From: Physcia stellaris
Lineage: Eukaryota; Ascomycota; Lecanoromycetes; Caliciales; Physciaceae
Reading direction: 5' to 3'
NCBI GenBank assembly: GCA_018902385.1
Contig: JABSSW010000020.1
Location: 62,001-126,000 of the forward strand
Length of the DNA: 64,000 nt
Shown here: positions 1 to 64,000 of the stretch, piece after piece
How the letters are laid out: each line of letters begins with the position of its first letter
Numbering within the stretch: position 1 is the first letter of the stretch
The notes under the pieces: model-generated
What the model saw: the letters and a program-made list of their open reading frames with translations, nothing else
The model's database searches: none
Told to the model about the DNA's origin: nothing
Position numbers and translations under genes: made by a program

Positions 1-565
1 CAGGATCTTGTCCCTTGGTTGCCTTCGGAGTGGACGAGGCCTTCTTTGTGGATGAGGGCCTCTTTGTGCCAGTGCTCGTTGGTTTGTCAGATCTGTTGGT
101 TTCGGTGGTCTTTGCTGGGGTTTTGGTCGGGGCACTTGGGCTAGTGATGTCTGGCAGAAGCTGTGCTACATCGCTGCTTGTCTGAACATCTTTCTTGTCT
201 ACCATTCTGTTGATGATGCTTGCCTGGGCGAGGTAGTAGCTGGAAAGGTAGGCGGATGCTTTGGGGTTGGTGTCTTTGAGGTACTCTGGGAGCTCTGGCT
301 TAGCTGTTTCCAAGGCCTTGATGCGGAAATCCGACTCCTCCTTCGCCTTTGTGGCGACTGGGACATCGGCAGTTGCAAGGACTCTGTTGACTGAGCTGAA
401 TTCTGACTTGGTCGCTTGAGCGTGTTGGTAGTCTTTGATTGCGGACCATTGTTGATCACTCAAGCCTGTAGCAGCGACGGCAGCAGTAGACTTGGGAGCG
501 GCAGAGACTGTGGAAGTGAGGGTGAGGAAGGAGATGACTGGAATGGCGACGGCGGACTTCATCAT
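1..565 (-). CDS. Secreted protein with Lys/Ser/Thr/Pro-rich tail, 3' end outside window
   Basis: An uninterrupted frame starts at ATG 565 (a second ATG follows directly) and runs to the left edge, at least 188 residues, with no stop seen. Residues 1-23 form a clear signal peptide: two Met, Lys, a hydrophobic core, then VSA before AAP. Residues about 35-125 look like a folded, mostly helical domain (LSDQQWSAIKDYQHAQ onward). From about residue 145 the chain is low-complexity, rich in Lys, Ser, Thr and Pro, as in cell-wall or extracellular fungal proteins. I do not recognise the family. The shorter frames in this stretch on the same strand are out-of-frame shadows. Secretion is inferred from the signal peptide alone. 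Confidence 0.65.
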   Translation of the reverse strand, partial: MMKSAVAIPVISFLTLTSTVSAAPKSTAAVAATGLSDQQWSAIKDYQHAQATKSEFSSVNRVLATADVPVATKAKEESDFRIKALETAKPELPEYLKDTNPKASAYLSSYYLAQASIINRMVDKKDVQTSSDVAQLLPDITSPSAPTKTPAKTTETNRSDKPTSTGTKRPSSTKKASSTPKATKGQDP

Positions 566-1732
566 GAAAAGGATTATACAAAGTGAAGAGGGTTGAAAGA
601 GGAGGGTTTGGTGTCTCCGTAGGCTTTTGTGAAATGAGTGATTCAGGTATAAAGCTTTGGTTTTGGAGAAAGATTGAGATGTATGTGAGAGTGTGGGGAA
701 GAATTTTGCTTAGACGAGGAAGATGGAGAAGAGGATGAGAACGGAAAGCGTTGATATATACTGGGGTCGTAGCACCAACAAATCCTACGAAGACGTTCAA
801 AATAGGTATCCATAGACTCGCGTTGGCAACATGAGGCTGGTGATGTGATCCTTGGGGCATGGCTTGTATCTGATCCCTTGGACCTAGTGCACGGATACAT
901 AGCCCTACTCAGAGCCCCAACGCTATCTTGCACCTTTACTGGCATAGCTACGAGCGAGTTGACCTTGCGAGACGGATGCGAAACACAGGTGGTAAAGATG
1001 CTTCGCATGGGAAAGCAGCTGGCGTGACTTGAGCTGAGACTGTGCTGTCTTCGCTACCTCGATTTTCGGCGGGTAGAGATGCAAAAGGACTGCTCACGAT
1101 GTGAAGTACGGAGTACCCTCGAGTCCCACAGCTCTCAAATTCAGCAGCCACAAAGCCGGACGTGTGCTGCACGAGGTCAATTGTTTCGTGATCCAACGTC
1201 GTTGACAGTGACAACAAATTCAGATGTACGTACGGAGTATTCTAGGAGACAACGAACAATTCGAACTTTCTTGGCAAGGGTCTGTTCTACTTCGACGCTG
1301 ACTGGCTGGTGGAGGATAGTGAAACAACTGCGGCCAAGGGAGAATACTACTACTAGATAGTAGTAGGGAGTAGGCGTAAAGAGATTCATAGATCCATCGT
1401 GTCGTCAATCTCGTTTCACCTCACTCCAGCTACCTTCTCAAGCTCGAATTACCTTGGGACAAGGTCGCCGGACAGAATTTCGCTCCGATCAATCCAAAAT
1501 TGCCAGGGTGGAAGCTTGGTCACCAGCGAGCAGTTCATTGAAGCCCGATAATAATGGAACGTTCCGTTTCTTACCAAGGCCTTCTGCAGTAAGGTAGTTG
1601 GCGTCTTCTCCTTTGAACAATCGAATAATTAATATTATTAAACCCCTCCCCGTGCTTGGCAAGATTCTTGGTTTCTGGTTTCTGGTTTCTGATTACATAA
1701 TGCCAGGATCGAGATCTGGAAAGGGTCACTGG
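566..1732. other. Intergenic, no gene recognised
   Basis: Upstream region of the secreted-protein gene, then about 700 bases of ordinary-composition DNA. I see no convincing coding frame. Just before the large AT-rich element there are three tandem copies of a TGGTTTC-like heptamer (about 1667-1688). Confidence 0.5.
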
Positions 1733-1740
1733 CCAGATGG
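1733..1740. repeat. Left copy of 8-base target-site duplication CCAGATGG
   Basis: CCAGATGG lies directly before the element end TTGTCTCAG and is repeated exactly at 14746-14753, directly after the opposite end GAGACAA. An 8-base duplication next to inverted ends is what hAT-like and some other large DNA transposons produce on insertion. Confidence 0.75.
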
Positions 1741-1905
1741 TTGTCTCAGTTAATCAGACCCCTGGCTAGCCTAAAAGCCAGCATTTCTCGCCAGAGAGTC
1801 TGAGTCAAAGATCGAGTAAATCGTTGTCTCAGCTATTCAGACCCCTGGCTAGTTCGGCCAAGCCTTCATTTTTCGCCAAAAATCTGAGCCAAATAACGAA
1901 TAAAT
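1741..1905. repeat. Left subterminal tandem repeat, two ~83-base units
   Basis: Copy 1 (1741-1822) and copy 2 (1823-1905) both begin with TTGTCTCAG and share TCAGACCCCTGGCTAG, a CGCCA segment and a TCTGAG segment. Copy 1 has little of the AT-driving mutation and copy 2 shows its onset towards its inner end. Repeated subterminal motifs are common transposase-binding sites in large DNA transposons; that role is inferred here. Confidence 0.7.
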
Positions 1906-2721
1906 TTTGTTTTGAATTTTTTCGACTGCAATATTATTCAAAAAAAAATTCAATTAATCAAAATTTTGTGTATTTTCTGAAAAATTGAACGAAATTTTGA
2001 AATAACGCAATATCGATTTTGACAAATAAAATTAACATTGCACAATTTTTGAAATGAAATCATTCGATTTTTTGACATGAAATAAACAATATCATATTTT
2101 CAAATTCATCGTCAAAACGTATTTTAATCAATCAAATTTTTGATGTATGCATTGTGATTTTTGTACAATTTATGCGCGAAATTGTGAAAAAATTATATCA
2201 TGATGTTGTTGATTTTCACACGCTTAATGATCAAATTTTATGATTATTTCAATATGAGAAAAACAATTTGAGTAATTTCGTTTCAAATATTCGACAATAT
2301 CATACTATTTTCATTTTTTTCAATATAGAGTTCAATCGATTGCTGTTTTTGAACATTTTTTGAATCAATTGTACAATTCATCGCATTGAATTTCAAAAAA
2401 AAACGAAAAAATATCATTGATTTAAACGTTGACGAAATAATGTAAACACATTGTTATTTCATCTCGTGTATTATACAATATCATATTATTACTATTTTTT
2501 TCAATATAAAATTCAATTAGTTGCTATTATTGAAAATGCTTTTATTCAATTGTACAATTTATTCTATTGAATTTCAAAACGAAGCAAAGAGATGACATCG
2601 ATTTAAATATTGATGAAATAGTGAAAACATGACATACAATTGAAATTTTGATAATCAATTTCACAGAAATGATCATAGTTTCATGTATGTACATTTTTCA
2701 TGTTCATGTTTATATCGATCA

Positions 2722-4712
2722 TCAATTGTGCGTTCGAAAAATTCGATTTTTTCTTTGTTGACGTTGACATTGACGAGAAATTTTGTGATTCAAAATTTCA
2801 AAAATTTCTTTTATTTGAATTTTTTCATTGTATTTGTTCACGTTGACATCAAAATTCGCAACGTCGTTTTTGAACAAATTTGCGACGACGTAAATCGAAA
2901 ATTCACGTTTTTTCATATAACGCATGTCGCGTTTTAACAGATTTGCAATCATTGTTTGCAAATTTTCGATTATCGATTTGATTGAATGATTGTTTCGATA
3001 ATGACGATGCAAAAAATCATGAATTTTCAAACGAAATTGCAAATTATATGATATGATTAACGCAAAATTTTTAAGCAAATCGTCGAAATTTTTGATAAAA
3101 TTTCGTCGAGTTGTCAAATTCTTTTTGAAAATTTCATTGAGATATTTCAATAGTCGATTCGTTTCAAAACATTTGTCATTTGAATTTTGCAAATTGACAA
3201 AATTGTTGATCAATATTGCTTTTTGTAATATCACGTTCGATGTTTTTGAACAATACAAATGTATAAATCGAATTAGTTTCGTCGCGTAATTGAAAATATT
3301 TTTTTTCGAAATTTGAAAAAAAAACGCAAATATTTCGTAAAACATGTTTTAACAATTCAATATCATCGTATTTAATGAAGTGTCGCAATTGAAAATATAT
3401 TTTCATATGTTTAATAAAACGAAAATGATTTTCGAACATTTCGTTTTCGATCACGAAAACAAATTGAATTTGAAAATTGAAAAAATGAACAATGACAATC
3501 AATTCATTCACGAGATTTTCATAGTTCGAAAATTTTAATCGTTTGAATCATTTTTCGAACTTGAAAACAAACAATATGAAAGCGAATTTTCATTGTCGAT
3601 TGAAAACAAATCGTATGAAAACAAATTTTTTTCGTCGATTGTTGCACAAATGCATCGTTACAACGAAAATTTTCGTTTGATAAAAATGAATCAAAAACGC
3701 TTTCAATTTAATAAAGTTTTGATCGATGTTTACGTTATTGCGTTTTCAAACATCAACAACAAATTGCAATGTGAATTCATTTGTCGATTTAAAATCATTT
3801 CAATGATTTTTATGAATCAATTTCAGAAAATTCAAACGCAAATGTCAAAAATTCAAATTCGAAATTATTCATTTTCGAAAATTATATAATTTTTCGACGT
3901 CACGTCGACAGTTTTGCATTGTCAATATTCGCAATATGATTTTCAAATCATCATAATAGAGCAGAAAAATATCGTTTCATATTGAATCGTTGAAATTCTT
4001 TTTCAATTGTCGTTCTTCAATGTTTTCGTGAATCAATATATTGTTTTTCGTCGTGTTTTCGTTTTGTTGCACGAGAATTAAAAAATGCGATTTGATTTTA
4101 CTATATGCAATTCGTTTGATTTTTGACATTTTCATCAATTTTTTACGTTCGTCGAATCTTTTTTTCGAAAAGTTTTTGAAAAATGTTGTTTTCAAACTTT
4201 CATGAACGAAATGTCGACGATTTTGAACAATAATAAATAAACAATGACGAAAATCAAATATTGCGAAACAAATTTATTTGATGAAATAATTTTTTCGTGT
4301 TTGAATTGATCACAACAATGTTTTGCATTCGTATTTTGTGATTCGATCGTCACATGTTTTGTCGTAAATTTTCATCTGAAATCATAATGATTTGAAATTG
4401 AAAAACGATAATGATATCGCGTTGAATTTTTCGACTTTTTATTTTTTCGACGAATTTGTGATTTACAAAATCGAAATTGTCATAAAATTTCGTTTGTTTT
4501 TCATTAAAAATGTTACGACAAATCTCATTTTTTCTCAATACAATCAAATGTTTGATCAAGCTTTGCGTCGTGCTATAACAAACACAAATGTTGAAAATAA
4601 ACAATATGTCAATTATTCTTTTTTTGATTTTTGAATTTATCAAATATAACGTCAACGTTTTGATCAAATTATTACATCGAGAGTTTTGCATAAAGAACAA
4701 CAACATCGACAT
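2722..4712 (-). pseudogene. Decayed DUF6589-family-like gene
   Basis: Three minus-strand frames (4712-4350, 3511-3176, 3345-2722) read in order like parts of one protein. The first has SKIKKRIIDILF..CVCYSTTQ followed by FYDNFDFVN. The second has a 'K(Y)DDIELLKHVLRNIC' helix pair. The third has NNFVNLQNSNDKCFETNRLL then EYLNEIFKK-like helices. This order matches what I recall of the fungal DUF6589 family, whose C-terminal half carries an 'LVN..G..(K/H)W.E.D.L.EH.N' motif. Here the Gly and Trp of that motif are gone, as expected from G-to-A change after a purine. The product is surely non-functional. DUF6589 proteins are multi-copy in fungal genomes and probably mobile-element borne. Family assignment is from memory of motifs, without alignment. 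Confidence 0.45.
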
Positions 4713-7700
4713 TCACATGATTTGTTTGATGTTCATGAATATGAATTGTGAAAACGAATGATTCGATAATTTAGCAACGAAATTCAAAAATTTCATCAAA
4801 AAAAATGCTGTATTGCGTACGACATCAACAAAAAATTTCAATTTATCGATGAAATTCAGAGTCTGAATATTGAAATCGAGAAATTTTCAACGAAAACGTT
4901 CATTGTTCGTCAGTTCGATCAATTTTTTTCGAATTTGTCGTTGATATTTTGCTTTTTCGTCGATTTTCAACATGTTGTTTCAATTTTGCACTTCAAATCG
5001 AAATAAAGAATTGTTTTTTTTTTCGTTCAACATCTTTTGATATGCGAATTTTCGAAATTGTAATCAATATTTGCGATATCGTTTTTTTGAATGATGTTTC
5101 GTCAAAACACGCAACAAATGTTGCATGTTTAAATTTTTTTTTTCATCATGTTCACGACGAATTGCAATTTGAATTTCTGTGTAATGAGTGATTTACGATT
5201 CGATTTTCGAGAACGTTTGCGTTTGAATTGAAAAAAAGTTCGAAAATCAATCGATGTTTGAATATTTGAGTTCATGTTAAAGATTTGAGTTTGCGCAATA
5301 AAGAGTTGTAATGATGAAAACGAAATGTTTTAAAAATCGTAAACGTGATGAAAACAAAACGAAAAATTGCGATGTGAAAAAAATTCGATTTCGTTTTAAC
5401 GTGAAATCTGATATCAAATCAAATTCATAAATTTGATTTTCAGAACGCGAATTTGTTCGCATACAACAAATTGTTATTTGATCGATTGACAATTTTCTAA
5501 TGATGTTGATTTTAATCTAGATTAATTGTACAATGACGATTATGTTATCAATAAAATCATTTGACGTTGTTTCGTATGAAAATGACGATTTGAAATATTT
5601 GATATTGTTTGATTTGAGAAAAAGAATGTTCATATAAACACATGTCAAAATTTACATCATTCAATATTCTTTTTGATTTTCAAAACACGAATCAAAATAA
5701 ATTAATAATTCAATTCACGACGTCATTTGCGCTTTTTAACGTTAAAACAAGAATTATACAAATGCAATGAATCAAACATATTTATAGCGAGTTTTTATAT
5801 CACGTATGTTAAATGATATGAGTAAACTCGTATGACTTTTTACGAAAAACGAAAATTGTTGAAATCAAAATGTTGTTGCTTTCTCGAAACGTGAATCGAA
5901 ATAAATTAATTACTAAATTCACGATGTCATTTGAGCTGTTTGATATTAATGAAAAAATTGTACAAATGCAATGTATTAAACATATTTACAATAAATTTTT
6001 ATATCATGTATGTTAAATTATACGAGCAAACGTTTAACGATTTGCATAAAATTTTGACTGTATTTTTTGCGTGCGCATAAATTTTCATTTCAATATCATT
6101 TTTGAAATTTTCATTCATCGATTTTTGTTCGTTTGATCGATGTTTGAACGCTTTCAATGTTTGTTTTCTCGTTCGATTTGTCAATGATTCGTATTTTTGA
6201 TGAAAAATGAATAAAAACGACGTGCTCGTATTGACGAATGAAAAAAAATAAAATCGTGACAAAATAAAAACGTTGTGATCGAAAAAATTGAAAAAAAAAA
6301 AAAAAAAAACTGAAAAAAACGATGAATAAAAAAAAAAAAAAACGAAAAAAATGTATCGACAAACTTTTTGAATTTTGTTAAAAAAAAGAAAAAAAGAAAA
6401 GAAAAAAAATATGAAAAAGAAAAAAACGCGTAAAATTTTTTGAATGACGTATCGTGTTTATATATGCAAATAAAAAATCAATATTTTAATGAAACGAATT
6501 TGACTGAATGATTTAACGATTAAAATTGTAAATAAACATTTTTCATTTATGATCGTTTCATTCATGATTGCGAATTCGAATCGCGTGTGCAATGATAAAT
6601 ATTTTCAAAATTTATTTTTGTGATAATTTCGAGAGTTTTGATTCAATGAAACAATATTCATTTTTGAGCACATGACAAAATTTCGAGATAATTGAATTGA
6701 TAATTTGAAATCTCGACTAACATGTGAAATATCACAGAAAACATCACTTTTTTGATTGTTGTGACAATGTTGAAAATCAGAATTTCGACGCGCAAAATTC
6801 GAAATCGAAAGAAAAAATACTCGAAAATACTTGATTGAATAATTGTGAATGCGAAAAAATAAAAAATGAAAACGAAAAAAAAAAATAATGATAAAATAAA
6901 TCTGATATGATTCGAAATCGAGATCGAAATCGAAAATTATAACAAAATAAAAATGATTTGAATGAAAAATGAAAAAAATCGAAACGAAAAATCATGAAAA
7001 AATAAAAACGATGTGATCGTATGAGCGAAAAATTTGAAAAAAAAAAAGTTGAAAAAAAAAATTGAAAAAAAAAAATTGAAAAAGAAGAAATTGAAAAAGA
7101 AAAAATTGAAAAAAAAAAATTGAAAGAAAAGAAATTGAAAAAAAAAAAAATTTCGCAAAAAAAAAGATTTTGTACAATTGTTAATCGATTTTTCGATGAT
7201 TGAAAATTGATATCATTCATTTCGTCGTGTTGAAAGAAAAAACTCGTTTCATCGTGACGAAAAATTTTGATCACTTCTCGACGTATGTGAGATTTACGAC
7301 GTGATGAAAATTTCAAAAACGCGTTGAATCGTGTCAAAAACACGTTTTTGAAATTTAAAATTTCGTATTACAATTCATCGTCGTGCTGATAAAAAAGACA
7401 TCGTGTAAAAAAAAATGAAAATGATGAAAAAAAGTTAAAAAATAAAAAGAAAACGAAGAATTGAGCGACGAAACGAAATCAATTTCGTTATATTTTCAAT
7501 TTCAACATTACAATTTCACGATCGTGAAACATTTTTGCGCATAATGAGAACAACTATATGAATCATTAAATCATTCATTCATTTAGACGACTAATCGAAT
7601 GAAACTTTGAAACAAGATTTTCGATTTGTGTACGATTAAAAATCGTAAATGATCGATCAATTCGACGTCGTTTCATATATTTTATTTTCAACAATAATCG

Positions 7701-10700
7701 AGCAACAAAAATATGTCTTTGTTATTACATTTAGAATCTTGTATATTTGCGAAAAAGAATCATTTGATTTTATATTTCGTATCATGATTAACGTTATCAA
7801 CAAAACGTCGATTTAATGCATGCATTTTTGTTTTTGTACAATTTAAGTTTTTCAATATTTAAGCAATAGATTTGTTCGTATATTTTTTGCATTTTTTCGA
7901 AATTTTTGCATTTTTGACGTATAAACAAAAACAAGCAATTTACAATTTCGTGTACAACGACAATTTACGAAAACGAATTTTCAACATCGAAACATACATA
8001 TGAGCGATAAATAGAATAAAAATGAAAAGAAAATTTGAAAATGTATTGTTTCGATTTTACTTTTTTCAAATTTCGCATTTCATTTTCATCGTTTAATTGT
8101 TGAAAAAATTTGATATGAATTACAAAACGATGTTTTACAATCGCGAAAAGAGCATGACTGTTTCAAAAAAATTCAAAAAAATTCATAATCAAACAACATT
8201 GCAAAGAAATTTTTTTGCAATCTCGTATATAACGAAAAATGCAATGAAATCGACACACAACATGATTATTTTCGAAACAAAAATTCAATTGTGCTCAATT
8301 TCATTTCAAATTACAATTTCATTTCATTATTTTTCGTTTTCGTCGTTTGATTCGACATTTTTCATTTGAATGTTCGAAAACGATGTTTTCGTCAACGTTT
8401 CATACATTTTTTTTTGTTTGATTTTTTCGATCAACACAATTTTCAACATTCTTTTTTCGTTTTCATTCAAAAACGTCTGATATTTTCTTTTATAAATCAA
8501 AAAAGTGAATTTTTTTCAAATTTTTTTAAAAAACATATTTACAATTTTTTTTGCGACGCGAGAGCGACGCGATCTTGAAATTCAAATTGTAAATGTTTTT
8601 GTAAAACGAAAACTCGAAATTTTTGTTTTTTCAATTGATGCGAAAACAACGATTTGAAACTCGATAAAATCGAATCGTTCGATTTCGAAATTTTCAAACT
8701 CGAAATCGTCGAAATTGTCGTCGTGCTCAAAATGAGTTTCTGTGTTTATATTCATAAATTCGTTTTCATTTTGAGACAAAAATAATGATTCATTTTTGTC
8801 GACATTGAAATCGATTTTCTGCAATCGTTCGCGATTTGTCGTAGATTGATTGATGAGCAATTTTTGACGATTTGATTGTCGTTGCGAAAAACACGTTTCG
8901 AAACTCGACAATGTTGTTTTTACAACATTGATACGAGCTCGCGTGTCTTTGTCATGCACAAAAGAATTTTTAATTTTGAAAAAAATCGAAAACATCACTT
9001 TTGCGATCGCAAACGATATTTGAATGTCAATTAAATTTAAAATCGAATCAAATCAAATACAAATTTGAAATTGAAAAATTGCATATTCAACGAACATTGA
9101 TTTTTTTTATGTATGTACGTGCAGTTGTCGCACGTCTCAAACTGATTTCTGATTTGACGACATAGACGAAAAATCAATTGAATTTGATTTTGTTCAATTT
9201 GAACGCAACGAATGCACGTTTGAATTGCATTTCGATCAATCGTTTAAAAATTTGTTAAACGATCGATTTTTTATCAAAAAAAAAACATGTTTATTTGAAT
9301 GATCAAAACGTCGAATTGTTGCGATTGATGAATGTTGTCGAAATCGATGCGATTGATGAAATGCAAAAAAACGATGTGTTTGTCGAAAACATTCGTAAAT
9401 TACGATCGCTTCATTGATGTTATGCGAATTTTGAATTGAAATATCATCATCGTCAATCAAATTATCATGATGATTTCAAAATTCAATTCACGACGTCGAA
9501 ATCAACGTCGATGACATCGTCATCGAACACGTTTGAATACACATTAAAAATTGCATATAATTTCGAATATCAATGATACATTTACAAATGATTAGAGAGC
9601 TCGCGTTGCGCGACATGATTGTGATGTTGAAACGAAAAAAAGAAAAAAAAATCGAAATTCAAATAAATAAAGATGATTTTGCAAACGACGTTAATGATGA
9701 ATATATGTTGATGAATGATTTTCACATCAAAATAATAGAATCATCGAAATCACAAAAATAAACAATATCGTTATACATTCGTAGTTTCGAGAGATAATAA
9801 TAAACACTATCTGATGAAATAAACAAATTTATATTTTTGTACAATTAATCTGTATTGACAAATAGTTTTATTTATATCGAATTTTCTATCATTTGACTCG
9901 AATATGCTACGCGAAAACGAATATTTTCGACGACGACGATGCTCGAAATGTCAATGTTTAAAATCACGCAAAGTTAAAAATCAATTCTTCGAATTTCGTC
10001 AAAAAAACAACGATATTGACACGATCAAATCGTCTCGAATAAAGATAACAAACACTATTTGAACTAATGAACGATTGTGTGCGTTTGTACAATTCATTTG
10101 TATCGACAAATAATCGTATGTTTGAAAAATTGATAACAATCGATTCATTTTCGTCGTGCGAGATCGAGTATTTTCAACGAAAACGATATTCAAAAAGACA
10201 ATGACTAATATTTGATAAAAACTCAAAATGTTTAATTTTCAGACATCAATACGATGTCAAACAATATCGTCGAAATCACATCGTCTCGTATAAAGACAAC
10301 AAACATTATTCGATCGAGTAAGCGATTTTGTGCTTTTGTACAATTCATTTTTGTTGACAAATAGTTTTATTTCAAAAACATTGTTTATTTTTTGATTATT
10401 TTCGTTGAACGATAACGAACGATTTCACGAATATTAGAAATTGAATAGTTGCGAAAAATGATAAATTCACGATTTCGAACGAGAACATGATCACAATACA
10501 AAAACAACATGATTTTTAAATTCGATGAAAATTGTTTTTAATTTATTTCGAATTTGCTCGTGAACGAGATTCTCTATTTACATTATCGTTTATAACAAAT
10601 AAAAGAAATCAAATCGATGCAAATTGCGAGAATTGCGATTGAAACATCGATTGTTGATTTTCATTTTCTTCTATCGTGAAAAATGAAAACGAAAAAAAAT

Positions 10701-11913
10701 CTGTTGATTGCGAAATTTTTTGCGATTGTGATTTTGACTTTATCGTCAACGAAACGTTAAACGTTGAAACGATTTTTTTTTTGCGTTTTTTGATATTTTT
10801 TTTTTCGATCGACACATTTTTGCTAATCAATCAAGTTTCTCGTTGCTCATTATGTTCTCGAATAGATTTTTCAATTTCAATTTTTTTTTCACTCGACATT
10901 TTTGTCTTTTTGCGAATTTTCGCGTCAAAATCAACTCGTCATGCTATTCAAATTTCGTTGTTTGATTTTTTTTGATTTCGAAAATCGATACACATACTCA
11001 CAATCTCATTTTGATACAACTTTTTATTGAATCAATTTTTGCAATATCGCAACAAAGCATCTCGATTTGTCAAAAATTCGACGAATTGAATGATAATTTT
11101 CAAAAATCGATCAAAAAGTATGATCGATTCGAGCATGAAAATATGAAAATTCGCATATATTTCTCGAGTTTTTTCATCTTTTCATAAAATCAATTTTTTG
11201 ATAAGATACGCATGAAAAACAATGTCGAATTTTTTGAACTCGAAATAAAATCGATGTTTCGAAATATGATTCGAAATGCAAAATGAACAACACATCGCGA
11301 ATTTGATTAATTTTTTCTTTTTCTATTCGACGTAAATTTCGTCGTCGTATCGTTTTAATTCGCACAATCTATTGCAAAAAGAATTGATTAAATCGATGTA
11401 TGTCGATATTTGTTTTTGACGTTGTTGCGCATTGCGAACAGATTTCGTCGCTTTGTTCATTGATTTGATTCGAAAATCAGCAACGTTGTTTTGATCGAAT
11501 TTATATTCGTTATCGTTTTGCTCGAGTATGTAAACTTTCAGCAATGAATTTCGATTTTCTTTATCTTTTTTGACTTTCGATAGATCGATTTTGTCACAAA
11601 CTCATCGAGAAATCAACAAATAACAAAATTCAAAAAAGATTTGACGAACGTTTCGATTTTTTTTTTGAGTCAAAACGTGTTTGCTTTTAGAAATCATTCA
11701 ATTACAAATAATTTTGATATTTGAATTATTCGCGCTCAATTCATATGTTTCGTTAACGATCAAAAATCGAATTGATGAACTAAATTCAGAGAAATTCGTT
11801 TGATTCGATTTCTCGAACGTATCAACAATTTTCTTTTTGTCGTCATCAATCATGTTCGCATGATACGTTGCTATTCAACGTTTGACGACGAGAAAATAAT
11901 TTCATTCGAAAAA
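4713..11913. other. Element interior without recognisable gene
   Basis: Seven kilobases of CpY-depleted AT-rich sequence. Several frames of 60-190 codons stay open because the base composition is poor in stop codons. Most translate to Phe/Ile/Lys/Asn low complexity. The minus frame at 8998-8582 is the most protein-like, with an Arg/Gln-rich start and an Asp/Glu/Phe-rich end, but I cannot name it. I call no gene here. Confidence 0.5.
7030..7152. repeat. A-rich minisatellite of TTGAAAAA(n) units
   Basis: About nine units of TTGAAAAAAAAA to TTGAAAGAAAAG (roughly 11-13 bases each) lie in tandem. A related pure A-rich tract is at 6289-6350. Slippage-prone sequence inside the mutated element; no function inferred. 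Confidence 0.6.
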
Positions 11914-12825
11914 TCAAACGTCGATTGCAAATTGAACGAAATTTTGAATTTTCGATTTGTTGTCGAAATAGAAAATCGTTTTGAGAATGCTATAAAAATC
12001 AATCGCATGAATCGAAAAGAAACGACGAAAATTTTCGAAATTTTTTTGATTGTTTTCGATAAATATAATATGCATATTGATTTTCGATTTATCGATAGAA
12101 ATTTTGATTATTCGACAATTCTCGAAGTCAACGTTTCTTTTTACGACGATCAACGTATTTTTATTCAGAGTGACGAAAATGTCAAAATATAACACATTCG
12201 AAAAAAATCGATTTTTGAGCACATGAAACTCGTTGAACTTTGAACAAAAATTTCGTCAATCGTCAATCAAATGCAATTCATTTACGATCACAACTATCAA
12301 ACGTTTTCGAAACTTCGATTTTTTGCAAATGTTTTCGTTGAATTCGATCGAAAATATGTATTCGAAATTGATGAATATTGTTCATTGTCAACAAAAGTTT
12401 TGACAATCGATTGAAAACTTCGTATCATGAATATACATTTCGACAACGATTCTTTCACGATTCGATTTAAATTTATGATTTTTATCATAAACGAAAAATC
12501 GAGTTCGAGAAAATTTATTGATTTTTTCGTATTGTTGTTTCGCAATGAATTTCAAAGACACAATCATCAACACGATGTTCGTATCTCGAGAATGTAACAA
12601 AAATAACATATTGAAAATCAAATTTTTGTCGAAATTGATTTTCGTTATCAAAATCAAAAACTTTTTGAAACACGCAACGACATGTATAATTTTTATTTGT
12701 TTTTTTTTTTTGAAATCGAATATCTCAAAGATACGAATAACAATTTGATTTAAAATCATGTTTTCGAGCTTCGTATTATTTGAAATCGAAAAAATCTCTG
12801 TTGAGAAATTGTGCTCGTTCGTCAA
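11914..12825 (-). pseudogene. Decayed RecQ-type (SF2) helicase gene
   Basis: The frame 12825-12388 reads like the start of a RecQ/DEAD helicase core. It has a Q-motif-like segment (FDFKKKKQIKIIHVVACFKK), then a Walker A region now NFDKNLIFNML where GFGKSLIFQML would be expected. Motif Ia (VSLKFIAKQQYEKINK) follows, then FVYDKNHK. A second frame (12222-11914) carries the early HELICc part: SIDKSKINMHIIFIENNQKNF, then ILKTIFYFDNK, which fits 'PKTIVFVD'. The lost residues are Gly and Pro, the codons hit by this element's mutation pattern. The DEAH region between 12388 and 12222 is not clear. Whether this was a telomere-linked-type helicase or part of the transposon's own machinery cannot be told. 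Non-functional as it stands. Confidence 0.6.
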
Positions 12826-13194
12826 AAATTTCGATCATTTTGACTCATTATCATAAACATTCTCGTCTGACTTTTGTACATGAAAAATCGAAATTCACAA
12901 ATCGCGATCGTGCGTATCATTTAAAAATGTTGTTTTCACGTTGAATGTTGTCAATGAATTTCATTGATTGAATGTAAAAGTTCGAGAATTATGAAATGAA
13001 TTGATCGTTTCAACAGACATGTCGATGTCTATTGTGATATCGTAAAATCGTTTAAAAAATTGAAACGCGAAAATCATGATATATAGCAAAGAAATCGATA
13101 ATAGTATGCGTAAAATGAAATTTTTTGATCAATTGCGCATTCGAGAATTGCTTTGAAATGATAATTTTGAAATTGAATAAAATTTGCTTTCGTT

Positions 13195-13665
13195 TTGTTT
13201 GCGATACGTCAATCTCAATCATCACGTTGTTTTAAAAAATTATCTTTGTGAAATCTTGTAGCTCGATATCGAAATAATGATTTTTTCGTCTTTAATTAAT
13301 TGTATTCGATGTGAGTTGTGCAAGAAAAAGTTTCGAAAAATGTTGAATTTGATGATTTATGATTTTGAAAATGAGACGAAATATGTTTGTCGCGTTGTCT
13401 CTTCGTATTTCGCAATTGAATTGAACAGCAATCACAACGTATTATGAAATTATCTTTGTGAAATTTTGTAACTCGATATCGAAATAGCGATTTTCTCGTC
13501 TTCAATTAATTGTATTCGATGTGAGATGTGCAAAAAAAAACTTCGAAAAATGTTGAATTTGAGTGATGACGCGAAGATAAATACGATTATTTATTCGATT
13601 TTTGATTCAGACGTGTAGATAAAAAGCTCGAATTTTGTGACGCTTCGACTACACGACTCGAAACA
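13195..13665. repeat. Right subterminal repeat cluster, inner copy pair
   Basis: Two units of about 200-230 bases in tandem (about 13235-13437 and 13438-13665) share AATTATCTTTGTGAAAT, then CTCGATATCGAAATA. The second unit ends in a segment matching 13560-13665 to 14635-14744 of the outer cluster. This inner pair is more mutated than the outer pair, and nearly all differences are C-to-T at CpY or G-to-A at RpG. Confidence 0.65.
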
Positions 13666-13853
13666 AATAAATCGTTGTTTTGAATCTTCGCGATTGCAAT
13701 ATTACACAAAAACAGCACGATAAACTGATAACTAGCGTTTTTATCGAGTATTATTGATTTAGCTCAAAACATTCAGAACGCAATCAGAGTTATTTCAGAA
13801 TTGAACAGCATAATCAAAGTTATTTCAAAATTGAAATTTTCGAAGTCACGCAA

Positions 13854-13877
13854 TTGAACGTTCAATTGAACGTTCAA
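13854..13877. repeat. Perfect 24-base palindrome
   Basis: Two tandem copies of the self-complementary 12-mer TTGAACGTTCAA give a 24-base perfect palindrome, followed by a looser inverted repeat (GCGCAATGCAATTGCGC) at about 13880. It lies between the two right-hand repeat clusters. It could be a cruciform or protein-binding site of the element; no direct evidence. Confidence 0.55.
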
Positions 13878-14304
13878 TGCGCAATGCAATTGCGCAACAA
13901 ACATTACATATTATACATTTACAAGTTTGCTCGTGAATTTTTTCAAAAACATTCTCAATAAGAATTCATCGAAGTAGATCGTAGACGTTAAAAACAACAC
14001 AATATCACAACGAAGAGATCAATTTACGTGATTTTTACATCTTCAGAAAGCGCATGAAGAGTTTTACAATTTTGAACAATTATATGAAATTTATACGTTG
14101 TTGATGATTGCGATGCATGTCGTGCAACAACTGTACGAACTCGAGAACTTTGATGATTGATAGAATGAAATATAGTCGTTTTTCTCTTTGAGAACGTGAA
14201 TTATGTATTGATTGAATTTATCGACTTTAAGCAATACGAACGCAGAATTGATCAAAATTCTTCTCGATCGATCATTCGCGTTAAGCGATTTTACAGAATA
14301 TTTT

Positions 14305-14745
14305 ATTATAGGAAGATTCTATCTCGTTAGAACATTGTAATTCGATATCGAGTTAACAATTTTGTCGCTTTACATTGTTAAATTTCGTAATATTCGTTGC
14401 AATAATGAATTGCGCAATGTGTTTGATTTGACAATTTTTGAATTTGAAAATGTAAAGAAATGTGCGTTCACAACACGTTCGCATTGTTGCGCAATTCAAT
14501 TACACAACAATCACAATGTATTATGCAATTATCTCGCTAGAGCGTTGTAGCTCGATATCGAATTAACAATTTTGTCGCTTTACATTATTAAAATTCACAA
14601 TATTCGTGTGAATAATGAGCTTCGCAAAATGCTTGATTTGAGTGATGTCACGAAGCCAAATACGAATAAAAAGCCGATCTTTGGTCCAGACGTGTAGAAG
14701 AGAAGCCCGAGCTCTACGACGCTTCGGCTACACGGCCCGAGACAA
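14305..14745. repeat. Right subterminal repeat cluster, outer copy pair reaching the element end
   Basis: Two units (about 14310-14516 and 14517-14745) match the inner cluster. The last unit ends CGGCCCGAGACAA, the right terminus. The outer ~130 bases (from about 14615) keep CC, CT, AG and GG and look unmutated, while its counterpart at 13560-13665 is altered. Confidence 0.65.
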
Positions 14746-14753
14746 CCAGATGG
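14746..14753. repeat. Right copy of 8-base target-site duplication CCAGATGG
   Basis: Exact match to 1733-1740, directly next to the terminal GAGACAA. Confidence 0.75.
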
Positions 14754-15363
14754 TTGGGAGCGGAAATGACGGCAGATTGCATGAATTGGGATGATGCTTA
14801 AAACACCTGCATCATGCTTGCACGCAAAAGCTCGGAGTCGATTATCCCACGCGTCCTTCTTCGTCTTCTTCCATTGCAACCTCCAATGACTCTTATGATT
14901 GCTGGATTCCGCTCAAAGCACACCGTCTGTGAATAATAATAATAGTGTCTCGGTGCCACAGTCCAGACTTCAACACTAACCGAGATGGTCCCGGCACATC
15001 AATTGAAAATAATCGAACGGGATGCTCTCACGCAACGAATCAGGCAATTCCATCTGCCACACCTACCCTGTCGCTGTCAGTTCTGAGCCTAGCACCGCCA
15101 CCGGGCTTGCTGCTTGCCATGGACCAGGCTGAGAAGGTCTTAGCGATCCACCGAACAGGAGCCCTCTGTCGCCCTACCGTCTCTCGTCACCTCAGCCAAT
15201 CTCTCTGCAATCTGCAAGAATTTTCCCCGAACCTCTGCCTTTGCATGACGTTGTCTGTCTTCACCTTTTCTTTTCTGCTCCTTCCTTCATCCCACTTGCC
15301 ATCTTCGTCCTTTGTTACTTGACCTCTCGAATATATTTTGTTTCATACTACCACTTCGCCAAA
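14754..15363. other. Upstream region of the aquaporin gene
   Basis: About 600 bases of normal composition. A pyrimidine-rich stretch (about 15225-15355) leads up to the start codon, as often seen in fungal promoters. Open frames here are short and unconvincing. Confidence 0.5.
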
Positions 15364-16324
15364 ATGCAAAACCCTCTTCGTCGGCCTAGGAACAATCCTC
15401 CCCCTACCCAGGTCGCAGAACCCAGGTCCGAACGAAGAAGTAATGCAAATAGCGGAGACTACTTGGCCTCGGACGTTCGAGGCCATTTCATAGCAATGTC
15501 TGGGGAGTTCGTCGGAACAACCCTCTTCCTGTATTTTGCCTTCGCTGCCACTCAAATTGCCAATACCCTGACCCCGCCTGATGCCCCCAACCTCCAGCAA
15601 TTGATGTTCATCAGTCTCGCCTTTGGCTTTTCGCTTGCCGTCACCGCATGGGTCTTCTATAGGGTTTCTGGCGGTCTTTTCAATCCTGCTGTATGACCAC
15701 GGGGAATGCACCTGTACCGGGACAACTGCTGAATGAATACAGGTGACTTTTGGAATGGTGATTACCGGCACCTTGCCCTGGCTCCGTGGCCTTCTGTTGT
15801 TACCTCCACAAATGCTGGGTGGCATGGTAGCTGCCGGCTTGGTGTCGTGCATGTTTCCAGGCCCTATGCGAGTCGAGACCACCCTCCAGAATGGGACTTC
15901 GATCGCGCAGGGTCTATTCATTGAAATGTTTTTGACCGTGGAACTGGTCATTACCGTTCTTTTCTTGGCCGCTGAAAAGCAAAAGTCGACATTTATTGCA
16001 CCAGTTGCGATCGGCTTATCCTTATTCGTCGCCGAACTCGCAGGTACATTGTCATTCTCAAGCCTCTCCATCCTCTTCGACACTGACTCTGACGTGATAG
16101 GTGTCTTTTTCACTGGCGGATCCCTGAATCCTACTCGATCCTTCGGCCCTTGTGTTGCAAACCGTGACTTCCCTGGCTATCACTGGATCTACTGGCTCGG
16201 ACCAGTGCTGGGAGCTGCCATCGCTGGAGGTTATTACAAGTTCGCCAAGTGGAACAAGTACGAAGAAGCGAATCCTGGCCAAGACGACTCGCATGAGTCG
16301 GATGATGGCGACAAGGATTCGTAA
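15364..16324 (+). CDS. Aquaporin (MIP family)
   Basis: Exons 15364-15690, 15743-16043 and 16101-16324 give 283 residues in frame. The product is a six-helix water or small-solute channel of the plasma or inner membranes. The first signature is N107-P108-A109 (FNPAVTFG), split by intron 1. The second is GGSLNPTRSFG at about 219-222, with Thr in place of the usual Ala and the pore Arg kept. The N-terminus is a polar tail of about 45 residues and the C-terminus is acidic (DDSHESDDGDKDS). Length fits orthodox fungal aquaporins. ATG 15364 (CCAAAATGC) gives the usual N-terminus; the frame is open upstream but hydrophobic and unlike the family. Intron 2 is 57 bases, a multiple of three with no stop, so its retention would add 19 residues before the second signature. 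Substrate is not decidable. Confidence 0.93.
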
Positions 16325-17583
16325 GGGCTACGTACTTTCGGACTGCATACATACCTTTTTCGGGATAGAGTTGGGCTTGAAACACTTGAGCGTACATTTG
16401 AGCCAGTCACTGCATTTGATGGCGTTTGATAAATGTTGGTTTAGGAACCGAGCTTGAAGGATTATATACGAGGGCATTGAAGCTGGCTACGTTGAATACG
16501 GCCGGAAAGCGTAATACACTCGATTGACATCTGGTTGATTATATAGGAATCTTTAACATATTCCAGGATCTAGTCTTGGCGCCTTTGTGTGCTGATACTG
16601 GTTTTTCCGTCTCTTATTGTAGATCCCCAAAATGACTTTGTGCACAGCCGACAAATCGGCATAGAGCAGTGATGTCTATCATCTGCAGTGGCAGCCATTT
16701 CGACTACCATTGCCAGAGCACCGTGTCATAAGTAACGGAGACGCGGGATATCAACATAGTTGAAACATCATTGGTGCTTTCAGTATTCGTGTTCTTCACT
16801 TTGAAGACCTCGACTCCGATAAGTCTCCGTCATAGCCTAGTTGTCAAGAAAATCAATGAGCGCAAGTACGTTCTTCAGACAGGACAGAATCTCGGACTTT
16901 TGCCATAAGGGGTTCAAATCGAATTGGTGGACATTGCATCGCCAAGTCTACAGGAAGACGATTTCGCAACTTGGGTACTCTGCGTTCGACAGAAAGGGAG
17001 CAAGGACGGCCAGATTAGACGATTTTCTTATTGATGACTCCGTTTTCACTGCGATCAACGAAAGGACGGCTGCATGACTTGGATCTGTCTGATCCCGACG
17101 AAAAGATCCAAGGGTACCTCGATCAGGGGATTTGTCTGAAGACGCACGCGGTTCCATGGCTTTGGGGAGGAGGCGTTGAGCTTGGATGAATTGTCAGGAA
17201 GCCAGGGAATTCGGTTCTTCAGTGGTGCTGTCGAAGTCGTGCGACATCCTCGAGTGGTTTTAAGGTTTTGCCGTACATGATCAGGCAAAAGTTCAGCCTT
17301 TTCTCAGTATCATTACAATAGACAGGAAGAAGCTTGGTGGTAGGGGGATAAAAGCCGACCATTCCCGGTTCTAAGTCAACTGTACCTAATGACACCCGAG
17401 ATGAATAAGTATGCAAGTATGGAAAGGGGTATCAGGGTTTTCAAGGTGAATGGTGAGGTTTGGAAAGACCGGGTTTTTTGGCTAACCGCAACACTCCCGA
17501 ATAACAATTTCGAGAGAAATTCGAATACATTAGTAAATAACGCTTGCAAAAGGCAAGCTGAAAAGCTGCTTTCGTACATGGAA
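16325..17583. other. Intergenic with scattered weak frames
   Basis: Downstream of the aquaporin there is no strong gene. Minus-strand frames at 17416-17219 (GTVDLEPGMVGFYPP) and a plus frame 17389-17676 both have protein-like composition, but lack a consistent exon model. They may be remnants of the small genes that follow. Confidence 0.4.
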
Positions 17584-18191
17584 TTACTTTCTCCCCTTCC
17601 TGAATGCATAGACATCTCCTCGGATTTGGAAAATCACCGCCACCCGTTTTCCGTCTGGGATTTGGAGCGCATTTAGTCGCCAAATGGCGTTTAAAACTTT
17701 GAGAGAGCTCTTTCCACCTATACGCTTCCTTAAATTGCCTTTGTTAGAACTGATCTTATAGGTGAAGGGAACATGGGCGTAAATGGTGACGGTGCAGTCG
17801 AGGTTCTTCTCCATTTCTCCGGCTACCTAGAAGTCAGTCAGCATAGCTGTACCCAGGATAAGCAATTTCAGAGGGTACCTCTATATAGACGTTGTCCCCC
17901 CAAAATCTCCACTTTTTCGTCGAAGGACAAACTCTCGTCGTGGTTGGGGCCGAATGGGTCTATGTCTTGAGGATAGTGGCTGCCTAAGGTATCATTTGCG
18001 CTGGAGTTCCCGGGTGACTCATGCGGGAGAGTGATTATCTCTGGCTGGATCATACTGGCAACCGACTGTTGCTGGCTTCCTGCTCGACGACTTAAACCTC
18101 CATGTGGACTTCCGCTGTGGTTGGGGTATGCCAAGCCAAGACATGGAAGGAGAAGCCAGACGAGCTGAGAGAGAATGTAGCGAGAGAGCAT
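17584..18191 (-). CDS. Small secreted protein candidate (tentative)
   Basis: The minus frame from ATG 18191 begins with a good signal peptide (MLSRYILSQLVWLLLPCLGLA), then a Ser/Pro/Gly-rich segment with NHS, NSS and ND sites. An intron with GTACCC donor and a branch-like GCTGAC (about 17876-17821) would join it to VEKNL-like sequence containing CTVTIYAHVPFTYKI, ending at a stop near 17584. The joined product is about 185 residues. Choosing acceptor TTCTAGGTAG rather than TTCTAG is needed to stay in frame. I know no matching family. Neighbouring frames on both strands look equally degraded, so this may be a decayed gene. An effector role would be speculation. Confidence 0.35.
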
Positions 18192-18199
18192 GGTTCGTA

Positions 18200-18904
18200 A
18201 TGACTCGTCACTTAGAGCAAGACTGTTCTCGACTCCATCCCTGGCTCACTGGGTTGCAAGCAACAGGGAACCTTACTGACAAATCCATCAGCTTGAAGAA
18301 CAAGTGCCACGATGTGCAGCTCGGTAGCCTTGTTATCAGCTACCCTGTGTGTGATCTTGATCATGGAGGGTACGATCGGGGCTGGATTGCCGAAGGCAAC
18401 TGTATCGTCAGGTCCTTTCTACAAGGAAAGGTGTGTGGAGCACCCCTAGAGTGGGTAACCCATGAGAGCTAATATGAACGAAGCCTGCCGAAGATGATTG
18501 TTCAGAAAGCAGTAAACCGTCCTGAGGCCAGCTCGATAGGCGTCAAATTCAAGCCCTCATCCATACCGATCATCCCTCAAGCTGTGGGAGACGTACTGAT
18601 TCAAGCATTGTATACAACATATGAAGAATATGGGATCCGACCAAGTACTCTCCATGCATCATTCAACCACTCAGTCTCTGCGACAGGGCCGAGCGCTCCT
18701 GCGTACGCCGCCCGCGGCCAGATAATGGCGAGAGGAAATCAAACGGGAGACTACAAGTTGACAACTGTTCGAGTAGCTATAACTCTTTCCTTACTTGGAT
18801 TTGATTTCGCACAAAACCGAAATTTGACCGATCTTGTCCAATTCGACGTTGAGATGGTTGTTGACAAATGGTGGAGCCCGGAAGTTGTAATAGCTCAAGG
18901 CTAG
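18200..18904 (+). CDS. Hypothetical protein, probably interrupted
   Basis: Two adjacent plus frames look coding. The first, ending at about 18472, contains CHDVQLGSLVISYPVCDLDHG and EGNCIVRSFLQG, with several Cys as in a secreted domain. The second, 18494-18904, contains VGVKFKPSS-like and KLTTVRVAITLSLLGFDFAQN segments. They could be joined by a 39-base GT-AG gap (18455-18493), which is shorter than other introns in this window. The 5' part overlaps the signal-peptide exon on the other strand, so the start is unsafe. Family not recognised. Confidence 0.3.
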
Positions 18905-18955
18905 TTGAGAAACAAAGTCGACGTTTGAACGGTTCTTTAAAAGGTCGGAGAGATA

Positions 18956-19406
18956 TCAGATGTATCTAGCTCCTTCCTTGTATGAGGCGCGAAGGTGAAC
19001 TCTGAACGATACGTCGCTCCACATCGAGATTATCAATCGATTACTGTATTGACTTTGTATGCTTCTCGCTCCAACTACGAAAAGAGAAAATTGTGGGCCG
19101 GAGACATCGATCATTTGAAGCCCCTGGAAGTCATACTTTAGGCTTCCAACTGTACCCTCAATGCCGACCCGTAATGTGAGGCCTTGTCGCAACAGCGCCA
19201 GATCCTATCCCGCGAACATCTGTAGCTTCAGGTATGTTTAGTTCGGCGTTTCGGTATGTTCTTTTAGCAGACGCATGGTTCGTAGTGGTTCTGTTGCTGG
19301 AAGCGGAACCGGAAAGCCATGCCAGCAAAACGTCCAGATAAAGAGGATAGACTTTTGTTCGCGTAAGTTCGAGAAGAGCGCAAGTTTTATGCAGAGGAAA
19401 GCTCAA
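18956..19406 (-). CDS. Hypothetical protein, possibly a remnant
   Basis: The minus frame from 19406 starts with a hydrophobic stretch (YPLYLDVLLAWLSGSASS), and an overlapping frame ending at 18956 continues protein-like (GTVGSLKYDFQGLQMIDVSG). No clean intron joins them. It may be a decayed small gene. No family recognised and no function proposed. Confidence 0.22.
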
Positions 19407-19747
19407 TTAGTCAATGATGGCCTGAACCGAAAGGAGTAAAGTTCATGATGTCTGGATGAAGGACTTTGTGATAATTCAATGGGTTATCAGCAACTGTTGG
19501 CGTTGGCGGTGTCTTTACTTTGATGGAGATAGGAAAAAGTCTGTTCTGCATGTTGCTAGATTATGGACAGCTGCGTGATCTTATCATTCACCACGTGCCT
19601 GGAGGTGCTGGTACGTGCTCCTTCGAGCCAATGGTGCCATTTGTAAGCCGTGTGTGCATGAACTTTAGATTTATATGGGTGAGATCGTGCAAGGGTGGTT
19701 TTCATTCCTCTAATCCTGCAAGAGAATTTATGTGGACCATGCGGCTT

Positions 19748-21723
19748 CTAATGTGCTTGGTGCATTGATAGGCCGAGATCCTGCTTGATAATATCAGCTC
19801 CTCGTTCCGCCCACGCGTAAACGCTGGCCATGATATTGCCCCTAGGCACCATTGGTATGATGCTGGCATCGCAGACCCTTAAGTTCTTCGTCCCCCACAC
19901 TACCATTCTTTCGTTGACAACGCCCCCATTTGCTCTGCTCATCATACTGCAGCTACTGCAAAGATGGTGAAACGTAGCGCCGTAAGATCTCAGCAGGTCC
20001 CTCGCACGTTCAATGGTCTTGGCATCTTTACCCGCAGGTAGACGCCTGCCATTTGGTTTTAGGTAGGAGTCGAGTGGGGGAGTAGAGGCGATTTTCTCGA
20101 GGAATTGCTGATGTCGCGCGAACAACTCAATGTCCAAGGGGTGCGAAAGGTAGGCCGGATCAATATGTGGATGAGTCTCGTAGTTCGAAGAGGAAATGTG
20201 AGTGCTTCCACGTGAAAAGGGATGGGATAGCATGGAGAGTTGGGTGAAGTAGGATCCGTTAGTCGGAATGATTGCTGCACCTGATGAGACAGTATCGACT
20301 TCTGGATATATTCCCATACTGATCGGGATGATGACCGCACTGGCTTCAGTAGAGCTCTCTAGAAGTCTACGCAGAATATTGTGTTGAATGGTGATGCCGT
20401 GAGGAATGTTTGCAGTCTCCTGAGACGAGATATGCTTATCAAGTAGATGCTTGAGCTCCTTTTGGCCCATTGGGCTAGAGAAGCAGTCCATTGGTAGATA
20501 AGCCAGTGCCTGAACTGGGCTGTTCGCCAATGGACCAGTCCTTTCCAATTCATACTCCTGGACTGCGGTCTGTGCAAATGTGGGGTCTCTCAGCAATCGA
20601 TCTAGAGTCTCGACACCGTCGTTGACCTCATAACACAACCCTGTCGATTGATGATCTTGTAGGTTCTCTGGACCGATCAGTTAGTAAAGCCCGACTGGAC
20701 AGGTCTAGGGAACGTACCCCCAACGTTTGGATTGTCGATCAGAACTTCGATACCATGCGACCTCAGGAGAGTTGCATGACCAATTCCAGATAGCTCTAGA
20801 AGCTGTGGAGAGCTAACAGCGCCGGCTGAGAGAATGATTTCTTGGCGGGCTTGCATCATAATATCCTGGCCCGATTGGGAGACAATCACTCCAGTGGCAA
20901 TATAGTCTCCCGCAGCATCGATTTCTAACACGATCCGTTTGGCGTAGGTGTTCCTCAAAAGGAGAAGGTTAGGTCTACTCGATGCTTTCTGATAATACTC
21001 GTTACCGGAATGGCTTCGCTCCCTTGTGTCCCCAGTCACTGAACATGGGAGCGCATATGCTCCAATTGATGTGCCAGAGAGCGGGTCGCCGTTTATGCCG
21101 TAGCCGAGTGAGCTTAAGCTGTCAATCCAAGCTGCGTGCAAAGGGTCGATGAATGCAGGAAAAGAGCTTTGAATTGGACCGGATTTGCCCCGAAGATCAG
21201 GATCGAGATATTTATGGTGCGGAGTCGGGTTTTTGGGGCTGCACGCAGTCTGGAATCTCTGATAGTATGGCAACATGACCTCCCAGTCCCAACCTTCGAT
21301 ACCCAACTCAGCCGTCGTATCAACTGTAGCCCTCGACGGGTAGACCAAGGCCTGTAGATTGATAGCACTGGAACCTCCAAGCACCTTGCCTCGAGGAATC
21401 GGTACAGTCCGTCCATTGAGGTTGCTCTATAAATTCTGTTAGCGTTCCTAGTCTCGTGAAAAGTTCAGGCTGCTGCTAACCTGTGGGACTGAAGTATACT
21501 GCCAGTCAAAGTCGGGATTGCCAAGTAGCTGTGGGAAGAGTCCAGGTGTCGTTACGCGAGGATCGTTATTCCTATCTTCGCCAGCTTCAATGAGAAGTAC
21601 GGACACATTTGGATTCTCTGTTAAACGGTTTGCTATCACGCAACCTGCTGTGCCTCCACCTACGATGATAACATCATAAGTCTCTGACCCATTCGTATCT
21701 ACTCTTGCATTCAAGAACGACAT
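19748..21723 (-). CDS. GMC-family FAD oxidoreductase
   Basis: Exons 21723-21481, 21426-20718 and 20667-19748 give 623 residues in frame. This is a flavoenzyme of the glucose-methanol-choline family, which oxidises an alcohol group of an unknown substrate. The FAD-binding GGGTAG is at 22-27 with Glu46 (LLIEAGED) for the ribose. GMC signature 1 is GKVLGGSSAINLQALVYPS. Signature 2 is GAVSSPQLLELSGIG, followed by NVGENLQDH across the second intron. The C-terminal block has LRVCDASIIPMVPRGNIMASVYAWAE, keeping the catalytic Asn position. The usual HHxxGTxxM motif reads HHLCSSCSM, so the first catalytic His is present but Gly-Thr is replaced by Ser-Ser. There is no signal peptide, which suggests an intracellular enzyme. 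It is closest to the aryl-alcohol/choline-dehydrogenase-like branch. Confidence 0.9.
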
Positions 21724-23832
21724 TGCCAGTTATCGTAATTTAGTCCTCCCAAATCCGGATCTCGGAAGAGTTGTAATGTTACCAAAGCAAAGCATACAGC
21801 TTCAGAAGAGGAGAACTTCGACGCTGAATGATGGCATGACGATTTTCATTTCTCTCTTTCCTGAGTCACGGGTAATGATGCTATTCACAACTTCGGACCC
21901 ACCTTGAAAGAGAAGCGCCTGGACTACACGTGTAAATTCACAATTTAGCCGCACCGTTCAGATAGGAGTAGAGAAGGCAATCAGCACACTTTCATGATAG
22001 ATGTAATACCTGGTAAGAAGCTGGTGGTATCAATCTTTTCAGCTACCAAGCACAAGGGAAAGACTTCCTTGCTGTCGATCTATCGCTCGGATTACAGTCG
22101 AACAACTGTTGGGACATGGTTGTTCTTTGGATTGCTCTCATACCTTAGTGTGCCTCACTCACATGTGGCCACACGGCCGAGCGATGGTCACCTGTAGATA
22201 CGAACGTTGCTCATCGCATGCTTCAAACTGGAGTGTTCGTCAAACGGTGACGCCTTTCGGGCCGATTCAGCAGCATTTAAAATGCCAAGGGTACGATAGT
22301 AGATCCACCGAGCTTGCCGAGCTCCCCCTGAGATCGATAAGATTTCGACCTTCACCTTGTCATCCACACTCGCGTTCGACGACGGCATACATAGAGAGCA
22401 ACGAGTGATGGTATGGAACTACACCAAACGAAACCTACCTGAAGGGGCACTTTGCTTGGCAACGATGGCCGCCACCCCGGTTCCATGACCAGCTCTTCTG
22501 GCTTCGCCTCTTCAGTAAAGCAAACCACAGCTTGCCCCGGACCATGATCGGACACGCCGAGGAAAGCTTGTGGCTGGCATTGTCCCTCCTATCAAGGCTA
22601 CAAAACTTACCAATTACACTCTAGCTGCTAGATGGCACCACCCTGGACATGTTTGCCATTTCGCTTCGGGTATCGAGATAGCCTGAGGCTGCGGCTAGCT
22701 CGACCCCATACAGAACATTCCACAGTAAGAGAAAGGTGCGAGTATCTCTGGATGATACAGAGATAGAGCATTCATCGTGGTTCTAGGCGGTGAAAAGAGA
22801 TTGGTCGACTGAATAATCTGGAAAGGATGGTTTACCTGTCCAACACTTGTGAATATCCCGCCCGAAGAGTCTTCCATCGTGCGGGGAGAGCCCTTGGGTG
22901 GGTCTCACGCACCACTTTCCCGTGATAGTCATCTTACCCAGATTCAAGACATACCTTCCGCGCCATTCGCGATATGCGACGCATGTTGACTTCGTGCAGA
23001 CAGGCCCATTTGTACCTCTCCTCAAGTGGACGACTGGATTCGAGTTGATCGATCGACTCTATGCCACTGGACAAGGTCGCCGTGCTACGTTCTGCTTGCA
23101 CGTTGCGGCACAGTCACAGGGTATCGCTAGACAGCTCGAAGCAGATACGGTATCGATGAGCAGAGTTATTAGTACCCAGCCCGCTGTACCTTTCGGGTGA
23201 CATAAGACGAGTGGCCTCGGTGCTGAGCTTGGCAAGCCATGAAAAGCTACCGTAAGTAGTAAATTGCCATGGTAGCTGGAAGATAGCTATACCCTTTGGT
23301 GGAATTTGCATGGTGGGATTTTGCGGCAACATACTGTTTTTTTTGGGAGGCTTTTGGGTTGTGTGGCAAGCGTTTTGTGCTTGGCCACTCCAAGAAAGTA
23401 TGCTGGTCAGAAGGATTTCTGCGAAATGAACTCTATGAGATCCAATGGAGAGCGAGTCGGGTCGGACAGAATCCCAGGAAGGCCGTTCCGAGATGTCCTT
23501 CCCAATATCTTTTTGCCCTTGCAAAGGTCCAGCTGGATAGATTTAGAGGATTGAATGCTGATGGAAAAGTCCGTTGCGGAGAGCCCGACTTCGGACTAAC
23601 GATTTAGTTTCGAGCAGGATCAATAATAACGAAAAGAGCCCAGGAAATGTTGTTGTATTTGCATGGCTATTTAATCAGGAGCTATCAACAGTTACGGCTA
23701 ACAAGCTAGCAAACAAACAAGCAGACAGGAGGCGTACCTCAGATGAGTGGAGCGCCAAAGCCCATCCAGGAAGCTCAGCTTATTCAACAAAAATCCAACA
23801 TAGCAATATTCACATGAAGTCATCAGCTCGTA
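21724..23832. other. Intergenic, no gene recognised
   Basis: About 2.1 kb between the 5' end of the GMC gene and the 3' end of the sugar transporter. The longest frame (minus, 23524-23114) has no domain, no signal peptide and no plausible splice partners. I see nothing I can support. Confidence 0.45.
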
Positions 23833-25659
23833 TCAAACAATGCTTCCTTTCCTCTCCACATCCTCCACAATCTCGGGGGCCAATGTTCCCTCCTTGGTAA
23901 CACCCATCTGGCCAGCGAAGGTAGTCGTGGCCCTCCACTTGGCAGATGTGCGGGGTGTTGTTTCCTCCAACATACGATCCACTTGCTCAAGCGACAAGCC
24001 TTTGGTTTCGGGGACGAGGAAGTAGGCGTACACGAAGCATGCAGTACAGAGCGCGCCCCAGACGAAGAAGACCTTTGCGCCCAAATTGCCTTTATCGGTA
24101 CCTACCATGTACGGGGTGATGACAGTAATAATCTGAAAGTAATGGTTAGCCCCAACTGCTAATTAAAGAATGGAGATGAGGAGCTTACGCAGTTCCAAAG
24201 CCAGTTGCTAGCTGTCGAGAGGGCAACTCCGCGCGATCGAATGGGTAGAGGGAAAACTTCGCCGATAACCACCCATGCGCCGGGACCCCATGTGCTGGCA
24301 AAGAAGAAAATGTAGATGCAGATAAAGGCGATCTCGGCTTTGATGGCAGTTTTATTTCCCGCATCGGCGGTACCGATAATGGCGACGAGGAACTCGCAGA
24401 TGAGCATGCCAAGAGCGCCCCAAATCAGCAATGTACGACGACCAAATTTCTCAATGGTGTAAAAGGAGATGGGCGTTGAGCACACATTGACAAGAGTAGT
24501 GACCAAGCTGATCAAGAATGGATTGCTAATGGTATGGAGATCTTTGAAGAAGGTAGTTCCAAAGTAGAAGATGAAGTTGACGCCGGTCCATTGCTGCATC
24601 ATCTGTAGAGAGGTCCCGAGGATTGTTCGACGAAGGTTACTGCTCGAGTTGGAGAGACCTCCTTTGAAACAATTGGCCCAAGAGCTGACATAACTGCCTT
24701 GGGGAGGATCTTGAGTTCATATTCGTGGTTTGCAACGATCTCGGCAAGCTCTTGCTGGACGTAGGCAGAGTCACGGGGCTGCTCCCGTAGACGTGAAAGA
24801 GAGTCGGCAGCTGCGTCGAGCTTGCCTCTCTTGACGAAGTAACGAGGAGACTCTGGAAGGAATAGCAAGCCAGTACCGAGGATAAGAGCCCACAGCATCT
24901 GGATCGCGATTGGAATTCGGTAGGATCCTGTGTCGGTCCGGTTCTGGGTTGCGTAGTCGACACATGACGCCAGTAACAGACCAATGGTGATACAGAATTG
25001 GTAACCGGAGACAATAGCGCCACGCACCTTTCTCGGGGAAATTTCCGACATGTACAGGATGATGATTGCGGACACGAAGCCAACACCGAATCCAGCTATC
25101 AGACGGCCGGCGACGATGAGGCCCAGATCAGGGCCAGCAGATGCCGTCTGGAGAATGACACCGATGATGAAGACAATACAGCCAGCGATAACGGTGAAGC
25201 GACGGCCCACCCAGTCTGCAACGTCACCTGCGATGATTGCACCAAAGAAAGTGCCAGCGGACAGGATGGATGTAATCAGAGATTTCTGCCATGCTGGCAA
25301 AACGAAAGCTGCACAAAGATTGGGGGTCAGTATCTTTCCTGTCGTATCTTGACTGGGATATGGTTATGGCCGTTGCCGATTGACAGGCTTCTAGCAACTA
25401 CTTTGAGGGCTGAAAGGACGATAGGAAGAGTACATACCATCCGTTTCAGCCTGCAAGGCGTTGGGTCCAGGGGTTGCATGCCGGTATACTGGGTAATGAA
25501 GACATTCATGCCCATGACACCATTGATGTAACCCGAGTCATAGCCAAAGTAGATACCACCGAAAGAGGCGAAGACGCACATCAGGTAGGCCCTCCATGTG
25601 GTTGGGGCCTCGACGCGCTCGCTCTCATCGGCAGCTGCGATGATGGCACCTCCAGGCAT
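23833..25659 (-). CDS. MFS sugar transporter, two single-base frame breaks
   Basis: Exons 25659-25438, 25308-24189 and 24132-23833 encode a 12-helix sugar porter, about 547 residues if the frame is kept. Seen motifs: GYDSGYINGVM in helix 1, DVADWVGRR in the loop between helices 2 and 3, PESPRYFVKRG before the central loop, QQWTGVNFIFYFG in helix 7, and VPETKGLS after the last helix. The family is fungal hexose/high-affinity glucose transporters; substrate is not decidable. The frame shifts by one base at two places, near 25474 (CAACCCCTGG on the coding strand) and near 24698 (CTCCCCAAGG). In both, family-like sequence resumes in the next frame as though one C of a run were missing. Exon lengths sum to two bases short of a multiple of three, which agrees. 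Either assembly error or a real pseudogene. Confidence 0.85.
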
Positions 25660-27468
25660 ATTGGCCGATTGCTCAGTAGAGTTGTGCAGTACAAGATGGA
25701 GAATACAGTAAGCAATAAGCGCAGCAGTAAGACGCGGGCACAGTATCGAAAGAAAAGGATTGGAAGACGGAGCCCGCGCAGAGTATTTATTATCCGAAGG
25801 GAGAGACCGAGCTTGGCGCTATAATTCTGTGGTGGGGTATGTCACCGCGCTAGGAGAATGCGGGGAGCCAATCAGATTACCGAGGCCCGTTGCTAGGGTG
25901 AAGCGTGACACTGAAGGGGCGATTTGACTTTGAGCACATGGCAATCCAGACCCTTCACAGTACTCGGTACTTTTTCAGCTGCACCCCCTCGAAAACACGT
26001 TTTCACCGGGGAAGGCATAAACGATACTACGAACATGAAGCTTGCCCCTGGATAACCCCCCATGAAAAGGGGGTCGTGCCGTTTGCTACCTTCGGTGAAT
26101 GTATGAGTATTCTTGCATGAATGTTCCGAATGGTGGTGTGTTGGCTGGGGTGTGTTTGATGAACACTGCCTGCAGAAATGCAACCCCCATTCCATTGAGC
26201 TCTCGCTACGCTACCACGTTGCTAGGCAATCTCACTCCCGAAGCAGATACTTTGGTGTAACTGACAGCCAAGAAAATAGCTAGCTGGTCGCACCGCATCA
26301 ACCTTTTCATCCGCACATGAGCCTCGTGGTGGGTGGAGTTTTCACAAGCTTTCACAACAGTTTTTTGATTCCGACCGAGGCTGGCCGGTCTGACCAGCAA
26401 AACGGAAGCTATTGCCGGTCGCCAATGTACCCCACAAAAACCCGGCCTTGTCCGGTGATCCTTAGCTGGAAGCCTGCCGCCGCCTCTATACTACTAGCAC
26501 CTAGTAAAGGTCCTAGAAGCCAGGACCTCGCCGCTACGGTTTGAAGGCATTGTGTGTTGGAGCCTACGATTTCGAGAGCGCCAGAGCTCCTGTTAGACGA
26601 CATGACGCCGACAATATAAATTGTGCATGTAGACAAGCGTAAAGCTGTACTCGGTAGGGCGTTACATCATGAATGGACATGGCGTAGGATCGCCCGCCTT
26701 CGGCTTGGCCATGACGTCGCCATCTAGATCTCGCAGACGGCTAATTTTCGTGTCTCGTGATGAGCAGAGATCACTGGACCACTGCAATCTGATCTCCCCC
26801 AAGTAACTTCAGCTACCTCGCGTTTAAAGCTTCCTCTGTCTTGGGCATAGTCGGCTTAATCTACGCCTACGAGGGAAACCGATTGTGAGTTCTCTCTGCC
26901 TATGTAGCTTCGTGGGCCAAGAAAGCAACAGTATCGGATGACCGAGGCAGCTTTTCTCAGCCTCGCACGTGTCAAGAGCGTGGAAGGGATCCCAGTCACC
27001 GCCATTATGACCATGATGGGCACGTGCTGAAGCCGATCTACTGAGACTCTGGGTACATGTAGTTCATACATTGCTCCAAGGCTAGCGATGAAGGGATTAG
27101 AGGCTGTAGGTATATCGGAACAAAATGTCAATGAACCTGGTCGCTGGATCGTTTCAGATCTAGATCTTCTCTACTCCGCTCACATGGGACAGATTGATCT
27201 TTGTAGTGATTACCACTCAATAAACGATTCCTGGTATTGCTACCTCTAGTCGACGAGCCTGTCTATACGCCTCCTCCAGCAGCGAAAGCACCATCCTGTC
27301 CCTCACCCTGGGTATATGCATGCCTGTAAGCTCCATCCATGCCTCGTCGTGGGATCGTGATGCTGTGCTCCCACCGCCTTCTATGCACCCCGCGCCCTTA
27401 TTAACAATTAAGTGGCTGTTCGCATATCTACTAAACCCCCTTCCCGTACCCACTGCCTCCCTTCGCAT
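25660..27468. other. Intergenic, no gene recognised
   Basis: About 1.8 kb holding the promoter of the sugar transporter and the 3' flank of the histidine kinase. Several short frames on both strands lack domains or splice logic. Confidence 0.45.
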
Positions 27469-30400
27469 TCAGCCTGCTGCTGGCTCGTTACCAGCGCCTT
27501 CACCGCCACCGCGTGCTTCCCAATTGTCCAGTATCCTCCCTACTTCTTTGAAGGAGACTGGTTTGGTCAAAAACAAGTCGACACCGCTATTGAAGGCCTC
27601 TGTCTGGTCACGGCTCGAAGCTAGGCCTGTCAGAGCAATGATCAGGGCACGATTCTCCTTTTGGCCTTCGCTGCTGAGGCTTGCAAGACTGGCGTTACGC
27701 GTATTCTCAATGTCGCGAATGGCCCGCGTAGCCTCGAAGCCATTCATTATGGGCATGGAGATGTCTGGGGAATGGCTTAGTCAGGGTAGCGCCCATGGGA
27801 TGTAGGGGAGAGAAATGGCAGCTCACCCATGAAAATGATGTCGTAACCCTCCTTGTTGGCATCGGCGGCATTGACCGCGAGCTGTCCGTTCTCGGCTGAG
27901 TCGACGTATTTGTATTTCCTTTTTTTCATAAATGTCTCGAGGAGGCGAAGGTTGATCTTGTTGTCGTCGACGAGCAAGAGTCTTGGTGGACGGTCGGTAT
28001 CGAGGGACGGGGCTCTTGGAGGTCCCAGTGACCTGGGGTTTTGGGTTTCACTTTCTTTTGCAGCAACTATTGCTGGGGCAGCAATGTCCGTTGTAGCCTC
28101 TGCGGGCGTTGATGTAACAACTTCACCACTTTTGCTGACGGCGGAAGCGGTTGCTGTCGATTTGTATACCACAGGCTCCGTGGCTCGCTGGGTGAGCTTG
28201 GGGCGTCGAGAATCCCGCCTTACGAGATCTGCTCTTGACTGGATTGGATCTTCAGGTTTATATCCTCGGCTGTCTGTCTCTTGAATATCTAACGTATCTT
28301 TGTCGCCCATAGACGATACATCTGGAAACGGGAAATCCTGTCGCTCGTTCTTCGATTGAATCTCTGTAAGTGGAGTACGAGACGACACCTGTGTACTGAG
28401 ATTCATGCCTCCTAGCTCGGGTATAATCGTATCCGTGTCGGATGACCCAAATGGACTTTCGTCCGGAAAAGTCAATTCAGAGTCTATTTCGGAGTCCATG
28501 TTGCCCTTCGCTCTCTCGAAACAAGTCAAAATCTGCATAAAACCAGGAATTAGCGTCTTGTAGAGGGTGTACCTTCCCAGTTGAGAATTGCCTCAGAGTA
28601 TCTGTTTTTGAAGGATTGCGTGCTGATGGTGAATAGAACAGTCTAAAAAGTACTGACCGCTTTAGCGAGCTTGTATGGTCCGAAAGGCTTCGAGACAAAT
28701 TCCATTACCGATAGTCTCTGCCGTTGACTGCCCATTCGTGGAGAGGCACTGCACAGAACAACAGCAGGATATTGGCGAAGCGGTGAAGATTGTAGCTTGG
28801 GAAGGTCCTTCTCGTCGACGACAACTATGTCGACAGGGTCTGACGGAGAAGCCACCTTTAAGCTGTACCAGTGAGTAAGATAAGTATGTAGAACTCGCAA
28901 CCTCTCCCTGCTCATTGGACTCAAATTACTCTCATCTTCACCGCAGAATAGTACCGCGTACTTTCCGCAATATTCGTTCTGCAAGCTCTGCACACAAGTT
29001 GCCATGCTGCCCGATGAGGCCACCGTACTTGGAGTTGATTCAGCGGTACCAGTACCAGTACCAGGAAGTCGCATCAATGGAATAGACACGTAAGCCTAAT
29101 TACTGATTAGCTTGCAATGCTCAGGGGAATTGCGGCAGGAAACTAATACTTCGGTGCCGACGCCGACCTGACTTCGGATATCGATCGTCCCATTCAACGT
29201 GACCACAATTGATTTGACGATGCTTAGTCCTAGACCAACGCCTGTCGCTAAGGTATCTTCCTGTGAGAAGGGGGTAAAGACATTGCTCTTCAGATATTCG
29301 CTAGAAATACCCTTCCCCGTGTCCCTAACAGTGATCTCCAGCATCTTTTCATCTTGTCTTACTCCATCATTGTCATCTATATCGCTGAGCGCCAAACTGA
29401 CGACAATGATTCCCTTCTCGGTATATTTTAGGCTGTTGCCGAATAGGTTCATTATGATACGCCGAAGTGCGCCAGGTTGTGTGGTATAGTGGAAATCGTC
29501 TTGGGAAATGTCCAAAATGACTTCAACGTCCTTGATAGTTGAGCGCTTCCCAAGCTCTCCAAGACCTCTTCTTTCTGGCGCTGTTCCGAGCTTAGAGATT
29601 TTGCTCTTGGTCTCAGAGGACATGAATGCTATGTCGGTGGAGCTTACTAGAATTAACAAGATCAGCAACGAGAGCAGCGATGTGGTTTTGATAGAGATAG
29701 ATTTGTGGACGACTTACTGTCCTGCCAGATTTGACCAGCGTATACACCTTCCACAACTTCCTCAGTTACCGCAGCCACATCGACAGTGGCATAGATATTC
29801 ATCATCGGGGAGCCTCTTTGTCGGGGAAACGAGCCACAGCGGCCTTGTTCTGGATTGCGAATGTCGATTTATGGGCTCTGGATTTCTTCGCATTGAGCCA
29901 GTTCCTCTCAAATGAATTAATTTTGCTGTAATCGAGAATGTGATTGACGGTGTCAAGTAAGGTTCGTCCGCAACTTGATATGGTGTCAACAAGACTGCTC
30001 TGAAAAGGATCGGCTTCTGTTTCCGCTAAGAATTCGGCACTCGCTAGGATCCCATGTAAAGGAGACCTGAGTTCATGGGAGATGCTGCCTATGAAATCTC
30101 CCTTCTGACGCTCGGCGGCCATAAAGGCAATTCGATTATATTCTGCCATGACTGTATTGCAGAACGTCGAAAGGAAACTCAGCTCGACTTCCACAGAATA
30201 CGTCTGGCGCGGAGACGACGAAAAACAGAAACAGCCTGAAAACCAGCGACCAGCACTGGAATCCCAGACGGGGGCGAATAATAGCTGACGTACTAAATGA
30301 ACGGTCAAACGGCTCATAGTGGAAACGGATTGCTAGAAGCTTACCATTTGGAAAATATCTGGATAAGAGCGTTGCTTCTGTTTGTTTCCTTTGGTGACGT

Positions 30401-31944
30401 ATAATTGCAGTTTCCTTTGTAGAGATCCGCGGGTCACCATCATACGAATCCTCATCCCATGCCGACAGAAGGCCTCCCTCTTCAAAGCACCATAGCTTGC
30501 CACGCGGGTAGTGGTCTAAAAGGCTCTGCAAAGTGGCTGGATCCACTGGCGAGAAAGAAGTGACATTCCTCATATTGACTTGGGAGCCAAGCCCGTATTT
30601 TGCTGTGGAAAACCCAATCACATCCAAAGCTTCTTTATTCCTCCGGCTTGAGACTCTGTGTCCGGAGCCGTTGTATACAGTGGATACTGTGTCCAGGCTG
30701 TTGACTGATTGATTGTCTTCACTAATCGACGAAAGAGAGGTTTCTGCCTCTTGTCCATTAAACCCAACTCTAGAATCAAGGAACACAACGCCACCCGTGT
30801 CTTGAAGATCAAGTGATTGACGGAGAAGACTGGCGGCCCGAACAAAGGTCGAAGCTGGTGTTTGATCCACTTCTTGCTGCGGGATCTCGTTCGGTTGGTC
30901 AAAGCCTGGATCTCTTGTCTCGCTGCTTGGCTCGTTTGGAATTGGGCTTCTAGGCGTAATCACATTCGAAGACAGAGGATTAATGTCTCGGTAGCCATAC
31001 GAGCCATTCGGACCCATAGATATGGAGCCTATCTGAACATCGATTGAATCTGCCTTGGCCCTTCGTTTTCTTGAGGTAAGATCACCACCGTTGAAGGAAG
31101 TTCTCTCCTTTAATTTTGGGTCGTGGATTATACTGCTACCCTCTTGAAAGGCATTCATGGCACCCGACATCCTCAAAGACCTATCACGCTCTTCGGCTTC
31201 ATGATTGAGTTCTAGATTTCTCATCACTATCCCAGCTACAGTCCCGAGAAAGTCTATTTGGCTCGCCGTCAGTTTCGGCCTAACTCGGTCATCAATGATA
31301 AAGAGGCTCCCAATATTGATGCCCCTTTTGGTGGTCAAGCATGTACCGGCGTAAAACCTGAAGTAGGGTGGACCAGTGACAAAAGGAAGATTATTGAAAC
31401 GCTCATCGGTGCGCAAGTCCGTAACTTGAAAGCAGGGGTATTGGCCATCGGTCGGACTCAGTTCGATTGTTTTCTACATATTCAGTAAGAAACATGAATA
31501 GAAAATTCAGTGCGCGTTTGCCTTACCTCGCAAAGTCTCCCTTCCTTGTTGACCGTGGTGCATCCTACCCACAACCCATCATCCACATCGTCCGATATCC
31601 GTGTGTCACTTAGCCGGACAGTCTTAGTGGCTTCGGCGATGAAGTGTTGCATTTCTTTACCAATGACGCTGAAATTGTCTTAGCCTTGAGAGTGTCCGGT
31701 GTGATAGAGCCCACCTTATCATAGCTCGTGATGCATCGAGGCGGCAGGCACACAATTGGGCCAGGGCGGTTAAGGTCCGGTCGGGTGACTCAATTGCCTT
31801 GGTGATGAGTGCTTCTTCTACAGCACCATCCATGATTGGACGGTGGGAAGCTTTGGTGGTGTCTCCACCGTCTACCAGAGGCTGAAAATACTTGAACAAC
31901 TCGCGTTCACGGATCATGTCGTGCTCGGTAGGTGTGCTCGCCAT
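27469..31944 (-). CDS. GAF hybrid histidine kinase with receiver domain
   Basis: Eight exons: 31944-31715, 31668-31527, 31473-30345, 30292-29718, 29646-29150, 29095-28658, 28532-27827, 27764-27469. The product is a cytoplasmic two-component sensor of about 1337 residues. In order: N-terminal helical part; GAF domain (about 75-260, GCTTVNKEGRLCE to NIGSLFIIDD); long Ser/Asp-rich linker; HisKA with H-box SHELRSPLHG (His about 573); HATPase with N-box NLFGNSLKYTEKG, DTGKGIS and GVGLGLSIVKS; a REC-like degenerate segment; Ser/Pro linker; and a receiver with LLLVDDNKINLRLL and phospho-Asp in FMDISMP (about 1240), Lys in LTKPVS. It would pass phosphate to an HPt protein of the HOG-type pathway. The frame breaks by one base in exon 4 near 29823 (TTTCCCCGAC), where RGSPMMNIYATVDVAAV resumes in the next frame; exon lengths are one base short of a multiple of three. 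Confidence 0.88.
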
Positions 31945-32580
31945 TTTCCTAGCAGCACCTAGCAGCCTTAGAGATTCGGTGAGCGATAATAGTTTTCCGC
32001 CTCCCTGTTGTACCCGGTCTCCTACGGCTGATCTTGAAAAGCGTGTGGGTCCCTCGATTGCCTCACAGTCGAGCGGAGAGATTCAAGATACTCCCCTGGC
32101 AGGAAAAGTCGTGTCGCGCAATCGAGATGCTCGTAAGGAAAAGTTCTCGCTTGAACTTCCATTGTGTTGTAGCGCTCATGACGAAATGGAACAGCATGAC
32201 TTGTGACGGAATAACGGCAAGAATTAAATTCTGAGGCCCAGAACCTGCAAACGCGTGGACCCTGATTATCACGTGTATCATGTATGTTAGTGTTACAGAC
32301 CCCTGACTAATGTACTTTAGTGCTCAAGCTCGGCAAGAAACCCGAGCCTCGGAATGTGAGAATTAGAAACTACTGGAGACACGGCCCGATCAATCACGGC
32401 TAGTCCAGACGCGGCATCATTATCCACCTGCAGCCTTACTGATACGTACTCGCAGTATGTCGGCATGGACAAAGAGCAGCTTGCTATAAACAATCGACAT
32501 TCTCCTCAAAGCTGCATGCCGCAGCCTATGTGGCACAAATGTCGAAAACACGACCTCTCGATAAATGCCAACCTGTAAAT
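31945..32580. other. Divergent promoter region
   Basis: About 640 bases between the start codons of the histidine kinase (minus) and the DUF2293 gene (plus). No supported coding frame. CAGACCCCTGACTAA at about 32296 resembles a motif in the left end of the 13-kb element (TCAGACCCCTGGCTAG), probably by chance. Confidence 0.45.
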
Positions 32581-33921
32581 ATGACGAGACATCCTAACGA
32601 ATTGGTAGGACCTCGCTCCCGGCTCCCCAAACACTGCTGATTTGGCAACGACAGCTTCGCATATACCCCAAGAAGCCGGTAGATGGCTACGTATTTGTCC
32701 CCTCGGGTTCGCTTGAGGTCTCTCACACGATTGAAAGTCATCGCTAACCAGGCGACTAGGCGATGTGTATATTTCACGTCACTGGTACTGTACACAGCCC
32801 TGGTTGCAAGCAGACATTGGTTACTTACAATGAACTCTTAGCCGAGACCTTACCCATCAAGCGGGCCTTCCACTCTATATGGTCCATGTGGGACACTCTG
32901 GCTAATATGAGTGTGGCATCAACTGATGAGCTGGTAGCACGGATCACGCAAGAAACTTGGTCTTGACTGCCCAGAATCGATTTTCAAGGCCGTTACATTG
33001 GACGCAGAAGCCTCAGCGGAGAAGCGTCGACATGCAGTTGATGTCAAGGACCAACGAGACCGAGAAGAATCGCGGGCTCTCCTTCAGCGGCTCTTCCCAC
33101 ATATGCCAGCTTCGTCTATGGAGACAATTCTCAATCATGGGTTCGCGAAAGGCAGTGGACGTGTGGGAAGGACGAAAACACTTGATGAAGCTGCAAAGGC
33201 CAATTTGGTGGTCAACGCTCACATTCGTCATAATCACACAGCTTACGACTCCCTTTACTCGACGATGAAACTAGACAATAACAAACAAGATGTCAAGGTA
33301 CGTGCAAGGATGGCAGTATATAAGCAAGTCCAAAAGATCGCGGAGACATGGCGTACAGGGGGTACCAACAGCGATGTAACGCCAATCGATCTCGAGAAGC
33401 CTGCTAAGGTATCAAAACAAGAGCCGAATATCGATAGCACAGTATCCAACCAGCCAAACATGCACCATGCAGATTCAGATGCGGATGTTGCTATGGAAGA
33501 TGTCGACGAGACTACCAATCATCGTTCTGCCCGGGTTAAACGCCATGACCGTCGAGTAGCCTCTGGCGGCGTGCAGAAAACCCTCCAAGTCGAACGAACA
33601 CGTCCTACAAGGATTCAACCTAAACGGGGCCTGGCTGCACTTGACGCGGCACTCGCGAGTATGGATCTGAATCAGACAATTTCCGTCGCTAATCCTGAAA
33701 CTTTCAAGATTGGCTTGGAAAAGCCCAATACTTCGGAAGCACAGCCGCGATTGCGTCAGCAAAAGATCGCAGTCACAGCCAACATAGCCACCATAGGGGA
33801 GATGGATTCGCGCAGATTGGCACTAGATGTATCGCCAAAGGGCCAAAACATGAAGACCTTGGGCAATACCGATCCAACAATAACATTCGTTTGTCGCGAA
33901 TCAGGTTATCGGATATCCTAG
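32581..33921 (+). CDS. DUF2293-family protein
   Basis: A first exon ending at 32706 (VDGYVFVPSG) is followed by exons 32760-32784, 32842-32881 and 32938-33921, all with clear GT-AG sites. Together they read GYVFVPSG-DVYISRHC-RDLTHQAGLPLYM-HGSRKKLGLDCPESIFKAV, then AVDVKD..ALLQRLFPHMP..SMETILNHGFAKGSGRVGR and AHIRHNHTAYD. This is the DUF2293 pattern of fungal proteins of unknown function. The C-terminal half is charged and low-complexity. ATG 32581 opens the frame only if one C is missing from the C4 run in GGCTCCCCAAAC (about 32633). After about 33855 other frames (LSDILDSPYLALTSEERQ, then KRAKAYRKRIHKAKA) also look coding, so the true C-terminus may be longer. Product about 391 residues. Confidence 0.75.
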
Positions 33922-34800
33922 ATTCGCCATACCTCGCACTCACTAGCGAAGAGCGTCAGAATCTATTAAGCTAAGAGACAGTGACCTTGAAAACAAACGA
34001 GCCAAAGCCTACAGGAAACGAATCCACAAGGCCAAGGCAATGATCCGATCTCGAAGCTAGATGGCTGTTCTGGAAACTGTGTGCATCGCAAACAGAGGGT
34101 GGTTAGGATTAGCATCGAGCATTTTTCGGTTAGCCAAGGTCCCCTACCTTGTCACTCGGTAGGGAAGATCACTCGGTAGGGAAGATGGTTGCACATCTAA
34201 TTACGGATGTATGCATGGATCGACGCAAATACTCAACTTGGGCTAAGTTCTCAAACACCGATCACGATCGACTATCCTTTGGATTCGCGTGAGTCTGGAG
34301 TCTAGTGGTCCTTCAAACCCTGATGGATTAGGCTATTCAATCAAGAGCCCCAACTACCTATAAGAAGGCTCATTATAATCGAGCGCCTAGTGGATCTCAA
34401 ACCTAAGCTTACTTGATCTTTTTCCTGATATTGAAAACCTGACACTATTGTCGCCCTTAGAGGACTACCAGCTCGAGTTGCCCAAACATTGCGGTTCAAC
34501 AAGGATAGGAACTGGAAGCAAGCGCTGCTCGTCCAGGCTCCCACCGAGTGTGATGGATATGCTTCACTGCAGCTTGCAATCACTGCGGAGGGCAATGTGA
34601 GCTGTCACCGTTAAATTATGCATCGTTCGGTAGTCTCTGAAGGTAGATGACTTCATACCTTCTCGTCCGTCCACTTGTACCCTCTACTCTTCAAAGCAAT
34701 ACACCCTCCCAACGGCAAATCATTGGCGAAGTAAGCAAGGCATATCCCGGATGGGGATGTTCGCTATGATACCCACTCCTGGGCTCAGCCTGATACTGAG
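33922..34800. other. Intergenic with an 17-base tandem duplication
   Basis: CACTCGGTAGGGAAGAT is present twice in tandem at 34153-34169 and 34170-34186. Otherwise no supported gene. The first 150 bases may still encode the tail of the DUF2293 gene in another frame. Confidence 0.45.
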
Positions 34801-35893
34801 TTGAAGAAACCGATGTTCCGCGGTGAAAACCGATATTCTCGTTCTCGGAAAATGAAGACCAACCGCCTTGATAACGACCCTGCTGTCCTCGACCAGCCGC
34901 CCGATGACGGATCTTTGGTACATGCAATTACTTCGTCTGTCGAAGACCATCTGGACGTGTCTACTTCGCCCGCCGATGAGGTCTTACCAGAAGGAGAGTC
35001 CCTTAGTCCTTTCTTTCTATCAGTCGATCGGGAAGTGGGCAGTACTCCTACTTCCCCAGTGCGCCGTTTCGGTGATTCATCGACGGCTGAATCGACTTCC
35101 ACTGCCGATACTTCAGCTTCATCAGGTACCTCGAAGAACTGGATGACAATCCTCGCGAAGGGTAAGTTGAGTGGCCAAGAGCATCGATATTCATCAACAC
35201 TAAAGCCATATTCTACCTAGGCAGTTCCAGTCAAGCCTATTCAAGATCAGAGTCGGGCCAAAAAAAGAGCCATTCACAGCGCACAGAGACCTCCTTGTCA
35301 AGTCCCCAAAACTTGATGCGCAATGCAATGGCAACTTTCCAGAAGCCGGCAGCCGGAGGACCATCCTCGAAGACCATGACCACAGGATCTTCGTGCTCCT
35401 CTTGGAATATCTTTACCGTGGAGATTACTACCCATTTACCGGCCAAGAATTCGGTACCAGTAATACTGAGGACGAAGATACTAGAGCCACACAGCTGCAA
35501 CGCAAGGGTGATCTATGCTGCATGGCTGAGTACTACCAGTTGAACGAGTTGCAGCAGCTGGCAGTTCGGAAGATGAAGATGCTTACGCCTATTACCTTTG
35601 AGTCATTTTTGTCGGTTAGTGAACATGTCTACTGCGATAGTGGAAGCTCAGGGCCATTCCGTGCGTACTATTTCGGAGAGCAAATACTCGAGACGACGCC
35701 GCTGGCTGCACATAAGGGGTGGCTACTAGATGTTGTCGCTAAAGGTGGAGATCTCGCACAGGATTTGTTTCTTTCCGGGAAAGGTCTACCAAAGGCTAAG
35801 GCGGTCGACGAGCGTATTGATGAGTGTGCGGTCATGGTTGGTTGGGACGTGCAAAGCTTGATACCGCAATTCCTTAATTTCCAGAAAGCCTAG
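34801..35893 (+). CDS. BTB/POZ-domain protein
   Basis: Exons 34801-35165 and 35221-35893 give 345 residues in frame. The N-terminal ~120 residues are Ser/Asp/Glu-rich and disordered. The BTB fold begins across the intron: WMTILAKG, then FKIRVGPKKEPFTAHRDLLV, KSPKLDAQCNGNF, EAGSRRTILEDHD, FVLLLEYLYRGDY. A helical C-terminal part follows (CMAEYYQLNELQQLAVRKM), typical of fungal BTB proteins that may serve as adaptors for Cul3 ligases. The donor used is GTTGAG (35166). The stronger-looking GTAAGT four bases upstream would put exon 2 out of frame, so the choice is based on the BTB reading frame. Role beyond protein-protein contact is unknown. Confidence 0.82.
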
Positions 35894-36994
35894 GATATAG
35901 AGACTGCGTTTGACGGATTTGTAGGGTATGTACAATTGGGAATTTATCACTCGATTATTCTCTCTCGAATTTTGAAGCTGACGCATTCTGTGGCGTAGTT
36001 GGTAACAGTGGATATCATGCCTCAAACGCTGCCTAGTTGGACACCCAAATTCTCCAATTAATGATAGCTTAAAACCCCGAGAACATAGCTGGAAAATATT
36101 GGGAATATCTAGTTCTAAGTATGCGAAGCAAAATGTACGCATTGGAAGCATACCAGTCCGAACCTCTCACACTCCCACCACCCGCCAACTCTTTCTCAAT
36201 CAAACCACCCGTCCCAATCCCCATCTCCATCCAAGCAAACCCCAAACCCCAGATCCCCACCTCCGGCAAGCAAGCACACCCCACACTCTCGCCCTCCTCC
36301 ACGACGACTGACCCGATCAGTGAAGTCGGCATCCCCATCCTTAAATACATGCACCCAACTCCAATCTCCTTTCCTCCGACACGCTTCTCAGCAACAGGAA
36401 TTTACATCCCACCTCCAATGGCTGACTCCCCTCCCCTCCCCTCGCCTCCCCTCGCCTCAGCCACCGACCTTGCACCCCATGGCGCTGGATCCCGTATTGG
36501 AGACCGCAATTACCCTTTGAGCGATTTGGCTTGACTCTATGCGCTGCTCGGGCTTACTTAGGCTTTAGATTAGAAATATTGTAATTGAGAAAAAGCAGAT
36601 CTGAAGCAGGCACCAGGGGAGGGGGGAGGGACCGGTGCTGCGGCCTTTTTGAGTTTTAGAGGTGGGGAATATGGAGGAGATGGGGAGGGGTTGTGAGGAG
36701 GACAGATGTTGAGTTTAGAATGGGCTTGGGGAGCCGTGATGGGTTGGAGACGAGTGAGGAGCTCGGCGAGGTGGGGATGCTGGAGGGGAAGGTGAAGGAT
36801 GATGAGAGGGATGAGGAGGGGGAGGGTAAGTAGGGAGAAGGAGAAGGAGAGCCTGTACGATGGTCTGTGAAACCGCGTAGGGACTACTCTGTCACTCTTA
36901 GCTCTTGTCTGAATGGAAAAAAAAAGTTCTTCATATTCATATACGTCATCCTGTGATTCACCCTCCCTCCCCCTATCACCATCCTCATTCTCTA
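35894..36994. other. Intergenic, Pro-rich frame and G-rich tract
   Basis: The plus frame 36121-36534 (137 residues) is rich in Pro, Ser and Thr and has no known domain. Its minus-strand counterpart (36350-36069) is Gly-rich. Neither is safe to call. From 36610 to 36860 the plus strand is strongly purine-rich, with runs such as GGGGAGGGGGGAGGG that could form a G-quadruplex. This lies in the 3' flank of the permease gene. Confidence 0.4.
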
Positions 36995-39033
36995 CTACAA
37001 CGCCCCCTCAAGCGGCGAGTGACACGTGAAAGAATTCGCCGCCCCTTCGTCAAACGCCGAAATCAGATTCTCGATCGCGGAGTAAGCACCCAACCCCGCC
37101 AACGCCAGAGCACCAAGCATGTAAAGCACATTAAAAGCATTCATGTACCACCTATCCGCCATGAACCCCCTCATCACTCGCTTGAACCCGCTATCGGAGC
37201 GATTGACTCGGCCAGTGCTGGGATCGAAGCCCTCGCCTCCGCGGATGGCGTTCTTTCTGATCATGTATCCGATGGCGAGGAGAGGTGGGAAGGTGTAGGT
37301 GAACTGAAGGATACAGACGGCCGCGACGAGGGATGTTAGGCCAGTGAAATCCGGGATGGCGGCTGCGATGATGAAAGCAATGGACCAGTAGACCGGGATT
37401 ATGGCGACCCAGATGTATTTACCCGTTTTGGTGGTTAGGGGAGGGGCGCGGAAGATCTCGACGAACACGTTGTTGTACAGTACTGTAAGGAGATTAGGGA
37501 TTCTCCTTCGACAAGGGATATATAGCAATCAAGCGCACCTTTGACTCCGATATTGCCATATAGCGAAGCTGCGATCAGCGCGCTGATCATTGCGAACACG
37601 TTACCTGCGGTTTGCAGGCTGTACTTGGAGATGCCGAGGTAGCTGGGGTTCACGACGTACTGTCCTTGATAGCCGTACATGAAAAGGCCGTAGAACATAT
37701 AGATGAGGTAGATGAAGAGTTGCGCACACCACATGCCCTGCACCCATGAGTTAGCATCAATTGATCCACCGTACAAGGATGGCGTTCACCTTTAAGAAAT
37801 CTCGGGGACGCTTCATCTCAGACATGAATTCGGGAAAGACCATAGATCCTCCGTAAGAAAAGACGGCTTGCATGGCTCCGTTGAGGCTACCGATGAAGCT
37901 TGAAGTGTCAGGAAGGCCAGCAGTATGGGTTACCGCAGGATAGACGCCAGCAGCGCTCGGGGTGATAGAGGTGCCATTGTTGAATCCCGCTCCAGCAGCA
38001 AGATCCGCAGCCAAATAGTTTGGTGCTGTGGTCGCGGCAGCACCCATGGTGATCCCGATAACGATGAGATTTATCCAGACAGCTGCATTTGCAAGCCATC
38101 CGAACTTCTGCAGCGTTCGGACCTGTCCGAAAAGGAAACCAGCCAATGCCCAGACCAAGCAGCAAATCACATAGCAAAGCTTGAACTTCGATGCCTGCGA
38201 CAGAGCCTCGCCGTTCGATATCACGATAGCACCAACATTCAGCAGAAGCTGGATCCCCTGCAGAATATTGAACAAGTATCTCAGCGGCCATCCATAAAGC
38301 CGGAAGCCGATATCTCCAAAGCTCTTGACTGGGAACTCGTACGAATCCAGTCCCATGAAACACATCCACAAAAGATAGCCAGAGTATCCGGCGAGCACGG
38401 CAAAGACGGTAAATAAAGCGACACCCGGGCTATAGAACGAGATTAGTCGAAGTTCCATTGCAATATAGCTGATCAAGCGGGGTGATTTACCCCCATCCCA
38501 TAGAAGCAAAGGCGTAGGGCAGACCGAATGGGCCCAGAATGTCCGTCGTAATCAGGTAGAAGATGGCTCCCCAGGTAGCCGTTCGAAAAGCTCTATTTGC
38601 ATTCGTCCATTCTAAGGACTGTCAGCTAATATCTTCTTGGGCTTCTGTCGGGTCTCCACATGCCTTCGTCCGTGATCTCCATACGCTTTTTTGGATCAGA
38701 GAGGTTCATGGTCGACGCAATAACGGACCCACGTTTTTCACCATTCACTGTGGACTGCGCAACACCCTTCTCAGACTTGGAGGGGAAGATGACGGAAAGG
38801 ATGCTGGTCGAGCCTTTATTTGCCGCCTCGTAGTCGGCCGCTTGGTCTTCATCAGCGCGAGTCTTCTCGGCGTAGTAGTTGTATTCCTCGAAAGTGACCG
38901 AGGCGTCATGCAGCTTGCGCATTTGAGGAAGGGTATAGGGTATGGATGAGAGGCCATTGGCGCCTTTGCCTTCGTCCACGTGCAGTCGTGGATCACCCCC
39001 ATCCATGGCGAGGTTAGCCATGGTATTAGCCAT
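36995..39033 (-). CDS. Mtr-like amino acid permease (AAAP family)
   Basis: Exons 39033-38664, 38611-38491, 38429-37790, 37737-37539 and 37482-36995 give 605 residues in frame. It is a membrane amino acid/auxin-permease-family transporter, nearest to the Neurospora Mtr neutral amino acid permease. The hydrophilic N-terminus (about 125 residues) includes FEEYNYYAEKTRADE. EWTNANRAFRTATWGAIFYL then opens helix 1, and ITTDILGPFGLPYAFASMGWG is the conserved first-helix motif. About ten further helices follow, with GGSMVFPEFMSEMKRPRDF and YIWVAIIPVYWSIAFIIAAAIP. The first intron appears to use a GC donor (GAAG|GCATGT, 38663). The GT two bases further in would break the frame, and the total of 1818 bases supports the GC site. 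Localisation at the plasma or vacuolar membrane is inferred. Confidence 0.9.
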
Positions 39034-42000
39034 ATGAGCGACAAAAGCAAACTATTCGTCCAGTGAAACCGAACAGAGACTTGATCAAAGGCAGAGGTAT
39101 CGTCCGAAGGGGGCGTCTCAGTCCGGGAGAAGATCACATATGTAGGTCTTGCTCAAGGGATCTGCGAGGAACGTCGTACCGAGGTGCTCTCGGAGCTTTA
39201 AGAGATAATGCGACATTGTACGAGTATCAATGTGGAACAGATAGCGAGGACCGATGTTGCATGCTTTACTGGTGCATTCCCCATGTTTTCGCTACTACTA
39301 GAGATACGACGGCGATCGGCGGTGACCTTCCTGTTTGAGCCAAACGTCCATTATCTCTCCTCCTTTTGGTGCCGTTGGTGCAGTGAGCGTGTGCAGAAGA
39401 TCAGTGGTACTAGAGCCTGATGATTGGCCCTGTGTCTTAGCGATGACCATGGTTCCAATGGGTACGTGACCTTGAGACCCGAAGGAGGGGTGAGATGGTT
39501 CGTGCTGTCGTTGTAATGGTGCGGGTTGTTTCTGAGGGGAAACAAGCTTTGAAGACAAGCCTTTTTGCCAATGTTTCAGAAAGGACAAGCTTTGCAACCC
39601 ATGCCACTAATCGTACGAAGACCAGCTCGTCTTCAAATATCTCAACTCTTGTGGGTGGTAAACGGTCGTTCCGTTATCAAAGAAAGGGAAGGAGAGGAGA
39701 CAAGAATGGAAGGACGGGCGAGTCACTGTGCCACTTGTTAGCGCTGGCCGGTCCAGGCTCCCTTTACCTCGGTCCTCCGTACGCGTAAAGTAACACACAA
39801 TCCAAAGCGATCGGCTCTCGTCCCATTATTGTCAGCTGTGGGGCCAATTTTCGAATGTAAGTAGATAACAGCAGCACTTCGAACATATCAGAACGTCTTG
39901 GTGCCTGCATCGACTTTTAGTGGAATCCTGATAATCCACTCTGCTCGGCTTCAATATGACTAGTTCTTGAATAGTTGTATGTAGGTTGACGGACATGGTT
40001 AACGGGTAGGAGAGGCTCTACTGCAAAGGTGATCTGGTACCCACGGCTGCTCAGAGTTTATCCCGTCGGTGAATAGGCTAGAAAGCTTTTAGGTGCTTTG
40101 AAGCTCGATCCTAGGTTTTATTTTCGCCTAATTTTCTATTCAAATAGTTTTATTAGAGGGCGTCCTGATTGGTAGTTGGAGCGAGGCAGACTGATAGTCG
40201 AGCGTATGAGCCAAGTTCATGCACCAGCTTGAGCCTTGTGATCGAAGAAACAATCCGACCACGTTGATAGCCTTACAACTTGTCTAACATGGTCTTGTCG
40301 ATCATCCTGATAAGAAGCTCTATCTTTGCAAATGGAATAATGCTTAGGTCTGTCAATGCCTCTACACCAGTATTGGCAACGACCTCTGAGGTTGAGGATT
40401 TTACGAACTACTGAAGGCCTTGTATTTCCTGAGCTTCTATGGTCACTGTCATTAGCGAAGCTCTGTAGAGAAGAAAAAAAGTTACTTGTGGAATAATGAT
40501 TGACCACTTCTCTATCAACTCACTATAATGCATGCTCTTCAACTCCTCCGTTAAGGAGATGTCAGTAGCGTTCACGTGGCTACCTCGAAAAACCCAGTTC
40601 CGCTCGAGGCCAAGTTTTTTTCAGGACATGCAGCGCTTGAGCGACATAGCACTCGACTGAACGTGCTGACGCATGTCAACACTGTCGAGGTTTCTGAGAG
40701 TACCCGTATGTCACCGCTAAGTCGGCTAGCACATCGAACATGCTGAGCTCGACATCAGAAGAGGATGAGGAAGTCACTCTTATCACACAGCGCTTAGAAG
40801 AGTCAAGAAGGGAGCTTGATGCTGAGGGAAGTTTGCATGCTGTTTGCTTATTACTGAATCAGCTCAGCTGTTGCCGTGACCAGAAGAACAAGAAAGCGAC
40901 ACTAAAGCAAATTTATACAGTTGCAGGAGCATAGTGACGTCTTTCCGAGGGAGAAAATGGCTCTTACAATAGAGAAGCAAATCATGAAGACAGAAATGTG
41001 TGATCTCGAGGCAGACAAATGTAGAGTAGAGATGCATGGATTGTCTCCGCACGAGAAGGTACTTTGAAGTTCGTTGGTGATTTCATGGAAAGTAACGACG
41101 TTAGGCTAGGTCGTTGCGAACTTCAACGAGCACGACGAATGGGAGCCTGGGGAAGAGAAAGAGTCCGATTCTGGCGGCCAATCATTCGAGCAGAAAACAA
41201 ATCCAAGCTTCAAGAAGTGGAGCTACCACCATCTCGCGGTTCGTGGTACCACGGAGACCTGGGAGGACAATTTCATCAATGCTGCACCTGACGGTGCATT
41301 CCCAATCCGATTGAAGGAGGTTCAACCTATGTTGTGTAGATGGTACGCGTCCCTCGTTAGACTAAATAAAACGCCGGATCTTGAAAAAGATAGTTCAACA
41401 ATTCTGACAGGTACAATCGGAAACGTAGTTGTAATAACGACAATTGCCAATTCCGCCATAATGATAAGCCTTTAGAGTGGCACGAAATGGACCGTCTTCT
41501 ATATTGAGCACGGGAGGAGTTCGGACGGTGTAAGAGCAGTAGTGGCTGTATTGATCCGAAGTGTATGGACACGCACCTTGAGATGGCAGTTGTATCTGGT
41601 GTTCAAAGGCAGAAGTGTAACTGGGAGCTCTCGCCTGGCGAAGCTGCTCTCGTCAGCTGGGAGGCACCAATTCTGGAGGTTTAAAAGGAGGACTTGAGAA
41701 GCAAGGTTGTCGACGATGGTATCCCGCAGCACTCTGTCAAGCTGAAGAAAGACGGTACCATCCATGGGAATTTCACTCTGTAAAGGGGGTTGAGACAATG
41801 GAAGCTCAATCGTCCATTGATAGATGGTATTGGTTAGCCTGCGAGATGTTTATTGTGACGGTGCTTGGGGAAAGAACAATCCTGCCGCTACGAGTAGCAA
41901 GACCGCGACGGTGCATCTGAATGCGACATTGGCTATGTTAAAAAGGTTTCGAGATTCATTTCTCTGTTGTCCCATTCGTGTAGGAGATATGCTATTGAAA

Positions 42001-42191
42001 TCCCTCTACCCTGTCCTTTACAACTTAGTCAGCAGAATGCCAATCAATTCGTCTCAAAGAGATGCAGCAACTATAGGCGCAGAGCCCGAGCCAACCCAAT
42101 GCAATCAAGTGAATCCTCCAATATCCAACGCAATGCTTCCAAGCTCTTGACCCAAGAACACCATGCTAGCCCAAGCACCATGAAGCAAACT
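39034..42191. other. Gene-poor 3.2 kb, possible decayed sequence
   Basis: No intact gene. Short frames such as 40740-40934 (SEEDEEVTLITQRLEESRRELD, a coiled-coil-like start) and the minus frame 41798-41499 look like pieces of former coding sequence. They lack partners and a recognised domain. Composition is normal, unlike the two mutated blocks. Confidence 0.4.
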
Positions 42192-43324
42192 TTAGTGATC
42201 TTTCCTCCCGAACATAGACAGAAAACTTCTTCGTCTTCCCATTTTCTGTACTTTCTCTGCCCTTCGGTCCATCGCGCTCTTTTCTAGCGGCAGCGCCGGT
42301 AATGATGGACTCGTTAGTGGCGGGCTCATGGGCGTCGGACTTGCTGTTCGGCTGGTTTTCCGACTCACGATCCTTGACCTTGTTTTTGTGTTGGTGTCAC
42401 TCCGCTCTCGCAGTGGCAGATCCTTGGGCTTGACAGATCGTCGACTCTTGCTTCTGCCCATAATGCCGTCCGCATTCTCATCGTCTGAGGTTCTGCTGAG
42501 TCGCTCGATCTCGCCGAGAACAGTGCTGCCGTTTGTTGCTAGGTGTTCTTCGGCTATCGGGACGAAGCGTACGACTCCACGATCAGTGGCAACACCAAGG
42601 GCTTCGGTCATGAACGTCTGCAGCAGGGCGCTGTTGCGCTTATTTGTGGTTGATTGGACCTGTGATGGAAGAGCAGTCAATGTAAGAATATAGGCGGAGT
42701 CGAAGGTGCCAGCAAAAAGGAGACAGGCAGAGTGGTCGAGAGTGATGAAGATTGACGATGCTGGTCTTTGGTATCGTTGCGAAAGCTGCTGTGATAGGTC
42801 ATTAAGGAAGGTGTATTCGTCCCTGACCTGATACAGAACGCGCCATGTCAGTGTTCTGCACTGTTGAAAAATGTCCTGTGCACACAACGTACGATGACAT
42901 TGGTCTTGACTTCGGCGGTGATGACTGAGAATTTAGTGATTTTCTCCCGGGCTGTCAGGTTTGGTTCTCGGTAGGCAAAAACCTCGCCGTAAAACTGCGT
43001 GTTTCTCTTCGAGGCCAGCTCGCCTTCACGCGTGCTCTCATTACGCTTGACCATGTTTGCCAGAGCGGCATCGCCTGGTGCCCCTCGTGTGACGTGACGG
43101 GATATCTGCTTCTCATCAATCAGATCAGGTCCTGCTGAAATGGCATTGATGCTCGGCTCCTCGTCATCGTGAAAAGAAAAGGTTGATTCGGTGGGCGAGA
43201 TGATGCCATTATCACGCCTGGAGGCTTTGAGAACTGAACCTGCTCGTTTCGGAAACCGATCGGCCGTGGAGGGGCGGTCGTAGACTGGGGAAGTTGCGCC
43301 TGAGCGTAGTCTGGTAGCGGCCAT
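42192..43324 (-). CDS. MIF/tautomerase-superfamily protein with extensions
   Basis: Exons 43324-42893 and 42827-42192 give 355 residues. The middle (about 120-250) is a macrophage-migration-inhibitory-factor-like fold: TAEVKTNVIVRDEYTFLNDL, then RPASSIFITLDHSACLLFAGTFDSAYILTL, then LLQTFMTEALGVATDRGVVRF and the end piece EEHLATNGSTV. The MIF catalytic Pro after the initiator Met cannot exist here, because the domain is internal and preceded by about 120 disordered residues. Enzymatic activity is therefore doubtful. The C-terminus is basic and Ser/Arg-rich with RSRIVSRKTSRTASPTPMSPP and ends RRRSFLSMFGRKDH. ATG 43324 (GACCATGGCC) is preferred over the in-frame ATG at 43399 for its context. Confidence 0.82.
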
Positions 43325-44643
43325 GGTCGGAGGTGTCGAGGGTGTCTTAGAGATAATGGGACAGGAATGAACAGCAGGTCTGAAGTGTAAGAAGAGCACC
43401 AGATCACACCGATAGCCCGGGTTTTATTCTATCTCGCGGCTCGAGTGTCGGAGTGCGGATGGAGGCGGGGATGCTGCAGGCTACCTGCAAACTTTCGAGG
43501 AATGCACGTAAAAACGGGTTCAAGAGCGTGAAGGGCAGAGGGAGGGGGGGGGCTGCCAGTGTTTAAGGGAGGGCCAATTGCGCAGAACACAACGGTTCCC
43601 TTGCCAGTCACGGCATGTTTGCGACCGAGTCAGCCAACGGGTGGGCGCCATCTTGGGTAGACTCAATGATTATTCGTAGGTGACATCTGGAGCATTCAGA
43701 CTTGGGAGTTCTGGATGCTCCACTATCGCCCAGAGCAGGAAGGCGGCGGATCGCAGCTTTTGGTGCAAGTGCTAGCAAGACTTCTTCGGGACACACTAAG
43801 TCTCGCCTAGAGCAGAAGCTTATCTCCCTAATCTCTAACCTATAATTATCCCTCTGGGGCTGATCCCTCCCTGACCAGTGACCTCCCCAAACCACGCCCG
43901 TCCTATCAGACGCCCCCGATTGCTGACCAGCATTCATCTCGCTCGTACCCCCAGGCTGTCTGCCACTCTGTCGGAGGAAATATAACTCTCCAAATTCCCC
44001 GCTGCACAATCTATTGGATCCTCCAGTTGAAAGGATTATCGTTACTGATCCTCCACTACCGCCCCTGTTCTGTTCCGATAAACCCTTGGCGCCGCTTGGG
44101 GGCTGCGGCGATGACTTCCAGCTGTGGTTTCAAAGGGATATGCCGAACGGGGCCGGATGCTGACCGAATCGATTCCCAGACTCACGGAGCACAAGCCGCC
44201 CGCATGCACCATGCACCGCAGCTGTCAATTTGCTTTCGTGCGTGCAGCCGGATGCATAGATGCTCTGCGACACCCGAACTCGTCGGACGCAGCTGCAATG
44301 TACAAGATACTTTGTGTACTACGTGGCAAACGGACTCGCAAGATTTCAGGAAAATGTTGAATTGTGGGCACGCACGATTGTGTCTATCCCTACATCAAAG
44401 TGTTGAGATACTCTTGACAAGGACTTCACCACTGGTCAAAGCGCAGTGACATCTGGACCATTCCGTTCTCACATGCCACAACTGCTGTACATGGTACATG
44501 CTCCAAAGAGACATCGATCATCCCTCATATACCCGTGCCAAGTACTACTTACATTGCAAATCAGTACTTCTAGCCATGAAAACGCTCGCATCGGACACAA
44601 TGTCGCACTGCAATCCGGCCTGGAGGTACCATCTCTACTTCTT
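43325..44643. other. Intergenic, no gene recognised
   Basis: About 1.3 kb between the MIF-like gene's start and the 3' end of the PTH11-like gene. Frames of up to 140 codons occur on both strands but show no domain, signal peptide or splice structure. Confidence 0.45.
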
Positions 44644-46054
44644 CTACGTTCGCAACTCTATCAGATTCCCTACCGCGGTTTCTAAAGATACGTCACACCA
44701 CGCCTCGGTAGCTTTTGGCCTACTGGACCCCGTGGGCACAATGGGAGCCTTGTTGACAGTTTCGCGTCTGAATCCGTAGTCCGTGACGTTGGGCGTTGCT
44801 TGTTCCATGTCCAAGAGGCGAGTAGAACCTCTGCTAGCCTTGCGTAAACTTGAAAAGCGTGCGGATATCTTTCTGGCAAGGGTCGTGCGCAGTAGCGGTC
44901 TCATCGTAGGGAGACAGGCAGAGACGATGCCGATATTGCACTCTACCAGAAACCACAAACCAACTGGCACAGAGGTCCCTGCCAGCGGTTAAATTAAAGC
45001 GCAGCAAACCTGCGGCATTTACTCACAAGTTACGTCTGTTATTTTAAGTTCCCGGAGTAGTGGTACACGTACAATCCCGGCAATGCAGACACTGTAGGGG
45101 TACAAAGTTAACGATTGCCAAATATGTTAGCATCTACTCATAATTGAACTTACAAGCTGCCTAGTAGAAACATGCCAAACATCGCACGTTTTCTGGCAGT
45201 CGACGTTTGGACTTTCCGCAACTCGGGAACTGGGAGAAATAGTACAATAAAGTCGGTGACAACGTTGGTTGCCGTCATGCCGTAGCCCATCTTTAATTCA
45301 TCGATGCAAGATCCCCCTTTTATCGTTCTGTCCCAGAAGAAAGCCACGGGCTGGCAGCTGAATATGATGGTAAAGGTTAAAGCAAGGCACCATGCTACCA
45401 GCACCCAGCCAACGATTTCCGTTGCGACGATAAGCTTCCTGGCTGGACGGAATATTCGACGGTATAAGAAGAGGATCGACAGCTTCGTCAATGTTATGGA
45501 ATATCCAAATAGGAGTTGAATAGCAAAATATGACTAAGACAGAGGTGAGTGATATTGCACATTAGAGCGAAAAATGTTTCGAAAAACCTTTGTAAAACTC
45601 TCGACCGTGGCAAAGCTCAGCATGATCATGTGTTTCCCAAGTCCAATAGAGACCGCTGTGTTCAGATTAGTCTAGACTAAAGACTAACCAACACTTGTTG
45701 GGAGTCTTTTCAGGGGCCTCGAAACTTACTTGCGAGAAACAAGATGTCCATACCACAAGTAAACAACTGTGGATTCTTAGCAGTTGCTCTAATGCACCAG
45801 TGAACGGTGTGTCCTAGAATACTCACCAGGGCGATAACTATTAGTAGATCATCCATGCCATACGTTGCAGCCAAGAAAGGTCGTGCTGCAGCCGTGATGT
45901 GTCGTGCAACAAGGCGTAGGGAAACAGCAACAATTGCTAGCACCATTATCGTAATTGTGATAGCCTGTACCTGGGCTCCTCTACTATCTTTCAGTGATGG
46001 TATTGCAGTGCTGCATAATTTGGCAGCTAAATCCAGGGTCACTATTACTATCAT
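44644..46054 (-). CDS. PTH11-like seven-helix membrane protein (fungal rhodopsin-domain family)
   Basis: Six exons: 46054-45827, 45766-45730, 45655-45588, 45533-45154, 45091-45027, 44978-44644, together 1113 bases and 370 residues in frame. The fold is the fungal integral-membrane 'rhodopsin' domain found in PTH11-related receptors. Seen in order: helix 1 ITITIMVLAIVAVSLRLVARH, then YGMDDLLIVIALLF; helix 3 VSIGLGKHMIMLSF; SITLTKLSILFLYRRIF; WCLALTFTIIFSCQPVAFFWD with GGSCIDE; TNVVTDFIVLFLPVPEL; then VTWTSVPVGLWFLVECNIGIVSACLPTMRPL. No CFEM domain precedes it. The tail (about 75 residues) is hydrophilic with basic clusters, as expected on the cytoplasmic side. Ligand and pathway are unknown; G-protein coupling is only inferred for the family. 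Confidence 0.88.
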
Positions 46055-47563
46055 TAGCAGCCTAGATTTGGAGTGCTAAGTGTTTGGGGAAAAGAAGTCC
46101 GCATAGCAAGGTAAAAAATATCGAATAATGTAACAGCTAAATTGAAAGGACATACTAGTCTGGTCAGTTGATGCACAACTTATCTGGATGGCGCTCTGTA
46201 CAGTGGCCAGAAACGCGAAGTCGCCGCAGGCGCACGTCAGATTTAGCCCGCAATCACTTGCAGAGATTCCCTGAAATACAGCTGCTTCCTAACTAAGCTT
46301 TAGTATCACGACGGTAACATTATTGATGAGGACAGCTATACAACGCATGGTGGAAATTGTGCGAGTGCAGCTTGAGCTTCGGTGGCGTTCATTCTGTTTA
46401 CTTATATTAATCTAGACAGGATGTGCCGGGAGTAGAACTGTGTCGATTAGAGATTAAGCACTGAAAGTCGATGCTCTGGAGCGGATATAAGAGAAAGATT
46501 ATTCAGAAGATTGGTAGAGAGGGTACGTCGGTGATAGACGGTCATGGTTCGTTTAAATAGGAGCTGCCAGTCAAGACTTCGTTCCTTATGACAGTACGCC
46601 ATGTACGAGCCTTATTAGAAGAAGTCAACGAAAATGTCTAGCGAAGGTGACGATATAAAATGAGGATAAGTCTCCATGGGAACCATTGGATTCTACCAAG
46701 TATCTGTTCTGTCATGATTCCGAGCGAGTCGCCTGCTCGATAGACAATTTCGCAGAAAACTATGAGAAAGAAAGCCAAGGGTATACGAATGACGCATCAT
46801 CGTAGATTCTGTAGGTAAGGAGTTTGAAGAAATTTCAAGTTCATCTCTATACAACACACTGATGAGTCTTAGGACGCCCTCCATGGACCGCGATTTGATG
46901 TGATAAGAACTACCTTGTCAGCGGCCAAACGTCTTTTGACTTTATGATTGTACGCATCGAGAACTGCATAGAAGCTTTGCCAGTTATATTCACCTTGAGC
47001 GACGAAAGTTTATGGGGAAAGGATTTGGACAAGTAGAATCAAAGTGTGTTCCTTACTCGTCCTTGTGCCTTCTCCTAGTCCACTTGTGTGTCGAACGCAT
47101 GTGATTAATTTCTGACGCTCTGACATTGTCTCGGACGTGAACTATGTCTCTCAAGCAATGAAAGGTAGATAGCAGAGAACGATATTGTGGTTCCACGAAA
47201 GCCCTCGACAGTTTGTGGCGGCATATGATTCTTATGGCGCTGACTTGCATACGAGCGGCCGGAGCTCCATGGCTTCATTGGTCTTGATCTCACCCGCTGC
47301 GGAGTGTATGGAATGAAAAGTATCCATTGAGTGGTACTGTGTAAATGAGCTAGAATATCGCTCGAAGAACTACTAGGCAGGAATGCTTGACGTCAATAAT
47401 AATGCTCATGACGTCGATAATTACCCCGCCGACAGTAAAGTCTTCCAATAAGTCTCATTCTGTTCATTGTTGATTCTATTGCGTTGCAATCAATAAAAAT
47501 TTCACAACGAGAATATTTTCCACTTCAATCAGTCCAAGTCCACAGTCTTTTTCCACATACACA
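46055..47563. other. Intergenic, no gene recognised
   Basis: About 1.5 kb of upstream DNA shared by the PTH11-like gene and the FNADG-repeat gene. Only short frames without domains. Confidence 0.45.
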
Positions 47564-48014
47564 ATGGACGGTGATCATTCTGCAAAGAGCATGGAGCAAG
47601 GCGCCAACTCAGCGATGAAAGATCAGGACTTGACAAGCGGGATTCATGAGTCTACGAACCAAGTGGTCAGTAATCCCAGCTCCGACAAGACATGGACACC
47701 TCGCTCATGCTAGAGAAGCCCGCGGCTGGTGACAAAACACAAGGCACAGGCACATCGATATTCTCCAAGGACGGGGCCGTAGGCAAGATGTTTAATGGTA
47801 AGCTTGACTGTTCCTCCTTCCGCTCTGGCCTGTTCGTCCATACTGTGACTCTTGATGCTGACTGCAGGTGGTTATAGCTGATGGTCCGATTGGTGGTACT
47901 GCTCAATCAATCGGCGGCCCATTTGACAAGCAAGGTTCCGTTGGACAGCACTTCAATGCAGATGGGAAGATTGGCGGGATGATCCAGGAAAACCTCGCGA
48001 ACAAGAAAGCCTAG
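47564..48014 (+). CDS. Small FNADG-repeat protein, one-base frame break
   Basis: Exon 47564-47797 and exon 47878-48014 would give about 123 residues. The C-terminal half has two copies of a short motif: GKMFNADGPIGG (across the intron) and GQHFNADGKIGG, around FDKQGSVG. The N-terminus is hydrophilic (QGANSAMKDQDLTSGIHEST). The intron must end at GTTATAG (47877) to make FNADG; an earlier TGCAG acceptor breaks the frame. Within exon 1 the frame breaks near 47676 (AATCCCAGC), where the next frame continues to the intron. The exon sum is one base short of a multiple of three. Such small Gly/Asp repeat proteins occur in many filamentous fungi without known function. Not recognised further. Confidence 0.6.
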
Positions 48015-48366
48015 GCATGAGATCTGGGGGCATGGAATTGTACAATAATGAAGCTGGATTGCATAGCATAGGCATATGATCTCTCCAAGACTTGTGCGAG
48101 CATCAAAGACCAATGGAATGTGACTAACTTGTGCGATTGCTTGCTTGAAGCCTGCCTTGGAATTTTGGATGTGCGAAGATCGAATTTCAGAGCGGTAATT
48201 TTTAAACTGGGGATCTTCTGGGTGAGTTTGCGAGCTCGTGTCAGGCCCGCGGTGAATCAAAGAGTGCACACATCAGCATTCAAATCCTTCATCCTCCTTG
48301 CTGTAGCTCGTCTTTCCCATTGCAACTTACAGTTCGTTTTCTTGATCATAGTGAAGCAAATCGATC
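48015..48366. other. Intergenic spacer
   Basis: About 350 bases between the FNADG-repeat gene and the CENP-X start codon. No coding signal. Confidence 0.5.
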
Positions 48367-48891
48367 ATGCCCGAGCCTTCGAAGCCCGCGCAAAAGCGCA
48401 AAGCACCAGCCTTCAAACCACCCCGCCCCGCCTCCAAAGCGAAAGCCTCGACAGCAGCTCCACGCCGCAAGTCAGCACCAGCACGAGCCGCTGCTCTTTC
48501 GATCAGCTCCTCCGACGATGAACTTGCTTCATCTCCAACGCAGAAGTCCCCTGAGCCAGACACCTTGTCCACGACACAAGACCCTCCGCCTACCATACCT
48601 CCTAAGCTCCTCACCCGCATTCTCCACCACCACTTCAAGGACAGCAACGTACGGATAGGCAAGGATGCAAATGGACTGGTCGGAAAATACATGGACACAT
48701 TTGTGAGGGAGGCCATTGCAAGAGCTACGTTTGAGAGATCCGAGGCGAACGATGGGGGCTTGGGGGGAGAATTCCTAGAGGTGGGTCAAGGACAGGATAC
48801 CGAGTATTCGTGTCTGTTAGAACTAATAAACCACACATCTTAGGTCGAAGACTTGGAGAAGCTGGCTCCGCAGTTGATACTGGACTTCTGA
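48367..48891 (+). CDS. Centromere protein X (MHF2) histone-fold protein
   Basis: Exons 48367-48780 and 48844-48891 give 153 residues. The C-terminal half is the CENP-X fold: IPPKLLTRILHHHFKDSNVR, then IGKDANGLVGKYMDTFVREA and ARATFERSE, then (after the intron) EFLEVEDLEKLAPQLILDF. The conserved ending VEDLEKLAPQLILDF is encoded mostly by the tiny second exon. The N-terminal ~75 residues are basic and disordered (Lys/Pro/Ala/Ser) with an acidic SSSDDE patch, an extension common in fungi. CENP-X pairs with CENP-S; the pair works in the inner kinetochore and as the FANCM-associated MHF complex in DNA repair. The overlapping minus frame 48716-48327 is a shadow. Confidence 0.92.
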
Positions 48892-49862
48892 TTCTGGGCT
48901 CCGTGACAACAAATCGCGAGCCCCGGACGCATTGCTGGGTCACCGCACTTGCTGAGATACGCCCCTGGAGTGCTACAGAAGACCTCACACTGGCATCGAT
49001 GAAACCTGAGCTTGTGGGACTGCAAGCTTCGAGTGGTTCATCTACATTACGGCTATGTGAGAATTTTTCTCCCCGCTGAATCCCGGCCAGGATCTTGGAG
49101 CCCACGAGGGCGAGCTAACTTTTCGGGCAAAGGTGTTCAAGCAAGCGACCATTGATCGTCGAGGCGACCGGACTAGATTAAGATTCTTCACAGCCATTGT
49201 ATGATCGACTTGTAGAGGCTGAAGAAAGCATGAAATCTGGAGAACTTGTCTGCGCAATCTGAAACAGGGGACAGGCAGACTCCCCAATCGTCAAACTCCA
49301 AGCGCCCGGCCAAGCCCACGATACTATCTTCGTCAATGCACAGTCGCTTTCAGTCTTCTAGCAACATAACGGTATGCCAAAGGTATCGCGGACGCTTCTG
49401 AGTCTGCCGTCTGCCTATGATAGTTTTCCATTTGGCAACCTTGAAGGGCAACGGTGTTGAGCATTACATGCAAAGCCTTCGTAGCTCCAGTCCACGAGGG
49501 TGCGAATATATCTGATGTACGCTAGTTCGTCTGATCAATTCGTCAAGGGCATCGATGTGCTGAAACTGGAGCTGTGGCAAGTTCATCGATGCCGCGCGCC
49601 TGGCTCACTCCCCAAACCCGTATCACTCAAATTCTATTATGCCTTTGCAGTCAGCCGACTCGCATTCTCCAGGCATCATCTCCAGGATGCATATGATAAC
49701 CATGCAGGCTCTCCACCCTTTTTACTCTTGGCCACCGTCTTTCGTGCTTTCAGCTCTTGTCTACCACGTTCTCTTTCCTTACGTTGTTCGCTTTCATTCA
49801 TTCCCACATAGTCCCCTGTACTATTTGCGCCGGACGCATTATAATCTAATTAGCCAGCCAAG
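48892..49862. other. Intergenic, promoter of cupredoxin gene
   Basis: About 970 bases without a supported gene. The last ~150 bases are pyrimidine-rich (CTCTCC, CTTTTT, CTTTCC), as in fungal promoters. Confidence 0.5.
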
Positions 49863-50732
49863 ATGTACATCCCAACTCTCCTTTCAGCCCTCGCTCTCGC
49901 CACCATCGGGCTCGCTCAGTCCTCAATGTCCATGTCAATGTCCTCAGAGATGCCCACCGCAACCGGTACCGCATCCGCCTCCACCTCCACCGCCTCCGTA
50001 GCCGTCTACGTCGTGAAAGTCTCCAACAAGAACGGCGACCTCACCTTCGAGCCCGATAACATGACCGCGCCCGTTGGTTCGATGGTGCAATTCCAATTCT
50101 ACCCCAAGAACCACTCCGTCGTGCAGGCCGCCTTCTCAAACCCCTGTGAGCCGATCAATAAAGTAATGCCCGAAGTCACGGGGTTCAAGTCTGGGTTCAT
50201 GCCGACAAAGAAGGACGATAAGATGATGCCGGGCTTTACCATTCCCATTATGGACGATAAGCCGATTTGGTATTATTGTAGCCAGAAGATGCCCGTGAAT
50301 CATTGTATGAAGGGGATGGTGGGGGTTATCAATCCGTGAGTCTTCTCCCTTCTTCCTCATCTAGACTTTGTATCCCGTTGCTTACTCTCTTACAGACCAG
50401 CCGACTCCACTGGCAAAACCATCGACGCCTTCAAGGCTAAGGCCGCCCAGGCTCCGATCGTAATGATGGGTGGTGCGAGCAACTCTACGTCCTCTTCCTC
50501 TTACGGCTCCTCTTCAGGCTCGAGTTCCGGCTCCTCAGGCTCAAATTCTGGCCCCTCAGGCTCAGGCTCAGGCTCAGCAAGCGGCACCGGCGTCTCAGGG
50601 GTAGCTGGCTCCACCGGCTTAGCAGCGCCAGGCCCCGGCAGCAGCGCCTTCCCTGGTACTGGTGCTGCAACCTCACTGTCTGTTGTAGGATGGAGCGCGT
50701 TTGCTGGTTTGGGATTTGCTTTGCTGATGTAG
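49863..50732 (+). CDS. GPI-anchored extracellular cupredoxin
   Basis: Exons 49863-50335 and 50396-50732 give 269 residues. The signal peptide is MYIPTLLSALALATIGLAQ. A short Met/Ser stretch and a Ser/Thr-rich region follow, then a cupredoxin domain (about 46-170). Likely type-1 copper ligands are His84 (KNHSVVQ), Cys139 (WYYCSQ), His147 (NHC) and Met152. Cys95 and Cys148 probably form the usual disulfide. After the domain comes a Ser/Gly repeat tail (about 195-240) and a C-terminal hydrophobic segment (VVGWSAFAGLGFALLM), which is a GPI-attachment signal. Such proteins sit on the outer face of the plasma membrane or wall and are called extracellular serine-rich proteins. Electron-transfer or copper-binding partner unknown. 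Confidence 0.92.
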
Positions 50733-51156
50733 ATGTGGGCCAGTGTGGGGTACCCCGTTCAAAAAGTGTCGTTTGTAGATACATCTTACTTAATCTTCTG
50801 GGGTGGGTGGATGGATCTGAGATCTGAGATTTGAGATTTGAGATTAGAGTTGGATGATACTTTGGATGTAGATAAGAATCAAAAGAAACTTTCAATAAAA
50901 TCGTGATCACTACCTGACTTTGTATGATGCTTGGATTGCATCCAGAATGGTTACCAGTCCGAGATTGGACGAACGAGTAGCTCGTCGTTCCAAATTTCGT
51001 TAACCCCAGACATTCCCTCCGCGTAAACGCCCAGAATTTGGTATCATGCCGTCAGCGCAATCCAACGCCGAAACCACGGACACGGCCGCCCACTCACTAG
51101 ACCGATTATCCCAACGCCAGTTCTGCTGATTCCCCCCAAGCCGCGCCTCATCCCTA
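50733..51156. other. Convergent intergenic region
   Basis: Short space between the ends of the cupredoxin (plus) and Mis12 (minus) genes. GATCTGAGATCTGAGATTTGAGATTTGAGATT (50816-50847) is a degenerate heptamer tandem repeat. No gene. Confidence 0.5.
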
Positions 51157-52268
51157 TCACAGCTCCTGGCCCATCCCCCGCGCAACCTCCTCCACGGCTC
51201 TCACCTCCTCCAAGCCCACTCGTCCGGCATCCCCTCTCATAGCTGCTATTCTCTCTTCTTCTCCACCACTCCCACTTCCAACTACCTTCCTCACCCTGCT
51301 TTCGAGATAGGCTCTTCTTTCCTCTCTCTTGGAGTCCCAGTCTACGTTCCCAATCGCATTCGGTAGTGTTTGCAGTTTTGGTCTTAGTGCCTCGAGGTGT
51401 TGCCGGAGGATGGGAAGCTGCGAGATTGTGAATTGGGCGCGTGTCTGCAGTGGCCTTGTTGCATTTGAGGAGGAGGAGGAATGAGCGGTAAGGAACGAGA
51501 GGTTGGGCCGGTCGCATTTGGTAGGTAAAGCCGTAGGTTTGGAGGTAGTGGAGGATGAGGGTGGGGAGAGGAGAGCGGTGAGATGGGAAATCAGCTGCGC
51601 GTTGCGGTGGTGTTGCGTGCGGAGGGCGTGGTTGAGTTTTCGGGTTTCTTGGACTTTGCGCCGTAGAGCTAGTGTGGATTCCGGAGTTGCCGCTGTTTCG
51701 GGTAGTGGAAGGGGGAGACCCTATGCATTGTTTCATTCAATTAGTCTGGCTGCATTTGAAATTGTTAGGGACAGCCTCAACTCGCGACGTCGTTGTCGGA
51801 TGTCACGCCAGGCTGATGAGCAACGCACCTCATAATGGCTCAGTCGCATCCACGGCGCCAGCCCTTCTTCCACCGTCAATATATTCCTCAGTGTATATAT
51901 CTCAAATTTGTCGAATGTCTTATCCGCCGAGTCCACGAGCAGAGTCTCGAGCTGGTGACAACCGTTCTCGATCTCATCTTGCTGCAGGTTCTGGGTCTGC
52001 GTCGCCTTTCCATTCGGTATACCTGTTGAAGGGGGCGCCGCTTTCGGGAAACCCAATTGCTGCGGTGGAAGATTCAGAAGGCCAATCTCAACGGCTTCAA
52101 TGGCTCGGTAGATGATGGTATTTACGGCGTTGATTATGTCGTCGATGAGTGACTGGGCGCGTTAGCTATGTATGCCACTTGGAGTTGAAGACAATGATGA
52201 AATACCAAAGGAGTGTAGCGGAAGTGCTCAGTCAGAAGCTCATCGTATTCGCGATTTGTAGAAGTCAT
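51157..52268 (-). CDS. MIS12: Kinetochore protein Mis12/Mtw1
   Basis: Exons 52268-52206, 52152-51829 and 51720-51157 give 316 residues in frame. The N-terminus is the family hallmark: LLTEHFRYTPLSLIDDIINAV, then IIYRAIEAVEIGLL, and in the second half of the head GCHQLETLLVDSADKTFDKF with YTLRNILTVEEGLAPWMRL. Exon 3 gives the coiled-coil stalk (LALRRKVQETRKLNHALRTQ), then FTISQLPILRQHLEALRPKL and a final acidic helix (LEEVRAVEEVARGMGQEL). Mis12 is the core of the MIND complex linking the inner kinetochore to Ndc80. Its start codon lies only about 140 bases from the LTR element at 52409, so the promoter must be short or now includes element sequence. Confidence 0.93.
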
Positions 52269-52403
52269 CGTCGCGTCTGTGCTTCATGACATAGGCGTTT
52301 GAATGCGATCAATTGACATTTATTCGGATGTTTACGCCGAGGTCGCGGAATTCGCCAAGACTTGCTTGGCACGCTAGCTCCGATACAGTAATGTGCCGCA
52401 GCA

Positions 52404-52408
52404 GTTAC
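52404..52408. repeat. Possible 5-base target-site duplication, left (GTTAC)
   Basis: GTTAC directly before the LTR at 52409 is matched by GTTAC at 56119-56123 directly after the other LTR. Because both copies sit in CAGTTAC, the exact phase is uncertain by a base. Confidence 0.6.
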
Positions 52409-52629
52409 AGAAAAGAGGATAATTAGCACAGTGGCAGAAAGTCAGAATCGAGACTCAATAGAATCATATATCGAGTGCAGTGCTTCTGATTGTAAAATGT
52501 GTGAATTATGACTATTTAAAAAAATGTTACAAACGATTTTGTAAAAGATCGAATGTCAAACATATAAAACTAGTCACGTGCAATTCGTTTATTGATCAAT
52601 TATCAATTTCTTGTTATTTTTTTGTAACA
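52409..52629. repeat. LTR copy next to Mis12
   Basis: 221 bases aligning without gaps to 55898-56118. The outer part (towards Mis12) is little altered and the inner part is strongly AT-shifted. Confidence 0.8.
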
Positions 52630-55600
52630 GTTTTTTTTCATAGCAAAACGTTGCTCTCAACGTCATTTTTTTAATCATTTTCAATCAGACAACATAGATT
52701 TTCTAACGCATCGCAATATTGACATCGAAAATCAAATCGAATGAATCACGTTGTACGTCGAAAAAAAGAAAATTCGTAAAACAAATATCGAAAAATGTCG
52801 AGAATTCATAAAAATAAAGCTTTATTTTCGTCGCAATTGCATGATATCAATTGATTGTTTTGCAAATTCGAAATGTCGAAATCGTATGTTGATTCGAAAA
52901 TTTCGAATTTGCACGTTTCGAAATTTTGCGCATTGTCGAAAAACGAAATCATTTTGTATGCGAAAACAACAAATATTTCAAATATATTGACGATTGTTGA
53001 CGTGTTCGAAAAAATGATCAATTTGCATGCACATTTTGCAATTATTTTAACGTTGTAATCGTTGTTGAATGTCAGAGAACAGAACGATTTTATATGCAAA
53101 TTTGACAAATATTTCAAATGTATTGAATTTTATTGATGTGTTCGAGAATTTGATCATTTTGCATGCGTATTTTGCAATTATTTCAAAAATTTTAATCGTT
53201 GTCAAATGTCGAAAAACAAAGCGATTTTGTATGCGAATTTGATGAATATTTCAACAACGATTCTATTTTTTGATTCGATATGTTTCGATTTTTATAATTG
53301 TTTTATTTTCATTTTTGATAATTTTTTATGTTTCGATTTCGACGTCAAATTTTCAACAAAATTCGAAAATGATATTCAAACAAAGTTTTTCGTAATTTTG
53401 ATCAAATCAACGATCAAAATGAACGCATCGATATTCATAACAAAATCAACAACGATAAAAATATCGTCAACAAAAAAGCACAAAAATTGTTTTCTTTCAT
53501 AAAAATCGATATTCTCGATTTCAATAAAAGTGACATTCGAAATGATAAAAACGACATTCGAAATGATAACAATGACAGTCGAAACAAAAATACAAACAAA
53601 AATCGAAAATATGCGAAAATCAATAAAATTAATGCAACAACGATTTCAATCAAATGAATTGTGACGCAATGCGAAATCACGAAACGATTTAAACGATGCA
53701 ACAAAAATTGTATAATTATTTCGATATTCATAATATAGATTTCGAAATCGATATCAATGTTGAAATCAAATGCAAAAAATGCAAAAAATTCGTAAATGTA
53801 AATCGAATTTTTTTCAATGTTTTTGAATTTTCGATATGTTGTATCGACGAATTTTTCGAAAATGCATTCATTGCAATATCAAAATCAAAAGTCTCAATAA
53901 CAAAATCATTCATGTTCATGAAATGTTTGAGAAATGACATATTCATTGCGATCGAAATTTTCAAATTCTCGAAAAATAATGCGAACGAGTTTTTCGAAAA
54001 TGCGTCATACGTGACAATCAAAACAAAAATTTTTTGATTCAAAATTTTCATATCAATAATGTAACAACGATTTCAGTCAAATGAGATATTCGAAATTGAT
54101 TCGATATCGAATGCGAACGAATTTTTCGAAATTTCGTTAAATGTAATAATATGATCAAAAATTTTCTTTTTTGCAACGACGACAATTCATTTGTCAAATT
54201 CAAAAACAAAAATCTCATCGATTGATTCGATGTTGACATTCACGATTACATTGATTTTCAATAAATCGCATGACATTTTTTTCAAAATGAGCGAAAACTC
54301 GTTGACAACAAAACAGATTTCGAATGATGATTTTTGCAAATTTGTAAATGTGATTATTCATTTGATCGATTTTGAAATAATAAATTTTGCGAAAATCTCG
54401 ATATTCGTGATATTCACAGTTGTATTGATTTTCGATATTTCAAATCGTATTTGTTTCAAAATATGCAAAAACTCGTAAAATTTCTGATTTCGAGCAACAT
54501 CACGATCAACGATATTTTGAAATTGTTGTTGTTGCAAAATCAATTGATATTTTTTTTGACGTTTTCGTTTTTTTTTTGTCGAAATTTTCGTTTTGCAATG
54601 ATACAAACATCGTGCAAATTAAACATGAGTTTGTTGAACAAATATATAACAAAATTTTTGTTGTTGAATTTTCGAATTCAACATTCGATAACAATAAACA
54701 ATCAATTTGTTTCGTCGTCAATTAACATAATATTTTTCGTATTATTCTTGTAATCAAACTCAACAAAAAAAAAATTCTTGATGCGTTGATAATATTTTTT
54801 AATAATTTCATTTTTTTGTTGCATGATGCGAAAATTGTGCAATAATTCGTATTTGAATATAACAAATTTTTCGACAATAAATTTCTTGACAACATATTGT
54901 TCGCAAAATACAACAAACTTTTTGATAACAAATTTCTTGACAATCGAATATTTTTCGCAAATCAATTGAACGAATTTTTTTTTGTCGATTTCGTCAAATG
55001 TTTTTTTGTCAAACATGATCATTATTTCTTTTTTGTTGTTGATTCATTCGAATGTCTGATCGATAAATTGAGTTCATACAATTTCAATTCAATTTTGAGA
55101 AAATAGATTCGATCGTATTTTATGTTGCAAATTGTCGAGAAATTGACGATCGTTTTCAGCGATTTCATCGAAAAAACGAAACATGTTGTTGATATCGATT
55201 AATGTAAAAACGATTTCAATCAAATGAATGAACAAACTATTTTATCGAAGTCGAATTTTGAAACAATTATTTACGTCGAGATTTGAAACAAAATGTCGAA
55301 ATCATTGCGACGAAATGAATTACAAATCGATTGACATTTTGACAAAAATACACGTTCTGTTCGTTAATTATGTATCATGAACGATGTATTCACGATCGAG
55401 TATCGAGTAATGACGTTTTGAAACGATAAAAATGATTGCACGAATATCGATATCGTTAATAAATGTGCGTTTTGATTGAATCGTTTCAAAAATTTATTTT
55501 GTTCAATAATAACAATTTTTCGTAATCGCTTTTTCTCAATATTCGTATTGAAAATTCAAACAATCGATATAGAAATATGTCTGAAGTTTTGCTTGCAAAC

Positions 55601-55897
55601 GTGCAAAAAATGTTATTTCGAAAAAATATTGCGAAATTAACAAATCGAATATGTTCGAAATCGAAAGCAAAAAGTACAACGTGATAACTAAAATTATTCG
55701 TCAATTATAAATCGCATGAAGTTGAAATTTCGTCGTTTAATAATAATAATATAAAGAATTTCGTCGTTCGAAAAAATAAATCATTCGTAATTTAATTGTT
55801 GCGTAGTAAATGATTCGATTTTGCTGTTTTCAAAAAATGCACAGTGAACGATCAACGACGATTTTTATTGTCAATCGTTTTTTCGAGAATGAGCATC

Positions 55898-56118
55898 AAA
55901 AAAGAAAATAATTAACACAATGACAGAAAGTCAGAATCGAGATTCAATAAAATCATATATCGAGTGCAGTGCTTTTGATTGTAAAATGTGTGAATTATGA
56001 CTATCTAGAAAAATGTTACAGGCGATTTTGTAAAAGGCCGAATGCCAAGCATATAAGGCTAGTCACGTGCAACTCGCTTATTGACCAATTACCAGTTTCT
56101 TGTTACTCCCCTGCAACA
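55898..56118. repeat. LTR copy, right side
   Basis: 221 bases, partner of 52409-52629. Here too the inner part is altered and the outer ~115 bases keep normal dinucleotides. Confidence 0.8.
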
Positions 56119-56123
56119 GTTAC
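56119..56123. repeat. Possible 5-base target-site duplication, right (GTTAC)
   Basis: Matches 52404-52408 across the LTR element. Confidence 0.6.
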
Positions 56124-58901
56124 GATTTCTCGAATTTGGGATCATTTGCGACTCCGTGACGGCAATGATGTGCGAACAAACAGGATTTCCGAGACATTAA
56201 ATCTCCAACTTCAGATACCATTAATACCACAGATCCTCCAAACCTCTCTACTTTGGTCATGTGGTTGATTTGTTCTGCGTGGGCCCATGGCAGGTTCATC
56301 TTCGGTATCTCTCCAATAATCCAAGAATGGGCTCCGAGTCTTCGGTACTTCATCAACTCTGAAGCACTCTCCGATCCTATGGCCTACAGTTGCGAAGACG
56401 GCATGATAGATCTCCTACCAGCTCGATCGAGAGACGGAGTATGCCGTGTCTCATTCTGATTATCGAAATCACTTCTGCCTCAAAGCCACCTTTCGAGGAA
56501 GTGTTGATCAGTTGCTGTTTTCCCAAAGTTGCTTTTCATTCTCCAGTTTTTTTCCCTGGGTTCGCAGTAGCTTGGCTAAAAAATGAGATGCCCCGACTGA
56601 GCCAAGAATTCCACTCCGCTTTCTTTAATGATATATGGGTTGTGTCTTCTACCTAGAGCGTATCGAGCATCTCATGCGAGAAGGCCTATATTATCGCTTA
56701 GATTTTACGCCAGGCCAAGCCACGCAATATCAAGTTTCTTGGTGGAGTTCAGCCGTGGTTTCTCCCTTCCTCTGAACTCCACTGAAAGAAATCAACCATT
56801 AAACTGCCAGACCTGTGATAATCGTGGGTCAGGACCGCATTAAAACTCGGGGCCTCCATTGTAAGCGATGTTCCTCGTCCTAGGGAAATCAGCACTTTTC
56901 AAAATGTTGTTCCTGGTTTTGTTGTTTTTGTTGTTGCGAGCCAATGCTGATGAAAGGCGAAATATTGGAGCTATAGGTATTCTATATGTCGAGGCCAAGG
57001 ACGGGTTTGAAGCAGTGTGAAGCCATGGCAGCAACAAGCGGTTTGTGCCGTGCTCTGTCTGGAGTATTTGGGAAAACGTGTGAAACGCACCCTGGGAGAA
57101 CATATCAAGGGGACTTTTAGCAGCCGATCTCCCCACCAGATGAGCTATGATGCGGCGAAATCATCCCTTTGAACTCGTTATGACTGACTCGACAATAGTT
57201 CGAAGAAAGGTAGGGTCCCATCACTCGCAGTAATTCAATTTTAGTTATACATCATGCTTCGAGTTATAGCAAGGCAACTTTCAGCACGTAGGCTGTTAAG
57301 CTGGCCTGACTTCTGTCCTATCACTGGGGATACAGAGGGGAGAGATTTCCCCAATGGTTCTGCTTATGTACATCACCATGGAGTAGTTGCCAAAATAGCA
57401 GGTTGAATATTCAGATTGTTACCGTATACAAGCTCTAAAGGGCTCGTATATATGCGCTAAATCTGTTGGCTGGGAGCGCCAATTGTGATAGCAGTCTGCG
57501 AGCAGTAATTTTGCTTGCAACTGAAAGGCTAATCTCGAGATTCTATACTGATGCTGGAGTAGAGCGCACCCTCACGTTCCCTAATCAGACCTTGGCGAAA
57601 ATCCTGCCTCAAGCCCCTGGTGATCATCCCATAGCCAATATCAATGCCCCAATACTCCAGACTTTTGGGCTACTAGGACGCAAATTCCGTTGTGAAGACA
57701 GAAGTACAGGTAGGCCGGTAGAAGTTCCAGTCAACATATTACCCAACGACCCAGTCCTGCTTCGAAGCAAACAGACACGGCCCATGCTGTGTAATTGGTA
57801 TGCATCCCATGATCTGGTGTGGCGCGATTTTACCCTTCATGCAATCGCCACTAACATACTCGTTGTAATAATACGCGTACCCGTATTTGGGACAAGACAT
57901 ATGAGAACGACATGAAAAAGACATCTTCTTTGGTTCCGTCTCGAGTCGGGTGTTCGCAGGTCTGTTAGAGTATATGCTCAAAACTCGTACCGGTTGGTAG
58001 TAGGCTATGGGATAAATGTTCAATGTTTAGCGAACGCATGCTACATAACTGCAAGGCCGACTCGACACAAGGTACTGTGGTAAGGGAGAGTGTTATGTCG
58101 ACTGCGATTATAACGATGGGCATAGACTATCGACGTACACCGAGATAGATCGCCTTCTACTCATTACGCGTGAGGAAGTGTGCAATATGCGTCCCACAAC
58201 GTTGGATTGTCCTTGCAAGATGTGTTTTGACATCCACCCTGAAGTCCCCGTCCAAGCGTATAGAGCGAAGATTTGTGGAGGTATCTGAACATGAATCTGG
58301 AGTAGCTTTTACTGGGTTATATGCATCGGAGAATTCCAGCTCAGTTGGTCAGACCCGCATGAGCGTAAAAGCATAGAATTGCGTATCAGGAAAGATAGCT
58401 CACTTATGCTGTATGGCAAGATGGAGATTGTACCATGGCGGTTTGTCTTGTCAGCTCGTGGATTTGCGTAGGCTTTATGAAAAGATAGTCCCAGTAGTGT
58501 TCGTTTCCGTCAAGGCTACGTACTTTGTGATGTAGCGTAGATCAAAGCTCTCACAGTGCCCAATCGATGATCCGCGAATTGTAACCGAATTTAGGAATCT
58601 TTCCTTGCCTCAGATGAGTGAGGTTTGAAACCACTAGCTTGCCGCCATTTCTCTCTGATGTAGTCGAGAGCGGTATTATCTCCAGGTAATATACTGCATA
58701 TATTTTGGAGGAACTCGCTAACTCGCCTAAGAAATATAGCCTCCACATTTCCCACAAGCCTGCACGCCTAGCCGTCCTTCAAGAAATAGATACTGACTAT
58801 CATGGCCTCCTAACCACAGAGACGGACTGATGATGACCGAAGGTAATCTCACTGACACCACAGGCCTTCCTGTCGAAAGCCTGATACATGCCTCATCCAT
58901 T
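56124..58901. other. Gene-poor 2.8 kb, no supported gene
   Basis: The longest frame, plus 57466-57915, has no ATG near its start and no domain. On the opposite strand 58023-57739 has a Cys/Tyr-rich stretch (CPKYGYAYYYNEYVSGDC) that could be a small-gene remnant. Nothing firm. Confidence 0.4.
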
Positions 58902-60447
58902 CTACGACTGTTCATGACCATAAATGCACTTTGCATCATCGCAGTCCTTACCCTTTCGCACCTTGAAGCAGGGCCGTTCGCGAGCAACAAACCACAAACA
59001 ATCGTATTCGCGTGGGTTCAAGGGTTTGACAGTGTGGACCCGTTCACAGCCAGAACACTCGCCCCGCAAATAATACCACATGCAGAGGTTGGTATTTCTT
59101 AGGACCTGGACATAAGGCGCACTTGAGTCAATGTGCAGTGGCTTGTCAATACGCCGCCCACTCTCATCGCGAATGACTGGACCTAGTCGCTCGGACTTGA
59201 TCGCAAGGTTCGAAAATGGTGGGCCTGGGACCGAGGTAGTAGACGTTGGCCTAAACGCATCGAAGTCAGCTTTCAATATGGTCGAAATAGGTAGGGAAAA
59301 ACCCGTCTCTTAGAGCTACTCACTCAGCAATTGGCGTTGAAGGTATGTTCGCCGCAACGAAGATAGACTCAAGAGCGGTGCTCACCCTAAAGCCTAGGGC
59401 AGCGAGACTGGGAGCAACACGGCCACTTCGAAGAAGTGTAATACGCTTGCGAGTAGATGGATCCGCAGCGAAACGATTGAGGAAGGGTGCATAACCAGTG
59501 TCATGACAAATGCCTAGGAACAGGTGCTTACACTGCACATTGCTTGCATAAAACCGGAGGGACTCTAGAGGTGATCAGCCGACTTGGGAAGTTGGGACAG
59601 CTAGAATATTAATTTGAGTGCTCATTCTGCTCTTCTGTAGCGCTTTTCTCCGTCTTGCAGGGAGAAAGACGTTATTGTTAGTTTTCTTGCAAGGAAGACT
59701 TACCACGAATCTTCTCATCGGCCTCCTCCTTCCCAGAACCAACATCGACAAAATCGAAAAGACCCTGACGTTGTGTGAAGCCGCGCGCGAACGAAGCCAA
59801 GTCGGCATTTTCGCGCATTTTGCCACTCCTACGTAAAGCTCTACCGAGCCCTTTGATGTTGGCGTACGCCCGCACAAGTATGTCGGTATTGTCGACGTCG
59901 AAACCTAAGATCTGCATTTCCGACCTGACACGAAAAGCAATCTCATCTGCTGCTTCCTTTCCGCCTTGATCATCTCTATCGAGGAGTCGTCTCCGAAACT
60001 GTAATGAGGTCAGCTGGTCACATTACATCGAGTTTTTGTTTATCTCACTGTGTATGCATCCGCATCTGCATCTATCAAGGCAACGACAAAGGAACGTCGA
60101 TTCTACATCAAGGATCAGCCATACAATCGATCTGCAAAGCGTGATTGCACCCTTTACCGCCGCGGATGCTAAGTTACGATCGAGCTCCTCTACTCTCTGC
60201 TGAAGGCGACGACGTTCGTTTTTCTCGGTCTCGAGATCATAAGACATTTGACGTTCAACGGGTCGAAGAGCCTCGAGCTCTTCAACCATTTCCTACGATG
60301 ACAGATGAGATGATTGTGGTCCATCTCGTTAAAGTTAAGGGGAGTGCTCACCCTGATCAGGGCGTCCTTCTCTGCATCTGCCTGTTTGGCACGATCATAT
60401 CGGCCTCGGTAGTCTTCAGCTGCAGCGGCACTCAAGCGGTTGGCCAT
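58902..60447 (-). CDS. DUF7923/CCCH zinc-finger protein
   Basis: Six exons: 60447-60352, 60292-60158, 60102-60049, 59998-59704, 59564-59324 and 59250-58902, together 1170 bases and 389 residues. An N-terminal coiled coil (EEYRGRYDRAKQ-like, then EMVEELEALRPVERQ and RRRLQQRVEELD) leads into the DUF7923 domain: SFVVALIDADADAY, GGKEAADEI, VRAYANIKGLGRAL, FARGFTQRQGLFDFVDVGSG, CKHLFLGICHDTGYAPFL, RITLLRS. After a Pro/Ser linker comes RDESGRRIDKPLHID and a Cys-rich tail: CMWYYLRGECSGCERVH, then CFKVRKGKDCDDAKCIYGH. These are CCCH-like fingers, the first with a shortened C-x2-C spacing. The protein stops soon after CIYGH, where relatives usually continue with one more finger. Nucleic-acid binding is inferred for the family. 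Confidence 0.88.
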
Positions 60448-62296
60448 AGTCTATCAGTCGCAGTAGGGTAGCAGTAGATAACGCAGTGTAAGTTTGCAAC
60501 CCTGTTTTTGCAACTAATTAAGAATTTATCAGTCTGGCCTCAAAGTAATAAGAGACGTATTTAAGGCTTTGGCCATGGACTGCAAGGCTCCAACGAAGCT
60601 CGCTGGCTGTGGGACCCTCGAGATATCTCACTTCACAGCTCACAAGGCGGAGCGGAGCCCGGCCTAGAGAACTCTGCTGGCCAATAGTTCTTTCTGGAAC
60701 TTAATTCATGTGAAGCCCAGAAAGCCGTTGAGCCACTTCTCGTACGGTGGCGCTTGACGCCCCATCTACGGACTTTACACTAACCTATGATACTTATTGA
60801 TATGGGCATTACCATGAATATTACACAGCCACTCGCCTTGCCAAGGTATCAGCCCATCGAATCATCGCAATTCCTTCCATGAAAAAGTACGACTGTGGGA
60901 AATGTGGATTCATAATCAGCTACCAAAGAAACGCTGAATCTAGAAGAGAGTGGCTAGTGCCATACCACCACCGCTGTGCGACCCCCGAACGGGTCATTTG
61001 ACACCATCAGTTTCTTATCATCTCATAGAAGCCGAGGACTTGATTATTCTGCAAGTTCTGCATCCTGGTTCAGCATCCTGGAGACGGCAGGAACTTAGAT
61101 ATCTGCCATGAGTTTCGAACAGGATCGAAGGCTCATAGATCTTGACATTTGATTTCAGACAATGGATTGATGACTCTACCGAGGGTTTGAAAAGCGTGAA
61201 TACCTTTGGGTTTTTGTATACTGCTCGCCAGAGATCTGCAGAAACCTTCCCCATGATGGAAAGTCCCTAGAGTAACTTTACCACTATGGAAGGTGATACG
61301 GGAGCATGGGCGCTCAAAAACGAGCTGGATGCGATCTAAAAATCATAAAATGGAACCAATTGGTAAGTATGAAGGACATCGAAACGGGCTAAAGGCCGGA
61401 GAGGCCCCCGCCATCGATGGCTCTCAACTTCTCGACTGACGGCAAGCAGCCAGCGATGGTACCATTTTGCTGGCGGTGTCAGCACGAGTGAGACATCAAG
61501 CCCCCAATGGTGTATCGAGATGTCTGACTTCCCCTCATTTGCTCCTGCACGGTAGCGGAGCCGTTCACGATAACACAGCTCCAAGGATGCCCTGAGTTCA
61601 GTTGCTATCCCTTCAATAATGAAGGATGAACAAACTCTAGCTGGAGAGCCGAGCGACGTTGCTGTCGACTCAGGCGCTTAATGGATTACAGACAGGGGGT
61701 CCTGAGGAGCAAATATAGAATGCCAAGGCCTCGGATGTCCGCCACCTCTCATCTCTCGCTGTCGCTTCAACATCGACACTCTAGCCGCCGTCAGGGGCAA
61801 TCACCGATCTACTGTCGAGCCAATGAACTAATTCTATACCCACCTGTACGGATACTGTACATATGACGGCAATTCTCATAGTGCACATAGCCAGGACCCT
61901 GTCGACGCTGCACCAACCGTTAAGATTGCGCGCGCCTACGACCACTGTCATTAACCTTCTACTTCCTTCGATCATCGCTGATTCGACGCCATCACGGAAG
62001 ATTGCCTGTCTGGTCCAGGCGTCTAATCATCTGCATATTTAGGACAATTCGCATGCACAATGGCATGGCGCCTTGCATACTGAACTTGTAGAACGATCGA
62101 TGGTTGGATGGAAGACGGCAGAGCTCCCGATATATTTAGTTTCGGACGACTATCATGAAATTGCATCTTCCATATATGGCTCTACACTCTCGTGTCTGTT
62201 TCAATGCCTCAGTATCATTCTTGTTTGGAAGTCATTCCATCACTTTAATTGACCGACGCTGGTATAACGTCTTCGTCGCCCCCTTCAATTATCATA
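60448..62296. other. Intergenic, no gene recognised
   Basis: About 1.85 kb between the divergent CCCH and four-TM genes. Frames are short and without domains. Confidence 0.45.
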
Positions 62297-63092
62297 ATGT
62301 CTTTCGATCCTCCCCCAACCTCTGCTGAGCAGGCACCAAAAAAACCACATTTATCAATCTTTCGATTCTCATCCTTCCGCCAAACCGCAAGCTTTGAACC
62401 TCCCCCATACTCTCCTAATGATCTATACGCGGAGAGAAACCAGAAGCTTGCTGGTTATCTCCAGTGGGCCCGCATTGCCCTTTCTGCTGTTACATTTATT
62501 GTTGGGGTCGTCATCATAGGCTGTATAGGAAGCTCTCTTCAATCATACTCCTCCACTCGCCTGGACTCTCAATACCTCCTTCCATTATGGCCCTCAACCG
62601 TCGATCTCCGTCCTACACACACTATACTAGCATGCGGAGTCATTGTCACATCCTTTAGTCTAATATACTTAATCGCCGCTCTCGCTCCCACTGTAAGCTG
62701 CCCGCCCTTGCCTATTACTGAGTGTTGATACTGACTCAAGCCAGCCCAGGCCTAAGCTCCGACTCCTTAACATTATTTCCACTCTCTTAGCCTTCCTGGC
62801 CCTCTTCACCACAATCTTCACAACCGTTTTCGCTTCCAGCATCACGTCTCATCTAGCCGACAGCATCGATACCGGATCTCTCATGTCCTGGACTTGTAAA
62901 TGGTCTAGCTATGAAGACATTGCCCCGATGAACTTCGTCAAGATCTGTACTCAGACTACTGTTGGCTCGGACTTGGTAATTTTCTTGATAATAGCCGAAG
63001 TCCTAGGTGTGGGTATCAGTGCCTGGGGCTGGTGGATCGAAGCAAGGATAAGGAAGGAGGGGAATGAAAAAGGACATGCGATTGCTGTCTAG
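62297..63092 (+). CDS. Four-helix membrane protein of unknown function
   Basis: Exons 62297-62692 and 62745-63092 give 247 residues. A hydrophilic Pro-rich N-terminus (FDPPPTSAEQAPKKP, FEPPPYSPNDLY) precedes four helices: ARIALSAVTFIVGVVIIGCI, TILACGVIVTSFSLIYLIAAL, LLNIISTLLAFLALFTTIFTT, and VIFLIIAEVLGVGISAWGWW. The loop between helices 3 and 4 has two Cys (SWTCKWSSYE..FVKICTQ) that could form an external disulfide. PPPY near the N-terminus is a possible WW-domain/Rsp5 adaptor site. The layout resembles fungal MARVEL/tetraspan proteins, but I would not assign it. The intron uses acceptor AAGCCAG (62744) to keep frame. Confidence 0.75.
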
Positions 63093-63547
63093 AACGTAGT
63101 AGTACGGACTAGTATGTTGCTTCACAGCAGCATGAAGCTATATACGAGCTGCAGATAACTCGGGATTGGAAGCATGGACATTGAAGCTGCAGGCTGGCCG
63201 GTTAGCTTGTATGAGTAATGTATTATGGCGACCCATAGGATGCGATAGTCCTTTGATAATGGAATAATAAATCCTTATGCTTTAAAAAGTTTGAATCATG
63301 TTTGCTTTGTGGTACCATTGAGATCTGGTATTTCACAACCCGAGCTGGTGATGTTTTGACGCGTTCGGAATAGCTCTGTAATGCCAAGGACGGATATCCA
63401 CGTTCAAGTGTTCGAATTCGCACACATCACCGTAGTGATGCGAACATCATGAATCGTTGCAAGCTCGACTGATTCTAGGCTATGAGCGTTGGATCATTGC
63501 GAGAGCAACTCCCATTATTATCCCATACCTTCGCCGTCCCCCATGCA
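63093..63547. other. Intergenic spacer
   Basis: About 450 bases of downstream and promoter DNA with no coding signal beyond short frames. Confidence 0.5.
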
Positions 63548-64000
63548 ATGGCGGCCCTCGTTCCAACCCTCGATCCCAATGCATCAGGCTCTGACACTGA
63601 CGACAGCGACTTTGCTACCTCCGACTCATATGGCTCAGACTACGAATCGTCTTCCTCAGAACCATCTGCCTTACGCCCGAAACCAAAAGGCGATAATGGC
63701 CATGCTGAAGAAGCATTAGCGTCAGGCGACGAAGGCATTGTGGAGTCCGGCAAACGGAAGAGGAAAAGGAAACACAAGAAGAATCATAGGGTTAAAGCCA
63801 GAGACTGGCAAGGCGCAGGTGAGCTTGGAGATGAGGACGAAGAGGGATATGAGGCGGAGGAAGGTGTTGGGGTCAGGTTGAGAAGAAGAAGGGAGGGAAG
63901 GGCGGAGCGGTGTGTCACCTCTATCCTATCAATGAATACTGCACTAAAACCTGGTTACTGATTCGTGCGTCGCGGCTGACTAGAGAGACCAAGACGAAAT
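63548..64000 (+). CDS. Charged, probably nuclear protein, 5' part only
   Basis: ATG 63548 starts a frame rich in Ser/Asp/Glu (GSDTDDSDFATSDSYGSDY), followed by a strong basic nuclear-localisation-like cluster (GKRKRKRKHKKNHR) and an acidic patch (GDEDEEGYEAEEG). An upstream in-frame ATG at 63482 is possible, but the later one begins the conserved-looking acidic part. A GT-AG intron is likely at 63910-63983 (GCG|GTGTGT to GACTAG with CTGAC branch), after which the frame runs off the window (ERETKTK). The stop at 63959 lies inside that intron. The acidic-basic head suits chromatin or transcription factors; no domain is visible yet. Confidence 0.6.

Follow-up and report, generated by a model that had tools for sequence, protein, structure and literature searches.

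Two transposons of Physcia stellaris bear C-to-T hypermutation before pyrimidines, with CpC ahead of CpT

RIP is usually treated as a CpA-directed process, with CpT or CpG as side-signatures. What kind of process, then, could have emptied two fungal transposons of CC and GG and left CpA almost in place? The question arises from a 64,000-nt stretch of Physcia stellaris DNA (assembly GCA_018902385.1, contig JABSSW010000020.1, positions 62,001-126,000, forward strand), referred to here as the window, in which the original prediction saw RIP-like mutation preferring CpY to CpA. The answer that we favour, with reasonable confidence, is that both transposons were hit by a RIP-type genome-defence mutator directed at repeats, which turned C into T before a pyrimidine and took CpC ahead of CpT, and that its enzyme would belong to the RID/DIM-2 class.

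The first transposon, element 1 (1741-14745, 13,005 bp), is DNA-transposon-like. It ends in imperfect terminal inverted repeats, TTGTCTCRG, and is flanked by an 8-bp target-site duplication, CCAGATGG (1733-1740 and 14746-14753). These ends match at 8 of 9 positions and adjoin identical 8-bp flanks, the sole such pair among 85,260 tested; in control regions, none of 94 flank identities came with such inverted ends. On the minus strand lie a DUF6589 (PF20231) coding remnant (3074-4273), matched at E=7.7e-18 with TGA read as Trp, and a 638-codon frame (11326-13239) open apart from 14 TGA. The longest comparable frame in 100 dinucleotide shuffles reached at most 340, and neither Pfam nor a solved-structure search matched the frame itself at E up to 1. 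Among the 8 of 46 element 1 frames scanned against Pfam, DUF6589 was found in one and a recognised transposase domain in none. Element 2 (52409-56118) is of LTR type, with the hallmark of LTR-retrotransposons: 221-bp direct repeats in plus orientation (left LTR 52409-52629, right LTR 55898-56118) and the 5-bp target-site duplication GTTAC on both sides (52404-52408 and 56119-56123). No reverse transcriptase or gag remnant was matched by Pfam above cut-off in the 2 of its 16 frames scanned. The window contains one copy of each element, and Rfam and tRNA scans of it returned nothing. Relatives were sought elsewhere by pattern: a degenerate 40-base pattern for the LTR found none in viral contigs, the DUF6589 remnant gave 27 matches in viral contigs with none confirmed, and the DUF2293 neighbour gave 36 in genome contigs (fungal contaminants), again with none confirmed.

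The AT-rich tract of element 1, predicted at 1890-14615, is real and reaches slightly further, to about 14655. From 1890 to 14310 (block 1, 12.4 kb) not one CC or GG starts; a single GG lies at 14311, after which there is again none until 14656. Element 2 has none at all in 52434-56020 (block 2, 3.6 kb). To call these dinucleotides nearly absent was an understatement. Over 200 mononucleotide shuffles of 1890-14310 the CC+GG count averaged 462 and never fell below 413; block 2 was shuffled from 52491 to 56000, with a mean of 127 and a minimum of 100. Nowhere else in the window is there a stretch of more than 150 bp without CC or GG, and both tracts lie inside the two transposons. With the window DNA at 15.5-52 kb taken as the host reference for composition and indices, C/(C+T) before A, C, G and T is.548/.000/.466/.086 in block 1 and.543/.000/.459/.065 in block 2, against.604/.456/.438/.507 in the host DNA. 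Likewise, (CC+GG)/(TC+GA) is 0.000 in block 1 versus 0.837, and (CT+AG)/(TT+AA) is 0.098 versus 1.028. CA, CG and TG do stay common in both blocks, as had been claimed, and a count made by hand over 2041-2160 proved exact (15 C, 12 of them CpA and 3 CpG; 12 G, 9 of them TpG and 3 CpG). CT and AG are strongly reduced but not absent: 197 CT and 224 AG are left in block 1, and 34 and 55 in block 2, which means that both strands were affected. The CT depletion in element 1 grows weaker rightward. The leftovers of block 2 are skewed towards AG (55, versus 34 CT), which counts against the favoured explanation.

Repeat copies give the direction of change. The two 221-bp LTRs differ at 30 sites, and all 30 are C-to-T or G-to-A, with no transversion and no indel; the same spectrum had been claimed for this pair. 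By context, the changed sites amount to 12 of 12 CC, 17 of 29 CT, 1 of 26 CA and 0 of 12 CG. CpY was thus changed at 29 of 41 sites and CpR at 1 of 38 (Fisher P=5.6e-11), and CpC was preferred to CpT (12/12 versus 17/29, P=0.008). These counts exclude LTR positions 79-107, between the mutated halves, where the sole CpY site, 104, is unchanged in both copies; the comparison is blind to sites changed in both. A second directional pair comes from an internal repeat of element 1 (13256-13677 and 14335-14756, plus orientation), whose second copy spans the tract edge. In this repeat the four changes originally read between 14674-14689 and 13595-13610 are present, and over 100 columns (13578-13677 against 14657-14756) C became T at 7 of 11 CC, 8 of 14 CT, 2 of 9 CA and 1 of 18 CG sites. 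This pair is diverged (8 transversions and one transition in the reverse direction), and its other CC sites kept C at three and have another base at one. Of nine internal repeat pairs, the other eight were omitted from the rates, being mutated on both sides, diverged (4 to 48 transversions each) and without direction. They show C/T differences at CpA and CpG too, which are taken as probable older divergence of the repeats. The predicted targeting of CpY rather than CpA is therefore upheld by both composition and repeat copies, but targeting is not uniform over CpY, CpC being hit far more than CpT.

The mutation also halts inside the ends of the transposons, a refinement of the original claim. 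At all four ends the tract edge falls 78-149 bp within the element, and C/(C+T) before Y is 0.38-0.47 in the spared ends, against 0.064 and 0.050 inside elements 1 and 2. In element 1 the unmutated ends are 1741-1889 (0.467) and 14656-14745 (0.460), the latter forming part of the reference for 13578-13677. In element 2, bases 1-78 are unmutated in the left LTR and mutated in the right, and from base 108 on the reverse holds, so that LTR comparison gives a minimal tract of 52516-55975 with edges within 52487-52516 and 55975-56004. Such complementary halves could have arisen by recombination of a mutated element with an unmutated LTR, but one rule, the sparing of element ends, accounts for both transposons. 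The spectrum is shared by the DNA-transposon-like element, and the LTRs are mutated in complementary halves; on these two grounds, editing of retrotransposon cDNA was discarded as an explanation.

How far does such a simple rule reproduce the tracts? Mutation rules were applied to the window DNA at 15.5-52 kb and the outcome compared with the tracts by KL. Saturated CpC with a CpT value of 1.39, and nothing more, fits both tracts closely (KL 0.0013 in block 1, 0.0021 in block 2) and predicts a block 1 G+C of 0.280 where 0.273 is observed. For block 1, CpA with CpT gives 0.099, CpA only 0.324, CpG only 0.336 and no mutation 0.347; the CpA rules do not fit. CpT conversion is 59% in the LTRs and about 75-80% in the tracts by the fitted rates. 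The two-rate model leaves TA too low (.0452, observed.0529) and CA too high (.0690, observed.0639); together with the C/(C+T) before A of.548 against.604 in the host, this misfit indicates that CpA may not have been wholly spared.

The rule has a peculiar effect on coding. Trp codons are practically the sole source of nonsense (TGG to TGA), and Pro and Gly codons are abolished, so that long frames stay open except at TGA. The five frames counted agree with this, and the DUF6589 remnant holds 10 in-frame TGA, and no TGG, Pro or Gly codon.

How does this compare with known systems? In the accounts cited here, signatures of RIP-like mutation are given as CpA, CpT or CpG, and CpC changes are frequent in one Rhizoctonia table. 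Classical RIP, RID-dependent in Neurospora crassa and found in most Pezizomycotina, shares with the Physcia tracts C-to-T change on both strands of transposons, AT-rich islands and the destruction of coding capacity; it is led by CpA, whereas here CpC exceeds CpT and CpA and CpG are near zero. The order reported for Trichoderma reesei is CpA~CpG, then CpT>CpC, one sign of this ranking being uncertain (PMC5496416), and in a Zymoseptoria duplication 240 of 242 changes are given as CpA (PMC10294615). CpT to TpT is described as a major class in Botrytis, Sclerotinia and Magnaporthe, with a RID-class gene present (PMC4352252), and in Tad1 repeats of N. crassa alignment has CpT changes outweighing CpA (PMC2621366). 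The Physcia tracts share that major CpT class but have CpC leading and CpA near zero, while CpA joins CpT in every such genome tabulated in PMC4352252, the main text of which never mentions CpC. The RIP-like mutation of Microbotryum and Rhizoctonia solani AG8 is described as CpG (PMC4352252, PMC4014442), which shares a non-CpA, 3'-base context, although the Physcia LTRs spare CpG (0/12). Table 2 of PMC4014442 gives one change per 214 bp for CpC, 370 for CpG, 422 for CpA and 491 for CpT, where the text stresses CpG; the changes there are SNPs that distinguish nuclei, occur in genes as well as in repeats and stay far from saturation (PMC4014442).

The mechanism that we favour would begin with homology to other copies marking the elements as targets. 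A C5-methyltransferase of RID (or DIM-2) class, with target recognition biased towards a 3' pyrimidine, would then turn C into T before pyrimidines on both strands, saturating CpC, converting CpT in part and touching CpA and CpG little or not at all. The direction, contexts, saturation and restriction to transposon interiors are all seen in the tracts, with the same spectrum in a DNA-transposon-like and an LTR-type element. The transition-only LTRs indicate that element 2 was mutated after integration and before other LTR differences arose, an acute event ahead of ordinary divergence. In the RID/DIM-2 enzyme class the 3' base sets the context, and in common single-strand deaminases the 5' base. 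The mutator is probably a methyltransferase of this type with altered 3' specificity, an assignment by analogy because the ranking differs from the CpA>CpT>CpG>CpC reported for N. crassa (PMC5496416).

A mutator unrelated to RID/DIM-2 that this lineage recruited to its transposons, such as a specialised cytosine deaminase or a methyltransferase from a different family, is unlikely. In its favour, CpC, which is saturated here, comes last in the orders reported for N. crassa and T. reesei (PMC5496416) and goes unmentioned in the main text of the study that links signatures to Dnmt classes (PMC4352252). On both strands, however, it is the 3' base that decides which C is hit, and this suits methyltransferase-type recognition. 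Deaminases of the APOBEC type recognise the 5' base, and their tracts are strand-biased.

Doubtful to a greater degree is a DIM-2-type heterochromatin pathway, in which the packaged elements would be mutated by a CpT-preferring methyltransferase. This pathway acts on DNA adjoining repeats, but the tracts are confined to the elements, end within them and show no spread; CpC also exceeds CpT in the LTRs. DIM-2 is said to methylate all CpN contexts with CpT preferred, a non-CG, CpT-leaning context akin to the present one (PMC13297926), though what the Physcia tracts display is mutation led by CpC. An artefact of sequencing or assembly, with heavily modified CpY cytosines miscalled as T, would also stop at element ends; it is very improbable, as it needs conversion of all CC and of every GG except one across 16 kb, on both strands, with graded CT conversion, little CpA or CpG effect and no LTR indel, and would even so imply CpY-specific base modification of transposons. 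Slow decay by CpC/CpT methylation and spontaneous deamination would likewise confine C-to-T to methylated contexts but is scarcely credible, and is contradicted for element 2, because saturation in LTRs otherwise identical over 221 bp requires an acute process.

The favoured repeat-directed mutator would matter beyond this locus. A rule that puts CpC before CpT and nearly spares CpA would be a natural specificity variant, and a probe of the features of RID/DIM-2 that determine the target base. A bolder proposal, which we put forward only tentatively, is a defence mutator with inverted targeting in a fungal lineage, CpC first, CpT second, CpA and CpG spared, and an enzyme other than canonical RID; if true, lineages would be scored RIP-negative by TpA/ApT and the composite index despite transposons mutated to saturation. 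A 2025 kingdom-wide survey presents CpA preference as common to RIP-like defences (section 9 of PMC12543289). For saturated CpC/CpT tracts the usual indices have a predicted blind spot. Against thresholds of TpA/ApT>1.15, substrate at most 0.75 and composite>0 (PMC7882544), block 1 scores 0.41, 1.45 and -1.04 and block 2 0.41, 1.54 and -1.13, and the tracts are therefore not the product of classical CpA RIP. With a composite of -0.56 in the host DNA, the saturated tracts even appear more RIP-negative than their surroundings.

Throughout block 1 (positions 1890-14310), the hypermutated tract of a DNA-transposon-like element called element 1, not a single CC or GG dinucleotide starts. The same void extends over 52434-56020 in block 2, the corresponding tract of an LTR-type element, element 2. 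Mononucleotide shuffling (200 shuffles) gives an expected mean of 462 CC and GG for 1890-14310 and of 127 for 52491-56000, and nowhere else in the window is a CC/GG-free stretch longer than 150 bp found. In both blocks, the fate of cytosine depends on its 3′ neighbor. The ratio C/(C+T) before A, C, G and T is.548,.000,.466 and.086 in block 1, and.543,.000,.459 and.065 in block 2, as compared to.604,.456,.438 and.507 in host DNA (15.5-52 kb, the unmutated reference). Cytosine is therefore little altered before A or G, gone before C, and mostly gone before T. The 5′ neighbor has little influence, except in that CC is itself missing. The original prediction, whose small counts were reproduced exactly, was right that CpA and CpG stay common, but its “nearly absent” CC, CT, AG, and GG must be divided: CC and GG are wholly absent bar one GG, while C before T is mostly, not fully, gone (CT 197 and AG 224 remain in block 1, CT 34 and AG 55 in block 2). 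That sole GG lies at 14311, 345 bp inside the right tract edge and in a zone of weaker CT conversion; beyond it, the void resumes up to 14655.

The best evidence for the direction and context of the change comes from the two LTRs of element 2 (52409-56118, with 221-bp terminal repeats and a GTTAC duplication). The left LTR is unmutated over bases 1-78 and mutated from base 108, while the right one is mutated over its first 78 bases and unmutated from base 108, so that each mutated half can be read against its unmutated partner. All 30 differences between them are C-to-T or G-to-A, without any transversion or indel. When every C or G within positions 1-78 and 108-221 is counted, changes are found at 12/12 CC, 17/29 CT, 1/26 CA, and 0/12 CG sites (CpY vs. 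CpR, P=5.6e-11; CC vs. CT, P=0.008). A second pair, with 13578-13677 mutated and 14657-14756 as unmutated reference, is more diverged (eight transversions and one transition in the opposite direction). Here C-to-T changes affect 7/11 CC, 8/14 CT, 2/9 CA, and 1/18 CG sites; at the four other CC sites, C is retained three times and replaced by another base once. Pooling both pairs yields 44/66 for CpY vs. 4/65 for CpR (P=1e-13), which bears out the predicted C-to-T change before pyrimidines in repeat copies.

A single CpC/CpT rule is nearly enough to account for both blocks. Random C-to-T loss, with one rate per 3′ base, was simulated on host DNA at 15.5-52 kb, a substitute for the ancestral elements. 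The block 1 fit has CpC saturated, CpT at 1.39, and CpA and CpG at zero (KL 0.0013), while rival rules are far worse (CpA alone 0.324, CpG alone 0.336, CpA+CpT 0.099; unmutated host DNA 0.347). For block 2, the rates are CpC 13, CpT 1.68, CpA 0.07, and CpG 0.01 (KL 0.0013), or KL 0.0021 with CpC and CpT only. The largest misfit (TA.0529 observed vs..0452 simulated, CA.0639 vs..0690) may reflect slight CpA change that escapes the fit. Compared to a uniform CpT rate, C in block 1 (1901-14300) is kept about twice as often in CTC and about half as often in CTG; block 2 has the same tendency (CTC.120 vs..061 predicted, CTG.063 vs..087).

All four tract edges fall within the elements, about 149 and 90 bp in from the ends of element 1, and 78-107 and 114-143 bp in from those of element 2. 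Before pyrimidines, C/(C+T) is 0.38-0.47 in the element ends, 0.064 and 0.050 in the tract interiors, and 0.481 in host DNA; the outer 100-bp flanks have 0.463 (element 1) and 0.337 (element 2, 32/95). In element 1, CT loss weakens rightward, from 7-14 CT/AG per 400 bp in eight windows (2151-5350) to 25-27 in three (13351-14550). Since CC+GG is nonetheless zero in all eleven except the last, which has one, the preference for CpC over CpT persists across differing overall intensities.

The two LTRs of an element are identical when it integrates. As those of element 2 now differ in complementary halves, its mutation most likely postdates integration; alternatively, recombination with an unmutated LTR might have produced the complementary halves. 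The mutation was acute in element 2, as no other kind of change separates the LTRs. In both element classes, mutation affects both strands and ends short of the element ends, and both-strand, within-element tracts of this kind are to be expected from a process guided by homology, RIP for example. Spread from heterochromatin, another conceivable source, ought to pass the element ends, whereas the tracts end inside. The 3′-base context points to methyltransferase-type target reading, and from this one window with two elements we infer an enzyme of that type; the mutator would also depend on repeats, although the window contains only one copy of each element.

By the thresholds given in PMC7882544, neither block passes any of the three RIP indices: TpA/ApT is 0.41 in both, the substrate index 1.45 (block 1) and 1.54 (block 2), and the composite index -1.04 and -1.13, vs. 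-0.56 in host DNA (15.5-52 kb). The usual RIP indices are thus blind to these two tracts. The target order is CpA>CpT>CpG>CpC in N. crassa, and CpA~CpG, then CpT>CpC in T. reesei, one sign being lost in the source text (PMC5496416). CpA preference is described as common to RIP-like defences in section 9 of a kingdom-wide survey (PMC12543289). Ten fungal genomes have CpA, CpT, or CpG signatures, CpA/CpT being linked to RID-class genes, and the main text of that study does not mention CpC (PMC4352252). Changes are reported in CpA for 240/242 cases in Zymoseptoria (PMC10294615) and in CpA and CpT in Anisogramma (PMC10998396), and CpT changes outweigh CpA ones in Tad1 (PMC2621366). CpC is among the depleted dinucleotides in S. 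nodorum repeats, yet TpA alone increases (PMC2621366); Monilinia has CpC-to-TpT double changes alongside classical CpA (PMC8959702), and methylation of Pyricularia MAGGY is higher at CpA than at CpC and CpT (PMC7979813). Against strict novelty of CpC stands Rhizoctonia solani AG8, where CpC is the most frequent change class in a table (one per 214 bp), the text emphasizing CpG (PMC4014442). No CpC-led RIP appeared in titles or abstract openings among the matches listed, in literature searched without most subscription journals; it is new as far as these reach, and no further.

Pro codons, Gly codons, and TGG are all missing from the five frames counted, which have 3 to 14 TGA each; under the CpC/CpT rule, these TGA would be former Trp codons. 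The longest TAA/TAG-free frame of block 1 has 638 codons and is without match in Pfam or among solved structures; 100 dinucleotide shuffles gave none longer than 340. With TGA read as Trp, 46 frames were listed in element 1; eight were scanned against Pfam, and one minus-strand frame holds remains of DUF6589, which score 64.8 bits against a cut-off of 27 (E=7.7e-18). Two scanned frames out of 16 in element 2 gave no Pfam match above cut-off.

Element 1 (1741-14745, 13,005 bp) has inverted ends TTGTCTCRG and is flanked on either side by the 8-bp duplication CCAGATGG. Identical 8-bp flanks occurred in 5/85,260 tested end pairs, four of them inside one 11-bp match, and only the element 1 pair has inverted ends matching 8/9; such ends were found in 0/94 flank identities of random region pairs. 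At its left end, a tandem repeat (1737-1905, 83-bp period, 78% identity) is mostly unmutated and reaches the tract edge and slightly beyond. A subterminal repeat array lies at 13221-14756 (spacings 210 and 1079), and low-complexity frames at 6000-7400 are Phe-rich on the minus and Lys-rich on the plus strand. Neighboring genes, among them DUF2293, a GMC oxidoreductase, and a sugar transporter, suggest that the fungus is probably a filamentous ascomycete. At 36001-37000, CpG is low (0.50) and CC/GG raised (1.34/1.37) relative to neighboring stretches.
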